64,000 nt of DNA from Rubidibacter lacunae KORDI 51-2 (GTDB lineage: Bacteria > Cyanobacteriota > Cyanobacteriia > Cyanobacteriales > Rubidibacteraceae): NCBI RefSeq assembly GCF_000473895.1, contig NZ_ASSJ01000017.1, positions 62,001 to 126,000 on the forward strand, written 5' to 3'. The translations under genes were made by a program, and so were the position numbers. Positions within the stretch are counted from its first letter, which is position 1, and each line of letters starts with the position of its first letter. The notes under the pieces are model-generated. The model worked only from the letters and a program-made list of their open reading frames with translations. It searched no databases and was not told the origin of the DNA. This document shows positions 1 through 64,000 of this stretch, piece by piece.

Positions 1-1169
1 CTTCGCTGGTGGATGTGGCGCGCATGGGTCAGATGCTGAGCGCGCTCGGCGTGCGGGTCGAGCGAAACGGCGACGTGCTCGACATCGATGCCAGTCACCT
101 CCACTCTGCTACTGCTCCCTATGAAGTAGTCTCGAAATTGCGCGCTAGCTTCTTTGCAATTGGACCGCTATTAGCGCGATATGGTTCGGCTCAGATTCCG
201 ATGCCTGGCGGCTGCGCAATCGGTACGCGGCCGGTCGACCTGCACGTGCGCGGGTTGCAGCAGCTAGGCGCACACGTTCGTATCGAGCACGGCATTGTCT
301 ACGCCAGCCTAGCCGGACGCAATTGCCGCTTGAAGGGCGCGCGTATTTATTTGGACTATCCCAGTGTCGGCGCGACAGAAACGCTGCTAATGGCAGCCAC
401 TCTTGCCGAGGGCGAGACGATTATTGAAAATGCCGCCCAAGAACCAGAGGTTATCGACTTGGCAAACTTCTGCCGGTCGATGGGCGCGCGCATTCGCGGA
501 GCGGGGACAAAGGAAATCGCGATCGTTGGAACGCCGCGGCTGCACGGGACGGAATACGCGATTGTGCCCGATCGCATCGAAGCTGGAACGTTGCTCATCG
601 CTGGGGCGATCGCCCGTTCGGAAATTAGCCTGTCACCAGTGGTGCCGGAACACCTATCGCCAGTTATCGCCAAGCTGCAGGAAGTCGGTCCGCAAGTCGT
701 GCGCGATGCCGAAGACTGCTTGCGCGTTTTGCCGGCAGAGTTACACGCGACGGACATTGAAACCCTGCCGTATCCAGGCTTTCCAACCGATATGCAGGCA
801 CAGTTCACGGCGCTGTTGGCTTTGGCAGAGGGGGATAGTGTCGTCACGGAAACGGTTTTCGAGAACCGCATGGGACATGTTGCCGAGTTGGCGAGGATGG
901 GAGCGGACATGCGCGTACGCGGTCGACACGCCCTGATTCGCGGCGTTCCAACGCTGACGGGTGCGCCCGTGATGGCCACCGATCTGCGCGCATCGGCAGC
1001 CTTGGTACTGGCCGGTCTGGCGGCGAAGGATGTCACCATCGTGCAAGGATTGCATCACCTCGATCGCGGCTATGAACACCTCGATGGCAAGTTGCGGAAG
1101 CTAGGCGCGCGCATGGAACGCATGGCGATGGCTGCTGATGAAGTTGTTGCAGCCGTTCCTGCCTCGTAA
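1..1169 (+). CDS. murA: UDP-N-acetylglucosamine 1-carboxyvinyltransferase (MurA), 5' end cut by the window
   Basis: Catalyses the first committed step of peptidoglycan precursor synthesis in the cytoplasm, moving the enolpyruvyl group of PEP onto UDP-GlcNAc. The reading frame is open to the window edge (codons in frame from base 3), so the start and about 40-50 residues are missing; the visible part is about 388 residues of a family that is usually 420-450. The catalytic cysteine motif [14 protein letters not shown] is intact, followed by the typical two-lobed EPSP-synthase-type repeats ([38 protein letters not shown]). The gene ends in TAA at 1169 and no partner gene follows closely. The identity is firm; only the start is unknown. 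Confidence 0.97.
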
Positions 1170-1631
1170 CGAAAATGGACAGCGATCGCCGCGCGGCTGC
1201 AATGGGTTAACATCCGACCATTGCGCTTGTCCGGGACGTCAATCGACCCGGACGATTCTGCTGCCACTAGGCGATCGCTACACTCCAATGTGAATCTTGA
1301 CCCCGAGCTTCCGTGCCGCGCTCGGGCAACGTTTCCTCAGTCTTTCGCCTTGCCGTTGCTGACTCTGCGAGGTGCAAGCGCCATCGCTAGCTATGATTTG
1401 TCGCCAGCTTACAACGCGCAAATCGACCTACCGACAGATGCTTTCTTGCAGCAGTTTGCCTGCCGGAGCACCCCCAACTCGATTCGGCATCTTGGCATTA
1501 TTAGTTGTCTCGTTTCAGCGGTCTGGGCGGGTCCTCCTCAACGGGCGTTAAACGTTTGCCTGCGCGACGCGGCTGCCGAGGTTATCGAGAACCGACTAGC
1601 ATAGGTCCGAGAGAGCACTGGAGCGATCGCT
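1170..1631. other. Intergenic stretch without a recognisable gene
   Basis: About 460 bases between murA and the DUF751 gene. A 127-codon open frame runs through it, but its translation has no recognisable motif and no clear ribosome binding site, so I treat it as non-coding. It contains several GCGATCGC-type octamers. Confidence 0.5.
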
Positions 1632-1835
1632 ATGGAAGGTTTTTGGGAAAACGTGTTGCGCTATCCGCGCTACTTCATCACAATTTCACTCGGCATTTTT
1701 TTTGCCCTGTTCGAGCGCCTGCGCCCGCTCTTGCAGCGGCCCTCAACGGCCATCGCCTTAGTCGGCGCCATTGTCGGTGGATTTGCATTTATCGCCTTTA
1801 CCCTCCAGGCTATGCTCGGCTACTCTGCACCGTAG
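1632..1835 (+). CDS. Small DUF751 (Ycf33-like) membrane protein
   Basis: A 67-residue protein that begins MEGFWENVLRYPRYFITISLG and has two hydrophobic segments (about residues 14-28 and 40-62). The WENVxRYPRYFI start is typical of the DUF751 family, small thylakoid or plasma-membrane proteins of cyanobacteria related to chloroplast Ycf33. The function is not known. It lies 92 bases upstream of rbfA on the same strand, an arrangement I recall from other cyanobacteria. The family call rests on the N-terminal motif, size and membrane topology. Confidence 0.82.
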   Translation: MEGFWENVLRYPRYFITISLGIFFALFERLRPLLQRPSTAIALVGAIVGGFAFIAFTLQAMLGYSAP

Positions 1836-1927
1836 CGTGAAGAGCTTCGTTATGCTGGGTGTCGGGCCGTCGGTCACGGACGCACGGACAGTCGCGCCCT
1901 TGCAGCCCATCTAAGGAGTATCGGAGC

Positions 1928-2326
1928 GTGGCTACTAATCGTCGCATCGCACGTGTTGCATCGCTGATCCAGCGCGAGGTCAGCCAAATGCTAACCAGTG
2001 AAATTAAAGACGACCGCGTAGGAGCGGGAATGCCAAGCGTTACGACGGTTGAGGTGTCGGGCGATTTGCAGCACGCCAAGATTTTCGTCAGCGTTTACGG
2101 GACTGAAGACGCTCGCGCTGAGACGATGGATGGGTTGCGCGCGTCAACGGGTTTCGTGCGCCGCGCACTGGGCCAGCGCATTCGTTTGCGGCGAACCCCT
2201 GAGATTGCTTTTTTCGAGGATCGTTCGCTCGAGCGGGGGGTTCGGACTATATCTTTGCTGGACGAACTGCGTCAAAAACGCGAGTCGCGCGAAGATATTC
2301 TTGATTCCGCCGAAGATATGGGCTGA
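1928..2326 (+). CDS. rbfA: 30S ribosome-binding factor RbfA
   Basis: A cytoplasmic KH-fold protein that binds the immature 30S subunit and helps 16S rRNA 5'-end maturation; needed for growth in the cold in other bacteria. The 132-residue product starts [20 protein letters not shown] and contains the family signatures [15 protein letters not shown] and [21 protein letters not shown]. The open frame extends further upstream, but the GTG at 1928 is chosen because an AAGGAG ribosome binding site sits just before it and the homologous sequence starts there. It follows the DUF751 gene and may be co-transcribed with it. Confidence 0.95.
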
Positions 2327-2450
2327 ATCCAGGTTGGGTTACTGACCGACCACCTGTCCCCGAAGGGACGATTCGATTCTGACGATTCGATCCTGAAGCC
2401 CTGCAGTCGAGTTGGGCGATCGCCTGCCATCGGTAGTGGAGGCTCCGACG

Positions 2451-4112
2451 ATGCCCGCGCGTGTTTCTTCACCCACATTGCCGACTAAATCCCTGCCGGA
2501 TTTCAGGCAGCTGCCGCTTCCCGAACAAGTTGCGCAGCTCATTGTCGTGCGCGCCTCCGGCCAGCTATTCGATCGCCAAATCCGCTATCCGCAATGGGAA
2601 CCGCCAGCCGCAATCTTACGGCATTGGTTGAGCGACTTGAACGTCGGCGGGGTGATTCTTCTGGGTGGGAGCGCTACTGAGGTGGCTTGCCGAACGCAAC
2701 AGCTGCAGAGCTGGGCAAGACTGCCGCTGGCGATCGCAGCCGACATCGAAGAAGGGGTCGGACAGCGCTTTCCTGGAGCAACATGGTTTCCGCCGCCGAT
2801 GGCGATCGCTGCGATCGCCCGGCGCGACTTGCCACATGCATGCGCCCTATGCGAGCAAATGGGTGCGACGACTGCCCGCGAAGCACTGGCACTCGGCATC
2901 CATTGGATTCTGGGTCCGGTCGCCGACGTAAACAATAACCCGGACAACCCAGTCATCAATGTACGCGCTTTTGGCGAGGCAGCGGCGACGGTTACCTCGT
3001 TAGTTGCTGCCTTCATTCGCGGTGCCCAACAGTATCCGGTGCTGACCTGCGCCAAACACTTTCCCGGTCACGGGGACACTGCCGTCGACTCGCACCTGAC
3101 GTTGCCAACTGTTACGGCTGGTCCCGAGCGCCTGGCACAAGTGGAGCTGCCTCCGTTTCAAAGCGCGATCGCGGCCGGGGTCGACAGCATTATGAGCGCG
3201 CACTTGCTCGTACCGGCTTGGGACGCAGAGTGCCCGGCAACCGTTTCGCCTGCAGTCTTGACCGAGCAGCTGCGCCGGCAGCTGGGCTTCACAGGACTTG
3301 CCGTCACTGACGCGTTGATCATGGGCGCGATCGCCGACATTGCTCCGCCCGAAGAACTACCAGTGCTGGCTCTGGAAGCCGGCGCTGATATCCTGTTGAT
3401 GCCTGCCGATCCGGTTGCCGCGATCGCGGCGGTCTGCCGAGCCGTAGAGTCGGGTCGCATCGCACGCGATCGCCTGTATTGTTCGCTCGAACGCCTTTGG
3501 CATGCCAAGCAACGCATCTTGACAGGAGCGTCCCTCGAGCCCGCTACCGACCTAACCGCTGAGCTAGCGCGACCGGAAGCCGTGGCGGCAGCCCGCGCGA
3601 TTGATGCTGCCGCCATGCAGTTTGGGGGATCCCTCCCCGCCAGCTTGCCGCCCGGTACGCGCAACCTCGTTATCGTCGACGATCTGCTGAACAGTCCGTT
3701 CTTGGACCGCCACGTCCCCGCGATTGCCTTTCCGGAACAGCTCGGTTGCAATTTGCACCTGCTGCCCCGGCACCAGCTTGCCGACTGTCGCGATCGCCTC
3801 TGCGATGGCACGCCGACGTTCTTGCAACTGTTCGCACGCGGCAATCCTTTTCGCGGCGCGGCTGGACTCGATAGAACGACCCGCACCATCCTTCAAACTC
3901 TGATTGCCAGCGGCACGCTGCAAGCGATCGCCGTCTACGGCAGCCCGTACCTCCTTGACTGGTTACACCCGCACCTGCCGCCCGAGCTGCCCTGGACCTT
4001 CACTTACGGGCAAACACCTGACGCGCAGGAAATCGCGATCGCGCGGCTGTGCCCGTCGGCGGGCGAGAAAATGTCAGGCTCCCCTGACACCACGACAGCG
4101 GTTTTCCTGTGA
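2451..4112 (+). CDS. Glycoside hydrolase family 3 protein, NagZ-like beta-N-acetylhexosaminidase
   Basis: Likely a cytoplasmic or exported glycosidase of family GH3, the group of NagZ, which removes GlcNAc from cell-wall muropeptides. The N-terminal half has the GH3 barrel motifs: KHFPGHGDTAVDSHLTLP near residue 200 (substrate loop with the His-Asp dyad area) and GLAVTDALIMGAI near residue 285, which holds the catalytic aspartate. At 553 residues it is longer than single-domain NagZ (about 340-370); the extra C-terminal 200 residues fit a GH3 C-terminal domain. ATG 2451 is preferred over the upstream TTG 2412 because GGAGG precedes it at good spacing. No signal peptide is visible. Beta-glucosidase activity remains possible. 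Confidence 0.85.
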   Translation: MPARVSSPTLPTKSLPDFRQLPLPEQVAQLIVVRASGQLFDRQIRYPQWEPPAAILRHWLSDLNVGGVILLGGSATEVACRTQQLQSWARLPLAIAADIEEGVGQRFPGATWFPPPMAIAAIARRDLPHACALCEQMGATTAREALALGIHWILGPVADVNNNPDNPVINVRAFGEAAATVTSLVAAFIRGAQQYPVLTCAKHFPGHGDTAVDSHLTLPTVTAGPERLAQVELPPFQSAIAAGVDSIMSAHLLVPAWDAECPATVSPAVLTEQLRRQLGFTGLAVTDALIMGAIADIAPPEELPVLALEAGADILLMPADPVAAIAAVCRAVESGRIARDRLYCSLERLWHAKQRILTGASLEPATDLTAELARPEAVAAARAIDAAAMQFGGSLPASLPPGTRNLVIVDDLLNSPFLDRHVPAIAFPEQLGCNLHLLPRHQLADCRDRLCDGTPTFLQLFARGNPFRGAAGLDRTTRTILQTLIASGTLQAIAVYGSPYLLDWLHPHLPPELPWTFTYGQTPDAQEIAIARLCPSAGEKMSGSPDTTTAVFL

Positions 4113-4361
4113 TCTGTCTTAACCTGCTTTTAGCCACTTCTTTACTTTGCTAGGAAGGTTGGTTTTTACAGCCAAGCCAAAGTCAAACCGGCCTTCGCTT
4201 TCGGTTTTTGACTCCTGCGCACAATTCCTAATGCTCGGACGGAATCCTTAATATTTGCAAACAAGCCTGCGAACTGTAGCTCAGAATACTGAAAATTCCG
4301 GGTGTATCCCCAAGTCATTTGAGGTTAATATTTATGTTGAGGCTGCATTCCTTTGAGAGCT

Positions 4362-4613
4362 ATGAGCGTATTGACCATGCCAACTGCTGCTCCCGCTGCA
4401 CCCGAGCGCTACTCGATCGAGACGCTCCGCGAGGAAGCTCGCCACTTAGTCGATTGCGGTCACGTTAGCCCGCATCAACCGCTTTACATCCTTTGTCAAT
4501 TTATTCCTCCGCGCGAGTGGATTTGTGTCGAATGCGAACTGGAGCGCAACGATTTTCTGTTGCGCGATTGTGTAGCCGATCTAATTGGCGCTCAGACCTG
4601 GCAGAACGACTGA
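4362..4613 (+). CDS. DUF4327 family small cyanobacterial protein
   Basis: An 83-residue soluble protein. The core YSIETLREEARHLVDCGHV, then QPLYILCQFIPPREWICVECELERNDFLLRD, matches the DUF4327 pattern found in cyanobacteria. The function is unknown. The ATG at 4362 was chosen over a TTG nine bases upstream. It is monocistronic, pointing toward alaS on the opposite strand, with a strong palindrome in between. The two conserved cysteines (ILCQF and WICVEC) could be redox or metal related, but nothing in the sequence settles this. Confidence 0.85.
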   Translation: MSVLTMPTAAPAAPERYSIETLREEARHLVDCGHVSPHQPLYILCQFIPPREWICVECELERNDFLLRDCVADLIGAQTWQND

Positions 4614-4944
4614 AAACCTGTGCGGGACTCCGAGCCGTTTCGAGCTCGCCCTCGCCCTGACGCGAGCTGTTCTCCTGCTGATTTCCCGATGGGTGCAGTG
4701 CGAATGTGATAACTCAGGCAATGCGGTTCACACTCGAAGATCCTGTAGCATGTCAGCCACCAATCATCTTCAGAGCCGAGGCGTGCAATTGCACGCCTCG
4801 GTTATTCATGCCGGGCTGTTTTTGATGGCTTGCCGCGATCGCTCGCGGTTTCGACACATCAGGGACACAACACTTGAGCGAGCGCTATGGTCTGCAGCGG
4901 TCCTTCAAACTGTTACGGGTTGAGTTTTAGCGGCGACCGCGTCT
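4614..4944. other. Convergent intergenic region between the DUF4327 gene and alaS
   Basis: No gene seen. It holds the palindrome at 4776-4801 that probably ends transcription from both sides. Confidence 0.5.
4776..4801. terminator. Perfect 26-bp palindrome, probable bidirectional terminator
   Basis: A perfect inverted repeat (CCGAGGCGTGCAA and its exact reverse complement, with no spacer) lies between two convergent genes. A strong GC stem followed by TT/ATT on the plus strand fits a transcription terminator working in both directions, although no long U-tract follows. Confidence 0.65.
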
Positions 4945-7602
4945 TTACTGCAAACTGTCGAGCAGTTGCTGTTTGGCTGTGGCTAGCGCCTTTGGCAACT
5001 CGGTTGGCTCGCGCCCGCCTGCTTGTGCTAGGTTCGGGCGCCCGCCGCCGCCGCCGCCGCACAATTTTGCAATACCTCCGATAAACTTCCCGGCCTGCAG
5101 CTTTTTTTCGTTGATAATCTTCGCAGCGAAGGCTGCCACTAGGCTGACTTTGCCTTCTGCCGGTACCGAACCCAGCACGACCGCACTTTCGCCTAGCTTC
5201 TGCTGCAAGCGCTCTGCTGCTGTCTTGAGGCTTTCTGCATCGAGTTCGCCCATGTTCGCGACGAGTACCTGGAAAGCACCGACCGTTTCGGCCGTATCGA
5301 GCAAGCTATCTGACTTTGCGAGGGCGAGTTCCCGCTTGAGCGTTTCGAGCTGCTTTTGGGCTGACTTGAGGTCGCTTTGCAAGCCATCGACGCGTCCTAG
5401 AACCTCTTCGGGTTTGACCTTGAAGCGATCGGACAGATCGCGGACGATGTCGTCGCGGACGTTCAGATACTCCAGCACTGCCGGTCCAGCCACGGCTTCG
5501 ATGCGCCGCACGCCCGAGGAAATACCTGTTTCCGACACGATTTTAAACAAACCAATTTCTGCCGTGTTGTTGACGTGAGTGCCGCCGCACAACTCCATCG
5601 ACACGCCGGGTACGTCAATGACACGAACGACATCGCCGTACTTCTCGCCGAACATGGCTACGGCTCCCTTGGCTTTGGCATCGGCGATCGCCATTTCTGC
5701 TGCTTGCGTGTCGTGGGCTTCAGCAATCCAAGTGTTGATTTGCTCCTCGATTTGTTGCAATTCCTCAGGGGCGATCGCGCGCGGGCAGTTGAAGTCGAAC
5801 CGCAGGCGATCGAAGGCGACGAGCGAGCCAGCTTGAGAGACGGCCGGATCGACCATTTGCTTTAGGGCGGCTTGCAATAAGTGTGTAGCCGTGTGATGGG
5901 CTTGGGCACGACGGCGGCAGGAGCGATCGATCTGCGCGTTGAGTAGCGTGCCGAGCTCCAGCGTGCCGCGTTCTACGCGCCCGTGGTGGACGAAAATGCT
6001 GCCTTCTTTCTGAACGTCCTCAACACGCACGAGTACGTCATCGCTGCTCAGGTAGCCGCGATCGCCGATTTGCCCGCCGGACTCGGCGTAGAACGGGGTC
6101 GAATCGAGGACGATTTGCACGGTCGTCCCGGCTGCTGCGCGCTCGACCTGCCGTCCACCGGCAACTAATCCCATCACTTGCGCCGGACTGGCGTATTCCC
6201 TGTAACCGAGGAATTGGGTCTTAGTCCCACTGGCCGCGATCGCGCCGATGGCATTTTTCGCTGTCAGGTCGATAGTTTCGTGGGCGGCTTGGTTTTGCTC
6301 TCGATGTTCATTCATTGCTGCATCGAAGCCATCCATGTCAACCGTCAACCCGCGTTCTTCGGCTGCTTCTTGAGTCAGCTCGACGGGATACCCGTAGGTT
6401 GCATAGAGATCGAAGGCATCGCGCCCGTCGATCTGCTTGCTGGCTGTCTGCTCGGTTTTGGCGACAATTGCAGCCAGTACCGCTTCGCCGCGTTCCAGCG
6501 TTTTGAAGAAGGCGGCTTCTTCGCGTTCGATTTCGCCGAGGATGTAATCGGCGCGATCGCGAACATTGGGGTATGGCTTGGCAGCAAGGTCGATAGCGGT
6601 CTCGGCAACTTGCGTAATGAATGCGGTGGTAATGCCGATCGCGCGGCCGTGGCGGACAACGCGGCGGAGCAGGCGGCGCATGATGTAGCCGCGTCCGAGG
6701 TTGGAGGCGCTGACGCCGTCGGCAATGAGGTGAACGATCGCGCGGACGTGGTCGCCGATGACCTTGAGCGAGGTTTGGGTGGAGTCGTCAGTGCTGGTGA
6801 AGTCGATATTGGCGATCGCGGCGGCGGTTTTGATGATGGGGAGAATCAGGTCGGTTTCGTAGTTGTTGGGCACGTCCTGCAGGATCTGTGCCATGCGCTC
6901 CAACCCCATCCCGGTGTCGATATTTTGGGTCTGCAGCGGCGTCAGGTTGCCCTCGCGATCGCGGTTGTACTGCATGAACACGAGGTTGTAGAACTCGATG
7001 AACCGCGTGTCGTCTTCGAGATCGATCGCGTCATCACCGTGTTCGGGATGGAAGTCGTAATAGATCTCCGAGCAGGGACCGCAGGGACCGGTCGGACCGG
7101 CAGCCCAGAAGTTGTCTGCTTCGCCCAAACGCTGAATGCGGTGCGCCGGTACGCCAATTTTGTCACGCCAGATAGCAAATGCTTCATCGTCTTCGCGGAA
7201 GACGCTGGGGACGAGACGCTCTGGCGGCAAACCGAAGACTTCGGTAGACAGCTCCCACGCCCACTGAATGGCTTCTGCTTTGAAGTAGTCGCCGAAGCTG
7301 AAGTTGCCCAGCATTTCAAAGAACGTGTGGTGGCGTTTGGTGCGGCCGACGTTCTCGATGTCATTGGTGCGAATGCATTTTTGGGAGGTGGTAGCGCGCG
7401 CGTAGGAGGCGCTGCGCTGGCCGAGGAAAATCGGCTTGAACTGCAACATCCCGGCGATCGTCAGCAGCACGGTGGGATCGTCCGGAACGAGAGATGCGCT
7501 GGGCAGCTCCTGATGATGGCGCTGGACATAAAAGTCGAGGAACTTACGCCGAATGTCGTCGCCGCTCAGGTATTGCGGGCGAAATTGTGAGGAGGTGGGC
7601 AT
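4945..7602 (-). CDS. alaS: Alanyl-tRNA synthetase
   Basis: Charges tRNA-Ala in the cytoplasm and edits mischarged Ser/Gly. The 885-residue product is of normal length. In order: class II catalytic core (starting [30 protein letters not shown], written here in two parts; motif region [30 protein letters not shown]), the tRNA recognition domain, the editing domain with the zinc-binding pairs HHTATHLL and CGGTHV, and the C-terminal glycine-rich C-Ala domain ([16 protein letters not shown]). The start is ATG at 7602. Monocistronic. A 470-codon open frame on the opposite strand is a codon-usage shadow. Confidence 0.98.
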
Positions 7603-8666
7603 CGCGTCTGCTCGAAATCGGGGTTACTGCAATCTGACGGTCAGGTTCTTGCGGATTTTGTGGAGTGGGACTTAATCTCTCTGTCCAAGAGGATTCTGCG
7701 GTGAAACACCTCCAGATTCCCCTTCCAGCTAAAACATCATGGCAATCTCTTCAGCGGGACCCAAAACCATTTGCATTCCCATGGCATCCGTAGCTGCATA
7801 TCTGCCGCTGATGAAGATAGTCAAGTGCGTTCAGCACCTACCCCGATCCCATGTTTGAAAAACACCCGAGCTGTTTCCAGACGGGAATTCCAGCGGCTAC
7901 TGGCTCCATGATACGCTGCATTCGAAGAAGCTCGGCTTCACCAGGCGCCGGATCGAATTGGCAAGCATGGGGGACGTTTGTGAAGTGCGTCCGGATTTTG
8001 CGATGTCCTCCATGGTTTGAATAACCGATGAGGTCGAGAAAGCGCAGTAGATAAAGCGCTTTGAGGTTCCCTTTACGGTTCTGGTCTATGCCTTCGATCG
8101 CGAGCGGCACTGGTCTGCTTACGGTAAAGATACTGAAACACTGCACGTGAAAGCATTCCCATCAACGAGACCGGTCTGTTGCTGAAACCAATTGCCCGCA
8201 ACTTGCTCGTCATCGACAAGGATGATGAATTCATTGCTTTGAGAAATGCCACGATCGCTTCCTCGAGCTGCTGCTTCCAATCGAACGCTCGAGCTTTGCG
8301 CATCCGATAGCCGTTCAACGTTTGCGGCGTCCGCCGGCTGCACGAGCCTTCGGACATCATCGCTTTTGCGAGCATTTAAGTCTTTGAATTGCTTGATAAA
8401 CCCAGCTGCAAATCGGCTCTCGGACAGTGATGCGTTCGGTGAGGAAATCCAATATTAAGACCGGACGAGCCGTCACCGTCGAACGTGCTGGCATCGCAGA
8501 TATTCAGGCTGTTACCCATGGAAAGTCCTCCTGTGGGAATTGCCTCAATTATTCAAACCGCCCACTGCAAGTCCGCACCCGGACGGCGATCGCACCCCGT
8601 TTTGCACCAATGTACTATTCTTTGGTACCCGCTCTACCACAACCCGACCGAATGAGTCGGGAGGGT
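7603..8666. other. 1-kb stretch with decayed coding traces, no intact gene
   Basis: No intact gene is visible. On the minus strand between about 7840 and 8375, three overlapping frames carry protein-like pieces that would join only through frameshifts: FDWKQQLEEAIVAFLKAMN, then EFIILVDDEQVAGNW, then GNLKALYLLRFLDLIGYSN. This looks like a broken gene of a family I do not recognise. The remainder (8400-8660) shows nothing. Confidence 0.35.
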
Positions 8667-9323
8667 TTAGGCTTGATGAGTTTCAGGGCCTTCGCGGGAG
8701 AAGTGGCAGCGAACGCGGAGCGGACACCTCGGGCAGTGCGGCGATCGCGCGCGACACACTAACGCCCCAAAGTCGATGAGGGTAAGGTTCCAGCGATCTA
8801 CGCGATCGCTGGGAGCGACGGCATCGGCCGCCGCCCACAGCAACGGGTCGCGGGACTTCACCCGACCGCCGTGCAAGCCCAAACACCGCTCCAGAATGCG
8901 CGCGACGCTGGCATCGAGCACCGCTGCCGATTGCTCGAAAACCTGCGATAGCAATGCTCGCGCCGTGTACATGCCGACGCCGGGCAGTTGTAGCAACTCT
9001 GCTTCCGTGTCGGGCAAACGTCCTGCGTAAGGCGGACCGAGAAGCGCACGAGCTGCTGCTGTCAAACGTTCGGCCCGGAAGTGCAGTCCGAGCGGGCGCA
9101 GCACGTTGCCCAACTCGCGCTCGTCAGCGGCTGCTAAATCGAGCAGCGTTGGGTAGCGTGCGAGTACCTCCAAATACACGGGTACGACAGACTTTGCTTC
9201 GGTTTTCTGGAGCAAGCACTCCGCTACGAGCAGTGCATACGGGTCGCGCGTCTGGCGCCAGGGAAAATCCCGCAGGTTCTGCTGCCCCCACGCCTGCAGT
9301 TGCGAGCGAAACCAACCCACCAT
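8667..9323 (-). CDS. HhH-GPD DNA glycosylase of the MutY/Nth superfamily with iron-sulfur cluster
   Basis: A base-excision repair glycosylase. The 218-residue product has FPWRQTRDPYALLVAECLLQ (MutY-like substrate loop; the Glu in AECLLQKTEA matches the catalytic Glu region), the helix-hairpin-helix LPGVGMYTARALLS, the catalytic Asp in VLDASVARIL, and a C-terminal [4Fe-4S] motif C-x6-C-x2-C-x5-C (CRARSPHCPRCPLRVRC). It lacks the C-terminal NUDIX-type domain that lets MutY recognise 8-oxoG, so it may be a thymine or adenine mismatch glycosylase (MIG/MutY-like short form). ATG 9323 starts just before the conserved region; the frame is open 47 codons further upstream. It stands alone. Confidence 0.85.
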   Translation of the reverse strand: MVGWFRSQLQAWGQQNLRDFPWRQTRDPYALLVAECLLQKTEAKSVVPVYLEVLARYPTLLDLAAADERELGNVLRPLGLHFRAERLTAAARALLGPPYAGRLPDTEAELLQLPGVGMYTARALLSQVFEQSAAVLDASVARILERCLGLHGGRVKSRDPLLWAAADAVAPSDRVDRWNLTLIDFGALVCRARSPHCPRCPLRVRCHFSREGPETHQA

Positions 9324-9727
9324 TGTCGGATCGAGATCGAGTTCTGGGATCGGATTGCGTGCCAAGTCGAACCTACCGCGATCGCCTCCAGCAACGATAT
9401 AGCAAAGGGCGCATTGTGAGATCGCAAGCAAATTCAGCCTGGTTCGGGCAAGCAATCCGTGCAAGCAATCCGTGCAGGCGATCTAAGAATTTGGTTGCGA
9501 AGCAAAGCGGTGTGGGGATGTTTGTCATAGGCGATCGACCCTTCGTGTCACGATACCTCCATGTTCTTCAGGGATTGTCAGGGTTTTTGTTTGACTCCCA
9601 GGGCAGAGTCAGGCTTTGAACTACCTCTGAGCCGAAATTTCTGACACCCCCTGCCATAGATCGACTGAGGAGGGTGCGCCCGCTGCAATTACCGACAGCA
9701 TTTATCGCGACGTTTCTTGCTAGCGAA

Positions 9728-11494
9728 CTACTCTGGCTCGACGTCGAGTTCGTAGAGATTCCACAAGGCACTGTCGAGCGCCGTGTACTTGATATTCTGG
9801 ATGCGATCGCGAATAGCCGAAAGCGAGAGCGGATTGATGAGGTAGATGAACGGCACTTGTTCGGCAACGATTTGCTGGAACTCGCCGTAGATTGCCTTGC
9901 GTTTCTCCTCGTCAAGTTCTCCCACCCCGGCAATAAAGAGGCGATCGATCTCGCGTTCCCAATCGGAAACCTCCCACCCTTGAATCGGTGGCTGTCCGGG
10001 AATCGGACCCTGATTGAACGTATGGAGCGACCCGCCAGAATACCAAACGTTGAACCCGCCGTGCGGATCGAGACTGCCGCCGCCAAAGCCCAAAAGGCAG
10101 GTGTCCCAATCGCGGCGGTCGAGCTTCTTTATCATTGCATTGAACTGAAGTACTTGTAAGTCCGTCCGGATGCCGATTGCTTCAAGATCCTGCACGATTT
10201 GTACTGCTGAATCCGGGCGCGTTACTAACATCCGAAAGCGCACGCGATTGCCATCGGCATCAAACAGCAACCCATCTGCATCGTACTGAAAGCCGGCATT
10301 TGTCAATAAAGAGTGCGCGCGCTCGGGATCGTAGCTGTAGGTTTTAAGTCCCTCTTCAGGAGACAGATAAAACGGACTTTGAATTACAATCGGCGAGTGT
10401 TGGATGGCACCCAAACCGCGATACGTCGTATTTTTAATCTGCTCGCGATCGATGGCATACGCTACTGCCTGACGGAACGCTTTGTTCTGAAACCAACGCT
10501 GCTTGACCGGATCGACAAACGGTGTTCCGTTCTCATCTAGGGCGCGATTGAGATTGAAAGTCAAGAAACTCTTGCTGTTTACAGGGCCGCCATTGTAAAT
10601 CGTGTAGCCGCCTCGTGCCTCTTCGCGCTTGAGCAATCGAAATTGCTTTGGCGAAACGGAGAGAATATCCAGGTCGCCCGTGCGAAACGCGATCAATTGA
10701 TTGTCGGCGGATTCGATGGTTTGCACTACGAGGCGTTCGATGTAGGGCTGGGGTTCGCCATCTTTGCCTTTACGCCAATAGTAAGGATTGCGCTCCAAGA
10801 TCGTGCGCTGAGATGGCACGTAGCGGACGATACGATACGGACCGGCTCCAATAACCGTCCGCGGATCGGCTCCTGTCGTCCAGGTCGATAAATACTTCAA
10901 ATTCCCGCCAGCATCGGAGTCTTCTAGGGACGATGCGAGCACGTGCTCCGGCAAGATGTACAGCCCGCCCGCAAAACGCAAGAAGGGTGCAAAGGGTTCG
11001 GGGACGGCGAACTCCACGCGACGATCGTCGAGTTTGCGGACGGCCGGAAATGTGCCAGACTCGCCAATTCTTAGGATGTCACGCACGCCGATGGGAATCT
11101 TTTCGTTGAGGTAAATTTTGTCGTAAGAAAATACAACGTCACTAGCCGTCAGGGGTTCACCGTCCGACCACTGCAGTCCCTCGCGCAACGTAAAGATAAT
11201 ACGCAAGCGATCGTCGGAAATCTCCCAGGATTCAGCCAGTGCCGGAATGACCTCGCCCGTGAGACCGTCGATGTCGATCAGACCCTCGTTAATCGGACGG
11301 AGGACGTAGCGACTGTACAGCGAGTCGTTGAGCGGTGCATTAAATGTGGTTGGGTCGCTCGGAATAGAAAACACTAGTTGCGAAACAGCTGCTGTTGGCG
11401 TTCTGTCGCCGCAGCCCGCGATCGCGACCGCAAGCCAAAGTGACAGTAGCACTGCGATCGCCCGACACGCGCGCTGCCATCGCAGCGGAGCCAT
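9728..11494 (-). CDS. ABC transporter substrate-binding lipoprotein, family 5 (peptide/nickel type)
   Basis: The extracytoplasmic solute receptor of an oligopeptide- or nickel-type ABC importer. The N-terminus has a charged start, a hydrophobic stretch LLSLWLAVAIAGC and a lipobox cysteine, so it is a lipoprotein anchored in the plasma membrane. The mature part shows family 5 features: DPTTFNAPLNDS, LAESWEISDDRLRIIFTLREGLQWSDGEPLTASDV (in order, seen in two adjoining motifs) and AYAIDREQI. 588 residues is the usual size. ATG 11494 is chosen because the signal peptide begins there, 20 codons after the longest possible start. No permease or ATPase genes flank it, so the partners must be elsewhere, as is common in cyanobacteria. 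Confidence 0.93.
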   Translation of the reverse strand: MAPLRWQRACRAIAVLLSLWLAVAIAGCGDRTPTAAVSQLVFSIPSDPTTFNAPLNDSLYSRYVLRPINEGLIDIDGLTGEVIPALAESWEISDDRLRIIFTLREGLQWSDGEPLTASDVVFSYDKIYLNEKIPIGVRDILRIGESGTFPAVRKLDDRRVEFAVPEPFAPFLRFAGGLYILPEHVLASSLEDSDAGGNLKYLSTWTTGADPRTVIGAGPYRIVRYVPSQRTILERNPYYWRKGKDGEPQPYIERLVVQTIESADNQLIAFRTGDLDILSVSPKQFRLLKREEARGGYTIYNGGPVNSKSFLTFNLNRALDENGTPFVDPVKQRWFQNKAFRQAVAYAIDREQIKNTTYRGLGAIQHSPIVIQSPFYLSPEEGLKTYSYDPERAHSLLTNAGFQYDADGLLFDADGNRVRFRMLVTRPDSAVQIVQDLEAIGIRTDLQVLQFNAMIKKLDRRDWDTCLLGFGGGSLDPHGGFNVWYSGGSLHTFNQGPIPGQPPIQGWEVSDWEREIDRLFIAGVGELDEEKRKAIYGEFQQIVAEQVPFIYLINPLSLSAIRDRIQNIKYTALDSALWNLYELDVEPE

Positions 11495-11790
11495 GAAGCT
11501 CGATCGGTTCTCCGCCGGTCGAAAATCCTGAGGGCCTGTCGTGATTCTTGGCATAGTTTGGCATGGTAAGGGATACTTCTAGCATCGGCAAATCCTTGGC
11601 ACGTTGGTCCTCGCTTGCCAACCCTTGCCCCAACTCTTGCTGGCCACCGCGATCCTGGCGATCGCATCTCCGCTACCGTCGGACGCGACGGGCGCGACTA
11701 GCTACGGCAGCGTCGGACGCCGTTACGCCACCGGGGAAACGGTAAACTGTGAGCGTTGAGCGTCCCGCGTCACCGCGCGGAACTTAAAAG

Positions 11791-12861
11791 ATGGCAGACG
11801 GTATGGCTGACGACGAGGTAAGAACGGATGCAGACGATGCTGCTGCCGGTCGCCCGCCGGTCGAGCCGACTGCGGGTGCACCTGCGACCGAACCGCTGGC
11901 CGCACGATCTGCTCCCCCGGCAACGGCTCTCGCCATTCGTTTGCTGCGGGCACTTGTTTCACTATTAGAAAGCATTATCGCCGGCCTCGAAGCCACCCCA
12001 CCAGCAAGGACATCCGACGCATCTGGCTCTGATGCAGACCTAGGGGCCCTTGCCGCCCTGGCAGATCTCGAAGCGGTTGACTTCGACGAGTGCACCGACA
12101 CCACCACGACCTTATCAGCAGGAACGGACACCGAGAGCGAAGAAGCAACGCAACCCATTGCCGATTTGCACGGTGCCCTTGACTCCGAACCGTCCGAGGT
12201 TACCCAACCGCTCCCGAGCACGGCGGGCGACCTGCCCGTGGACGAAGGTTTTGCTATTGGGGAAACCGCGGACAGTCCACGCGGGTGGAAACGCGTGTTG
12301 GCGTCTGTTCGCGCCGCACTCCCCAGAGAGATCGACGCGATCGTTCCAGATTGGGCGCTAACCGGCATCCTCGTTGGTTCGGTTGTTGCCTTCGTCTGGA
12401 CGGGGGTTACGCTCTTCACTGGCGGGTTCCCCTCCGAGGTTGCAACCGCACCCCCAAAAGCACCGCCTAAGCAAGAGAGACCTGCACCGCCCCCCAAGAA
12501 GCAACCGCCCGCACCGCCAGCACCTGCTTTGAAACTAACGCCGGAGCAGAGTTTGATTGCGGCAATTCAGGAGCGCGTGGCCGAAATTGCCAATCGCTAT
12601 GCCGAAGGGTTGATTCAGTCGATCGAGGCTAACTTCCGCGACAGTCGCTTGACCGTCGCCGTCAGCGATCGCTGGTACGAACTGCCTCCCAAGCGCCAAG
12701 ATCGCATCGCGCGCGAACTATTCGAGCGCTCGCGCGAGCTGGACTTCACTAAGCTCGATGTGGCCGACACGCGCGGCGAACCATTGGCCCGCAGCCCTGT
12801 TGTCGGGCGGGAGATGGTGGTACTGCAGCGTCGAGATGCTAACGCTCCACAAGGTAGTTAA
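11791..12861 (+). CDS. Proline-rich single-TM protein, unknown function
   Basis: A 356-residue protein I do not recognise by name. Layout: an acidic, Ala/Thr-rich, low-complexity N-terminal half (to about residue 185); one transmembrane helix (LTGILVGSVVAFVWTGVTLF, near residues 190-212); a proline-rich linker (PPKAPPKQERPAPPPKKQPP); and a C-terminal soluble domain of about 110 residues (LTPEQSLIAAIQERVAEIAN, SDRWYELPPKRQDRIARELF). The C-terminal domain looks folded and conserved, the rest disordered. Inference: a membrane-anchored protein with a tethered soluble domain. It is followed by argZ on the same strand after 288 bases, with no sign that they share a transcript. Confidence 0.7.
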   Translation: MADGMADDEVRTDADDAAAGRPPVEPTAGAPATEPLAARSAPPATALAIRLLRALVSLLESIIAGLEATPPARTSDASGSDADLGALAALADLEAVDFDECTDTTTTLSAGTDTESEEATQPIADLHGALDSEPSEVTQPLPSTAGDLPVDEGFAIGETADSPRGWKRVLASVRAALPREIDAIVPDWALTGILVGSVVAFVWTGVTLFTGGFPSEVATAPPKAPPKQERPAPPPKKQPPAPPAPALKLTPEQSLIAAIQERVAEIANRYAEGLIQSIEANFRDSRLTVAVSDRWYELPPKRQDRIARELFERSRELDFTKLDVADTRGEPLARSPVVGREMVVLQRRDANAPQGS

Positions 12862-12967
12862 CGTGCGGCAAAGCGAGAACTGCGGCAAATGTCAGTTTGT
12901 CCGCGACTTGGCTATGACTTGAAAAAGCCTATTGTTCGGGTCGCCGAACTATTGCGTCACGAATCCT

Positions 12968-13088
12968 CACGAATCATTGACAGGGATTGGGGGATCGAGA
13001 AGTCTAGATGTTTTCGGATCTGCCGAACACGAATCCTTGATTAGAATCGGGGGGATCGAGAGAGCTGAGTCTTTGCAAATCTGCCCGA
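12968..13088. repeat. Imperfect tandem direct repeat, two units of about 60 bp, upstream of argZ
   Basis: Two adjacent copies (12968-13027 and 13028-13088) share CACGAATC, then TTGA, then GG-rich GGGGGATCGAGA, then TTT and ATCTGCC at matching positions. A short extra piece (CACGAATC) stands just before them at about 12958-12965. They lie 60 bases before the argZ start, so they could be a regulatory array or only a local duplication. Confidence 0.7.
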
Positions 13089-13149
13089 TCGGCGATCGCG
13101 CGCGCCACGATCCAAACCGGCATCGCCCTACCCACATTTAACCCCTACC

Positions 13150-15261
13150 ATGACCAACTCCCCCATACGCTTTCTGATGTGCGCTCCGCAGCACTACGAC
13201 GTCGATTACGTCATCAATCCGTGGATGGCGGGCAACATCCACAAATCCTCACGCGATCGCGCTGCCGAGCAGTGGGATAGGCTCTTTCACATCATCGACG
13301 CGCGCGCGCAGGTGGATCTAGTTGCGCCGCAACCGGGCTGGCCGGATATGGTCTTCACCGCCAACGCCGGTTTGGTGCTGGGCGATCGCGTGGTGCTCAG
13401 CCGCTTCTATCATCCGGAGCGCCAGGGCGAAGAGCCGCACTTCCGGCAGTGGTTCAAAGACAACGGATTTGAAGTCTTCGAGTTGCCACAAAATTTACCC
13501 TTTGAAGGTGCGGGGGATGCGCTGCTCGATCGCGAAGGGCGCTGGTTGTGGTCGGGTTACGGTTTCCGTTCGGAGTTGGACTCCCACGCCTACATTGCCA
13601 AGTGGCTCGATATCGAAGTGCTGTCCCTCCGCTTGATCGACGAGCGCTTCTATCACCTCGATACGTGTTTCTGTCCGCTCAGCGGCGGCTACCTAATTTA
13701 CTATCCGGCAGCCTTCGACGCCTACTCCAATCACCTGATCGAGATGCGCGTCCCTGCGGAAAAACGTATCGCTGTCGAGCAAGCAGACGCGGGAAATTTT
13801 GCCTGCAACGCCGTCAATATCGAGCAAACCATTATCCTCAATCGCGCGAGCGACAACCTTAAGATGCACTTGACCGCAGCGGGATTCGAAGTGGTCGAAA
13901 CACCTCTCACGGAATTTCTTAAAGCCGGCGGAGCTTCAAAGTGCCTGACTTTGCGCGTAACCGAGCCGGTGCGAACCGAATTGCACGCCAACGAACCGCT
14001 CGCCAGCCGCACGGTCCACCTCGAAGGACATTTACTGGATGCCGGCATCATGAACCGCGCCCTTGACACGATCGTCGAGGAAGGCGGTTCGTTCCAGATC
14101 CTAAATTTCCAACTGGGCACCCAGCGCCAGAGCCTCTCGGCAGCGGACGTGCACGTGTCTGCCCCATCGCCAAGCATCCTGGAGACGATCGTGTCGCAAC
14201 TGATCGAATTGGGTGCGGTGAACCTCCCGACCGAAGCACGCGACGCGCAACTCGCGCCCGTGATGCAAGCTGGCGTTGCCCCCAACGACTTTTACGTCAC
14301 AACCATTTATCCAACGGAAGTCTGCATCGACGGAACCTGGGTGCCGGTTACGCACCAGCGCATGGATGGCGCGATCGCCCTGCTCCAAACTCCGCAAGGC
14401 TGGACCGCTCGCTGCAAGCTGCTACGCGACTTGGAAGTCGGCGAGTCAGTGGTGGTCGGTGTGGAAGGCATTCGCTCGCGACGCAAATCCAGCACGCGCG
14501 ATCGCCAAATCAATAACGAGCACGAATTCGCCTTCATGGGCGCGGGGGTGTCCAGCGAACGACGCGTGGAAATTGTGGTCGAGCAAATTGCCTGGGAGAT
14601 GCGCCGCATCCGCGATCGCGGCGGCAAGGTCGTGGTAACGGCGGGACCGGTGGTGATTCATACGGGCGGCAGCCATCACTTGGCACGCCTGATCCGCGAA
14701 GGCTACGTCAACGTGCTGCTCGGCGGTAACGCGATCGCCGTCCATGACATCGAACAGGCACTGATGGGAACGTCGTTGGGCGTGGACATGCAGCGAGGCA
14801 CGCCAGCCCGCGGCGGTCACCGACACCATTTACAAGCGATCAATCTAATCCGGCGTTGTGGCGATATTGCCAATGCGGTCGAGCAAGGCGTTCTGACGCG
14901 CGGCGTGATGTACGAGTGCGTGCGCAACAACGTGCCGTTTTGCCTGGCCGGGTCGATTCGCGATGACGGTCCGCTGCCTGATACCCTTATGGACTTGGTA
15001 AAGGCACAGCAGGAATACGCACGCCTGTTGGAGGGCGCGGACATGATCTTGATGCTCTCGACAATGCTGCACTCGATTGGCGTCGGCAACATGACGCCGG
15101 CTGGCGTAAAGCTAGTGTGCGTGGACATCAACCCGGCTGTGGTGACGAAGTTGAGCGATCGCGGCTCGGTGGAATCAGTCGGCGTCGTAACGGACGTCGG
15201 CTTGTTCTTGAGCTTTATGGTCGACCAGCTTGAAAAGTTGTCGCTTTCAGTCAGCGTATAG
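13150..15261 (+). CDS. argZ: Arginine dihydrolase / ornithine cyclodeaminase-type bifunctional enzyme (ArgZ/AgrE)
   Basis: Known from Synechocystis (ArgZ) and Anabaena (AgrE): the N-terminal guanidine-modifying domain hydrolyses arginine to ornithine, CO2 and two ammonia, and in AgrE the C-terminal domain carries ornithine on to proline. The 703-residue product has both parts. N-domain: FTANAGLVLGDRVVLS, FEGAGDALLD, the HLDTCFCPL histidine and the catalytic Cys265 in GGASKCLTLRVTEP. C-domain (from about 285): LOR/SDH-type region with EGHLLDAGIMNRALD, then RRIRDRGGKVVVTAGPVVIHTGG and LSTMLHSIGVGNMTPAGVKLVCVDINP. It fits downstream of cyanophycin breakdown (cphB is in this window). ATG 13150 has no strong ribosome binding site. 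Regulation unknown; a tandem repeat lies upstream. Confidence 0.95.
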   Translation: MTNSPIRFLMCAPQHYDVDYVINPWMAGNIHKSSRDRAAEQWDRLFHIIDARAQVDLVAPQPGWPDMVFTANAGLVLGDRVVLSRFYHPERQGEEPHFRQWFKDNGFEVFELPQNLPFEGAGDALLDREGRWLWSGYGFRSELDSHAYIAKWLDIEVLSLRLIDERFYHLDTCFCPLSGGYLIYYPAAFDAYSNHLIEMRVPAEKRIAVEQADAGNFACNAVNIEQTIILNRASDNLKMHLTAAGFEVVETPLTEFLKAGGASKCLTLRVTEPVRTELHANEPLASRTVHLEGHLLDAGIMNRALDTIVEEGGSFQILNFQLGTQRQSLSAADVHVSAPSPSILETIVSQLIELGAVNLPTEARDAQLAPVMQAGVAPNDFYVTTIYPTEVCIDGTWVPVTHQRMDGAIALLQTPQGWTARCKLLRDLEVGESVVVGVEGIRSRRKSSTRDRQINNEHEFAFMGAGVSSERRVEIVVEQIAWEMRRIRDRGGKVVVTAGPVVIHTGGSHHLARLIREGYVNVLLGGNAIAVHDIEQALMGTSLGVDMQRGTPARGGHRHHLQAINLIRRCGDIANAVEQGVLTRGVMYECVRNNVPFCLAGSIRDDGPLPDTLMDLVKAQQEYARLLEGADMILMLSTMLHSIGVGNMTPAGVKLVCVDINPAVVTKLSDRGSVESVGVVTDVGLFLSFMVDQLEKLSLSVSV

Positions 15262-15353
15262 GGCAACGATGCAGTCCAGTCTGTTTTGGCGAGCCGCCCG
15301 TTGGTGCTGGTGAAGTCTCGCCCTTGCCATTGATGGTGGGGGAGCATGTTATT

Positions 15354-15860
15354 GACCTCCTGCAATTATGCTGGAAGTAGGAATAGGCAATTGGAGTCTT
15401 GCAGAGATTAGCAGTCTTCGATTCGGAGTTGTATAGTGCGGAGTTCGAGCTACACCATCACCCAACGCAACGTCTACAATTGCATGAACGTTTCTGCAAG
15501 ATCCTGATAAATATGAGTCGACATGAAAACCTCTGCTACCCGATAGTCATCACGACAAATTGTTGACTTTGAAACTCCCCAATCCCTGGCAATATGGAAG
15601 AAAGTTCGATACTCTCGCAAGTATTCGCGAGTATCGGGCACCTGGGCTTGAGGGACAAAGCATAGAGAAGCCCTACTTTTTTGAGATTCGCACTCTCTTG
15701 TTAGCGGCGTCAACCATGCAGTTGAGCCTCTGGCGTTTACTGCAAAGCGCTGCTTGAATTGAGAGAAAGGCTTTGGGCTTGGGCAATTTCTGGAGTCATT
15801 GGGAAGAGGTAATGTCAGGATAGCTCGTTGCCGTAGCACACTTTGAGTTTGCAGGAGGTC
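15354..15860 (-). mobile_element. IS5-family insertion sequence remnant with both terminal inverted repeats
   Basis: The ends carry a perfect 12-bp inverted repeat, GACCTCCTGCAA at 15354-15365 and its reverse complement at 15849-15860. Between them, on the minus strand, lie pieces of an IS5-type transposase N-terminus in shifted frames: FSQFKQRFAVN, LNCMVDAANKRVR and the clear motif YLREYRTFFHIARDWGVSKSTICR (helix-turn-helix region; written from adjoining codons). The catalytic DDE part is missing, and about 507 bp is roughly half of a full element. It sits inside or at the end of the carbonic anhydrase remnant. Confidence 0.8.
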
Positions 15861-16256
15861 TAATCGTAATGTGGTGCGTTCGAGTCGGAATGCGGAGCCA
15901 TCGAGTTCTTTAAAAACATCGCCAATTCCCATATCGAACAATATCTCGAGCGGAACCCGAGAATCAACGCAGCTTAGAACAGTTGTATGTGGCTTTTGGG
16001 CAAGCGAAACCTCCTTCTCGCGAGCTCGCGACCGATCCGGATACTGCGGCTGGTGCTGCACAAGCCGCTGGTTTACACCCAACAATACTTGCAAAGCTAC
16101 ATCTGGAGAAACATTATCAGGAACGAGCGCTGACAATATTGCACTGCCGCATTCGCACAGCCCGGGTTTCTAGGTACATTTCTGCTGTTGCAGCAACACC
16201 AAATGCGCAAACTGACCGCAGCTTTAGAATGTTGCGGCGATAAAACAGGCATTTTC
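15861..16256 (-). pseudogene. Broken beta-carbonic anhydrase, apparently an exported (EcaB-like) type
   Basis: A beta-carbonic anhydrase interconverts CO2 and bicarbonate. The minus strand shows SPDVALQVLLGVNQRLVQHQ and TVLSCVDSRVPLEILFDMGIG, containing the zinc-binding and active-site C-x-D-S-R motif. The second half (H-x2-C motif and C-terminus) is absent; the frame runs straight into the IS5 remnant after KELDGSAFRLERTTLR. The 5' end is also damaged: an upstream frame reads RRNILKLRSVCAFGVAATAEM, which resembles a Tat-type signal peptide, but is out of frame with the enzyme part and has no ATG. Conclusion: a dead gene, formerly a probable periplasmic enzyme, next to sbtAB. The exact 5' end is uncertain. 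Confidence 0.75.
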
Positions 16257-16404
16257 GTCACTCAAGGCTGCTATTCAAAGGCTTTAAGACGATCGAAAGC
16301 TAAGGGAATCAAGAAGATTTAAGTCAAAATATTGAAAACATACTTCTCTATTCAGGAAAAAGCACTGGATTTTGTTTCTCAATTTTCTATATTCAAATTT
16401 TGAC

Positions 16405-16716
16405 TTAGGTGGATGCTGTGCAATTAATAGAACGAATTTCAGTCGCGTCGGAAATATAACACGTTCCGCCAAACTTATCGAGCAGTGGACGTACGTTTTC
16501 AACAACACATTTAACCTGTTCGGGCACGCAGAAAGCTATGATATAGACATTGTCGAGCATCGTCATGTCTAGATCTTCAACATCACCCCGCAGTCCTTTA
16601 CCAGAAACATTTCGAATCATTACATGGCCGTGGACGCCAGATTTTTCTAGTCCGTCCAAAATCTTACTGAGCTCAACAGAACTGGCAATAACTTCTATCT
16701 TTTTAACTAAATGCAT
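16405..16716 (-). CDS. sbtB: SbtB-type PII-like regulator of the bicarbonate transporter
   Basis: A small cytoplasmic PII-like protein that, in the known systems, binds adenine nucleotides and controls SbtA. The 103-residue product starts MHLVKKIEVIASSVELSKIL and has the PII-like T-loop region SGVHGHVMIRNVSGKGLRGD and the C-terminal strand FGGTCYISDATEI. It does not end in the C-G-P-x-G-C R-loop seen in Synechocystis SbtB, but in SINCTAST. The start is ATG 16716, only four bases after the sbtA stop codon, so the pair is an operon with coupled translation. The DNA is AT-richer than the neighbours. The missing R-loop suggests the SbtB2-like branch; that is an inference. Confidence 0.85.
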   Translation of the reverse strand: MHLVKKIEVIASSVELSKILDGLEKSGVHGHVMIRNVSGKGLRGDVEDLDMTMLDNVYIIAFCVPEQVKCVVENVRPLLDKFGGTCYISDATEIRSINCTAST

Positions 16717-16720
16717 GGAA

Positions 16721-17689
16721 TCAGCTCCACATAAGGTTGATGCCGTACAGATACAGTGGAATTCCCACAATTATGTTGAATGGAAATGTAACTGCAAGAG
16801 CGGTAGAAACGTAGAGGCTCGGATTGGCCTCTGGCACGGTCATTCGCATTGCGGCAGGAACAGCAATGTAAGAAGCGCTGGCACACAATACGGAAAATAA
16901 AAGAGCATTTCCTGGCGACATGCCTATCAATCTTGCAATCAGCAGCCCCACAGCCGCATTGAGGATGGGTATCAGGATTGAGAACAAGACCAGAAACGCG
17001 CCCGTCTTTCGCAAGTCTTTGATTCTTTTCGCGGCGACCAGACCCATGTCTAACAAAAAGAAAGTTAAAACACCGTAGAACATCCCTTGGGTAAACGGCG
17101 ATAATAGTTCCCAGCCATGCTCTCCAGTTAGCGTTCCAATCGCAAGGCTGCCCACCAACAAAAACACGGAGCTGTTGAGGAAGGCTTCTTGCAACACTTC
17201 TCCCCAGGAGAACTCTCGTTTCTCATCGGTTGTGAACAGATTGACCAGAATCAATCCCACAATGATCGCAGGAGACTCCATCAATGCAAGTGCTGCCACC
17301 ATGTAGCCATCAAAGCCAATACCCAACTCCGTCAAAAATGCACTGGCAGTAATGAACGTTACGGCACTGATGGAACCATAGGTTGCGGCGATCGCTGCTG
17401 CATCATAAGTATCTAGCTTGAGCTTCAGAATAAAGTAGGTATAAAGAGGTACAACACAGGCCATAAACATGGCTGCCAGAAGGGTCAACACCACTTCCTG
17501 GGTTATCCCACTTTTGACCAACTCGACTCCACCTTTAAAACCAATTGCCAGCAATAGATAGAGTGACAGTAGCTTAGGAATTGGTGGTGGAATTTCTAGA
17601 TCGGATTTGACAAAAATCGCGGCCATCCCCAAGAAAAAGAACAGGACTGGGGGATTCAGGATATTAGAAACGATCGAATTGGCATCCAT
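16721..17689 (-). CDS. sbtA: Sodium-dependent bicarbonate transporter SbtA
   Basis: A plasma-membrane sodium/bicarbonate symporter of the CO2-concentrating mechanism. The 322-residue product has about ten hydrophobic segments in two inverted halves. Family motifs seen: NPPVLFFFLGMAAIFVKSDLEIP at the start (in two adjoining parts), LLLAIGFKGGVELVKSG, YGSISAVTFITASAFL, and LCASASYIAVPAAMRMTVPEANP near the end. It is shorter than the Synechocystis protein (about 374), mainly because the central cytoplasmic loop is short. It is first in the sbtA-sbtB operon. IS relics and a broken carbonic anhydrase surround the operon and its base composition is lower in GC, which suggests acquisition by transfer. 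Confidence 0.93.
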   Translation of the reverse strand: MDANSIVSNILNPPVLFFFLGMAAIFVKSDLEIPPPIPKLLSLYLLLAIGFKGGVELVKSGITQEVVLTLLAAMFMACVVPLYTYFILKLKLDTYDAAAIAATYGSISAVTFITASAFLTELGIGFDGYMVAALALMESPAIIVGLILVNLFTTDEKREFSWGEVLQEAFLNSSVFLLVGSLAIGTLTGEHGWELLSPFTQGMFYGVLTFFLLDMGLVAAKRIKDLRKTGAFLVLFSILIPILNAAVGLLIARLIGMSPGNALLFSVLCASASYIAVPAAMRMTVPEANPSLYVSTALAVTFPFNIIVGIPLYLYGINLMWS

Positions 17690-18150
17690 GTTTATCTTTC
17701 TGCGCCCAAAAGACTTGAAAATTCATGAAAATTTATATTTTGACATACCTCAAAAATTGAGTTGAATATTCATCTACCATGTATGACTGCTTGCTGTCAA
17801 TGAACTTGCAGTTTTATGAAACCATCAGGTAATTGTTCGGCTTGTATAGTATGCTCAAAGGCTAATGTGCCGCCTCAAATGCATAATTTCGGGCGCTCCA
17901 GGGAAGCAAAAATTCCTCTGTTACAACAGCACTGCCTGCAATAATTATGCCCGAAGAACACCAACACCCTCGATATCTTTAGCCCAACCTATTCAGGTAC
18001 TTGAGGCGGAGAACGGTCCAAGCAAGAGTTTTCGCCTGCGTTTACTTTGGCGGCTGGCCGTATCAGAACATAATTTGTTTGACTTTCATGTTCTCTCCCT
18101 AGCACTCTAAAAGGCATCTCCCTGTCTTGTCTGCCCCCACAAAGGAAAGA
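17690..18150. other. AT-rich region upstream of sbtA
   Basis: No gene seen. The first 200 bases upstream of sbtA are AT-rich and should contain its promoter; I could not identify a regulator site with confidence. The rest joins the transposase fragment at 18151. Confidence 0.45.
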
Positions 18151-18384
18151 TTAAGCCACGAGTCGAGTTGGCATCAACGGCATCATCCCCAAGTTATTCA
18201 CTACTACGCTTACAGCTGGTATCCGCACGAAGTCCTTACTGAGCCGAAGCTGTTTCTCTAACCAAGCAAAGCTTCTTTTCACCACCCATCGCCGCGGCTG
18301 CAACTCAATGCTCCCTTGCTGTCGGCGCACTACTTCGAGGAATTGAGGCCTTTGAAAAGCGGTTTTCCAGCAGGACGTTGCCAT
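18151..18384 (-). pseudogene. C-terminal fragment of an IS5-family transposase
   Basis: The 77-residue reading frame contains ELQPRRWVVKRSFAWLEKQLRLSKDF, close to the C-terminal end of IS5/IS427-group transposases (around the last acidic catalytic residue, usually RRWVVERTFAWL; here Glu is Lys). It has no N-terminal part and no visible inverted repeats, so it is a dead fragment. It is not the missing half of the relic at 15354-15860 in any simple way. Confidence 0.75.
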
Positions 18385-18442
18385 GGACCCGTATCCAAAG
18401 TGGCTGAATTTCTCGAACCTCTGCGTGACTCATCCGCAGCCC

Positions 18443-19480
18443 TCACCTCTTCGGTTGAGATAAGAGTGCTAGATTTGAGAGTTTGTAGAGAACGCGCGCG
18501 CCGACATTGCCATCCCACTCGTCATCGCCGGGCGAGACTTCGCAAAGATCGAAGCCGACGATACGCCGGCCGGATTTAACGATCGCCTGCAGCAAGAAGA
18601 TCGCGGCATTAAAGCTCAGTCCGCCGGGAACTGGCGTGCCAGTGTGCGGGCAGAATTCCGGACTCAAACCGTCGATATCGAAGCTGACGTAGACGTCATT
18701 GGGCAGTGTGGAGACAATCGCCTCACATTGAACGGCCCAGGGTTTCCCAGAAAAGGCTGCGGCTTGCAGCTGCCAGTCGTCGAAAAGCGTCACGCGTTCG
18801 TCCTTGCGAGCGCGTTCGATTTCGCGGGGGGAAACGTCGCGGATGCCGACTTGGGTCAGGTGCGTCACGCTCGGCAGCCCTAGGGCGTGATAGGCGATCG
18901 CCGCATGGGAGTAAAGAAAACCGCCATAGCCCGCGCGCAGGTCGCAGTGGGCATCGATTTGCAGGATCCCGTAGTGACCCGAGACTTCGCCGAGCGCGCG
19001 CATCAATCCCAGCGGAACGCTGTGGTCGCCGCCGATGATGCCGACAAGCTTGCCGGTGTCGAGGAGCGAGCGCGAGCGCTCGTAAACCCAGACGTTCAGA
19101 TCGGCACACGCGCGGTTAACTGCTGCCAGTGCCGGTTGGACTTCAGCATCTGCTGTCGTGCCGCCGCGTTCTAAGTATTCGTAGACGGATTTAGCAAGCG
19201 CGCGGACGTGGCGGTTGCGTTCGTAGATTTCAGCATCGATCGGGACGGTAGCCCGCGGGACTTCCCAAGCCTTGGGCAGATCGAAATCGTACCAGTCCAG
19301 TTGCGGCGAGGCCGTCAGGATAGCTTGCGGTCCCTCGGCAGCACCGGCATTGTAAGACGTGGTGACATCCCACGGAACCGGTAGGTAGACCAGGCGCGCG
19401 TCTGCGAGCGAGCCCTGTAATGCAAAGTAATGGCCGTTTGCAGGCGGGACGGCCTCGAGATCGAAAGGCGGGGAGGACAT
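18443..19480 (-). CDS. speB: Agmatinase/ureohydrolase family protein (SpeB-like)
   Basis: A cytoplasmic manganese- or nickel-dependent hydrolase that releases urea from a guanidino compound, most often agmatine to putrescine in polyamine synthesis. The 345-residue product has the metal-binding motifs of the family: GGDHSVPLG, QIDAHCDLRAGYGG, and SFDIDGLSPEFCPHTGTPVPGG. The last motif has Ser where DP is usual (DxDxxDP), while the two metal-binding Asp residues are kept. ATG 19480 follows GGAGG-rich sequence and is preferred to the TTG seven codons earlier. Some cyanobacterial members are guanidine hydrolases, so the substrate is not certain. Monocistronic. Confidence 0.88.
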   Translation of the reverse strand: MSSPPFDLEAVPPANGHYFALQGSLADARLVYLPVPWDVTTSYNAGAAEGPQAILTASPQLDWYDFDLPKAWEVPRATVPIDAEIYERNRHVRALAKSVYEYLERGGTTADAEVQPALAAVNRACADLNVWVYERSRSLLDTGKLVGIIGGDHSVPLGLMRALGEVSGHYGILQIDAHCDLRAGYGGFLYSHAAIAYHALGLPSVTHLTQVGIRDVSPREIERARKDERVTLFDDWQLQAAAFSGKPWAVQCEAIVSTLPNDVYVSFDIDGLSPEFCPHTGTPVPGGLSFNAAIFLLQAIVKSGRRIVGFDLCEVSPGDDEWDGNVGARVLYKLSNLALLSQPKR

Positions 19481-19615
19481 GGGTAGGTTAAGTGTGGGCA
19501 ACGAACGCGATCGCCGTTCGTTTAAAATCCTGCCGAGCTACCAGACAAAACTCAAGCGATCGCTGCGCATCCAGACGCGTATCCCGAACACATAGCGGGC
19601 AGTGGAGCAACAGCC

Positions 19616-21892
19616 GTGACTTCTAACACCGAGAACCTTTCTGCCACAATCGCTAAACTCGCTAGCACTCACAGTAGCAAGCAATTGTTTGCCGAGCAGC
19701 TAGGCGATCTCGTCAAAGCAGTCGCGCACGCAGCAGTGGGTGAGGCACCAACTGCCGAGATGCAGCGCGAGACCGAGGCCGTCTTTTCCGTGCTGGACGA
19801 AGCCGCCCGCTCCGGGCGGGATGAGGTCTTCGGCGAGCTGTTGACAGCAGAGCGGCAAACGCGCCACGCGAACGAACCGACGCTGTTGATGGCGGCGATC
19901 GCGGGCGGTCGCTCTGACGTAGCAAGGGCGCTGATCGCGGCTGAGGCGGATATCAACATTCGGATCGAACGGATTTTTCCCTTCGATGCCCTACAGCTAG
20001 CTGCTGACCGCGCCGATTGCGATCTCGTTGGAGTGTTGCTGGCAGCGGGGGCCGACCCTAACTGGAACGACCCCGATCTCCGTCCCCTGGCAAAGGCCGT
20101 CGCGCGCAATGACGTCGAGCTGGTAAGGGTCCTCCTGGCTGGCGGCGCCAAAGTGGGTCAAGCGTCCCTAGCCGATGCTGCCCGGCAAGATGTAGCGATC
20201 GTACAACTACTACTCGACGCCGGCTGCGAGGTCGACGCTACAGACTTGATGGGCGACACGGCACTGATCGTTGCCTGCGCCCACGGTCGCGCAGATGTCG
20301 CGGGCGTGTTGTTAGCTGCCGGAGCGGACCCGAATTATTGCAACGAGCGTCAGGGATCGTGCCCGCTTGGTGCCGCGCTTCAGTCCCCGAACGTCCTCGC
20401 AGTTTTAAACGATCGCGGCTTGGGCACCCAAGCGCCGGCCGAGCTGCTCGATCGCGTCGCGGAGATCGTGCGAGCGCTAGCAGCCAACGGGGCCGATTTG
20501 TCCTTGCGAGATGCGCGCGGCAGAACGGCCCTCATGCAAGCAGCCGAACAAGGCTACACGGCCGTCGTTGTCGCCCTGCTTGACTGCCACCCCGATATCA
20601 ACGCAGTTGAAGATCCATCTCAAGGGCTGCTGCCCGAGATCGCGCGCGGGATGGAGACCGCGATCGCCTCCCAATCCGAGGGCAAAACCGCTCTCTTGCT
20701 CGCAGCCGAGAACGGCCACGACAACATTGTTGTTGCGTTACTCGCCGCTGGGGCCGATGTGATTGCAACTGATGCGCGAGGACGCACAGCACTGGATGTT
20801 GCTATCCAACAAGGCTATGGCGCGATCGCGCAGATGCTGAAGCAGTCTGGAGCGGTATTGCCTGCAGTGGAAAACCTTGCAGAGGCAGCATTGCTAGGTG
20901 CAGTCAAGCAAGGCAATCTCGACGAGTTGCAAGCGGCATTGGCAGCAGGGGCGGATCCAAACGCAAGCGAGCAGCAGACTCGCGACCGCAATCCACGCCA
21001 CAAAACCGCCCTGATGTTCGCAGCAGAGAGCGACCGCGTCGCGACCGTGCGCATGCTCCTAGAAGCAGGGGCTGATGTTAACCTGAGCGACTGCCCCGTC
21101 AGAAAACAAGGCAGAACGCCCTTGATGTATGCGGCGATCGCCAATGCACCGGAGGTGTTGAATCTGCTGCTGGCAGCCGGTGCCGAGGTCGACGCACGCG
21201 ACAAACGCGGTCAGACCGCATTGTTCTTCGCCGTCCAGGAAGAGTGTTTGGACGCAGCAAAGGTGCTCTTGAAAGGCGGAGCCGACCCGCACCAAAAAGG
21301 CTGGGATGGCTCGCCATGTTCCATCGCGGCCTATGCGGGTCCAGACATCGCCGACGCGATCGCAGCAGCGGATCCGGGCGAGGAAGGCACTACCAGCGAA
21401 GCCGCCCAGGCGGAGATGTTGGTTTCGGCTGCCTTTGACGGCAACGTGGAGCTTGTGAACAAGTTGATTGCTGAGGGTGCCGATGCGAATGCCCGCGAGC
21501 ACGACGACGGGTGGACGGCGTTGATGTTGGCAGCAGCTCGCGACGCGATTGAATGCGTCCGCGCTTTGCTGGATGCCGGTGCCGACCCAAATGCCAGCTG
21601 CCACTCCGGGCAAACGGCGATCTCTGAAGCCGCATATTGGGGTCATGTCGAAGTTGTCGAGGTCCTGCTGGCTGCCGGTGCCAATGTGAATGCCGCTGAT
21701 AATGAAGATGGTTGGACCCCACTGATGAAGACGCTCGTGTTCGGTAATGCCGACATCGCACGCCTGCTGTTAGCTGCTGGTGCCAACCCCAACCTCCGCG
21801 ACAGTGAGGGGCGCACGGCATTAAGACTGGCATTGGACGACGATCGCTCGGAGATCGCGTCGGTGTTGCGATCGGCAGGAGCTAGCCAATAA
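19616..21892 (+). CDS. Large ankyrin-repeat protein
   Basis: A 758-residue protein built almost wholly of ankyrin repeats from about residue 90 to the end; I count around eighteen, with typical units such as GDTALIVACAHGRADVAGVL and LLLAAGADPNxxD. Several repeats are interrupted by short acidic inserts. The first 80 residues form a helical, non-repeat region (AKLASTHSSKQLFAEQLGDL). There is no signal peptide and no membrane segment, so it is probably cytoplasmic and binds other proteins; the partner is unknown. GTG 19616 is the likely start. The gene stands alone, and its GC content matches the genome, so it seems long resident. Confidence 0.92.
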   Translation: MTSNTENLSATIAKLASTHSSKQLFAEQLGDLVKAVAHAAVGEAPTAEMQRETEAVFSVLDEAARSGRDEVFGELLTAERQTRHANEPTLLMAAIAGGRSDVARALIAAEADINIRIERIFPFDALQLAADRADCDLVGVLLAAGADPNWNDPDLRPLAKAVARNDVELVRVLLAGGAKVGQASLADAARQDVAIVQLLLDAGCEVDATDLMGDTALIVACAHGRADVAGVLLAAGADPNYCNERQGSCPLGAALQSPNVLAVLNDRGLGTQAPAELLDRVAEIVRALAANGADLSLRDARGRTALMQAAEQGYTAVVVALLDCHPDINAVEDPSQGLLPEIARGMETAIASQSEGKTALLLAAENGHDNIVVALLAAGADVIATDARGRTALDVAIQQGYGAIAQMLKQSGAVLPAVENLAEAALLGAVKQGNLDELQAALAAGADPNASEQQTRDRNPRHKTALMFAAESDRVATVRMLLEAGADVNLSDCPVRKQGRTPLMYAAIANAPEVLNLLLAAGAEVDARDKRGQTALFFAVQEECLDAAKVLLKGGADPHQKGWDGSPCSIAAYAGPDIADAIAAADPGEEGTTSEAAQAEMLVSAAFDGNVELVNKLIAEGADANAREHDDGWTALMLAAARDAIECVRALLDAGADPNASCHSGQTAISEAAYWGHVEVVEVLLAAGANVNAADNEDGWTPLMKTLVFGNADIARLLLAAGANPNLRDSEGRTALRLALDDDRSEIASVLRSAGASQ

Positions 21893-22183
21893 CACGCGGC
21901 GATCGCCCTGCTTGCACTCAGTTTCCAATTCGAGCCGGCGTCACGAACGGGTTACGTTATCGACCCGAGCCAACTACGGAACGGTGACCTCCAAGTCCTA
22001 AGGTGGCAAGTAGATTCCGGATTCAACTAACACGTCATCGAGGTATCTGGCGATCGCCTCCAGGTTTGCACGCGGAACTTCAACGATTCAGAGCGTCCTT
22101 GCGGGATCGAACGTAACCGGTCTCGACCTAGCGCGGCGAGCGAGAAGCTGGTATCGGAAGGGGGTGCATGGGGCACCAGCAAA

Positions 22184-23899
22184 CTAGAACAAGAAATAGC
22201 GCTGCGCCATTGGGAGTTCGCTGGCTGGCTCGCAGGCGAGCAGTTCGCCATTGGCGCGGACTTCGTAGGTTTCCGGATCGACTTCGACGTGTGGCATGGA
22301 GTCGTTGAGTTTCATCTGTGCCTTGCCGATGTTGCGCGTGTTCGCTACAGCTACGGCCGGCGTCTGGAGTTCGATTTGTTCGGGAATGCCCGCCGCGATT
22401 GCCGCTTGCGAAACGAAAGTCAACGAGGTGGCCGCGATCGCGCCGCCGAAGCTGCCGAACATCGGGCGCATGTGCACCGGCTGCGGCGTCGGGATGCTGG
22501 CGTTGGGGTCGCCCATTTGCGCCCAGGCGATCGCACCGCCTTTGATGACAAGCTCCGGTTTGATACCAAAGAAGGCCGGTTTCCAGAGACAAAGGTCCGC
22601 TAGCTTGCCTGCTTCGATGGAGCCGACGCGATCGGCGATACCGTGGGCGATCGCCGGGTTGATGGTGTATTTGGCGACGTAGCGCTTGGCGCGGGCGTTG
22701 TCGTTGCGTTCGGAGTCTTCGGGAAGCTGACCGCGCTGGACCTTCATTTTGTGGGCGGTCTGCCAGGTGCGGATAACGACTTCGCCGACGCGGCCCATGG
22801 CCTGGGAATCGGAGGCGATCATGCTGAACGCACCCAGATCGTGGAGGATGTCTTCGGCGGCAATGGTTTCGCGGCGGATGCGGGATTCGGCAAAGGCGAC
22901 GTCTTCGGGTATGCCGCGATCGAGGTGATGGCACACCATCAACATGTCTAAGTGTTCTTCGAGGGTGTTGGTGGTGTAGGGGCGCGTGGGGTTGGTCGAG
23001 GAGGGTAAAACGTTGGCTTCGCCGCATACTTTGATGATGTCGGGGGCATGGCCGCCGCCCGCACCTTCGGTGTGATAGGTGTGAATCGTGCGATTCTTGA
23101 AGGCGGCGATCGTGGTTTCGACGAAGCCTGCTTCGTTGAGCGTGTCGGTGTGGATAGCAACCTGCACGTCGAATTCGTCGGCGACATTCAAGCACGTGTC
23201 GATCGCCGCTGGGGTCGTGCCCCAGTCTTCGTGGAGCTTTAAGCCCATTGCACCCGCGCGCACTTGCTCGATAAGTCCTTGGGGCTGGCTGCTGTTGCCT
23301 TTGCCGAGGAAACCCAGGTTCATCGGGAAGGCGTCGGCGGCTTGTAACATCCGCCAAATGTTCCACGCGCCGGGCGTGCAGGTGGTGGCGTTGGTGCCCG
23401 TGGCCGGACCCGTGCCGCCGCCGATCATCGTGGTGATGCCCGAGGCGATCGCGGTTTCAATTTGCTGGGGGCAGATGAAGTGGATGTGGGCGTCGATGCC
23501 GCCGGCCGTGAGGATTGAGCCTTCGCCGGCGATCGCTTCGGTTGCCGGACCGATGATGATATCGACGTTGTCTTGAATGTAAGGATTGCCTGCTTTGCCG
23601 ATTTTGTGAATCTTGCCGTCTTTGACTCCGATGTCGGCTTTGACGATGCCCCACCAGTCGAGGATCAAGGCGTTGGTGATAACCAAGTCGACGGCACCGT
23701 CCGCGCGGGAAATCGGCGACTGTCCCATGCCATCGCGAATCACCTTACCGCCTCCGAACTTCACCTCGTCGCCGTAGGTGGTAAAGTCGCGCTCGACCTC
23801 AATAAATAGCTCGGTATCGGCCAAGCGCAGGCGATCGCCGGTGGTGGGTCCGTAGGTTTCAGCGTAGGCGCGACGGTCGATGCGATAACTCACGGGCAC
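22184..23899 (-). CDS. ureC: Urease alpha subunit
   Basis: The catalytic nickel subunit of urease, which hydrolyses urea to ammonia and CO2 in the cytoplasm. The 571-residue product is full length and has the motifs [14 protein letters not shown] (first His pair), [10 protein letters not shown] with the lysine that is carbamylated to bridge the two nickel ions, and [20 protein letters not shown] with the flap His. It follows no ureA or ureB: an IS256-type relic lies directly upstream. In cyanobacteria urease genes are often scattered, so a lone ureC need not be inactive. The urea from ureohydrolases could feed it. Confidence 0.97.
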
Positions 23900-24046
23900 T
23901 CCTCGAGGCGGACAGTTTCAATCGGATTTTAGGTCAAAATTGCTCGTGAATAGCCGTAAACCTTTATGGGTTTTGACTTTGGTGAGGGACTTTAAGGTGA
24001 TTTGAGTAAGCGGTCAAAGCAAAGCCCCATCAGGAGACCGCCACTC

Positions 24047-24620
24047 ATGCCACGCCGAAAGCAAGAACTCACCAAAACCCACCAACTCCTCGACGAACTT
24101 CTTCAAGATTTTTCCGGTCCCGACGAAATCCTTGGCAATGACGGGCTGCTCAAGCAGCTCACTGCCCGCCTCGTCGAACGCACCCTCCAAGGCGCGTTGA
24201 ACCCAACATCTCGACCAGACCGCTGCTGAGCCCGACGCTGCCCGCATCTGTCGAAACGGATGTTCACAAAAACCGTTTAGACCGATCGGGGCAGCCTCGA
24301 CCTGCAGATTCCCCGCAACCGCCGCAACGAGTTCCAACCCGTGCTCGCGTCCAAGGGGCAGGGTCACTTCTCCGGACTCGACGAGAAGATTCTCAACCTC
24401 TATGCCCGAAGAGCCACACCGGCGATGTTAAAACCCAACTGCAAGACCTCTATGGTGGACATTGCCCACGAGTTGGTTAGCCTAGTCACTGACAACGTCC
24501 TGCCGGAACTGAAGCGATGGTAAGCCCCCCCGCTCGATGCGTTCTACCACATCATCTGGCGCGACGCACTGCAGGTGAAGGGACTCCGCACTAGGACGAG
24601 CCTGGGCTGTGATTATCTGA
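24047..24620 (+). pseudogene. Decayed IS256 (mutator) family transposase
   Basis: Starts at ATG 24047 with GPDEILGNDGLLKQLTARLV, then continues in other frames with TDRGSLDLQIPRNRRNEFQP, FSGLDEKILNLYAR, VTDNVLPELKRW and DAFYHIIWRDALQVKG. These match, in order, the N-terminal half of IS256-family transposases, including the first catalytic aspartate region (normally VYxDAxxVK). At least three frame changes and in-frame stops; the C-terminal half is missing. It is a dead element. Confidence 0.8.
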
Positions 24621-24719
24621 TTCGGGATGTTCTGAACATTCGGTTCGCTCCTGCACATTCCCGCATGGCTTACATGGATTCTTTAGTTGGCGTCACAAAT
24701 ATCCCAAATTTAACCCTAT

Positions 24720-26048
24720 TTATGAAGCATATTCTTGTCTCAATTTACTTATACCTTCGATATATTCTCTATTCGCTTCAGAAAGGTAAGTGCTTGTAGC
24801 CTCAGCCATGATGTGGCAAGCATCATCAATATCTTGAGATGAGTGTTCTCTCATGACCTGGAAGCGGAACCTAGCCTCGCCACGTGCCACTGCTGGAAAT
24901 TCAACCAGATTAGCCAGCAAGTTCCTATCCTCAAGGGCTCTGGATGTCAAGCGAGCCTTTGCTTCATTTCCAACAAATACAGGAACTATGGGTGATGGAA
25001 TCCCACCAAGTCGAAACCCTTTACTTGTCATGCCATCTCGAAGCCTGATGATATTCTCTCTTAGTTTCGAACGTAAAGCCTCGCCATCTTTGGAGAAAAT
25101 AACATCGAAGCATGTCAGGACAATCGCGCACTGTATTGGAGAGAGAGCATTTGTGAATGTGAAGGATGGTGAATAGTAGCGCAGGTATTCAATAACCTTT
25201 GATGACGCTGCAACAAACCCTCCATTCGAAGCGAAACTCTTTGAGAAAGAGCCCATCACGATATCTGGCCAGTAATTTTCTGCTGTATTGTCGAGAACAC
25301 CCAAACCCTTATTACCCATACAACCAAAATCATGTGCGACATCCAGGATGATGATTCCACCGTATTCTCTGGTTACTTTAGAGAAAGATTCTAGATCCGG
25401 GGAGTCAGAATCCATAGAATATAAAGATTCAAGCAGAACGAATAGCCCTTGTTTAGGGTTCTTCTCTCTTGCCTGTTGTACTACGGAATGAAATTCTTCT
25501 AGATTGTTATGCTGAAACCAATTTATGTTCTTGGTTGAATGTCTAGCGCCTTCTGCTATGCAACTATGTGCAAGACGATCGATTACAACAGAATCATTTG
25601 GACGAACCAAACCGGAAACAACTCCAAACCCAGCTGACCAGCCGGTTGCATATATGGCGCAGCTATCTTTTCGAAGCACGCTTGACAGGCGTTTTTCGAG
25701 TTCAAGCATATACTTAGTACGCCCAGAGAGTACAGGGCTTCCAGCGGAGTGAACCCCAAATTCCTGGCAAGCTTTTACCGCTGCTTCAATAACAGCCGGA
25801 TGACCCGATAAACTTAAGTAATCCTGCGAACCAAAGTTGAGTGCCCTGCGACCACCACTTTCAAACTCATCGAAAACATCCGCTACTACTCCATTCTTGT
25901 GTAGTACTCTGCTGTAGGGCCAGACCTCATTTTGCCTACGCTTGGAAATCCAATCAGAAAATGCTGAGGTACGCTCTTCCAGGTCAGTCCCTTTCTGCCT
26001 AATATAGTTTAGTAGACTTCCTTTCAACCATCCGGGTATTTCTTTCAT
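24720..26048 (-). CDS. Alpha-oxoamine synthase family PLP enzyme (BioF/SPT/CqsA-like)
   Basis: A PLP-dependent enzyme of the family that condenses an amino acid with an acyl-CoA or acyl-ACP, releasing CO2. From ATG 26048 it has 442 residues: a 60-residue N-terminal extension, then LNFGSQDYLSLSGHP, HSAGSPVLSGRTKYMLELE, the PLP-contact ILDVAHDFGCMG and the Schiff-base lysine in GSFSKSFASNGGFVAA (about Lys270). The substrate cannot be read; serine palmitoyltransferase-, CqsA- or secondary-metabolite-type enzymes are possible. It is clearly not the biotin gene, since bioF is present at 31521. The gene is AT-rich compared with its neighbours and is flanked by relics, suggesting transfer. An alternative GTG start lies at 26120. 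Confidence 0.85.
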   Translation of the reverse strand: MKEIPGWLKGSLLNYIRQKGTDLEERTSAFSDWISKRRQNEVWPYSRVLHKNGVVADVFDEFESGGRRALNFGSQDYLSLSGHPAVIEAAVKACQEFGVHSAGSPVLSGRTKYMLELEKRLSSVLRKDSCAIYATGWSAGFGVVSGLVRPNDSVVIDRLAHSCIAEGARHSTKNINWFQHNNLEEFHSVVQQAREKNPKQGLFVLLESLYSMDSDSPDLESFSKVTREYGGIIILDVAHDFGCMGNKGLGVLDNTAENYWPDIVMGSFSKSFASNGGFVAASSKVIEYLRYYSPSFTFTNALSPIQCAIVLTCFDVIFSKDGEALRSKLRENIIRLRDGMTSKGFRLGGIPSPIVPVFVGNEAKARLTSRALEDRNLLANLVEFPAVARGEARFRFQVMREHSSQDIDDACHIMAEATSTYLSEANREYIEGISKLRQEYAS

Positions 26049-28283
26049 GTTGCTGCTTCTAACTGTGTAGTTGTTGTCAAACAAAACTAGCTCGATTGCC
26101 TCATAGGACAATTCGAACACCTAATCCAGAAACTAGTTCTCCGAACGCATATTGAACCGACGTGTAGGGCATCCTGGATACTGAGGGTGGTACAGATGCA
26201 GAACCCGCAAAGTAACTATGCTCCTAACCCATCAGGGGTATCACACTTCAGGAACATCCGGAGGTGTATTCCTAGTCACTTAACTGAGCCTCACGTCAAC
26301 CATGTGAGAGATGCTAGGTCACGGTTCATCTCCACGTGTTGATATTCGACGAAAATACCAATCTGGAATCACCGAGAAACAAGCTTGTAGCCCAATCAAA
26401 ACTCTAAGGAATCATATTGTATTCTTTAAGATTTTGGCAACCCCTTTGGTTAAATGATTACGGCTTCAGAACCACATCAAGAAAAATGATAAAGCGTTGC
26501 TGGCAGTGGTGAATGAGATACCACAACAAACTAATCTGATTGACAGATATTAACAAAGCTAAACTCCGCCACCTAAACCTTGAGAGCCAAAATCGCAAGA
26601 TGTAGTTGAAACCATAGATTTCTCTGCTCTTGGCTCTCTTATTAGTGGCGGACAAATGGCGTTTTTCCCAGTTTCAACCTGGGATAGTACAAACTCTGAT
26701 GCAGATATTTTCAAATTGAAGCTGGTTTCCCCAAGGAGAAAACCTTCTTGCCAAAGTCAGTTACCGATCCTACGCATCAATCTTCGTAATAATAAAGTGA
26801 CGCCTCCTCACGCCGCCGCCTCAAAATCTCCTCCACTATTGCCGAGCCTGGATCCGGTGCAGCGAAAACACCTGTTTCCGTACTCCAGATCGCTGCACTT
26901 GCCAAGATTGTCGAGTAGCCCAGTAATGGAACGAAACTCACTCTTCCACTAGAAAAATGAGCCCAAGTTGTAGGCGAAGCTGCAGATGCTGCGTGCTGGT
27001 TCGAGTTCACCAGTGCCTACGCTGGGAATTTCTGAATGTAAGGTATGACTTCCGTTGCCACAAAATGAATCAGGTAGCTCATGGAAGTAGGTTGGTCGAC
27101 AATATCGCCGCGCTTAACCCGAACACCATCTGGATAAACGGTTGTCCCGTAAACGATGGTCGGCACCGCCCACCCGTGAATGGCATCGGCGTATGGGTTG
27201 GCGCGGAATCCCTCGTAATTTTTTGATCGGCTCGATAGCCGCACGCGGGACTTGGCTAATGCTGCCAGCGCGATCGCTGTTGCAGATTTTGAGCGCCTGT
27301 AGTCGCTCCTGTTCCGTTAGCGATCGCCACACGAATCGAAACGTTTCCGACTGATTCGGCAAGGCAGAGTAGCGCCCGTATCAGTCAGCAGCAATGGCCA
27401 GGAATTCGAGGCCCATCTTCAGACGATCTCTTTTATGCTGAGTACTCGAAGAAATAAGTACATATATACTTATATTAGATGTCCGCTGCAGGTTGGGTGA
27501 TTGCGCCGGTTCATAGGAAATTGCAGATGCCTCGAAGTTTTCGCGGCGCGATCGCATCGTCTGGCGCGATCGCGGTTTGGCGGGGGGCGACCCGACGACC
27601 GGAGCGTATGGGAGCAACTCGCCCATCCTACAAACGCTGAGGCACTATTTACGCGGTCCGTCGAACCTCGACGTTGCCGCAGTTGCCGAGGGGGACGAGT
27701 GGGTCTCGACGATAATGCCTGCCGAGTGGGCCGCTCGAGCAGGGACGATCGCAAGCGTGCTGCTATTGGCGATCGCCTTTACCTCAGCTTATAAAGCAGG
27801 TAATTAGCGCACCTCACTTAGGTGACATTTGCGGACAGGAACTCTGAGCAATCGCAGCTCGCAGCACTCTCGGTTCATACAGATCGGAAACACAGCACGC
27901 GAAGTCCTGATTCATAAATCTGTATTTCTACGGATATGGATTCCTCAATCATCGCGCCACTTTCCAGGGAATCTAGTCTGATATGGCTGACAGCTTGTTC
28001 GGTGCTGCTTAGCGATCTAGACTTACGTTATAAGTCGAGTTCCAACAACAGCTGTGCTTCCGCTCTTTCTCTTTAGCTGCCCCCCATTTGAAGGTTTATT
28101 TCAAGAGCAGAGATATTGAGTGTAGTTCGGTATCCTGCTAGCAAGTGAGCTAATGAACCACACCCCCCCTGTCGGAGAGGGTTGATTGAATATCCTTTCT
28201 CCAACTTTCCTCTATACCACGACTCGCCACAAAAGTTGGACATAATAGTCGATGCTATTTGCGAAGATGAGGTCTCACGAAAA
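26049..28283. other. 2.2-kb gene-poor region with decayed coding traces
   Basis: No intact gene recognised. On the minus strand at 27017-27362 two overlapping frames give a protein-like sequence if joined: FRFVWRSLTEQERLQALKIC, then ANPYADAIHGWAVPTIVYGT, then DGVRVKRGDIVDQPTSMSYL, ending at 27017; I do not recognise the family. On the plus strand at 27577-27807 an open frame ends with a hydrophobic segment (TIASVLLLAIAF), possibly a C-terminal relic. Overall GC content swings strongly within the region. Confidence 0.4.
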
Positions 28284-29129
28284 ATGAGCGATCCAAAAAT
28301 CTGGGCTGCATTCGTCAGTGGAGGTTTTGCGCTTGCGGGGACGATTTATGTTGCGATATTGAACCACTTCAGTCGCAAAGAGCACCAACGATTCAAAGCA
28401 GCTACAGACGAAAAGCTAGCAACTTTCAGAGCCAACGTTGGGAAAGATATCGCCCGATTCGAGGCACAGACGGCCAAGGAACTGGCAAAGCTAAACGCAG
28501 ACTTCCAGAACGAAAGAGACGAGCGCCTTGCAAAACAACAGTCAGAAAAGGTTCTATCAAAGTTTCGCGCTCCATTGCTACAAGCAGCCTACGATCTTCA
28601 GAGTCGAATATTCAATATCTTGAAACTCGAATTTCTCCCAACGTTCTACTCAAATGGCTCGGATTTAGAGCAAGAATATGCAGTCGAGAATACAGTGTTC
28701 TTGCTCGCGCAATTTTTGGGGTGGACCGAACTCATACGACAGGAAATCCAGTTCCTGGATCTCAGAAGCGATGAGGAGACAAGGAAACTACGCAGCTTAC
28801 AAGACAGCATATTTACCAGGCTTCGGACCGATAAATTCGGACAAGGATTCCGACTATTTGCAGGCGAACAACGTGCTGTTGGAGAGTTGATGATCGACCG
28901 AACTGGAGAACTGCCTCGCTGCATAGGATTTGCTACTTTTTTGACAGATCGAAATCCCAATCTAGATCGTTGGCTCGATCTACTTCGTGAAGACGTGAAG
29001 AAAATGGCTGCCGATGTTAAGCCATATGAAAAACGCCTTATCAGCATCCAACATTCGCTCATTGATTTGCTTGAATTCCTGGATCGAAATTATGTCTACT
29101 TTCCCATGAAAAGCCGTCTGAAAATCTGA
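28284..29129 (+). CDS. Membrane-anchored coiled-coil protein of unknown function
   Basis: A 281-residue protein I cannot name. It starts MSDPKIWAAFVSGGFALAGT with a single N-terminal membrane helix (about residues 6-24), followed by a long charged helix, probably coiled coil (about 28-90, HQRFKAATDEKLATFRANVG onward), and then a globular helical domain (about 95-281) with LAQFLGWTELIRQEIQFLDL and FRLFAGEQRAVGELMIDR. From memory, similar proteins with the FRLFxGEQRAxGE motif occur in various bacteria without an assigned role. ATG 28284 is preferred over the upstream ATG-less extension because the membrane anchor starts there. It stands alone in an AT-richer accessory region; defence-related function is possible but nothing here proves it. 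Confidence 0.75.
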   Translation: MSDPKIWAAFVSGGFALAGTIYVAILNHFSRKEHQRFKAATDEKLATFRANVGKDIARFEAQTAKELAKLNADFQNERDERLAKQQSEKVLSKFRAPLLQAAYDLQSRIFNILKLEFLPTFYSNGSDLEQEYAVENTVFLLAQFLGWTELIRQEIQFLDLRSDEETRKLRSLQDSIFTRLRTDKFGQGFRLFAGEQRAVGELMIDRTGELPRCIGFATFLTDRNPNLDRWLDLLREDVKKMAADVKPYEKRLISIQHSLIDLLEFLDRNYVYFPMKSRLKI

Positions 29130-29676
29130 GACTCTTTATGAAAATGCGGCAAATGGTGTGGAAAAGAAGTATTGAAGATAAAAAATTCACAAGGAACAGG
29201 CTCGAAATCTAGCAGATTTCGAGCCTCATGGGCACCTCAAAAAATAATGAGCATCTTCGAGGAAGGAATGCTGATAGAGGGTGGTTGGATGGGACAGATG
29301 GGCCGTTTGGATTGGGAGTAACCTCTAGCCAAGCTGGCAAAACAGAACCACTTGCTCGTGCAGTTAAGAGCTCACTTTTTGGGATAGTTTCCGCCCAACC
29401 CTCAAGCAAATCTATGAGAAAGAAAGCAGCAGCAACACTGGATGCAAGCCGTGGGATTATTAGGTGCAGATGTGCAAGCTTTTGATTCTGCAGCAGGTGT
29501 TCGATACTCTGCGCTTGGGTTATGGCGTTTTTCCACAGAGCGTACTCCGAACAGACAAGCTGGAGGGTGTCTAGCCACGATCGTCTTCGGGTGTATCTGA
29601 TGTGTGGAATTGCGACGGGAGCAAGACCGTCGTTTTTGAACTAGATGCTAGGGCAAGCTCCTGGCAGCACGGGCAT
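29130..29676. other. Intergenic region without a gene
   Basis: About 550 bases. It holds the perfect stem-loop at 29198-29226; the short open frames after it have no recognisable motif. Confidence 0.45.
29198..29226. terminator. Perfect 13-bp stem with 3-base loop
   Basis: AGGCTCGAAATCT, loop AGC, then the exact complement. It lies 70 bases after the coiled-coil gene and before the end of the convergent gmd gene. There is no U-tract, so it is either a terminator of the cyanobacterial type or another hairpin signal. Confidence 0.55.
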
Positions 29677-30645
29677 TTACGCGCTGTTTTGCTGCCAGGC
29701 GGAGACCATCATCCGCACGATATCGGGCATGGTGTAGCGCGCTTGCCAGCCGAGACGATCGCTGGCCTTGCTGGGATCGGCAGAGCTGATGGCGATGTCG
29801 GTAGGACGCAGCAGGCTAGCATCGGTCACCACGCGATCGCGCCAGTCGATACCGATACTCGCAAAGGCTTGTTCGACGAAAGCTTTGAGGCTGTAGGAAG
29901 CGCCGGTAGCAATCACGTAATCGTCAGGTTCTGGTTGCAGCAACATCCGGTGCATGGCATCGACATAGTCCGGTGCCCACCCCCAGTCGCGCTGGATTGA
30001 GAGATTGCCGAGATGGAGTTGTTCGACGCTGCCGCTGGCAATGCGGCTGACAGCAGAGACGATCTTCTGAGTCACGAAGCGGGCTGGGCGCAACGGCGAG
30101 TCGTGGTTGAAAAGAATGCCGGAGCAGGCAAAGAGCCCGTAGGCTTGGCGGTAGTTGGCGACAGTCCAGAAGGCGGTCGCTTTAGCAGTAGCGTAGGGAC
30201 TAAGCGGCCGAAAAGGCGTGGTTTCCTTAGCAGCTAGGTCGCCCGTATCGCCAAAGCACTCGCTGGAGCCAGCGCTGTAGAAGGCAATCTTGGCACCAGT
30301 GAAGCGGATAGCTTCCAGGAGGTTGAGGGTGCCGATGGCAATGCTTTCGAGTGTTTCAACGGGCAGCTGAAACGAGAGACCGACGGAGCTTTGACCGGCG
30401 AGATTGTAGATTTCGTCCGGTTCAACTTTAGTAATGACTTGCAGGACGCTACGGAAGTCGGTGAGCGACATCGATTCGAGTTTAACTTGCTCTTTGATAC
30501 CCAGGCGCACGAGGTTGCGGAAGCTCGAAACCTGGGCGTCGCGGGAGGTACCGCAGACAGCATAGCCGCGCGCGAGCAAGTGTTGGGCGAGGTACGCGCC
30601 GTCCTGACCGGAAATGCCGCAGATCAGGGCTGTTTTCAAAGTCAC
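29677..30645 (-). CDS. gmd: GDP-mannose 4,6-dehydratase
   Basis: A short-chain dehydrogenase-type enzyme that converts GDP-mannose to GDP-4-keto-6-deoxymannose, the precursor of GDP-fucose, GDP-rhamnose and related sugars of surface polysaccharides. The 322-residue product has the NADP-binding motif CGISGQDGAYLAQHLL, the GMD motifs IYNLAGQSSVGLSF and FNHDSPLRPARFVTQKI, the catalytic YxxxK in SPYATAKA, and GNLSIQRDWGWAPDYV. GTG 30645 is preceded by GGAGGGAA at ideal spacing. No second step enzyme (GMER or RMD) lies beside it. Confidence 0.93.
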   Translation of the reverse strand: MTLKTALICGISGQDGAYLAQHLLARGYAVCGTSRDAQVSSFRNLVRLGIKEQVKLESMSLTDFRSVLQVITKVEPDEIYNLAGQSSVGLSFQLPVETLESIAIGTLNLLEAIRFTGAKIAFYSAGSSECFGDTGDLAAKETTPFRPLSPYATAKATAFWTVANYRQAYGLFACSGILFNHDSPLRPARFVTQKIVSAVSRIASGSVEQLHLGNLSIQRDWGWAPDYVDAMHRMLLQPEPDDYVIATGASYSLKAFVEQAFASIGIDWRDRVVTDASLLRPTDIAISSADPSKASDRLGWQARYTMPDIVRMMVSAWQQNSA

Positions 30646-30839
30646 TTCCCTCCGTCAGTAGTTGCTGAGGCGTTGGCATGCGCGCAAATTTGGGAAATTT
30701 TATCACGCATGGTGTTCGCTCGCGGTGGCGATCGCAAGGATGCTCACCACACCAAACGCGCGCCGACCAGTGCCGTCCTCGGGGCGGTCTCTATCACCAC
30801 CACCAATCGTGTGGGTAACCAACGCATCAGGTCAAGGAA

Positions 30840-31340
30840 ACAGCCCGGACGTCCGCTGTCGAAACCGAGTTCGAAGAAGAAGCAATCGCCGATGCGCACG
30901 CCAGCAACCCTGCAGCGATCGCACCCCGCAATGCCTCCTTAAGCGGCGCGTCCGGCAGCACCACCGACACGCTGCTGAGATTCGAGAGCGGCGCGTCTCG
31001 GTTTTTTCGAGAGATGGTTATGGCGAGGTTGCACCGAACTCATCCTGGAAGTTACTACCCGCAGCGTTGCGTTCTACCTGCACGACAAGCTGCAAGTCTA
31101 CCGCCGCCAGGGCGTTCGAGAATACGTAGTGTGTCGTGTCGGCGGTTGCGAACTGGACTGTTTTTCTGGCGCGCCGGCGATCGCGTGCGACTAGCGCCAC
31201 ATGTCAGCGGCACTTAACGCAGCGGTATTATTGCAGGACTGTGGCTGGACGACGCAGCGCAGCTAGCTAGCACCTGGCGCAAGTGCTGGACGCGATTCGG
31301 GAAGGAGCGCGGCAGCAGCTTACCGGGCGTTAGGGGCGCT
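30840..31340 (+). pseudogene. Decayed Uma2 (DUF820) family protein
   Basis: Uma2 proteins are restriction-endonuclease-like proteins, abundant in cyanobacteria and of unclear role. Here the plus strand shows in shifting frames DGYGEVAPNSSWKLL, then VAFYLHDKLQVYRRQGVREY, then CELDWFFWRAGDRVRL and GLWLDDAAQL. Together these match the second half of Uma2 proteins in the right order (ending with the typical GLWLD motif), but at least two frameshifts separate them and the N-terminal half is not clear. The limits are approximate. Confidence 0.7.
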
Positions 31341-31520
31341 TTTGACCGAGCATCCCCTGGCATCGCAAACGGTTGCTCGCCGAGAAAAGAGACAGCGGCA
31401 CTATGAGATAAGTGCATCTTAGATAAATAGTAAAGATAGTAAGACTGCTGGTAGTGCAACCAGCGCGATCGCGACCGGCGAGCGCTGAAGCTGCCAAAGA
31501 CTTCCGCGTTTGTTCGCCCC

Positions 31521-32705
31521 ATGCACGACAGCTTGCCCGCTCGCCATAACGATCCTTACGATTGGTTGCCCCCAGCACTGGAGACAATTCGCCGCGCCCA
31601 CTGGCATCGGTCGGTACAGCCCCTGCAGGGGCGGCCGGGTCCTCGCGTGCACCTCAACGGACGAACGCAGATCAACTTTGCCAGCAACGACTACCTCGGT
31701 CTGGCCGGCGACGAGCGGTTGGTGCAGGCCGCGATCGCCGCAACGCAAGAATTTGGCACGGGCAGCACCGGCTCGCGGTTGTTAAGCGGTCATCGAGAGC
31801 TCCACCGGGAACTCGAGCGGGCGCTCGCCGAGCTCAAGCAAACCGACGACGCGATCGTCTTCAGCTCGGGATATCTCGCCAACCTCGGCACAATTGCCGC
31901 CCTAGTTGGACCGCGCGATCTGATTCTGTCGGACCAATATAACCACTCCAGCCTGCAAGCCGGCGCGCGCTTGAGCGGTGCGACGCTCGTTAGCTACCGT
32001 CACGGCGATCCAGCTGACCTCACCGCACGTTTGCAGGAACACCGCGATCGCGCCCGCCGCTGCCTGATCGCCACCGATAGCGTTTTCAGCATGGATGGAG
32101 ACCTTTGCCCGCTGCCTGATATTCTCGAACTCGCCGACGCGTGGGACTGCATGGTGGCGATCGACGACGCCCACGCCACCGGTATTCTCGGCACCACTGG
32201 CGCTGGCTGTGCCGAGCATTTTGGCTGCCGCGATCGCCCGCTGATTCAAATCGGTACTCTCAGCAAAGCCCTGGGCAGCTTGGGCGGTTACGTAGCGGGG
32301 TCGGCCGCGCTGGTCGATTTCCTTCGCAATCGCGCGTCGAGTTGGATTTACACTACAGCACTGTCGCCAGCGGACGCAGCAGCTGCCCTAGCTGCCCTAT
32401 ACGTCTTGAGGGCAGAACCGCAGCGCCGCGATCGCCTGTGGCAAAACACTGCCTGCTTGGCACGCGAACTGCATGGACTTGACATGCTGCCCTCAGAGTC
32501 ACCGATCCGCTGTATCCGCCTCGCTCGTGCCGAAACTGCCCTCGCGCTCGCGCGCGACTTGCAAGCAGCGGGCATCTTTGCCCCGGCCATCCGGCCGCCC
32601 ACCGTGCCGACCAGCCGCATCCGACTCTCGGTAATGGCAACCCATACGCCCGAGCAAATAAGCCAGGCAGGAACCCTATTGCGTAAGCTGTGCGCGGGTT
32701 CGTAA
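31521..32705 (+). CDS. bioF: 8-amino-7-oxononanoate synthase
   Basis: Condenses pimeloyl-CoA or -ACP with L-alanine, the first step of the biotin ring pathway, in the cytoplasm. The 394-residue product is of normal size, with [52 protein letters not shown] and the PLP lysine Lys249 in [16 protein letters not shown]. These sequences fit BioF better than the sister enzymes KBL or ALAS. ATG 31521 is the natural start. No other bio gene is adjacent; in cyanobacteria they are usually dispersed. It is the second alpha-oxoamine synthase in this window. Confidence 0.93.
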
Positions 32706-32859
32706 CTTGCATACCGCTGGGCCCGTTCTCCAAGTTGCTTGCTCGGCACGAGCGCCAAGATCGGCAGCTCGACATCGGGGCATTGTCGGGGATGTGCCAG
32801 CAAAAACAATGGCGACCCCCCGCAGGACGATCGCCAGCCGTCGCGCGAACGCATCGCGA

Positions 32860-33369
32860 CTAGATATCGACTTCGCTGAGCTCGCGGGTCAGATGGTCGA
32901 AGGGGCGATCCACAAAGCTCGTCTCTTCAATGCCGACGTCCGCTGCCATCTCTTTCACGATTTCTTTGAGAATCTGGATGCCGTAGACCGTCGGCGAGAT
33001 CGGGACGCCCAAGGAATTGTATGTCTCTCGCAATCCCTGCAGTACCCGTTCGTCGAGGACGTTCGTGTCACCTGCCACTAACGCGTAGCTGGCATACCGG
33101 AGGTAATAATCCATGTCGCGCAGGCACGCCGAGAAACGGCGCGTCGTGTAAGCATTCCCCCCCGGACGGATGAGCTCGGGCTGCTCGTCGAACAACTGCG
33201 TCCCCGCCCGCCGTACGATCGCGGCCGCATTGCTGTTGATCAGGGCAGCGGTTCGAACGCGTGCCATCCCTGTATTGAAATAGGCTTTCAGGCTTTCGAT
33301 CGCGGTGCGATCGAGATAGCGTCCCGCGATGTCATATGTTCCAATTAGGTTCGTTACGGCATCCCGCAT
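32860..33369 (-). CDS. apcF: Allophycocyanin beta-18 subunit (phycobilisome core)
   Basis: A phycobilisome core protein that carries one phycocyanobilin and takes part in energy transfer to the terminal emitter. The 169-residue product begins MRDAVTNLIGTYDIAGRYLD and has the bilin-binding Cys82 in RRFSACLRDMDYYLRYASYA, the methylated-Asn site in PGGNAYTTRR and the ending THLTRELSEVDI-like sequence DHLTRELSEVDI. The match to ApcF is closer than to ApcB. ATG 33369 is set by the family start; the open frame reaches 73 codons further upstream into the glnA promoter region. It is divergent from glnA, and the 220 bases between them must hold both promoters. Confidence 0.92.
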   Translation of the reverse strand: MRDAVTNLIGTYDIAGRYLDRTAIESLKAYFNTGMARVRTAALINSNAAAIVRRAGTQLFDEQPELIRPGGNAYTTRRFSACLRDMDYYLRYASYALVAGDTNVLDERVLQGLRETYNSLGVPISPTVYGIQILKEIVKEMAADVGIEETSFVDRPFDHLTRELSEVDI

Positions 33370-33505
33370 CTTGGCTTCGCTCCCAACAGTGTTTTCTTCT
33401 GTACTTTTAAAGCAGCAAACAGCTTTCCACATTATCCCCGATCGCGCGGCCTGCTGCGGAACAGTAATTGCAGCAGGCAATTGCGATCGCCATCGCCTAA
33501 CTTCT

Positions 33506-33548
33506 GTAGCGCCGGATACAAAAAAACTGCCGAGGCACTCTCTAGGAT
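33506..33548 (+). promoter_or_regulatory. NtcA-activated promoter of glnA
   Basis: GTA-N8-TAC at 33506-33519 is a perfect NtcA operator, followed after 23 bases by TAGGAT at 33543-33548, which fits the TA-N3-T -10 box. This spacing is the canonical class II NtcA promoter. It precedes glnA, a known NtcA target. An AAGGAG ribosome binding site stands at 33579-33584. Confidence 0.9.
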
Positions 33549-33589
33549 GAGTCGAGTATTGTCCAGAGACCCCGCAACAAGGAGCCACT

Positions 33590-35014
33590 ATGCCTCAGAC
33601 CCCTCAAGAAGTCCTGCAGATGATCCAGGACCAAGACATCAAGATGATCGACTTAAAATTTGTCGATTTACCCGGCATGTGGCAGCACTGCTCGTTCTAT
33701 CGGACGCAGATTGATGAAGCGTCTTTTGTTGACGGCGTCCCCTTTGACGGATCCAGTATCCGGGGCTGGAAGTCAATTAACGAATCCGACATGGCGATGG
33801 TGCCAGATCCGAACACGGCGTGGATCGACCCTTTCATGAAGGAACCTACGCTGAGCATGATCTGCAGCATTCAAGAACCGCGGACCGGCCAGCCCTACGA
33901 TCGCGACCCGCGTACGATTGCTGCAAAGGCAATGCAGTATCTGGCGAGCACGGGCATCGGCGATGAGGCTTACTTCGGTCCCGAGCCCGAATTCTTTGTA
34001 TTCGACGGCGTGCGCTTCGACCAAGCCGAGAACAAAAGCTATTATTATGTCGACAGCATTGAAGGGCGATGGAACTCCGGTCGCGAGGAAGCCGACGGCA
34101 ACCTCGGTTATAAGCCGCGCTACAAAGAAGGTTACTTTCCCGTAGGTCCTGCCGATTCCATGCAGGACCTTCGCACCGAAATGTTGCTGACGATGGCGCA
34201 ATGCGGCGTTCCGATCGAAAAGCACCACCACGAAGTTGCCACGGGCGGTCAAGGCGAACTGGGTTTTCGTTTTGTGCCCTTGGTGCAGGCAGCAGACTAT
34301 ATGCTGACCTATAAGTACGTTATCCGCAACGTCGCGAAGAAGCACGGCAAGACCGTCACCTTCATGCCCAAGCCGCTCTTCAACGACAACGGCTCTGGCA
34401 TGCACACTCACCAATCGATCTGGAAAGGTGGCAAGCCGCTGTTCTTCGAAGCAGGCACCTACGCAAACCTCAGCACGCTGGCGAAACACTACATTGGCGG
34501 CATCTTGCGCCACGCCCCGGCACTGCTGGCGTTCACCAACCCGACAACTAATTCCTACAAGCGTCTGGTTCCCGGCTTCGAGGCACCAGTAAACTTAGCC
34601 TACTCTCAGGGCAACCGCTCGGCATCGATCCGCGTGCCGATCACGGGCATGAATCCGAAGGCCAAGCGCATCGAGTTTCGCTGCCCCGATGCAACCTGCA
34701 ATCCGTACCTGGCGTTTGCAGCCATGCTCTGCGCGGGTCTCGACGGCATTATGAACCAGATCGATCCTGGTTCGTCCCTCGATGTCGACATCTACGACCT
34801 CAGCCCCGAGGAGTTGAGCAAGATTCCCTCGACACCGGGCTCCCTGGAGAAAGCTCTGGAAGCTCTGGAGAGCGATCGCGAGTTTTTGACGACGTCGGGC
34901 GTATTCTCCGAGGACTTCATCGACAACTGGATTGGCTACAAGCTTGACAATGAAGTCAACCCGATGCGTTTGCGCCCGCATCCCTACGAGTTTGCCCTCT
35001 ACTACGACGCCTAA
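33590..35014 (+). CDS. glnA: Glutamine synthetase type I
   Basis: Joins ammonia to glutamate with ATP, the main entry of ammonia in cyanobacteria, in the cytoplasm as a dodecamer. The 474-residue product is full length, with [45 protein letters not shown], the ATP site [20 protein letters not shown] and [17 protein letters not shown] (region of the loop Tyr). The start is ATG 33590 with AAGGAG six bases upstream. Transcription should be activated by NtcA under nitrogen limitation (perfect site at 33506-33519). It probably collects ammonia released by argZ and urease. No gif inhibitor gene is seen next to it. Confidence 0.98.
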
Positions 35015-35477
35015 ACCACACGCAAGGACCGCGATCGTCCCTCCGGAACGACTTCAACTCGACTCCGAGTGGCGCGATCGCGCACCAACCTCCAAGCCTA
35101 CAAAGCCATCCCTGCAGCATCTCAGTCCTATTTGATACCCGCCTTCCATTAGCATGCAAAAGCTCGCAACCAATCCGACACTACTTTCCCGAGTATCTTG
35201 TTACGGTGCCAGCGATGGCTCTCCTGCGAGAGTGCGCACCTCGGTAGTTGCCGAACCAGTTTCGCCAGTCCGGTCGGGACTTTCTCGGTAGCTATAGGGT
35301 GTACCAAATGGCGATTGATGAGGTGTTGGGGAGTCCGATGACGGGCTATGGGTCTTGCCGAACCGGCCGCGGATGCATCCTCGGAGCAGTCTGTCAAAAC
35401 TTGCAAGCAACACAGCAGCAACCGTTATCGGTTCCCGTCCCGAAGTTCGCTACACTGGCTTCATCCTGATTGCTGGC
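35015..35477. other. Intergenic region between glnA and lptA
   Basis: About 460 bases, with no gene and no clear terminator. Confidence 0.45.
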
Positions 35478-36074
35478 ATGGCGAGCGCTCAAAACCAAGT
35501 CATGATCTTACTTTTGTCGCGCGGACGTTACTGGTTACTGCAATTCCTTCTCGGTGGTGCATTCGTTTTTGCCGCTGCCGCACAGCTACCCGCGCAAACA
35601 CCGAATTCTGTCAGTAGAACCGACGAAACCGGTGGTTCTATAACCGTTCGCTCCGACATCCAGGAAGCCAACTCCGAAACCGGCATCATCACTGCTCGTG
35701 GGAACGTACAAATCAGCTACCCCGAGCGGCAGCTGGAAGCGACTGCAGCCCAAGTGCAGTTTTATCAAAACGAACGCCGGCTCGTTCTCAGCGGCAATGT
35801 CTACGTCCTGCAAGACGGCAATAGCATCCGTGCTGAGGTCATTACGTACCTCATTGACGAAGGTCGCATCATTGCCAGCCCAGAGGATCTCAGTCAAGTC
35901 GAATCCACCTATATCGTTACTGAAGAGCAGGCGATCGCTCCAGCCGATGGAGCCAACGCGGGCAAAGTCGATACGGGCGATACCAACACAGCGACTTCCG
36001 ATGATAGCCCGCCTCGGGTTCCTAACCCGACTGTGCCATCATTGGAGTCTATTCAGGACCCAACCGCTAACTAG
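35478..36074 (+). CDS. lptA: LptA/OstA-like lipopolysaccharide transport protein
   Basis: A periplasmic protein that bridges inner and outer membrane in LPS export. The 198-residue product begins with a signal peptide (LLQFLLGGAFVFAAAAQLPA, cleavage near AQT) and has one OstA/LptA jelly-roll domain with ITVRSDIQEANSETGIITAR, GNVQISYPERQLEATAAQVQ and RRLVLSGNVYVLQDGNSIRA. A Thr/Asp/Pro-rich tail follows. It starts at ATG 35478 or ATG 35502; either leaves the signal peptide intact. It is first in a row with lptB and lptF, which supports the call strongly. Confidence 0.9.
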   Translation: MASAQNQVMILLLSRGRYWLLQFLLGGAFVFAAAAQLPAQTPNSVSRTDETGGSITVRSDIQEANSETGIITARGNVQISYPERQLEATAAQVQFYQNERRLVLSGNVYVLQDGNSIRAEVITYLIDEGRIIASPEDLSQVESTYIVTEEQAIAPADGANAGKVDTGDTNTATSDDSPPRVPNPTVPSLESIQDPTAN

Positions 36075-36168
36075 CCCACCGCGCGTAACAACTGCGTGCC
36101 GTCTTCTGGCTCGCGAATGCCATTAATTTCGTATGACGCTTAACAGGTAATAGAGCGAGGCACCAAGC

Positions 36169-36897
36169 GTGGGGCTGACCCTCAAAAACGTTCTCAAAGC
36201 CTATAACAAACGCGTGGTTGTCAATCGCGCCAGCCTGACCGTTGCCCCCGGCGAGATCGTCGGTCTGCTCGGACCCAATGGCGCAGGTAAGACAACGACC
36301 TTCTACCTTGCTACCGGCATTGTCAAGCCCGATGAAGGTTCGGTGTGGCTGCACGATACCAACATCACCGATTTGCCACTCCATTGCCGGGCTCGTCTCG
36401 GACTGGGATATCTGCCCCAGCAGCCCAGCATCTTCCGCCACCTGAGCGTTCGAGACAATCTGCGCCTTGTTATCGAACACGGAGGACTTAACGATCGCAC
36501 GGCTGCGATCCGCCTGCAGCAACTGCTAGACGATTTTCGCCTGCAAGTTGTCGCCGATACGCTTGCCGATCGCGTTTCCGGAGGCGAACGGCGGCGCACT
36601 GAACTGGCTCGCGCTCTCGCTGTCGGGCTCGAAGGGCCGAAGTTTTTGCTTCTCGACGAGCCTTTTGCCGGGATCGATCCGATCGCCATGAACGAGATTC
36701 AGTCCATCGTGCGGGAGCTCCGCGATCGCCAGTTGGGGATTTTAATCACCGACCACAACGTGCGCGAAACGCTAGGAATCGTGGATCGCGCCTACATCCT
36801 GCGCGATGGCGAGCTTTTTGCATCGGGGGCTCCCCAGGAGCTTTACGACAACCCACTTGTCCGGCAGTACTACCTCGGGGAGAAATTTCAACTCTAG
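36169..36897 (+). CDS. lptB: LPS export ABC transporter ATPase LptB
   Basis: The cytoplasmic ATPase that drives LPS extraction from the plasma membrane together with LptF/G. The 242-residue product has Walker A GPNGAGKTTT (Lys41), the Q-loop region YLPQQPSIFRHLSVRDNL, the signature VSGGERRRTELARAL and Walker B FLLLDEPFAGIDP. Its closest relatives are the LptB group, seen in the IRxLLxDF-like and LTDHNVRETL (here LITDHNVRETLGIVD) motifs. GTG 36169 is the start. The gene lies 94 bases after lptA and 85 before the lptF start, so the three probably form one transcript. Confidence 0.95.
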   Translation: MGLTLKNVLKAYNKRVVVNRASLTVAPGEIVGLLGPNGAGKTTTFYLATGIVKPDEGSVWLHDTNITDLPLHCRARLGLGYLPQQPSIFRHLSVRDNLRLVIEHGGLNDRTAAIRLQQLLDDFRLQVVADTLADRVSGGERRRTELARALAVGLEGPKFLLLDEPFAGIDPIAMNEIQSIVRELRDRQLGILITDHNVRETLGIVDRAYILRDGELFASGAPQELYDNPLVRQYYLGEKFQL

Positions 36898-36982
36898 GCA
36901 TCCGCTCCCAAACGCTAGCCTTCCCTCCAAACTGCACGTTCCTGACTGTTTTCCGCCGGGTGTTGCCGCCCGCCATACCTGC

Positions 36983-38161
36983 ATGGGCACCGTTATTGCA
37001 ACTTCTACCAAATCCAGACGCCTAGGCTCGCGATTTCGAATCTCCGTCTTGGACCGCTACATTGCTCGCGAACTCGTGATGCCATTTCTATTTGGTGTCG
37101 GGGCCTTTACGTCTGTCGGCATCGCAATCGGCTCGGTCTTCGAGCTCGTAAGCTTGGTTGCCGAATCGGGATTATCGCTGTGGGTGGCAGCTCGCATTTT
37201 TGTCTTGCGGATGCCCCAGTTCCTGGCCTACTCCTTCCCCATGGCAACCTTGCTTTCGGCTCTGATTACCTACAGCCGCATGGCGAGCGACAGCGAAGTC
37301 GTCGCTCTCCGCAGCGCGGGGATTAGCATCTACCGACTGGTTGCCCCGGCGCTCGCCTTCAGTTTAGCCGTCACCGGTGCGACTTTTGTCTTTAACGAAT
37401 TCGTAGTCCCCGCTGCCAACTATGAGGCATCGATCGCCCTAGAACGCGCTCTCGGTCGGGAAAAGCCGCCGTTCAGGCAAGAGAACATTCTCTACACCGA
37501 GTACGATGACGTACGGGACCCCGGCGGTCACAAGCGTGATGTCCTCGTGCGCCTATTTTATGCCGAACAGTTCGATGGCGATCTCATGCACGATCTGGTC
37601 GTGATCGACCGTTCGCACGAAGGCATCAACCAGATCGTTGATGCCACCTCCGCAACCTGGAACCCGCAAAAAAACTCGTGGGATTTTTATGACGGTACGC
37701 TTTATGCCGTAAATTCCGATGCATCGCTTCGCAATGTCGTGCGTTTCGACCACCAAACGCTTAACTTGCCGCGTCAACCCTTCGACCTTGCCGAACGCGG
37801 TCGCGACTACGGTGAAATGAACATCCTCCAATCCCGTGAATACCTCAACACTATCCGAGAAGGCGGCAGCGAACGCAGAGTTCGCAAACTGCGCGTCCGC
37901 ATTCAGCAAAAGATCGCGTTTCCGTTCATTTGCTTAGTTTTTGGGGTCGTTGGAGCAGCACTTGGCACTAATCCTCACCGTACGGGGCGCGCGACGGGTT
38001 TTGGGATCAGCATTATCGTCATTTTTACTTATTATTTAACGTCATTTGTTACTGGGGCAATGGGTCAGCTCGGAATTTTGACGCCCTTATCGTCTGCATG
38101 GATTCCTAATGTTTTGGGGCTTGGTATTGGTGGCTGGCTACTTCTGCGTGCGTCTCGCTAG
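36983..38161 (+). CDS. lptF: LptF/LptG family permease (YjgP/YjgQ)
   Basis: The plasma-membrane part of the LPS exporter. The 392-residue product has the family layout: two or three N-terminal membrane helices after SVLDRYIARELVMPFLFGVG, then AYSFPMATLLSALITYSRMA, a large periplasmic beta domain (about residues 130-280), and three C-terminal helices (KIAFPFICLVFGVVGAALGT). Many cyanobacteria have one such permease, which would work as a homodimer. ATG 36983 is chosen because the family sequence starts there; the open frame reaches back into lptB. Only one permease gene is seen here. Confidence 0.92.
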   Translation: MGTVIATSTKSRRLGSRFRISVLDRYIARELVMPFLFGVGAFTSVGIAIGSVFELVSLVAESGLSLWVAARIFVLRMPQFLAYSFPMATLLSALITYSRMASDSEVVALRSAGISIYRLVAPALAFSLAVTGATFVFNEFVVPAANYEASIALERALGREKPPFRQENILYTEYDDVRDPGGHKRDVLVRLFYAEQFDGDLMHDLVVIDRSHEGINQIVDATSATWNPQKNSWDFYDGTLYAVNSDASLRNVVRFDHQTLNLPRQPFDLAERGRDYGEMNILQSREYLNTIREGGSERRVRKLRVRIQQKIAFPFICLVFGVVGAALGTNPHRTGRATGFGISIIVIFTYYLTSFVTGAMGQLGILTPLSSAWIPNVLGLGIGGWLLLRASR

Positions 38162-38793
38162 CACTGCAATTTGTGTTGGAGCTCGGCAATAAATTTCAGT
38201 CCACTCCACAGCGAGCTAAGCAATCGCCATACCGAAGTCAACTGTGATGCTGCTCTACACTCTGCATCGAGGGCGTTTATGCGTTCAGCCCAGGTAAGGA
38301 CTGAACGACATACAAAAGAGCATTGAGCTAGAAAGAAGCATTGAGCTTTAGGCACCCCTGCGCTTGGGCTTGCCACTGACTGCTGGATATGGCCGCCGAT
38401 CCGGTTGCTTCTATGCCTTACTGCGCTATGTCAAAATAACGAACTCGACATCTAGCATAATTCCTTCAGCAAGATATAGCTGGACGGGAGTAATTCTCGT
38501 TTCATGCTGATTAGAAATATCCAAATTTACTGGGAGAACCGTGGTTTTAACTTCGATCCACACTACGAAAACTTTAAAAACACGATGAATTGGAAACAAT
38601 GCCAAATCGAGCTAAGATAATTCTAAATTCACGATCGGTGTTGGGAGGCTATTTAAAAGGGGTCCAGCCGGGCATCAAACCCCCAGAGTAACTCGCAGAA
38701 AATCCCACAAAATCCTAATTTCTCGTCGCGAAGCCTATGCCCAATTTCGCGCAGCTCGACTTTTCAAACGGCTTCTAAGGAGAAACATTCATA
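38162..38793. other. Intergenic region before the glycosyltransferase gene
   Basis: About 630 bases; AT content rises toward the next gene. It contains two direct copies of AGCATTGAGCT near 38320-38345. No gene seen. Confidence 0.45.
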
Positions 38794-40389
38794 ATGAATC
38801 CAAATCGCATCCGCAAACTCATTTTGGGAACGCAGTTCTCTTATATCGACTTTATCATTCCTTTACTCCTAGCTGGGTCAATTCTACTGTTGGCACCGAT
38901 AGCAGCAGATTGTGAATTCAACACCGATGAAGGCATCAACTTAATGAAGGCAGTGTTATATGGACAAGGTTTTGCACTCTATCAAGATATTTGGAACGAC
39001 CAACCCCCAGTTTTTACAATCGCCCTGTCATTCTGGATGTCACTGTTCGGAAATACCCTTGTCAGCGCGCGGCTGATGACGTGGGCACTCAGTTTCTTAT
39101 CGATCTTTTCTTTTTATCAATTAATACGACTGCAATTCGGTCGGATGTCTGCATTTTTTGGCGCATTATTTCTGATAAATTCATATCAATTTGTTGATTT
39201 AAGTGTCTCGGTTATGATCGGACTGCCGGCCATTGCCCTGATGTTGTTCGTGGTTTATTTACTTGTTTCAAGTCACTCTGCGTTTACACACAAAGGTCAG
39301 CAAACTAGAAGGCTGGCTGCTGGTTTCGTGTTGGCACTTTCTCTTCAGACGAAGCTATTTGTATCTTTCCTGATGCCAATTATTCTTATTTTAGTACTTC
39401 CACTTGGGAGGAACTTCCGAATCCAGGTAGACAGAAAGTCACTATCGCAGCTGTTGCAATTTTTCTTGCTAGTACTCTCGACTTACATATTTATCAGCTT
39501 GACCTCTCAATCGCTCAATAGCTACGATCAGCTAGTAGCAACACACGTTTCTGCACGAGAGGTTCTTGGGTATCAACATAAAACGCTTTTCTTTATGCTC
39601 CGCAAGGGATGGTTGAATGATTACTATTTATATATTCTTGCCGGATTAGGGTGTTTTTTCGCCGTTCGTTCGTGGAAGCTATTTACGTTAGTTCCTATCG
39701 TTTGGATCCTAGGCTTCCTAGTTACTTTCTACAATCATTATCCCGTTCGATTGCATTACTACACGTTACTTGCAATCCCGATGTCTTGGCTGGCGGCAAT
39801 GGCAGTTTATCATTCAACCGTCATGATTTCGAACTACATCGCAAATAGATTTGCAGCCAGCAATAATGACAGAAGTACAATCGTGACATCTAAATCGGAC
39901 CGGCTTTATGGATACTTGTTCAATGTTCTAGCGTCCCTTACTGTTTTGCTGACAATTTATAGCATATCACTCGAAATTCACCGTTCAGTTGTTTATCAAC
40001 ACTCGTTCTGCGAACAACCAATAGATGCAGAAATTGTTTCCCGTCTTCGGGAATACCCGAAGGGTGTAGATCGGAGTTGGCTTCTCACAGATCGACCGAT
40101 CTATGCTTTCTACGCAGGATTATTGCTACCACCAGAAACAGCTGTTTTTTCTCAGAAACGTATCTCAGTCGGCTCTCTTGACAGCAAAGAAATCATAAGA
40201 ATATTAGAAGAATACAAGCCAGAACAAGTGTTGATTGGGCGCTTCAAAGAGCTACTTTTAAATGACTACTATTTCCAGAAATATCTCCAGGATAATTACT
40301 TAAAAACCCCAATCGGAGAGGAGCTAGAGTACTATACTAGAGTCGATCGACGATCGGATCGAGGAATTCGTAATGAGCGGTACTTGTAA
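38794..40389 (+). CDS. GT39-type (ArnT/PMT-like) membrane glycosyltransferase
   Basis: Probably transfers a sugar from a lipid-phosphate donor to an acceptor on the outer side of the plasma membrane. The 531-residue product has about 10-12 membrane segments. The first outer loop has the acidic motif CEFNTDEGINLMKAVLYGQG and YQDIWNDQPPVFTI, typical of GT-C fold enzymes of family 39/83. A soluble C-terminal part follows (about residues 420-531). The ATG at 38794 has AAGGAGAA upstream at good spacing. The gene is clearly AT-richer than its neighbours and stands alone, so it was probably acquired. The substrate is not readable. Confidence 0.85.
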   Translation: MNPNRIRKLILGTQFSYIDFIIPLLLAGSILLLAPIAADCEFNTDEGINLMKAVLYGQGFALYQDIWNDQPPVFTIALSFWMSLFGNTLVSARLMTWALSFLSIFSFYQLIRLQFGRMSAFFGALFLINSYQFVDLSVSVMIGLPAIALMLFVVYLLVSSHSAFTHKGQQTRRLAAGFVLALSLQTKLFVSFLMPIILILVLPLGRNFRIQVDRKSLSQLLQFFLLVLSTYIFISLTSQSLNSYDQLVATHVSAREVLGYQHKTLFFMLRKGWLNDYYLYILAGLGCFFAVRSWKLFTLVPIVWILGFLVTFYNHYPVRLHYYTLLAIPMSWLAAMAVYHSTVMISNYIANRFAASNNDRSTIVTSKSDRLYGYLFNVLASLTVLLTIYSISLEIHRSVVYQHSFCEQPIDAEIVSRLREYPKGVDRSWLLTDRPIYAFYAGLLLPPETAVFSQKRISVGSLDSKEIIRILEEYKPEQVLIGRFKELLLNDYYFQKYLQDNYLKTPIGEELEYYTRVDRRSDRGIRNERYL

Positions 40390-41172
40390 GCGGCACGGAT
40401 AGTAGTTCTTCGACTCAGTCGATGCGGAGGCTGTCGAAATATTTTTTGAACATGTTATTTTTAGTTCATTTAATTTTGCCGTCTCTTTTGCAGGGTTGAG
40501 AGTGGGAGAATTGTCACCGATCTCGGTTTCGTTGCCGCTGTCTTTGCAATGTATGGGGTTGATGGCAACTAAGTTTAGTGGCAGTTTGACTCTGGGTCGT
40601 CCACCTATGAAGCATTCGAGGTGTGCCTCTGACGCCGCATTTAGAACCTGTTCCCTTAGACAGGCGCGCTCTTGATACATCCTCCCTTTGCATCACGGTA
40701 GACTCGAACCCAGGGCCCTGACCCTTCAGACCTAAAGTTACTCTTTGATATAGCAACCGAGAGTTACCTTAAAACGTAAGTTGACCTAATAGTTGGAGAT
40801 CCATCAGTGCCTTTCGTCTGAGATAAATGTCAGTTGAAAGGTTTAACGCAAATGCTCTCCGCATTGGCTGGACTGGAGTCTGAGCGTCAGTCCGCTTAAG
40901 GGTCGACGAGATGGCTGAGCTGTCGGCACCGAGGATACATGGTGACTTTGCCGACCGAGATTAGGGGAGTTACCAACCGCCTATTTTCGGGTGCTTCATC
41001 CGTTGAACCTGGATCTTCTCTGGAGCACCATCTGCCTCTGGGTGACATGAAAAACATTCGCTTGTTAATTTCCTGGCCATCTCCTTAATCTCTTGGCCCT
41101 CTCCTTGCTTATGAAGGAGAGGGCGGGAGTGAGGTTGGCAGCAAGCGATCGCGCCCTGCAACCGAAGCGTGC
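40390..41172. other. Intergenic region between convergent glycosyltransferase gene and pgk
   Basis: About 780 bases. No intact gene or RNA recognised. It includes the stem-loop at 41096-41124. Confidence 0.45.
41096..41124 (-). terminator. 11-bp stem-loop downstream of pgk
   Basis: GCCCTCTCCTT, a 7-base loop and AAGGAGAGGGC, lying 49 bases after the pgk stop. No U-tract, so a terminator role is likely but not certain. Confidence 0.6.
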
Positions 41173-42378
41173 TTATACTTCGTCGAGAGCGACGATGCCG
41201 GGCAGTTCCTTGCCTTCGAGCAGCTCCAAACTGGCGCCGCCGCCAGTGGAGATGTGGCTCATCTTGTCCGCTACGCCGACTTTCTCGACTGCTGCAACCG
41301 AGTCGCCGCCGCCGATGATCGTCGTTACGCCCTGGCCGGTGAGCTCGGACAACGTGCGGGCGATCGCCTCCGTACCCTTTGCAAACCGATCGAACTCGAA
41401 CACGCCCATCGGTCCGTTCCAAATGACAGCTTTGCAGTCGGCAAGCCCGGCTTGGAACGCCTCGATCGAGGCGGGACCGATATCTAGACCCATCCAGCCA
41501 TCAGGGATATTTTCGACCGCAACGGTTTTGGCGTTGGCATCGGCAGAAAAGTTATCGGAGATCGCCACATCCGTCGGCAGCAGCAGCGCGACGCCGCGCT
41601 CCTTGGCTTTGATTTCCAAAGACTTGGCGAGTTCGAGCTTGTCTTCCTCAACCAAAGACTTGCCGACGCTAATGCCGCGAGCTTTGTAAAAGGTGAAGAT
41701 CATGCCGCCGCCGAGCAGCAGTTTGTCTACTTTATCCAACAGCGTTTCGATAACGCCGATTTTGCTAGACACCTTGGAGCCACCGACGATCGCCGCCAGC
41801 GGACGCTGAGGATCGTCGATTGCACCTTTGAGGAACGTCAGCTCTTTTTCGATCAGATAGCCGCCGACACTGGGGCTGAGATATTGGGTGACACCTTCAG
41901 TAGAGGCGTGAGCCCGGTGTGCTGTTCCAAAGGCATCGTTTACGTATACGTCTGCGTTGGCTGCCAGTTGCTTGGCAAACTCGGGATCGTTGGCTTCCTC
42001 TTCATTGTGGAAGCGGAGGTTCTCCAGCAGCGCTACCTGCCCGTTTTGAAGCGCGCCCACTTTTGCTGCCACGTCGGCACCAATGCAGTCGTCACACTTG
42101 ACCACGTCTTGACCGAGCAATTCGCTCAAGCGAACGGCTACGGGCGTCAGGCGCAGATCTTCCTTGACCTTGCCCTTGGGACGGCCCATGTGGCTGCACA
42201 AAATGACCTTAGCTTGCTTTTTGATCAGGTCTTGAATCGTCGGCAGAGCGGCGCGGATGCGCGTATCGTCAGCGATCTTACCGGTGTCGTCAGTAGGGAC
42301 GTTGAAATCGACCCGAACGAGCACGCGCTTGCCCGCCAAGTCCGATTCGGTTAAGTTTGCTAGCGTTTTCTTAGCCAC
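41173..42378 (-). CDS. pgk: Phosphoglycerate kinase
   Basis: Interconverts 1,3-bisphosphoglycerate and 3-phosphoglycerate; in cyanobacteria it serves both the Calvin cycle and glycolysis. The 401-residue product is of standard length with [80 protein letters not shown] and the C-terminal nucleotide motif [13 protein letters not shown]. The start is ATG 42378. It stands alone on the minus strand with a stem-loop downstream. The reading is unambiguous. Confidence 0.98.
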
Positions 42379-42594
42379 AGCCTAGTTTCCTCCGCGTTGC
42401 GTCTGCTCGTGCCCGAGTGCCCCCGATCGCCTGCCAACACCCCGCGGTCGGGTGGTCTCGAAACGGGCAGTCGGCTGCAGATGCGATTCGGGATCGGACT
42501 CTGCCGATTGTACCGTCGCACGGCCCGCCGGGGATCCCCGTCCCGAGGCGATCGCGTTTGTCTACTCCCTCGACCAATGCTGTCGCGGGAAATG

Positions 42595-43308
42595 CTAGCG
42601 AGCGTAGGAATTGCGAGCCGAGCGGCGGCGGCGGGCGGCCCGCCGTGTATCGCGCGGGGGAAACTCTTCCGCAAGATCTGCACTCACTTGCTCGAACGAG
42701 AGATGCTGCAGCTGCGGGTAATCGCCCACCCACAGGGGGATTTCAGGCAAATAAACATCGGTGTGCTTGACAATGCGGCTGAGATCGGATCGCGAAGACA
42801 GCAGTAACATTTCAGCATCCTGACCGCGCCGGATGAGCTTGTGCTCGCGACGCAAAGGAGCTTGAAGTTGAGTTGAAAATCCGGACTCGTCGCCGACTTC
42901 GAGGTTGATACAGCGTTCGCGGTTCTCGACGATGACGAGATTGCCTTGTTCGTCGACGGTTTCCTCAACGCCAATCAACTCCTCCGTCACGAACGCATCC
43001 ATAACGCGCCCGCGCCAGAAACCGCAATACGGTATCCGCCGAAATTCGGAATTACGCCACGTTGCTTGTGCGACTGGTGCCCACAGCCAGTAGAGCCCGG
43101 CTACAAAAATAAAAATCGACAGCGCGCCGTCCCCACCGGGTTCGAACATAACCTTCCCAACTATCAGCAGGATCAATACCGTTACGAAGGCAATCAACAG
43201 ACGACGCAATAAATCCGTCCAATCGCCCCAGTAGTGGCGGTACTGCACGGCAGTTGCCGTTAGCGGAACGAGTTCCTCAAATTTGGCACGGGTCAGCGGT
43301 ACGAGCAT
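42595..43308 (-). CDS. Conserved cyanobacterial membrane protein, unknown function
   Basis: A 237-residue protein that I recognise only as a type common in cyanobacteria, sometimes labelled phosphate ABC permease without good reason. It starts MLVPLTRAKFEELVPLTATA. Two membrane helices lie at about residues 35-55 and 63-82 (LLIAFVTVLILLIVGKVMF, ALSIFIFVAGLYWLWAPVA), followed by a soluble domain with the repeated pattern GRVMDAFVTEELIGVEETVD and INLEVGDESGFSTQLQAPLR. The tail is very rich in arginine (DTRRAARRRRSARNSYAR). ATG 43308 is chosen over an upstream alternative because the conserved sequence starts there. The phosphate permease label is not supported, since the permease loop motif is absent. 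Confidence 0.8.
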   Translation of the reverse strand: MLVPLTRAKFEELVPLTATAVQYRHYWGDWTDLLRRLLIAFVTVLILLIVGKVMFEPGGDGALSIFIFVAGLYWLWAPVAQATWRNSEFRRIPYCGFWRGRVMDAFVTEELIGVEETVDEQGNLVIVENRERCINLEVGDESGFSTQLQAPLRREHKLIRRGQDAEMLLLSSRSDLSRIVKHTDVYLPEIPLWVGDYPQLQHLSFEQVSADLAEEFPPRDTRRAARRRRSARNSYAR

Positions 43309-43513
43309 GAGCGGCACTGGGCGGCTGGGCGGACAAAGGGCGAACAAGCGATCGCGGGACGGTAGTCCTCAAAATCAAACTCAGTATCTGGTATGGCGGT
43401 CGTTGCGAAGGTTGCAGTAACGCGCGGGATTTGCGCGGGTAGCAACAAATGTGGCAATTGCAACACCCGAAAACCCGAACGGAAGGGTCGTTCGGGTTAG
43501 TTCCTGGAGTTGC

Positions 43514-44341
43514 TCAAAGCAACTTCTCGAGGCCGTAGACGAGTGACTTTAGCTCCGTAACCTTGCGAATCGATAGCAATACCCCGGGCATGAAGGCCGC
43601 ACGATCGGTCGTGTCGTGACGTAAGGTATAAATTTGTCCCGGTGCCCCGATGATGATTTCTTGATGGGCAATCAATCCGGGCAAGCGTACGCTGTGGAGC
43701 CGCACGTTGTCGCCAGCGAGCGCCCCGCGAGCGCCGGGTAGAATTTCGCGTTCGTTGACGACAGAGGGATTGTAGGTCTTTCCAAAACCAGAGAGCATTT
43801 GTGCGGTTTTGATCGCCGTTCCGCTCGGCGCGTCGGCTTTGCGATCGTGGTGCAGCTCGACGATCTCGATATGATCGAAATAACATGCGGCGCGGACTGC
43901 AGCTTCCTGCATTAAAACAACGCCGATGGAGAAGTTCGGAGCCACGATCGCGCCCGTGCTGGCTTTCTCGGCAAAGTCGCTGAGTTCGGACAACTGCTCG
44001 TCGCTCAGGCCGGTTGTACCGACGACCGGACGGACGCCATAGGCAAGGGCAGCACGGACATTTTCAAAAACGCCGTCGGGGTGAGTGAAATCCACCATCA
44101 CGCCTTGGATCGGCTGCTGTGTTGCCAGCACGAGCGTGCCTTGCAAGTCGTTCAAGATCGGCACTTCAAGCGGACCGCAACCTGCTACTTCACCTGAATC
44201 CTGCCCGAGAACACTGGGTGCGAGATCCACCGCCCCCACTAACATCATGTCCTCGGCCTGGGCGATCGCCTTGACGACTTCGCGCCCCATCTTGCCGGCC
44301 GCGCCGTTGACGACGACGGGAATCGGCGATCGATCGCTCAT
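43514..44341 (-). CDS. dapB: 4-hydroxy-tetrahydrodipicolinate reductase
   Basis: The NAD(P)H-dependent step of the lysine and diaminopimelate pathway, needed also for peptidoglycan. The 275-residue product has the N-terminal dinucleotide motif [62 protein letters not shown] and the catalytic region [20 protein letters not shown] with the active-site His pair and Lys. ATG 44341 matches the family start; the frame is open 26 codons further upstream. Monocistronic. Confidence 0.96.
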
Positions 44342-44754
44342 GGATAGCCTCTCTAGATACACACCTAAGGGTATTTTGGAGCATTCTGACACACCCCAGA
44401 TGGCGATCGCCACGCGCAAGAACGCCGTTGTCCCGTATCTTCGGATGCAGTAAGGAACTGGGTTGGCGCTCCCTTGCCGAGTTCAAAACACGGTATAAAT
44501 GTTGACCTCATGCATGCAGGCAAAACTTCATGGTTCCCCCGGTCGTGCGCCAGACACCGTCGAAAAAAAAATTGATATTCGCGTTGCCGCTTTGACGTTC
44601 GTTGGCAGTGTCTGTGGGATGGCAATTTTCACTCTGGTTGAGACAACCTCCTTCCCAGAGGCCATTGTTAGAAAAAGCGAGCTGTCTTGTCTGAATTGGC
44701 TACTGCTATAAAAGCGAGCTTACCAGCACAATGGAATGTTCGGGCAGACCAAAC
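44342..44754. other. Intergenic region between dapB and the TPR gene
   Basis: About 410 bases; no convincing gene. A 70-codon plus-strand frame with one hydrophobic stretch is present at 44499-44711 but has no clear ribosome binding site. Confidence 0.4.
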
Positions 44755-45510
44755 CTACTCAACAGAAACTTCGAGTTGCTGCTTGTCCGGAAATCTCTCG
44801 CGCAGCAATCGAATGATCTCCACCGTTTCCTCGAAGAAAATCGTGTCGCCGCGCTGCTGAAAGCGTTCAGCTGCCCGTCGAAAATCGTCCACTGCTCCGT
44901 CAATATCTCCGAGTTCGGCAAGAGCGATCCCGCGATTGTAGTAAGCCTCAGCGTAGTCCGGCTGTAGGGCGATCGCGCGATCGAAGTCCGCAAGTGCCAA
45001 ACTCATTTGCCCGAGTTCTTGATAAATCAGCCCGCGGTTGCTGTAAGCGAAAACGTCATTGACATTGCGCTCGATCGCGGCAGTGAAGTCCACAATCGCG
45101 GCTTCGGGCTGACCGAGTTGGCGGTGGACGAGCCCTCGGTTGTTATAGGCAAACACGAGTTGAGGATTGAGGTCGAGAGCGGCGTCGAAGTCGGCGAGGG
45201 CGCGTTCGAAGTCGCCCAACTCGGCGTAGGCAACACCGCGATCGAAATACGTCGCCGCGCGATCTGGCCGCAGCTCGATCGCCTGGGTCCAGGTCGCGAT
45301 TGCCGCAGAATAATCCTGCTGGTGGTAACGCTCCTGAGCCCAAACGACTAATTTGTCGGCTGAAGGTCCCGAACTCCTGTGGAGCGCCGCAACCGCAATT
45401 GCCGCAGACCCCGCCAAAACGATCAGTGCGGCAGGCAGGAGTTTATTGCGTTGCTTGCTAGATTTCTTATCTGCGGCCAGTTGATTGCCGCCCAGGCTCG
45501 CCAATCCCAT
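44755..45510 (-). CDS. TPR-repeat protein with N-terminal membrane anchor
   Basis: A 251-residue protein. After a basic start (DKKSSKQRNK) there is one hydrophobic segment (LLPAALIVLAGSAAIAVAAL, about residues 24-44), which could be a signal anchor. From about residue 54 there are four to five tetratricopeptide repeats, such as AATYFDRGVAYAELGDFERA and FAYNNRGLVHRQLGQPEAAI, which form a protein-binding superhelix. Such proteins are common in cyanobacteria in assembly of photosystems and other complexes; the partner here is unknown. ATG 45510 starts the only frame. It is not part of an obvious operon. Confidence 0.88.
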   Translation of the reverse strand: MGLASLGGNQLAADKKSSKQRNKLLPAALIVLAGSAAIAVAALHRSSGPSADKLVVWAQERYHQQDYSAAIATWTQAIELRPDRAATYFDRGVAYAELGDFERALADFDAALDLNPQLVFAYNNRGLVHRQLGQPEAAIVDFTAAIERNVNDVFAYSNRGLIYQELGQMSLALADFDRAIALQPDYAEAYYNRGIALAELGDIDGAVDDFRRAAERFQQRGDTIFFEETVEIIRLLRERFPDKQQLEVSVE

Positions 45511-46818
45511 ATCGCGCTGTTCTCAAATTCTCTCGCATGCTCCAGATAACGCCCGGCATGGAACGTCTGGAGACGGGAATCGCAACCGCCCTGGGAGCGC
45601 AGTTGCCGGTGTTGCTGCGGAGGCTGCAACTTTATAGGTGAGATCGTGCCTTAACCATTACTGCGGTGTCGCGGGCTGGGCTCGAGCGTTCTTTCTCTAG
45701 CCAGATTCTAGCGCGATTTTCTGAGGTCGCGGGCGGCGAATCCCCCATGCGGACAGGATCTCAAGCAAGGTCTCGTTGCCCTATTGAAAATCTGAGAAAT
45801 TCTGAAAATTTATTGGTACTGATATTGCCAGCGTTTTTTCGCGCGCGATCGCAGAATAGACCAACACCTTGGAGCGAGCATTCGCCAAAGGGATCGCGCG
45901 CGAACGGTCACCAAGCTGGCGCGCATTTGCGATCCTGCAGCAATTTGGAGTGAAGAGAAGCTGAGTGGGGAGGAGTGCGGAAATTACGGTGAATTTACGT
46001 TCGATTCGACATTGCCAGCATCGGAAAGGCGGCGCAATCTAGATTCACTAAGTTCGATGGGGTTCCGGCATACTCTTTTTCGCTCTCACTCCTCGAGCAC
46101 AGGCGCGCGTCCGAGTGACGCCCAGGGTGGCACTGGCTTTTGATAATTCTGCGCTGGCGAGCTTCTTGTTGGAGAACCTTGCCATTCCATTTGATACCAA
46201 TTTGCAGAATGCCTAGGACAGATTGTGTAAGCGAGCCCCGGGAGTAAAAGTTCCCGAGCTGCCATTTGTCGCAGCACTTCCTAGAGTTGGTATGAGTCAA
46301 TCCAGTTCGCCCGCCGCCGCCATTGGGAAAATCCCATCTCTTCACAATGACGCTGTGCAGATTTGATTGGTCAGCTCGCAACTAGTTGAGCGCATCCCCG
46401 ATTGGCAAGTATCTGCCGCCTGCTTGTATAAGCTGCCCTTTCTGAGTGCTGCAGCAAGTTCCCGTGCAGGCGCGCGCCCAACGCGGGAGTATGTCCAAAG
46501 GCAACTATTCAGATGTCTCACTAGGTCTCAGTGGCGTCGCGATCGAGTCACCCTTGCACTTAGGATGGCAATGCACTTTTAACTAACGGATGCTTTTCTT
46601 TAGGAAGCGGTGCCTATAGCGTTCCACGGTCCTTTCGCGAATTTCAACGTCTGTGACTCTTCTGATGAGAGTTTCCCCTCTCACCAGAGTTTCCTCGGGT
46701 CCTTGCCGCTACTTCTAGCATCCGTTACTCAAATTTATCAACTTGGTACGAGTGGCTCTGGAGCTGTGTATGCTTCCCCAGCTCATGCATTCCTCGTAAT
46801 TCTCATTAGGCGATCGCC
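45511..46818. other. 1.3-kb gene-poor region containing a MITE-like element
   Basis: No gene recognised apart from the 100-bp repeat element at 46194-46293. A 128-codon minus-strand frame (45995-46381) runs through the element and shows no recognisable domain. Confidence 0.45.
46194..46293 (-). repeat. 100-bp MITE-like element, copy 1
   Basis: It begins ATACCAA and ends TTGGTAT, with further imperfect pairing inward so that the whole can fold into a long hairpin. Read on the minus strand it aligns without gaps over all 100 bases with 57396-57495, with about 22 differences by my count. Outside the boundaries the two places are unrelated. It encodes nothing. The ends with TA just outside CCAA/TTGG would fit an IS630/Tc1-type target. 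Confidence 0.85.
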
Positions 46819-49401
46819 TCAACCAAAATCCAACGGGTCGACATCGATCGTCAAACTCACATCTGTCGGACAACACGCGCGTAATGGTTGCAAGTCGGGC
46901 AAGGCTTGGCGATCGCGCACCTTCAGCAATACTTGCCAGCGATAGCGCCGAGCGATGCGCTCCACTGCTGCCGGTGCCGGACCCAACACTTCGTACCCGT
47001 TGAAGATATTGACGCGATCGCATTCAGCCGCCACCGTGGCAGCTGCCTTAGCAACGGCTGCAACCTCGACACCGCTCAGTTGCAGCAACACTAACTGCCC
47101 GAAGGGCGGATAGCGCAACGCTTTTCGTTGCTCCAGTTCCGCCAGAGCAAACCGCTTGTAAGCGCGATCGCGGACCGCCTGCACAACAGGATGCTCGGGC
47201 ACGTAGGTTTGCACGATTGCTCGACCCGGTTCTTCGCCACGCCCCGTTCGCCCCACCACCTGTGTCAGCGTTTGGAAGGCTCGCTCTGCTGCTGCAAAGT
47301 CCGAGCGGAATAGTAACCCATCTGCCGCGATCGCTGCCACCAATGCGACCTGAGGCAAATCTAGCCCCTTGGTCAGCATCTGCGTCCCGACCAGCAAGTC
47401 TGCCTCGCCGCGCGCGAATTGCTCCAGCAATGTGCGATGCGCGCCCTTGGTCCGCGTCGTGTCGCTATCGAACCGCAAGCAGCGCAAATGAGGAAATAAC
47501 GTCGCCACTTCACGGACAACCCGCTGCGTGCCGCTACCAAAATGCTTCAAAAACGGCGACTCGCATGCCGGGCAACGCGGCGGCTGCGCTTGAGAGAAAT
47601 TGCAGTAATGGCAGCGCAGGCGAGCGCGCGCCCGTTCCGGACCCATACCATCGAAATCGTCTGACACCAATCCTGTGGCTATCGACTTTCCAACAGCCGG
47701 ACTCGCTCCCCCAGCAGCTGCGAAGTGATACGACAGCGATACGTCGCACTGCGGACACATCATTACGTGTCCGCAGCTCCGACACGAAACAAATGTGCTG
47801 TGACAGCGACGCGGTACGAACAAAATTCCCCGACGATCGCGATCGCGCAGCGTTCGCATAGCCCCTTGTAACGCGTGACTGAAAAGAGAGCGATTGCCTC
47901 GCTCCAGCTCCTGCGTCATATCGACAACCTCCACTGCCGGAAACGATCGCGCTTGTACGCGCTCGGGCAACGAGAGGTAGAGCCGCGCCGGATCCTCTGC
48001 CCCAACAATGCAACTGTCGTGCCAAGTCGTCAGTGCTGGTGTTGCCGATCCCAAAATCAGCGGGCAACCCGCTGCCTCCGCCCGCCAGCGCGCCACGGTG
48101 CGTGCGTGATAGGTGGGAGCCGGTCGCGTTTGTTTGAAGCTGGTGTCGTGCTCCTCGTCCAGTACGATCGCCCCCAGGTTTGGCAAGGGGACGAAGACCG
48201 CAGATCGCGTCCCGATCGCCACCTGCGGCGTCCCGACCAGCAGCTGCCGCCATGTGTCGTAGCGTTCGCCCTCCGAGAGACCGCTGTGATAGGTACGCAC
48301 CTGTTCCCCAAACCGCGCCCGGAAGCGATCGAGCAGCTGCGGCGTTAGCCCTATCTCCGGCACCAAAACTAGTGCCGATTTTCCCTGTGCCAATACCGGC
48401 GCGATCGCCTGCAAGTACACCTCCGTTTTCCCGGAGCCAGTCACCCCGTGCAGCAACACCTCCACAGATCCCTCGGCAGCCGCGATTGCTGCCAGCGCCC
48501 GTGCTTGGGCCGGTGTTAAGTCCTTCGGGCGATCTCGCGGTACCGCCGGTCCGTCGTCGCGGCGCAAGACTTCTTGCGATCGCACCGACACGCAGCCCTT
48601 GCGCGCCAGCGCCGTCACTGTAGACGTACTAGTGCAGCAAGTCCTCAGCAACGCGCTCAGCCACATCTGCCCGCCTGCACGGCGCAACACCTCGAGCACC
48701 TCGCTCTGTCGGGGCGTCAGCTCGGCGCGATCGTTCAGCCACAGCACGGCCTGTTGCTGCTTCGGTCGCGGCAGTTGTGGCGGCTCCAGATAACTTTCCA
48801 ACCAACCCCGCTGTTGGAGCTCCCGCATCCCAAGCCGTCCGCTCTTGACTTGCTGCTGCACGTAGCGCGCGCTGTAGTCGTTGTCTTTCTGCGATCGCAA
48901 GAGTGCCAACACCGCCCGCGCTGGCTCGCTACAGTCCGAGTCATCCACCGTCGCGACCGCTTCGCGCCGCAGCCGCACCCGTCGTTGCGACTGTCTCAAC
49001 AGTCCCGGTGGCAGCGCAAGTTCGATCGCGCTCGCCAGCGGCACGCGGTAGTATTCCGCTACTCGCTCTAATAGCGTCCAATAGGTCGGCGAGAAAAAAC
49101 CCGAAGCAATGGTGTCGTCGATCGCGCGGATGCGCTGCGGGTCCAACTCTGGCGGCAGGGTGTTACTCAAGCGCACGGCAATCCCGCCCGTCAGACGATC
49201 GCGCAGGGGTACGCTCAGCACGTCGCCCGGTCGAACCTGCGCGCCTGGTGGCAAGCGATAGGTCAGTAAACCTTGCAACTCCGGGCAATTGACCAACACG
49301 TCCACCCATTGCTCCGCTTCACCAGCTCCTGCTGCTCCAGCGGCCCCTCCCCGCCCAGCAGCCGCTGACGTTCCACCTGGGAACTCTGCCATCGGCATCA
49401 C
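46819..49401 (-). CDS. priA: Primosomal protein N' (replication restart helicase PriA)
   Basis: A 3'-5' DNA helicase that reloads the replisome at stalled forks. The 860-residue product shows an N-terminal DNA-binding domain (VDVLVNCPELQGLLTYRLPP), Walker A GVTGSGKTEVYLQA, the DEEH box in IVLDEEHDTSFKQ, ILGSATPALTTW, eight zinc-binding cysteines (CRSCGHVMMCPQCDVSLSYH, CHYCNF, CPACES), and the C-terminal helicase motifs LVGTQMLTKGLDLP and VVGRTGRGEEPGRAI. Residues 1-30 are Ala/Gly-rich and may be non-conserved; ATG 49392 is an alternative start. Monocistronic. Confidence 0.96.
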   Translation of the reverse strand: MMPMAEFPGGTSAAAGRGGAAGAAGAGEAEQWVDVLVNCPELQGLLTYRLPPGAQVRPGDVLSVPLRDRLTGGIAVRLSNTLPPELDPQRIRAIDDTIASGFFSPTYWTLLERVAEYYRVPLASAIELALPPGLLRQSQRRVRLRREAVATVDDSDCSEPARAVLALLRSQKDNDYSARYVQQQVKSGRLGMRELQQRGWLESYLEPPQLPRPKQQQAVLWLNDRAELTPRQSEVLEVLRRAGGQMWLSALLRTCCTSTSTVTALARKGCVSVRSQEVLRRDDGPAVPRDRPKDLTPAQARALAAIAAAEGSVEVLLHGVTGSGKTEVYLQAIAPVLAQGKSALVLVPEIGLTPQLLDRFRARFGEQVRTYHSGLSEGERYDTWRQLLVGTPQVAIGTRSAVFVPLPNLGAIVLDEEHDTSFKQTRPAPTYHARTVARWRAEAAGCPLILGSATPALTTWHDSCIVGAEDPARLYLSLPERVQARSFPAVEVVDMTQELERGNRSLFSHALQGAMRTLRDRDRRGILFVPRRCHSTFVSCRSCGHVMMCPQCDVSLSYHFAAAGGASPAVGKSIATGLVSDDFDGMGPERARARLRCHYCNFSQAQPPRCPACESPFLKHFGSGTQRVVREVATLFPHLRCLRFDSDTTRTKGAHRTLLEQFARGEADLLVGTQMLTKGLDLPQVALVAAIAADGLLFRSDFAAAERAFQTLTQVVGRTGRGEEPGRAIVQTYVPEHPVVQAVRDRAYKRFALAELEQRKALRYPPFGQLVLLQLSGVEVAAVAKAAATVAAECDRVNIFNGYEVLGPAPAAVERIARRYRWQVLLKVRDRQALPDLQPLRACCPTDVSLTIDVDPLDFG

Positions 49402-49871
49402 CCCCGCGATCGCGCATTAACAACCGATGTTATCGAGCCCGCCAAACAAATCGAGCTGGGCAGACCCATTGCCGCGAGGATCGCTGCGGGCAGTCGGGGA
49501 CTATCGGTTGGGGCGTTACGTACTACCGCTGGGGGATACAAAAATTCAAAATTGTATGTGATTCTAAAGCTAATGGAAAACATTTATACCACTGAGCTGC
49601 AGCCATTACCTATCGCCCGGCTCGATGTTTGGCGATCGTGGCTACAGAAACATTTCAACAGAATTGGTAAGTGATACTCTAGCGTGCGATGGGCAAGCTA
49701 CTGAGACCCTACCGCGACGCTATTCGCGAACCTTCTCGCTGGTGTGGCGGGTTTCGCAACTCCATCAGACACCTGCCATAGTGCTACTGTTTCCTGAGCT
49801 ACAACGCGATCGTCTTAAAACCATTAGCGTTACGACGTTATCAAGTAACTAGAGATAAATTACATCGACCT
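49402..49871. other. Divergent intergenic region between priA and the sigma factor gene
   Basis: About 470 bases holding the promoters of two divergent genes; no gene seen and no promoter identified with confidence. Confidence 0.4.
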
Positions 49872-50978
49872 ATGAGCGCAACTGAAGCGAGCCAAATCGA
49901 TACTGCAATTGATAACCTTAATCCCCTCGACGCTATCCCCCAGAGTGGTGAGACTGCCGAGGGGGTCACGCTTGTAGATGCAAATTTTTCTAACGATATC
50001 GGTTTAGGTCGCTCGGGCAGCTATGGCAAGGACGATGACACTGTCGGCGCGTTTTTTAAAGAGATGGCGCGCTATCCCCTACTGAAGCCGGATGAAGAGG
50101 TGGAGCTGGCTCAGAGCGTCAAGCAGATGGTCGATATCGAGCAGCATCGGCTGGACTTGTGCGAGCAGCTCGGCCGCATCCCGAGTAAGACCGAGCTGGC
50201 GAAGTCTTTGGCGATCGCTCCGAAGGCACTGGATCGATGCTTGTATCGCGGTCGCAAGGCTAAGCACAAGATGATTCGCTCGAACTTGCGCCTCGTTGTG
50301 TCCATCGCCAAGCGCTACCTGAATCGCGGCGTACCGTTTTTGGATCTGATTCAAGAGGGTGCGATCGGCCTCAACCGCGCGACTGAGAAGTTCGATCCCA
50401 ACAAAGGTTATAAGTTTTCGACCTATGCCTATTGGTGGATTCGCCAAGCCATCACGCGGACGATCGCCAACGACGCGCGGACAATTCGCTTGCCCATTCA
50501 CATTGTCGAGAAGCTCAATAAGCTCAAAAAAGCTCAGCGGACCCTCAAGCAGAACCTGCAGCGCAACCCCAGCGAGCAAGAACTGGCGGACGAGCTCGAA
50601 TTGACGCCGGTACAATTGCGCCAACTGCTCCAAATGCGCCGCCAGTCGCTGTCGCTCAACCACCGTGTTGGGAAAGGGGAAGATACCGAACTGCTGGAGT
50701 TGCTCGAAGATCACGAGCTGCGCCTCCCAGAAGAGCAGATGAATGAGGCGATGATGAGCCAGGAAGTGTCAGCCGTCCTTGACGAAGTCCTCACCGAGCG
50801 CGAGCGTGACGTCATCGCCATGCGCTACGGACTTACTACCTGTCAGCCCCACACGCTCGAAGAAGTAGGCACGATGTTCAACCTCTCACGCGAGCGCGTG
50901 CGACAAATCCAAAGCAAAGCCATGCGGAAGCTCCGCCGCCCCCAGGTTGCCCGACGCTTGCGGGGCTGGTTGACTTAG
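49872..50978 (+). CDS. Group 2 sigma factor of RNA polymerase
   Basis: A non-essential sigma-70 family factor of the kind cyanobacteria use for stress and nutrient responses. The 368-residue product has region 1.2 (DDTVGAFFKEMARYPLLKPD), region 2 (NLRLVVSIAKRYLNRGVPFL, DLIQEGAIGLNRATEKFDPN, YKFSTYAYWWIRQAITRTIA), region 3 and region 4.2 (HTLEEVGTMFNLSRERVRQI). It lacks the long region 1.1 of the principal factor. The AFFKEMARYPLL motif hints at the SigC branch, but I cannot separate SigB, C, D and E by eye, so no symbol is given. ATG 49872 is the start. It is alone in its transcription unit. Confidence 0.92.
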   Translation: MSATEASQIDTAIDNLNPLDAIPQSGETAEGVTLVDANFSNDIGLGRSGSYGKDDDTVGAFFKEMARYPLLKPDEEVELAQSVKQMVDIEQHRLDLCEQLGRIPSKTELAKSLAIAPKALDRCLYRGRKAKHKMIRSNLRLVVSIAKRYLNRGVPFLDLIQEGAIGLNRATEKFDPNKGYKFSTYAYWWIRQAITRTIANDARTIRLPIHIVEKLNKLKKAQRTLKQNLQRNPSEQELADELELTPVQLRQLLQMRRQSLSLNHRVGKGEDTELLELLEDHELRLPEEQMNEAMMSQEVSAVLDEVLTERERDVIAMRYGLTTCQPHTLEEVGTMFNLSRERVRQIQSKAMRKLRRPQVARRLRGWLT

Positions 50979-51145
50979 AGGGGGGTCTTTCAGATTCTGC
51001 AGGGTTCAACCCTGCACGATCGCGTCGCACAGACGGATCGAGAGAATCCTCGGCACGTCATCGGCGGCACTAGCACCGCTAAGGTCGTAAAGCCGGTGAG
51101 GGAGTGGGTTAGAATTGCTGCGAAACGACGCAGGCGGAACCCGGT

Positions 51146-51655
51146 ATGACGACCCAGCAAGCTTTGTCGGCAGACTCCCCTTCAGCAGCAGACAGTGCGA
51201 CGGCTGCCGAACTCGATCCCGAAACCTTTGCCACCCATGCCGAGGCGATCGAAACGGTCATCTACAGTCTGGACCAGGACAACTCAGCGATGGTCCATCG
51301 CAACGAGGACGGTTCGAGACTTTGGCGTTTTCGGTACGGGACAGTTGAAGTGTACGTTCAGTTAACCGGCGAAACAGATGACGACCTGTTTCTAGCGTGG
51401 TCGAAGGTGATGGATCTACCCGCTAACGACGACCCTCGCCTGCTCCGAAAATTATTGGAGATGAACTGGAGCGCAACCTTCGAGACGCGCTTCGGCATTT
51501 TCAACGAAGATATCGTTGTGTTGAGCAACCGCTCTGTTGCCGACCTGTCGCCCGGAGAGATCGCTCGCGCGATCGCTCTAGTTGCCTCGATTGCCGACGA
51601 GCACGACGAATCTCTTCAGGCCGAGTTTGGTGCGTCCGATCGCGCCGGCTCCTAA
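51146..51655 (+). CDS. YbjN domain-containing protein
   Basis: A 169-residue soluble protein of the YbjN/CesT-chaperone-like fold. The typical pattern is seen in IETVIYSLDQDNSAMVHRNE, VEVYVQLTGETDDDLFLAWS, LLRKLLEMNWSATFETRFGI and EDIVVLSNRSVADLSPGEIA. Such proteins are common in cyanobacteria; the role is unknown, possibly as a chaperone for a partner protein. The first 25 residues are low complexity. ATG 51146 is the start. Its end overlaps the start of the following gene by about 26 bases, so the two are probably co-translated. Confidence 0.85.
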   Translation: MTTQQALSADSPSAADSATAAELDPETFATHAEAIETVIYSLDQDNSAMVHRNEDGSRLWRFRYGTVEVYVQLTGETDDDLFLAWSKVMDLPANDDPRLLRKLLEMNWSATFETRFGIFNEDIVVLSNRSVADLSPGEIARAIALVASIADEHDESLQAEFGASDRAGS

Positions 51656-52376
51656 CAAATCCCCGACTTGGCGCGTTTTGCCGTTTCTGGAGGCTCCGGG
51701 GGCGTTGCAGATGGCAGTCGATCTCTGGATGCTACAACGCTGTCGGGCTGGCGGTCCCTCGTGCTTGCGATTTTACGCTTGGTCGCCACCCGCACTGTCT
51801 TTGGGCTATCACCAACGGCGCTTCCCGGCTCGCTGGCACGCGTTGTCAGCAACGGGCGCATTCGATTTGCTCCGCCGACCTACCGGAGGACGGGCCGTCC
51901 TTCATGCAGGCGACTTGACCTACGCGATCGCGACAACCGGCGTTGCGGGTAAACGTTGGGAGGCGTACGCGATACTGTGCGAGTTTTTAGTGCGCGGCTG
52001 GCGATCGCTCGGGGTGAAGTTGAGCTACGGCGAAACCGGACGCGAATACACTAGCGTCCCAAATTGTTTCGCCACGGCAACGGGTGCCGACCTAACAACG
52101 GCAGATGGGTACAAACTGATCGGTAGCGCACAGTTGCGTCAAGGCGAAGCTATTTTGCAACATGGTTCGATGCGCCTGGAGATTTCACCCGAACTATGGA
52201 AGCAAGTGTTCGAGACGATCCCCCCGCGATCGCCGATCGCTTCGCTGCCTCGAAATCGCATCATCTGCACGTTAAAAAATGCGGCTCGCGAGTGTCTTGG
52301 CGTCGAGCTCGTTGAACAACCGCTGACAGCTGCAGAGTGGACAGAAGTTCGCAAGATTGCCCTACCGCCTCCATAA
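51630..52376 (+). CDS. Lipoate-protein ligase A / biotin-lipoate ligase family protein
   Basis: Likely attaches or transfers lipoate (or a related octanoyl group) to proteins, in the cytoplasm. The 248-residue product has the family motifs LRFYAWSPPALSLGYHQ, LLRRPTGGRAVLHAGDLTYA (binding loop) and GYKLIGSAQLRQGEAILQHG with the catalytic Lys. Start: GTG 51630 or TTG 51627; both lie inside the end of the YbjN gene, and the longest frame begins at 51582. The overlap indicates an operon. It lacks the C-terminal accessory domain of E. coli LplA, so it may be an octanoyl/lipoyl transferase of the LipM type or a ligase. It is conserved in cyanobacteria. Confidence 0.85.
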   Translation: MRPIAPAPNKSPTWRVLPFLEAPGALQMAVDLWMLQRCRAGGPSCLRFYAWSPPALSLGYHQRRFPARWHALSATGAFDLLRRPTGGRAVLHAGDLTYAIATTGVAGKRWEAYAILCEFLVRGWRSLGVKLSYGETGREYTSVPNCFATATGADLTTADGYKLIGSAQLRQGEAILQHGSMRLEISPELWKQVFETIPPRSPIASLPRNRIICTLKNAARECLGVELVEQPLTAAEWTEVRKIALPPP

Positions 52377-53306
52377 CGCAGCAAACATTAGCCATGGTGG
52401 CAAACCGCCAACCGTACTCAATCCCTAGGCTCCGAGCTGAAGCTGGGGGCGACACGACCGCAACTATCATCGATTCTCTACACGAATCCATCCATTTGCG
52501 GGCGGGCATTTGGTGCTGATGGACTCTTGGGACGTGAGTTTGAGGGAGTCAATCGCTGAAACCTCTGTTGTGAAGAAGCCGGATACCCCGACGATTGAAC
52601 TCCGGTCGCAATCAGCCTCTCAGTTGGGAAACGCCTCAATTAACGCATTAACCGGGGCTTAATGAGGATTGTTATTGCTCTAATGAGCTTGGGAAGGCAC
52701 GGAGAAAGATTTTCGAAATCTTGCCCTCCATCGACAGGACCTCCTGTTCGGGACCGGCGTGGGTTTCACTGCCCTCGCCGCACTGTTCGTCCCCCGAAAG
52801 CTCCGCCAGCGCTAAATTATTGTTTACGTAAGCCTCATTCCCAGGTTGTTTCACTAGGTGCGTTGTGCAACTGAGAAAACCTGGAAACAGCTAAAGGGTT
52901 GGCGATGGAGAGCGATCTCCAAACCCAGTCTGGATTGCGGTGCGTCCCTAAGATTCTCGGGAGTAGGTTCCGACGTGCCCGTACGAGCCAGTACGGCAGC
53001 ATGAAAAAACCTTAAGAAATCGAGAAGAATTGCACAATACGCGGAATACGACCGGACAGATGCGCCATGGGAAGTGATGTGGAATAAAACCGAATCACTG
53101 CCCGGCGAATCGAACTGGCGCGATCGGCTCTCAACACTCGACAGATCTGTTGGTCCGAACGCTAGTGTGAGAGATAAGTTAACTCACAGCAGGTAGACGG
53201 TGGAGCGGCCCGCAAACTGTCCGCCTCCATCTGGATCGAGTAGGATAACTTCGATATCTTGCTGTAGATGTTTAAGCAACTTAAGCCAGAAGCGTGAGGG
53301 TTAAAC
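52377..53306. other. Intergenic region upstream of cp12
   Basis: About 930 bases. Short open frames show no recognisable domain. The last 100 bases must hold the cp12 promoter. Confidence 0.4.
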
Positions 53307-53528
53307 ATGACTGACATCCGCGAACGTATTGAGGAAGAACTGAAGACTGCGCGTGCTGTCTGCGAATCAGACGGAGCAGATTCGCAAAACTGTGCGGTTG
53401 CTTGGGATAACGTCGAGGAGCTACAAGCTGAAGCATCGCACCAGCGCGAAGAGCCGAAGAAGAATTCACTCGAAGCATACTGCGACGACAACCCCGATGC
53501 AGCAGAGTGTCGCGTTTACGACGATTAG
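53307..53528 (+). CDS. cp12: Calvin cycle regulator CP12
   Basis: A small, mostly disordered cytoplasmic protein that in the dark (oxidised state) bridges GAPDH and phosphoribulokinase and shuts down the Calvin cycle. The 73-residue product has both redox cysteine pairs: Cys19/Cys29 near the N-terminus and Cys59/Cys68 in YCDDNPDAAECRVYDD, the GAPDH-binding tail. The CP12 signature AWDNVEELQAEASHQR lies between them. ATG 53307 is the start. A strong rho-independent terminator follows 48 bases after the stop, so it is monocistronic. It acts on the same pathway as pgk of this window. Confidence 0.96.
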   Translation: MTDIRERIEEELKTARAVCESDGADSQNCAVAWDNVEELQAEASHQREEPKKNSLEAYCDDNPDAAECRVYDD

Positions 53529-53575
53529 TGCGTGGCGGACGACTCCAAATTTCTAATTTTTTTGGGAGATGGAAG

Positions 53576-53601
53576 GGACGACTTGCAGTCGTCCTTTTTT
53601 T
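53576..53601 (+). terminator. Rho-independent terminator of cp12
   Basis: Stem GGACGACT, loop TGC, complement AGTCGTCC, then seven T. This is the clearest intrinsic terminator in the window. Confidence 0.92.
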
Positions 53602-53747
53602 GCTTCCGAATCGCGTGGGGTTGCGCAACCGAACCCCACCAATGTCCGACGTCAGTGTCGGTCGCTGCCGTCGATGGGAGCGGCAGCCCCAAGCCAGGGG
53701 TTACAATCAAAAACCGTGCAGAAGGGAACGCATTTGAGGCTCGTGTT

Positions 53748-54341
53748 ATGGGGGATTTGTGGTTCCGTCCGCTCGTATGGGCGGATTACCGGCTGGCGGT
53801 GTTGTTTACCGTCATCTTGCCTCTGGTACTGCTGCTTTGGTCGCTAATTCGAAACGCGATCGCCATGCAGAGCCTAATGCTGGTTTATTGGCGTGTGGCT
53901 AGTCTGCTGGCAATTTCGGTGTACCTATTGATCCCGGGCTGGCGGATTGGATTTTTGACTGGGTTGCTGGCACGCATCTTCATTCCGATTTCCCTGTGGT
54001 TCTGGGTCGATCTGAACGAGGAAATCGACGACCAGCCACCGCGCCCGCTGAAGCTGGCACTGACGGCATGGCGCTGGGCGGTAACGCTTTACTGTCTGCT
54101 TGGCGCGGCCATCACCCTACCCTTCGCAAACTGCATTTTCGGTTCTGAGCTCGCGTCACCCTACTGCCAGGTGTGGCGCGAGGCCCCGCTGCTTTACAAA
54201 CAAATGTTGCACCCGAACCAGACGCCGGGTTTTCTGGGCTTCATCGGCGGCATCGGGCTCTTTTTCTACGGGTTATCACTGTTGTACTTTTTGGTTTTTC
54301 GCCTAACCAAAAGCGGTCGCACAGCCCTCGAAGATCGTTAA
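53748..54341 (+). CDS. DUF3177 family membrane protein
   Basis: A 197-residue integral membrane protein with five or six helices (for example YRLAVLFTVILPLVLLLWSL and FIGGIGLFFYGLSLLYFLVF). The start MGDLWFRPLVWADYRLAVLF and the motifs RNAIAMQSLMLVYWRVASLL and DLNEEIDDQPPRPLKLALTA fit DUF3177, a family limited to cyanobacteria and plastids, without assigned function. ATG 53748 is used because the conserved part starts there; the longer frame upstream would overlap the cp12 terminator. Alone on its strand. Confidence 0.85.
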   Translation: MGDLWFRPLVWADYRLAVLFTVILPLVLLLWSLIRNAIAMQSLMLVYWRVASLLAISVYLLIPGWRIGFLTGLLARIFIPISLWFWVDLNEEIDDQPPRPLKLALTAWRWAVTLYCLLGAAITLPFANCIFGSELASPYCQVWREAPLLYKQMLHPNQTPGFLGFIGGIGLFFYGLSLLYFLVFRLTKSGRTALEDR

Positions 54342-55453
54342 CCCACCTTGCTATTGCATCCGAATCGGCATCTGGGTCCGCTCATTCTAAAGCCAAGGAA
54401 TCCCAGTCCTGCAATCCCCACAGCTTTGAAGGCGATCGCGCGTGCCAAGGCTTAGCCAATACGCGCTCCAGACCAGCACATCGTGCCCTACGTCGGTTAT
54501 TAGCAAGTGCCATTGCTGCGATAAGGGCGGGATTGCATCATCGTTCGCGATTGGGGGGAGGGCGTGTCGATCGGACCGGACAAGTTCTGCAAGTACATCA
54601 TCTCGCTCAGGAACGTTAGGGGTTCTCGCGCCAGGGTCATCAGCACCACGGCAATCCGCGATCGCCCCCGCTTTAAACCATTAGGCTCGGCTTCCAGACG
54701 GCGACGGACGTTGTCGAATGGCAACCCTTTCAGTGCAGGAGACCAACTCAGCTCGCTTGGCGAGAAATTCGGCAGCATCCGAAAGGGGTAAAGGTTCCTG
54801 GCAGTAACGATCGAAAAATTCAAAAAAATCGCATGTGAAGCCCGTATGCTTTATACCTATTGAAGATCCGAATCGCAACTCAGGCGGAGCGCGGGCACAT
54901 CTGCCCCGGGGACGGGGCGGTGATTGCAAGCTCCGATCGCGCCCGCTCTCCACCTTCGTCGTGGGATTTTAGTGCAGTTAGCTAGCGGCTCCGAGTTCTC
55001 GGTCAAACACAAGCTGCGCGACCCTCAAGCAGGGGCGGCCACGCGATCGCCGCTTGGTTGATAGTGCTGGAAGAGAGCGTTCGCCTCGAGATCGCCGAGT
55101 CGGAGGGCCGCAGCACATCCTTGGCGCGCTCCTTCTGTTGTTCGAATCGAGCTGGTGGAAACCATCCCGGGTGGCTGGAACATATCGATTTACTGCGTGG
55201 CGATCGCCTGGGTCCGCAAGTAAGCCAAGACGGAGCTCATCAGTAGAATGTAATTTAATTTCTAACAGCAAGTAGGCGCAACCCCTTCCTCGTATAGCGT
55301 GTTGCCTCAGGCACGCCTCTTGTCAGGATGACCCCCCGATGCTTCGAGGCAAGGCCGATCGAGCTCAGGTGCCGCCGATTCCACGAACGGCACCAGCCAA
55401 TCCATAGCAACCGCGCCCGACTACCCGACCGACGCTGCTACTACATCTCCTCG
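54342..55453. other. 1.1-kb gene-poor region
   Basis: No intact gene. A 107-codon minus-strand frame (54500-54823) contains ARNLYPFRMLPNFSPSELSW and looks protein-like but is not recognised and has no clear ribosome binding site. Nothing else seen. Confidence 0.4.
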
Positions 55454-55627
55454 TCAGACCTCCTCGTCATCAGCGCGATCGGCCGCAGACGGTTCGTTGA
55501 TTTCCTCTTTAAAACCACGCAGCGTTTTGCCCAGGGCGCTGCCCATTTCCGGAATCTTCTTCGGACCGAAAATCAGCAGGGCAACGACGCCAACAATTGC
55601 GACTTCTGCCCAACCCAACCCAAACAT
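55454..55627 (-). CDS. tatA: Sec-independent translocase subunit TatA/E
   Basis: A small protein of the twin-arginine export pore in the plasma and thylakoid membranes. The 57-residue product has the standard layout: a short N-terminus, a membrane helix (WAEVAIVGVVALLIFG), the FGPKKIPEMG hinge, the amphipathic helix SALGKTLRGFKEEI and an acidic tail. It is shorter than most TatA proteins (often 80-90 residues) but complete. ATG 55627 is the only sensible start; the open frame is longer only by chance. It is divergent from pcyA with 124 bases between them. Confidence 0.93.
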   Translation of the reverse strand: MFGLGWAEVAIVGVVALLIFGPKKIPEMGSALGKTLRGFKEEINEPSAADRADDEEV

Positions 55628-55751
55628 GTGCGTTCTCCTGTCCCTGCGGTAATCTAGCCAACCGTAACAGTCCGTTGCCCGTGCCAACGGCAGTACATCC
55701 AGCCAGTATATCCTCAAGAAAAACCCCGAAGAAAAACCCGCTCTCATCAAC

Positions 55752-56492
55752 ATGGTGGAAACCCCGTCCTTGTCGCTCCGCAGCCAGCAGCATCCGCTGA
55801 TTCGCAGCCTTGCCGACGCGATTGAGGCAATCTGGCGCGAACATCTGGAGCTAGCACCCTACGAGCTGCCTGGCGACCTCGGTTACGTGGAAGGTCGGCT
55901 GGACGGCGATCGCCTGACTATTGAAAACCGCTGCTTCCAGACATCGCAGTTTCGCAAATTACACCTGGAGTTGGCTCAGGTCGGACAAATGCTGGATATT
56001 TTGCACTGCGTGATGTTTCCGCGCCCGGAGTACCCATTGCCAATGTTCGGCTGCGACTTGGTGGGCGCTCGCGGTCAAATCGGTGCAGCGGTCGCGGACC
56101 TGTCCCCGGTGAGCGACGATCGCGCCTTGCCGACGGCCTACCGCGACGCTTTGCAACATTTGCCCCCTGAAATCTTCTCCCAACCGCGCGAACTGCCCCC
56201 GTGGGGTGACATCTTCTCGGAGTTTTGTGTCTTCGTTCGCCCTGCCGGTCCCCAAGAGGAAGCAAGATTTCTGCAGCGCGTGCGCTCGCTGCTGGAGATT
56301 CACTGCACTCAAGCTTCGAGATCGGAACCGGGAACGCCCGACCAACGCCGCACCAACTTTGCCGGCCAACAGCGCTATTGCCTACAGCAGCAGCAAAATG
56401 ACAAAACGCGTCGCGTCCTTGAAAAAGCCTTCGGCGTCGAGTGGGCAGAAACCTACATAACGACCGTGCTATTCGACCTGCCGGTTGCATGA
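55752..56492 (+). CDS. pcyA: Phycocyanobilin:ferredoxin oxidoreductase
   Basis: Reduces biliverdin in two two-electron steps with ferredoxin to phycocyanobilin, the pigment of phycobiliproteins and phytochromes. The 246-residue product keeps the catalytic residues: Glu73 (HLELAQVGQM), His85 (DILHCVMFPR) and Asp102 (PMFGCDLVG), which correspond to Glu76, His88 and Asp105 of the Synechocystis enzyme. Other family parts are YVEGRLDGDRLTIENRCFQT and NDKTRRVLEKAFGVEWAETY. The stop codon overlaps the start of the next gene (ATGA), so both are co-translated. The product supplies the pigment for ApcF of this window. Confidence 0.96.
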   Translation: MVETPSLSLRSQQHPLIRSLADAIEAIWREHLELAPYELPGDLGYVEGRLDGDRLTIENRCFQTSQFRKLHLELAQVGQMLDILHCVMFPRPEYPLPMFGCDLVGARGQIGAAVADLSPVSDDRALPTAYRDALQHLPPEIFSQPRELPPWGDIFSEFCVFVRPAGPQEEARFLQRVRSLLEIHCTQASRSEPGTPDQRRTNFAGQQRYCLQQQQNDKTRRVLEKAFGVEWAETYITTVLFDLPVA

Positions 56493-57265
56493 GTTCCCGC
56501 TTGACGGCAACGGCAAACTGGCAATCGCCCACCCCCACCACAACGCGAGCGATCGCGCCCGACAACATTCACCTGTGGCGCGTTGGCCTGACGCGATCGC
56601 CTGCCGAACTAGCTGCTTGTAACGCCCTCCTGTCACCGAACGAACGAAAACGACGCGATCGCCTGCGCGGAGAACCCTTGCAGCGCCGATTCGCGATCGC
56701 TCGCGGTATCTTGCGTTACCTGCTCGGGCGCTACCTTAAATGCCATCCGGCGGCTATACAGTTCGGGTACGGCGATCGAGGCAAACCCTATCTCGCCGAG
56801 CCCGCTGACGCACTACAGTTCAACCTCTCGCACTCCCACGAGCTAGCGCTTTATGCGATCGCCCCACCTACCTGTCGAGCGATCGGTATAGACGTGGAGC
56901 AGCTGCGGTCGCGCCCGAACGCCGATCGGCTCGCCCGCCGCTTCTTCTCCCCAAGGGAAGCCGACGCGATCGCCGCACTTGCCGGAACGCGACTCGATCG
57001 GGACTTCCTGCGGCTGTGGACGGCGAAGGAAGCCTATCTCAAAGCTACGGGAGCTGGGTTGCGTGGGGCGATCGAACAAGTAGAAGTCGATCTCAGCTCG
57101 CCGATCGGGCAAGCCCAGCTTCTGGGCGCGGACAACTGGACCTTACAGGAGTTGGCGCTCGGCAACAGCTACATCGGTGCGGTGGCGATACGCGATCGCG
57201 ACTGGAAGTTCGCTTACTGGGATTTGGATCTTCGCGATCGAGCGGAAATCCTGCTAGTCGACTAG
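56489..57265 (+). CDS. 4'-phosphopantetheinyl transferase (Sfp/HetI type)
   Basis: Transfers the phosphopantetheine arm from CoA to carrier proteins (ACP, PKS or NRPS domains). The 258-residue product is of the Sfp length class, with IHLWRVGLTRSPAELAACNA, QFNLSHSHELALYAIA, the magnesium-binding IGIDVEQLR and the WTAKEAYLKATGAGL motif. Cyanobacteria often have a single enzyme of this class serving all carrier proteins. ATG 56489 overlaps the pcyA stop codon (ATGA). Regulation is shared with pcyA. The longer frame starting at 56441 is not supported. Confidence 0.93.
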   Translation: MSSRLTATANWQSPTPTTTRAIAPDNIHLWRVGLTRSPAELAACNALLSPNERKRRDRLRGEPLQRRFAIARGILRYLLGRYLKCHPAAIQFGYGDRGKPYLAEPADALQFNLSHSHELALYAIAPPTCRAIGIDVEQLRSRPNADRLARRFFSPREADAIAALAGTRLDRDFLRLWTAKEAYLKATGAGLRGAIEQVEVDLSSPIGQAQLLGADNWTLQELALGNSYIGAVAIRDRDWKFAYWDLDLRDRAEILLVD

Positions 57266-58108
57266 ATTACGTCATCAGTTCGCGCCAGATGCCACCTGAA
57301 GGAGTTTCAGCACTAGTGGTTTTGGTAGCTAAGAGCACCCGAAACCCGACTCCGGCAGACAATTTGGCTCTGTACGATGACAGGTTCTACATGTGATACC
57401 AACTCTAGGAAGTTCCGCGACAGATGGCAGATTGGGATCCTTGACTCCTAGGAATTGTTTGCCTCATCTGTCGTAGGAATTGTGAAAATTGGTATGACTT
57501 GCCAAAGAATTATAAAGACTTGAGGGTTTAAAAACAGATAAAGCGCAATCAGATGGATGGCAATAGGGCAAAAGCAGGGAACGTCTAGACAACTTTCAGA
57601 AAGGAAGTCACGATGCGCTCGCGTTTCAGGCTTAAAGTTTTCAAACCAGCCCCTCACAACAAGTCCGGGGAATGACTCAGAATAACCAAACCCCTCCAAG
57701 CTAATAAGGTGGGGCTTTTGGTATCCGGTTAGGATAATATACCCACGGATTTTTTCATATGCTATGTTTCCGAACTTCTAGAGTCCTAAGTTCTAAGCTA
57801 GAGAATCAAAAAAATTAGGGTTGCATTACCCTGTTTGATAGGTGTTCAGGCTCTTTCGAGAGTTCAAAACCATTGTGGATCTAACCCCACTGGCTGATTG
57901 CTTCAGTATCCTTAAGCTTCGTCGTTGGCACAAGGTGGTAGAGGCGGAGATGAACCGCTCGCTCAATAAAATTTTTGAGACGCTAGCGAGCCTCAGACGT
58001 TAGGGCTGTCGGAGGCTTTCTCGTAGGGGCGATCGCGTCGGTCGGCATCTTCTGGAAGCGCTTTGGACGTGTCACCCGTCTCATCCGGCCGCGTCCGATG
58101 GTAGGCCC
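57266..58108. other. Gene-poor region with the second MITE copy
   Basis: About 840 bases without a recognised gene; AT-richer than the neighbours between 57480 and 57860. It holds the 100-bp element at 57396-57495. Confidence 0.45.
57396..57495 (+). repeat. 100-bp MITE-like element, copy 2
   Basis: Same element as 46194-46293, in the opposite orientation. Both ends carry ATACCAA/TTGGTAT. The arms pair over most of their length (for instance CGACAGATG in the left arm and CATCTGTCG in the right), so the single strand would form a long hairpin. It lies 130 bases after the phosphopantetheinyl transferase gene. Confidence 0.85.
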
Positions 58109-58549
58109 CTACGCTCGGGCGATTGCCTGCAGCGCTAGTGCTTTGTTTTGCATCATCCGGAAAATGTTGTAGAACCCATTGGCTCGCGACGGCGTCAGGC
58201 TCACCTGCAACCCAGTTTCCTCGATGAAGTCCGGCGTGACCTGAACAATTTCCTGCGGCGTCAGCCCGTTGAGACCCGACACGAGTAACGCCAGCAACCC
58301 TTTCACGAGTTGCGCGTCTGATGTGCCGCTATACATGACCTTGCCATCCTCTAGCACTGCGGTCACGTATACCTGTGACACGCAACCGGACACTTTATTT
58401 TCCGGAACCCGATCTTCTGCGGGCAAATCGTCCAAACGCTGAGCATATGCCAGCAACTGCCGGTAGCGCTGCTTGGGATCGCTGTGGCGTTGGAAACGTC
58501 GGACGATGCGATCTAGGCTGGCAGGTCTGGACGCGGCGGCCGAGGTCAT
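58109..58549 (-). CDS. sufE: SufE family sulfur acceptor protein
   Basis: Takes sulfur from the cysteine desulfurase SufS and helps iron-sulfur cluster assembly by the SUF system, the main one in cyanobacteria. The 146-residue product has the sulfur-accepting Cys56 in VPENKVSGCVSQVYV, preceded by RYRQLLAYAQRLDDLP and followed by GTSDAQLVKGLLALLVSGLN and LTPSRANGFYNIFRMMQ. The length is normal. ATG 58549 is the start. It lies downstream of trmD on the same strand with 122 bases between; the link may be chance. Confidence 0.94.
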   Translation of the reverse strand: MTSAAASRPASLDRIVRRFQRHSDPKQRYRQLLAYAQRLDDLPAEDRVPENKVSGCVSQVYVTAVLEDGKVMYSGTSDAQLVKGLLALLVSGLNGLTPQEIVQVTPDFIEETGLQVSLTPSRANGFYNIFRMMQNKALALQAIARA

Positions 58550-58671
58550 CGCTACTCCTGAAAAATACTTGGCTATTGGTTCCCGCGAACGGGATGCGCC
58601 ATCAGTGCGGCAGGACCGCTTAACGCATCGCTCAAAAAGATCTTAGCGGGCGATCGCTTACCCTTTCAGTG

Positions 58672-59385
58672 CTAAGTGGGTGACTGCAACTCCTCATTCG
58701 TACGCCGAAAATAATCTGCCCACAAATCCGGGCGGCGCAATTGAGTACGGGCGACCTGCTCCTCCTTGCGCCAGCGAGCGATCGCGCCGTGGTGTCCGGA
58801 ACGCAGCACATCGGGCACTTCCCACCCGCGAAACACAGCGGGTTTCGTGTACTGCGGGTAGTCGAGCAGTCCCTCCTCGAAGCTCTCGCTTTTGAGCGAC
58901 TGCACCTTGCCGACCGTTCCTGGGAGCAAGCGCACGATACCGTTGATCAGCGCGAGTGCAGGAATCTCTCCACACGTGAGCACGAAGTCTCCCAAAGAAA
59001 TCTCGCGCGTCACTAAATGTTCGCGAACGCGCTCGTCTACTCCTTCGTAGTGGCCGCATACTAAAACAAGCTGCGCGCGCGCGGTTAGCTCTTTCAGTAG
59101 CGGTTGCGTCAGCGGTTCCCCTTGCGGTGTCAGTAAGATAACCTCGCGTTGGGGGATAGTCGGCAGCGACTCAACCGCTGCGAATAGCGGCTCGGGTTTG
59201 AGCAACATGCCGACACCGCCTCCATAAGGTTCGTCATCGACGCGCTGGTGCTTGTCAGTTGCAAAGTCGCGCGGATTTAAGAGTTCTACGCGGGCAATTT
59301 GCTTATACAAAGCCTTGCCGAGCAAGCCGGATTGCAGTGGCGATACAAAAAAATCTGGAAATAAGGTAACAACGTCAATACGCAA
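58672..59385 (-). CDS. trmD: tRNA (guanine-N1)-methyltransferase
   Basis: Methylates G37 of tRNAs with SAM, preventing frameshifts. The 237-residue product has the SPOUT trefoil-knot motifs: LRIDVVTLFPDFFVSPLQSG, DEPYGGGVGMLLKPEPLFAA, LVCGHYEGVDERVREHLVTR, SLGDFVLTCGEIPALALING and the C-terminal EVPDVLRSGHHGAIARWRKE. The start is read as TTG 59385, preceded by AAGGTG at good spacing; the frame is open upstream to a GTG at 59433, which would add 16 residues. In many bacteria trmD lies beside ribosomal protein genes, here not. Confidence 0.95.
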   Translation of the reverse strand: MRIDVVTLFPDFFVSPLQSGLLGKALYKQIARVELLNPRDFATDKHQRVDDEPYGGGVGMLLKPEPLFAAVESLPTIPQREVILLTPQGEPLTQPLLKELTARAQLVLVCGHYEGVDERVREHLVTREISLGDFVLTCGEIPALALINGIVRLLPGTVGKVQSLKSESFEEGLLDYPQYTKPAVFRGWEVPDVLRSGHHGAIARWRKEEQVARTQLRRPDLWADYFRRTNEELQSPT

Positions 59386-59433
59386 AGAATCTTGCACCTT
59401 GGCAACGAGCGAAATTAGCGGCCACTGCCTCAC

Positions 59434-59818
59434 AAACTAATCAGCGACGGACTGTGGCTCGGAGTTGCGAGTGACACCGCTGTCGATCGCAGGGCTATCG
59501 TCGATCGACCGCAGATAGCTAGCGGCAAGACGATCGGGGAACGGGGAACACGCGGAAAAGCACATGTATAATTATAAGAATTTTGTGAAGCTTCTAGCCG
59601 CCCGATCTCCGCATTTACTGCTTCGGCGATCCCCTTTGCCTCAAAGCCGCAAAGGTTACCCTGTTACCCGTGGCGAGGGGAGCACTTCCCCGTTCTTGAA
59701 AGTATGTACCGTCTGCAGGCATAGCAAGCAGGGGTAGATACAGATCGACAGCTGTAGCCGAGGTTGAGGCCGCTAGGACGGACTGTCCAAGAATCGTTTG
59801 TTGTCAAGAGCGATCTAA
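59434..59818. other. Divergent region upstream of cphB
   Basis: About 385 bases. A TATAAT hexamer at 59567-59572 could be a -10 box for cphB, but no good -35 element or NtcA site matches it. No gene seen. Confidence 0.4.
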
Positions 59819-60661
59819 ATGCTGCACATCGAGACCCAACCGACCCAAACGCCAGTATCGCCTCCCACTACGTCCGCCATTCTCGTCATCGGCGGCGCAG
59901 AAGACAAGGTTCACGGTCGCGAGATCTTGCGGACGTTTTGGCGGCGGGCAGGTGGGAACGCTGCAAGGATCGCAATCGTCCCCTCGGCATCGCGCGAACC
60001 GACGATTATTGGGGAGCGTTACCGCAGTATTTTTACAAACATGGGCGTCCGGCAACTCGAAGTTCTCGACATTCGCGATCGCGACCAGTGCGAGGACGAC
60101 CGCTACATGAAGTTTGTGGAAACCTGCACGGGTACCTTCCTGACGGGGGGAGACCAATTACGCCTGTGCGCGCTACTAGCCGATACTCCTTTGATGGAGC
60201 GCCTGCGCCTGCGCGTGCAGCGCGGCGAAGTAACGCTAGCCGGGACGAGTGCGGGGGCTGCAGTAATGGGACACCACATGATAGCTGGCGGCAGCAGTGG
60301 CGAGAGTCCGAATCGCGCGCTGGTGGACATGGCAACGGGATTGGGCATCATTCCCGAGGCAATCGTCGACCAGCACTTCCACAACCGCAATCGCTTCGCC
60401 CGCCTGCTCAGCGCGCTCTCCATGCATCCAGATCGAATCGGTATCGGCATCGATGAAGACACTTGTGCCGTGGTGGAGCACGATAGCAGTATTGAAGTCG
60501 TCGGGCGCGGAACGGTCACCATCGTCGACCCTGCTAAACTTTCGGGGAACAACTGCGATCGCGTCGGAACCAGCGACCCGCTGAGCTTGCACGACCTGCG
60601 GTTGCACGTCCTCTGCCACGGCAATCGCTACCATTTGCGCACCCGCCAGCCCCTATCGTGA
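59819..60661 (+). CDS. cphB: Cyanophycinase
   Basis: A serine-type exopeptidase of family S51 that cuts cyanophycin (multi-Arg-poly-Asp) into beta-Asp-Arg dipeptides in the cytoplasm. The 280-residue product has LVIGGAEDKVHGREILRTFW, FLTGGDQLRL, the nucleophile Ser in AGTSAGAAVMGHHMI (about residue 143) and the DQHFHNRNRFARLLSAL histidine region. Length is as usual. ATG 59819 is the start, without a strong ribosome binding site. It precedes cphA on the same strand with a 216-base gap, the common cphBA order. The products would be split further by isoaspartyl dipeptidase to arginine, the substrate of argZ. Confidence 0.97.
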   Translation: MLHIETQPTQTPVSPPTTSAILVIGGAEDKVHGREILRTFWRRAGGNAARIAIVPSASREPTIIGERYRSIFTNMGVRQLEVLDIRDRDQCEDDRYMKFVETCTGTFLTGGDQLRLCALLADTPLMERLRLRVQRGEVTLAGTSAGAAVMGHHMIAGGSSGESPNRALVDMATGLGIIPEAIVDQHFHNRNRFARLLSALSMHPDRIGIGIDEDTCAVVEHDSSIEVVGRGTVTIVDPAKLSGNNCDRVGTSDPLSLHDLRLHVLCHGNRYHLRTRQPLS

Positions 60662-60877
60662 GCGACCCGCACGGATATCGCGGACCAGAAATGTTCGCCG
60701 CGAACAGTCGCGCCCGATCCCCGAGGGCGACACTCAGGAATTGCTGCGCGACTTAGTTCACCGGCAATTCGTCCGCTTCCAACCCTACGGAATTTTCGCA
60801 GTCGCCCCTCGCGTCTTTCCATCCTCACTATCATCTGCCTTGCCGTTCGAGTCCGGCCGTTCCTCCGAAACGCTGCC

Positions 60878-63508
60878 ATGAAGATCCTTCGCACCCAGAC
60901 CCTGCGCGGACCGAACTATTGGAGCATCCGCCACCATAAGTTGATTTTGATGCGCCTCGATCTCGAAGACCTGGCTGAAACGCCCTCCAACCAGATCCCG
61001 GGGCTTTACGACGGATTGCTCGACGTATTACCGAGCCTGGACGAACACTTTTGCTCGCCGGGTTGTCGGGGGGGGTTCCTGATGCGCCTGCGCGAGGGCA
61101 CGCTCATGGGTCACGTTGTCGAACACGTGGCATTAGAACTGCAGGTGCTGGTAGGCAAGAACGTCGGGTTCGGACGCACGCGCGAATCCGAAAAACCAGG
61201 CGTTTACAACGTCGTGTTTCAGTACCGCGACGAACAAGTCGGTCGCTATGCCGGTCGCGCCGCCGTGCGCTTGTGTCAAAGCATTATCGACGCCGGGCGA
61301 TACCCGCAGGACGAGCTTGACAAGGACCTCGAAGACCTGCGAGACCTTGCCAACAGCTCAGCGCTCGGACCCAGCACCGAAGCCCTTGTCGGCGAAGCCG
61401 AGGCGCGCGAAATTCCCTGGATGCAGCTGTCGGCTCGTGCAATGATCCAGCTCGGCTATGGGGCGTGCCAGCGCCGTTTGCAAGCCACACTGAGCGATCG
61501 CTCCAGCCTTTTAGCGGTCGAGTTGGCTTGCGACAAAGAAGGAACCAAGCGAATTCTTCAAGATGCGGGCATTCCCGTTCCGCGGGGCGTGACAATTCAG
61601 TACCTCGATGACTTAGAAGCGGCGGTCGAGGACGTGGGGGGCTATCCGATCGCGATCAAGCCCCTCGACGGCAACCACGGACGCGGCATCACCCTTGATA
61701 TCACCTCTGCAGAGGACGCCGTGGCAGCCTACGACACGGCAAGTGCAGCATCGAAATCCCGCACGGTCATTGTGGAACGTTTCTATCGCGGGCGCGACCA
61801 CCGCGTTTTAGTCGTGGACGGCAAAGTCGTTGCCGTATCCGAACGCATTCCCGCTCGCGTGTTGGGCAACGGGCGCTTGACTATTGAGGAATTAGTCGAG
61901 CGCGCCAACCGCGACCCCCGTCGGGGTGAAGGGCACGACAACGTATTGACACGAATCAAAATCGATCGCGCGGCAATTGCGTTGCTAGAGCGTCAAGGGC
62001 TCGCGCTCAATACCGTGCTGCACGATGGCAAAGTTGCCTATTTGCGGGCAACGGCTAACCTCAGTACCGGAGGCATTGCGGTCGATCGCACCGATGACAT
62101 TCACCCGGACAATGTCTGGCTGGCCGAGCGCGCCGCCAGAACCATCGGGTTGGATATCGCAGGCATCGATTTAGTCACAACGGACATCACGCGTCCCCTG
62201 CGCGATGCAGATGGCGTGGTCGTAGAAGTCAATGCCGCTCCCGGCTTCCGCATGCACGTGTCGCCCAGCGAAGGGACGTCGCGCAACGTCGCCGCCCCAG
62301 TCATGGACATGTTGTTCCCGCCCGGAACTACCAGCCGCATCCCGATCTTGGCCATTACGGGTACCAACGGCAAAACTACGACCACCCGCCTGAGCGCACA
62401 CATCATGGCACAAACGGGTCGGACGGTCGGCTACACCACCACCGACGGTATCTACATTGACGGTCGCTTAGTTGAGAAAGGTGACACGACCGGACCGCAA
62501 AGTGCGGGTGTTATTTTACGCGACCCCACCGTGGACGTTGCCGTGCTGGAAACTGCGCGCGGCGGCATTTTGCGCTCGGGACTGGCCTTTGAAGTCTGCG
62601 AAGTCGGTGTGGTGCTAAACGTGGCAGCGGACCACTTGGGGCTCGACGGTATCAACACCATCGATCAGATGGCGCGAGTAAAAAGCGTGGTTGCTGAGGT
62701 AGTCGCACCTGAAGGCACGGCAGTACTCAATGCCGACGACCCGCGTGTCCTATCCATGGCCGAGCGCGTCCCCGGCAAGGTCGCGTACTTCTCCATGGAT
62801 GCAAAAAATGAGACGGTCAAAACCCACATAGCAGGCGGCGGCTTGGTAGCGGTCTATGAAGGGGGCTACCTAACCCTCCACGACGGTCAGGAGTCCCATC
62901 AGTTGGAATTTGCCGAAGACCTGCCGGTGACCCTCAAGGGCAAGGCGCCGTTTATGATCGCCAACGCGCTGGCAGCGGTGGCGGCCACCTACTCGTTGGG
63001 GGCTGATTTAGAGTCGATTCGCAAGGGACTGCGTACATTCAATCCGTCCGCGGCCCAAACGCCGGGGCGCATGAACTTGTTTGACATGGGCGACTTTCAC
63101 GTATTGATCGACTATGCTCACAACCCAGCTAGCTACGAAGCCCTCGGTGGTTTCATCCGCAACTGGGATGGCAATCGCGTCGGTGTTGTTGGCGGTCCGG
63201 GCGATCGCCGTGACGAAGACCTCGCATTACTTGGAGAGCTGTCGGCTGGCTTTTTCGATTACATCATCGTCAAAGAAGACGACGACACGCGCGGTCGCGC
63301 GCGCGGCAATGCCGCCGACTGTATTGTTGCGGGCATTCAAAAAACCAATTCCAAATGCCGCTTCGAGACCGTTCTTGACGAGACGCGAGCAATTGAAATC
63401 AGCCTTAAGGAAGCAAAACCGAAAGAGTTGATCGTTATCCTCCCTGAGAGTGTCAGCCGCGCTGTCAGCCTTGTTGAGGCATTTCAAACCCTCCACGCGC
63501 GTGCTTAG
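60878..63508 (+). CDS. cphA: Cyanophycin synthetase
   Basis: Builds the nitrogen-storage polymer cyanophycin without ribosomes, adding Asp to the backbone and Arg to the side chains with ATP. The 876-residue product is full length and shows the three parts: an N-terminal domain (RTQTLRGPNYWSIRHHKLIL; HVVEHVALELQVLVGKNVGF), the ATP-grasp domain (about residues 200-485, with PIAIKPLDGNHGRGITLDIT and VVVEVNAAPGFRMH) and the Mur-ligase-like domain with the P-loop ITGTNGKTTTTRLSAHIM near residue 494 and VLIDYAHNPASYEALGGF. ATG 60878 is the start. It follows cphB and may share its transcript. Confidence 0.98.
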   Translation: MKILRTQTLRGPNYWSIRHHKLILMRLDLEDLAETPSNQIPGLYDGLLDVLPSLDEHFCSPGCRGGFLMRLREGTLMGHVVEHVALELQVLVGKNVGFGRTRESEKPGVYNVVFQYRDEQVGRYAGRAAVRLCQSIIDAGRYPQDELDKDLEDLRDLANSSALGPSTEALVGEAEAREIPWMQLSARAMIQLGYGACQRRLQATLSDRSSLLAVELACDKEGTKRILQDAGIPVPRGVTIQYLDDLEAAVEDVGGYPIAIKPLDGNHGRGITLDITSAEDAVAAYDTASAASKSRTVIVERFYRGRDHRVLVVDGKVVAVSERIPARVLGNGRLTIEELVERANRDPRRGEGHDNVLTRIKIDRAAIALLERQGLALNTVLHDGKVAYLRATANLSTGGIAVDRTDDIHPDNVWLAERAARTIGLDIAGIDLVTTDITRPLRDADGVVVEVNAAPGFRMHVSPSEGTSRNVAAPVMDMLFPPGTTSRIPILAITGTNGKTTTTRLSAHIMAQTGRTVGYTTTDGIYIDGRLVEKGDTTGPQSAGVILRDPTVDVAVLETARGGILRSGLAFEVCEVGVVLNVAADHLGLDGINTIDQMARVKSVVAEVVAPEGTAVLNADDPRVLSMAERVPGKVAYFSMDAKNETVKTHIAGGGLVAVYEGGYLTLHDGQESHQLEFAEDLPVTLKGKAPFMIANALAAVAATYSLGADLESIRKGLRTFNPSAAQTPGRMNLFDMGDFHVLIDYAHNPASYEALGGFIRNWDGNRVGVVGGPGDRRDEDLALLGELSAGFFDYIIVKEDDDTRGRARGNAADCIVAGIQKTNSKCRFETVLDETRAIEISLKEAKPKELIVILPESVSRAVSLVEAFQTLHARA

Positions 63509-63697
63509 CAGCGAGCAACACCCAGTTCGGTCCCGATCGAACTGTCGGACGGACACCAGCGACTGCAGCAATCAGATAGGCAACGTTTTGTGCGCTAGTC
63601 CAGGTGCAGTTAGCTTGCGGCCGACAAGCGATCTCGCAAGGCGTTGCTTTCGCAGCTTGGCATTTAGTGAAGCCTGCACTATCATTGATATCCGCAC

Positions 63698-63769
63698 GCC
63701 AGTGTAGCTCAGTGGTAGAGCACTCGATTCGTAATCGAGCGGTCAGGGGTTCAAATCCCCTCACTGGCT
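63698..63769 (+). tRNA. tRNA-Thr (anticodon CGT)
   Basis: A complete 72-base cloverleaf. The acceptor stem GCCAGTG pairs with CACTGGC (discriminator T at 63769); D-arm GCTC-AGTGGTA-GAGC; anticodon stem CTCGA/TCGAG with loop TTCGTAA, anticodon CGT at 63730-63732; T-arm AGGGG-TTCAAAT-CCCCT. No CCA is encoded. CGT reads ACG, a threonine codon. Confidence 0.97.
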
Positions 63770-64000
63770 TACCCATTCAGATATCTCGGGCAGATAGATG
63801 TCGGGTTTGCTCTCCAGCACCCGAACGCATCTGCACTCTAACCCGGAAATAGCGCGATCGGAAACCGCTGTTTCTCAGCATTAGCGATCCGGAGAAGTGG
63901 GATGAATCCCGGTTGCGGAAGCCCGGGAGTGACGAGTACCTCAGCCGGGATTACTCCGCCAGTCTACGTTCTGGGCTCTAGCTTGGATTATTCATGAACT
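63770..64000. other. End of the window after tRNA-Thr
   Basis: 230 bases; no gene or terminator recognised. Confidence 0.4.

Follow-up and report, generated by a model that had tools for sequence, protein, structure and literature searches.

Two hairpin repeats of Rubidibacter lacunae KORDI 51-2 as probable copies of a MITE family with a TNA target-site duplication

Introduction

Gene-less mini-transposons (MITEs) are described in a review as apparently universal in bacteria, with cyanobacterial cases cited, and the named bacterial examples include Nezha (from cyanobacteria), Chunjie and Correia (PMC10969869). The element analyzed here resembles bacterial MITEs in general in that it is short and non-coding, has inverted repeats and a target duplication, and is present in many copies. 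It appears to differ from them in its own sequence and ends and in the TNA duplication.

A 3-bp TNA duplication is best known from IS5/IS1031 and PIF/Harbinger, and the ends of the IS5 family are of the GA/GG- type, which TACCAA does not resemble. Published work gives TWA and C-TNA-G as the targets of eukaryotic PIF/Harbinger relatives, and a study of eukaryotic PHIS elements gives ANT, not TNA, as the duplication of bacterial IS5. The Rubidibacter family shares the 3-bp TNA (TWA) duplication with the IS5 superfamily/PIF-Harbinger and with Tourist-like MITEs, and in this sense it operates as they do without being classed as a member; it is unlike the IS5 superfamily/PIF-Harbinger in its TACCAA ends, and no transposase between such ends was found in the draft assembly. 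No paper among the literature matches listed was recognized as describing it.

Results

The two copies in the window

The window, which is the whole 64,000-nucleotide stretch of DNA analyzed here, contains two stretches of 100 bases each (46194-46293 and 57396-57495), both of which start with ATACCAA and end with TTGGTAT on direct reading. They lie in opposite orientation and align with 0 gaps and exactly 22 differences, so that the pair reported by the first-pass annotation, with about 22 differences, is confirmed. The element proper is 98 bp, TACCAA...TTGGTA, and the outermost A and T are part of the target duplication. Once the ends are set in this way, both copies are flanked by TGA/TGA. 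The features are as follows.

57397..57494, + strand: MITE copy 1 (probable), 98 bp, TACCAACT...AATTGGTA
57394..57396, no strand: left target-site duplication TGA of copy 1
57495..57497, no strand: right target-site duplication TGA of copy 1
57397..57426, + strand: left terminal inverted repeat of copy 1, about 30 bp, imperfect (sequence; consensus arms compared)
57465..57494, + strand: right terminal inverted repeat of copy 1, about 30 bp, imperfect (sequence; consensus arms compared)
46195..46292, - strand: MITE copy 2 (probable), 98 bp, in the 10-copy lineage (row L034)
46192..46194, no strand: left target-site duplication TGA (as read on the + strand) of copy 2
46293..46295, no strand: right target-site duplication TGA (as read on the + strand) of copy 2

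The terminal inverted repeats of the element are imperfect over about 30 bp (TACCAAYT...CGACAGATG), and both arms match one end pattern. In a nucleotide search of the own genome, the second window copy was matched by the first with E=6.5e-17, and the likeness of the two is not due to chance; the nearest relative of copy 1 is the copy at G000:C31:32483-32582, which is 96% identical.

Copy number, age and placement in the genome

The draft genome of R. lacunae KORDI 51-2 consists of 4,153,658 bases in 99 contigs, and its genome report states that 27 short contigs were omitted (PMC3910548). The nucleotide search of this genome listed 40 matches, and with a sequence-only profile made from an alignment of 37 copies, 59 rows passed E<=1 and 57 passed E<=0.01. 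Because three loci with internal extra sequence are represented by two rows each, the latter correspond to about 54 places in the 4.15-Mb genome, some of which are halves or decayed copies. Further copies, for which a whole-genome search had been proposed, are thus clearly present, and the earlier expectation of many copies is borne out.

The copies are dispersed, and their flanks differ between sites, as had been stated for the two in the window. With a cut at 10% distance, the 37 aligned copies fall into lineages of 10, 3 and 2 copies and 22 single copies; the closest pair is 2% apart, and the mean pairwise distance is 24%. The copies thus arose in bursts, and nothing points to very recent movement, which fits a lost enzyme.

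Using a crude codon-usage gene caller, 49 of the 52 places examined were found to be intergenic. Of the remaining three, two extend over a predicted gene boundary, and one is contained entirely in a 671-codon frame (counted from its first possible start), close to the beginning of that frame. The same gene caller assigned 53% of the window as coding and 47% as non-coding; the intergenic contrast is therefore approximate, because at 53% coding the caller misses genes. The element is short and contains no transposase gene. Open frames that overlap it vary in length and position between copies, which agrees with the claim that no gene explains the repeat, and the frames across rejoined insertion sites are non-coding in appearance (by eye).

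Target duplication and insertion sites

For the flank analysis, 55 places were extended to their expected ends (the weak row C43:13984 was omitted), and the eight that lack an end were set aside, leaving 47 copies with both ends. A perfect 3-bp TNA repeat is present in 24 of these 47; we ascribe its absence from the other 23 to decay and to the fixed-length calling of ends. On one side, T occurs at position -3 and A at -1, each in 41 copies; on the other, T occupies +1 in 40 copies and A occupies +3 in 41. The free middle base N is equal on both sides in 33/47, compared with 12 expected from composition. A symmetric bias is also seen at a distance of four bases from N on each side (A in 26/47 and T in 23/47). 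Farther out, A is found in 12 copies at -8 and 15 at -9, and T in 8 at +8 and 8 at +9. Such a flank pattern would be the trace expected of a dimeric transposase that duplicates TNA.

An older, decayed copy carries another in its right arm, at G000:C4:49775-49874, and the inserted copy is bordered by TAA at each end. When the inner copy and one TAA are removed, the older arm reads through (by eye). Within this one strain, the nested site is the best available empty site.

Longer versions of about 200-314 bp also occur in the own genome. Two of them (L090 and L092) are explained by other small elements inside, a further one (L091) is 266 bp long, and two additional small repeat families interrupt other copies.

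Other small elements alongside

A second family of mini-elements, about 214 bp long and with the ends TAGGGCTTGCTGAAAAAG, was observed with 103 end matches in the own genome (control, 3); it is found at G000:C76:107264-107577 (L090), at G000:C79:127733 (L094) and elsewhere in that genome. Two of its copies lie inside first-family copies with 6-bp duplications (by eye), and its end sequence also occurs close to a PF01609 transposase fragment at C86 (L066). A third small element, whose ends resemble GGCACCTCG, is present at G000:C66:12329 (L093), at G000:C15:30609-30810 (L092) and in L068 near 345, that is, inside two first-family copies and once near a transposase locus.

Hairpin folding and covariation

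The predicted RNA folds of both window copies, on both strands, have z values of -3.1 to -4.6 relative to shuffles, and the imperfect pairing of the arms noted earlier is thereby confirmed. The two copies nearest the founders of two lineages, L019 and L047, fold at -37.8 and -36.5 kcal/mol in spite of 10 and 9 changed positions, respectively, compared with -37.5 kcal/mol for the consensus and about -28 kcal/mol for the null. When the 37 copies are compared with the consensus randomly mutated by the same number of changes, they are slightly more stable (mean z of -0.68). The most stable folds come mostly from the 10-copy lineage and the 57396 pair. Among the old single copies, several fall below the null in stability.

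For the named consensus structure, paired cells amount to 82.9% against 81.7% in shuffles (2/500 as high), pair types to 40 against 34.8 (10/500 as high), and pairs with two-sided changes to 10 against 6.5 (26/500), with 9-16 when the structure is slid; the covariation score is 0.095 against 0.084 in shuffles (16/500) and at most 0.090 in six slid versions, where the relatedness of the copies alone can exceed the shuffles. RNAalifold gave no consensus pair among the 37 aligned copies, and Rfam gave no match at the gathering score at either window copy. These values hint weakly that the hairpin may act as a conserved RNA, and the folding statistics are compatible with founders that kept good ends.

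Elsewhere in the window, positions 23452-23735 match the Rfam family 5_ureB_sRNA with 129 bits, perhaps because this family overlaps conserved ureB coding sequence.

Search for the transposase

The own genome contains eight matches to PF01609 and two to PF13359, one of the latter at a PF01609 locus. When the eight PF01609 loci were compared with the 30-bp element ends, the best agreement was 18/30, and two loci have the outer 8 bases without the rest; at the two PF13359 loci, a comparison of short motifs gave no match. The combined end pattern (<=3 mismatches) gave 66 matches in the own genome, of which 65 lie inside MITE copies and one (C20:148) adjoins a copy. An autonomous element with TACCAA ends, the partner that the first-pass annotation proposed to look for, was thus not found in the 99-contig draft by PF01609, PF13359 or the end pattern. 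The own ends of the transposase loci may be cut off, because several of these loci lie at contig ends. Of the two absences that were considered to count against the MITE reading, that of an element with matching ends holds so far, whereas that of further copies is clearly false.

One locus, L062 (G000:C66:64406-64885), is an IS5-type element with a PF01609 match and the ends GAGGCC. Its TAA/TAA flanks suggest that an enzyme duplicating TNA has been active in this genome. The sister element L063 (G000:C77:7721-8200) is 97% identical, has TCA/TAA flanks and carries two in-frame stops; the ends of L062 and L063 are GAGGCCATTTGAAAAG. With respect to the features of the IS5 superfamily, the TNA (TWA) duplication is present in the Rubidibacter family, and ends shared with an IS5-type element were not found at the loci compared.

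Distribution and look-alikes in other cyanobacteria

The Rubidibacter element was found by nucleotide search in none of 39 other relatives and in none of the 385 other genomes of the phylum sample (best two candidates per genome scored); it was not matched in plasmids, nor its end pattern in viral contigs. A profile search of 59 other genomes with stricter filters gave one weak match, in G012 (E=0.0016). Among the genomes searched, the family is therefore confined to its own genome, apart from this weak match.

The combined end pattern (<=2 mismatches) was matched in four of 386 genomes, namely the own genome, G017, G045 and G391. The G391 match (L110) is without a second end and is likely due to chance, because the reversed control pattern matched two genomes (G222 and G283). 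G017 and G045 belong to one genus, and their matches fall within a hairpin element, about 100-105 bp long, that is flanked by TAA/TAA and TTA/TTA.

A related end pattern, TACCA[AT]TTTTC, has 13-60 matches in each of five genomes of the family to which G017 and G045 belong (G017, G045, G242, G331 and G159, with G331 taken from loci among the matches listed), compared with 0-5 for the controls. TNA lies beside 16 of 17 ends (<=3 mismatches) in the scanned stretches of G017 and G045, a count from which two further ends (L156, TACCC) were dropped by the start filter, and the same TNA is found at both ends in, for example, L107, L108, L168, L169 and L172. In G159, three of the nine fetched ends belong to elements of 121-124 bp with TTA on both sides. 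These elements resemble the Rubidibacter family in their size (mostly about 100-125 bp), their TACCA ends and their TNA flanks; they differ from it in their inner sequence, which is unrelated (GTAGGGGCGAAC... in the G017/G045 copies). The left end of a copy picked by the pattern, and so selected for likeness, is identical to the Rubidibacter end at 23/30 positions, and that of another copy at 16-18/30. Judged from these end sequences, common descent of the Rubidibacter and TACCA[AT]TTTTC ends is plausible.

The look-alike families are also without a visible autonomous partner. The fetched single-ended matches in G017, G045, G159 and G242 are MITEs, lone ends, or MITEs that other elements have interrupted. 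Plasmid searches with two G045-type elements gave no match, as did a phage search with one of the two, and the TACCATTTTTC pattern had one viral-contig match. A 1,558-bp stretch in G045, which encodes a 443-aa transposase and has TACCA ends flanked by TTA, was considered as the autonomous parent. It was rejected, because it is a MITE whose loop holds an IS4-family element; the latter has ends of its own (CACTGGTGTCAAGTTAAGG) and a 10-bp duplication. The transposase is assigned to the IS4 family by NF033592 and has no solved relative.

This IS4-family element is present twice in G045, at C1:2914127-2915684 (L150) and C1:2809500-2814500 (L160), at the same loop position of TACCA-type hairpins, in opposite orientation and with the 10-bp duplication ACCCTTGTGG; it apparently targets the hairpin loop in this genome. 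At G017:C1:1722031 (L162), a 154-aa frame comes after a TACCA-type end and resembles, by eye, an IS1-type transposase.

Discussion

The two hairpins are very probably two of about 54 copies of a gene-less mini-transposon family with a TNA duplication, and the proposal of a non-autonomous MITE family is borne out by the copy number, the inverted repeats and this duplication. As to the enzyme and the chemistry of movement, we infer that a DDE transposase supplied in trans would bind both ends of the element, which would be moved as double-stranded DNA and inserted at a TNA target through cuts staggered by 3 bp, and that repair would then copy TNA onto both sides. The hairpin itself is most likely a consequence of the element being short and having two inverted ends.

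The first-pass annotation had suggested that the family might be mobilized by an IS630/Tc1-type transposase. Short hairpin elements with TA beside their ends are typical of IS630/Tc1, which duplicates TA, and the end of the present element does read TA-CCAA. However, the repeated unit is TNA, not TA, as seen in the agreement of the free middle base, and the look-alikes in another genus also lie beside TNA at all but one of the filtered ends. Since agreement of N would not result from a TA duplication inside TNATA, mobilization by an IS630/Tc1-mariner transposase is not supported, and we regard it as very improbable. The TNA duplication bears equally on palindromes of the REP/BIME type moved by a RAYT (IS200/IS605-like) single-strand transposase. 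The present copies are likewise palindromic, intergenic and numerous, but IS200/IS605-like enzymes leave no target duplication, and classical REPs are shorter than 98 bp with conserved ends, so that this origin is the least probable of those weighed here. On the side of a REP origin, 4,240 predicted REPs are given for KORDI 51-2 in a palindrome survey of 2025, which also gives 857 predicted terminators; the portions of the survey consulted contain no description of the 98-bp element (PMC12306157).

A family of small structured RNAs or 3'-UTR hairpins, maintained by selection and multiplied by duplication, would account for the strong predicted hairpin in both window copies, the mostly intergenic placement, the near-consensus folding energies of L019 and L047, and the pair counts and covariation score that exceed most shuffles and, for the score, all six slid versions. 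Against this stand the target duplications at sites with differing flanks, the small mean stability gain over mutated consensus sequences together with the old single copies that fold worse than the null, the two-sided changes that are as frequent when the structure is slid, and the negative results of RNAalifold and Rfam; selection on an RNA is accordingly a very unlikely origin of the family. With regard to the partner of the MITE family, an IS5-superfamily (PIF/Harbinger-like) transposase is the most likely mover, an assignment that we hold with even confidence, and the enzyme may now be lost from the genome or lie in sequence missing from the draft assembly. Its main rival, a substantial possibility short of an even chance, is a DDE insertion sequence that does not belong to the IS5 superfamily but likewise duplicates 3 bp: the TACCA ends are unlike the GA/GG of IS5, and no IS5-type partner was found in the draft, but the same searches of the draft (PF01609, PF13359 and the end pattern) found no element of this other kind either. 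It is conceivable, though doubtful, that the Rubidibacter and TACCA[AT]TTTTC families form one wide TNA-targeting class, whose autonomous parent would be an insertion sequence of a kind not yet described. Such a parent may be rare and move between lineages by transfer, with the mini-elements persisting in many genomes.

Conclusions

The Rubidibacter repeat is a new family of a well-known kind, whose mover enzyme was not found in the draft assembly. Two unannotated hairpins can be explained as products of transposition, and their exact ends and target rule are now available to annotate about 54 places in the genome. Should a single enzyme serve the whole wider TACCA/TNA class, its discovery would account for many interspersed hairpins in several cyanobacteria.
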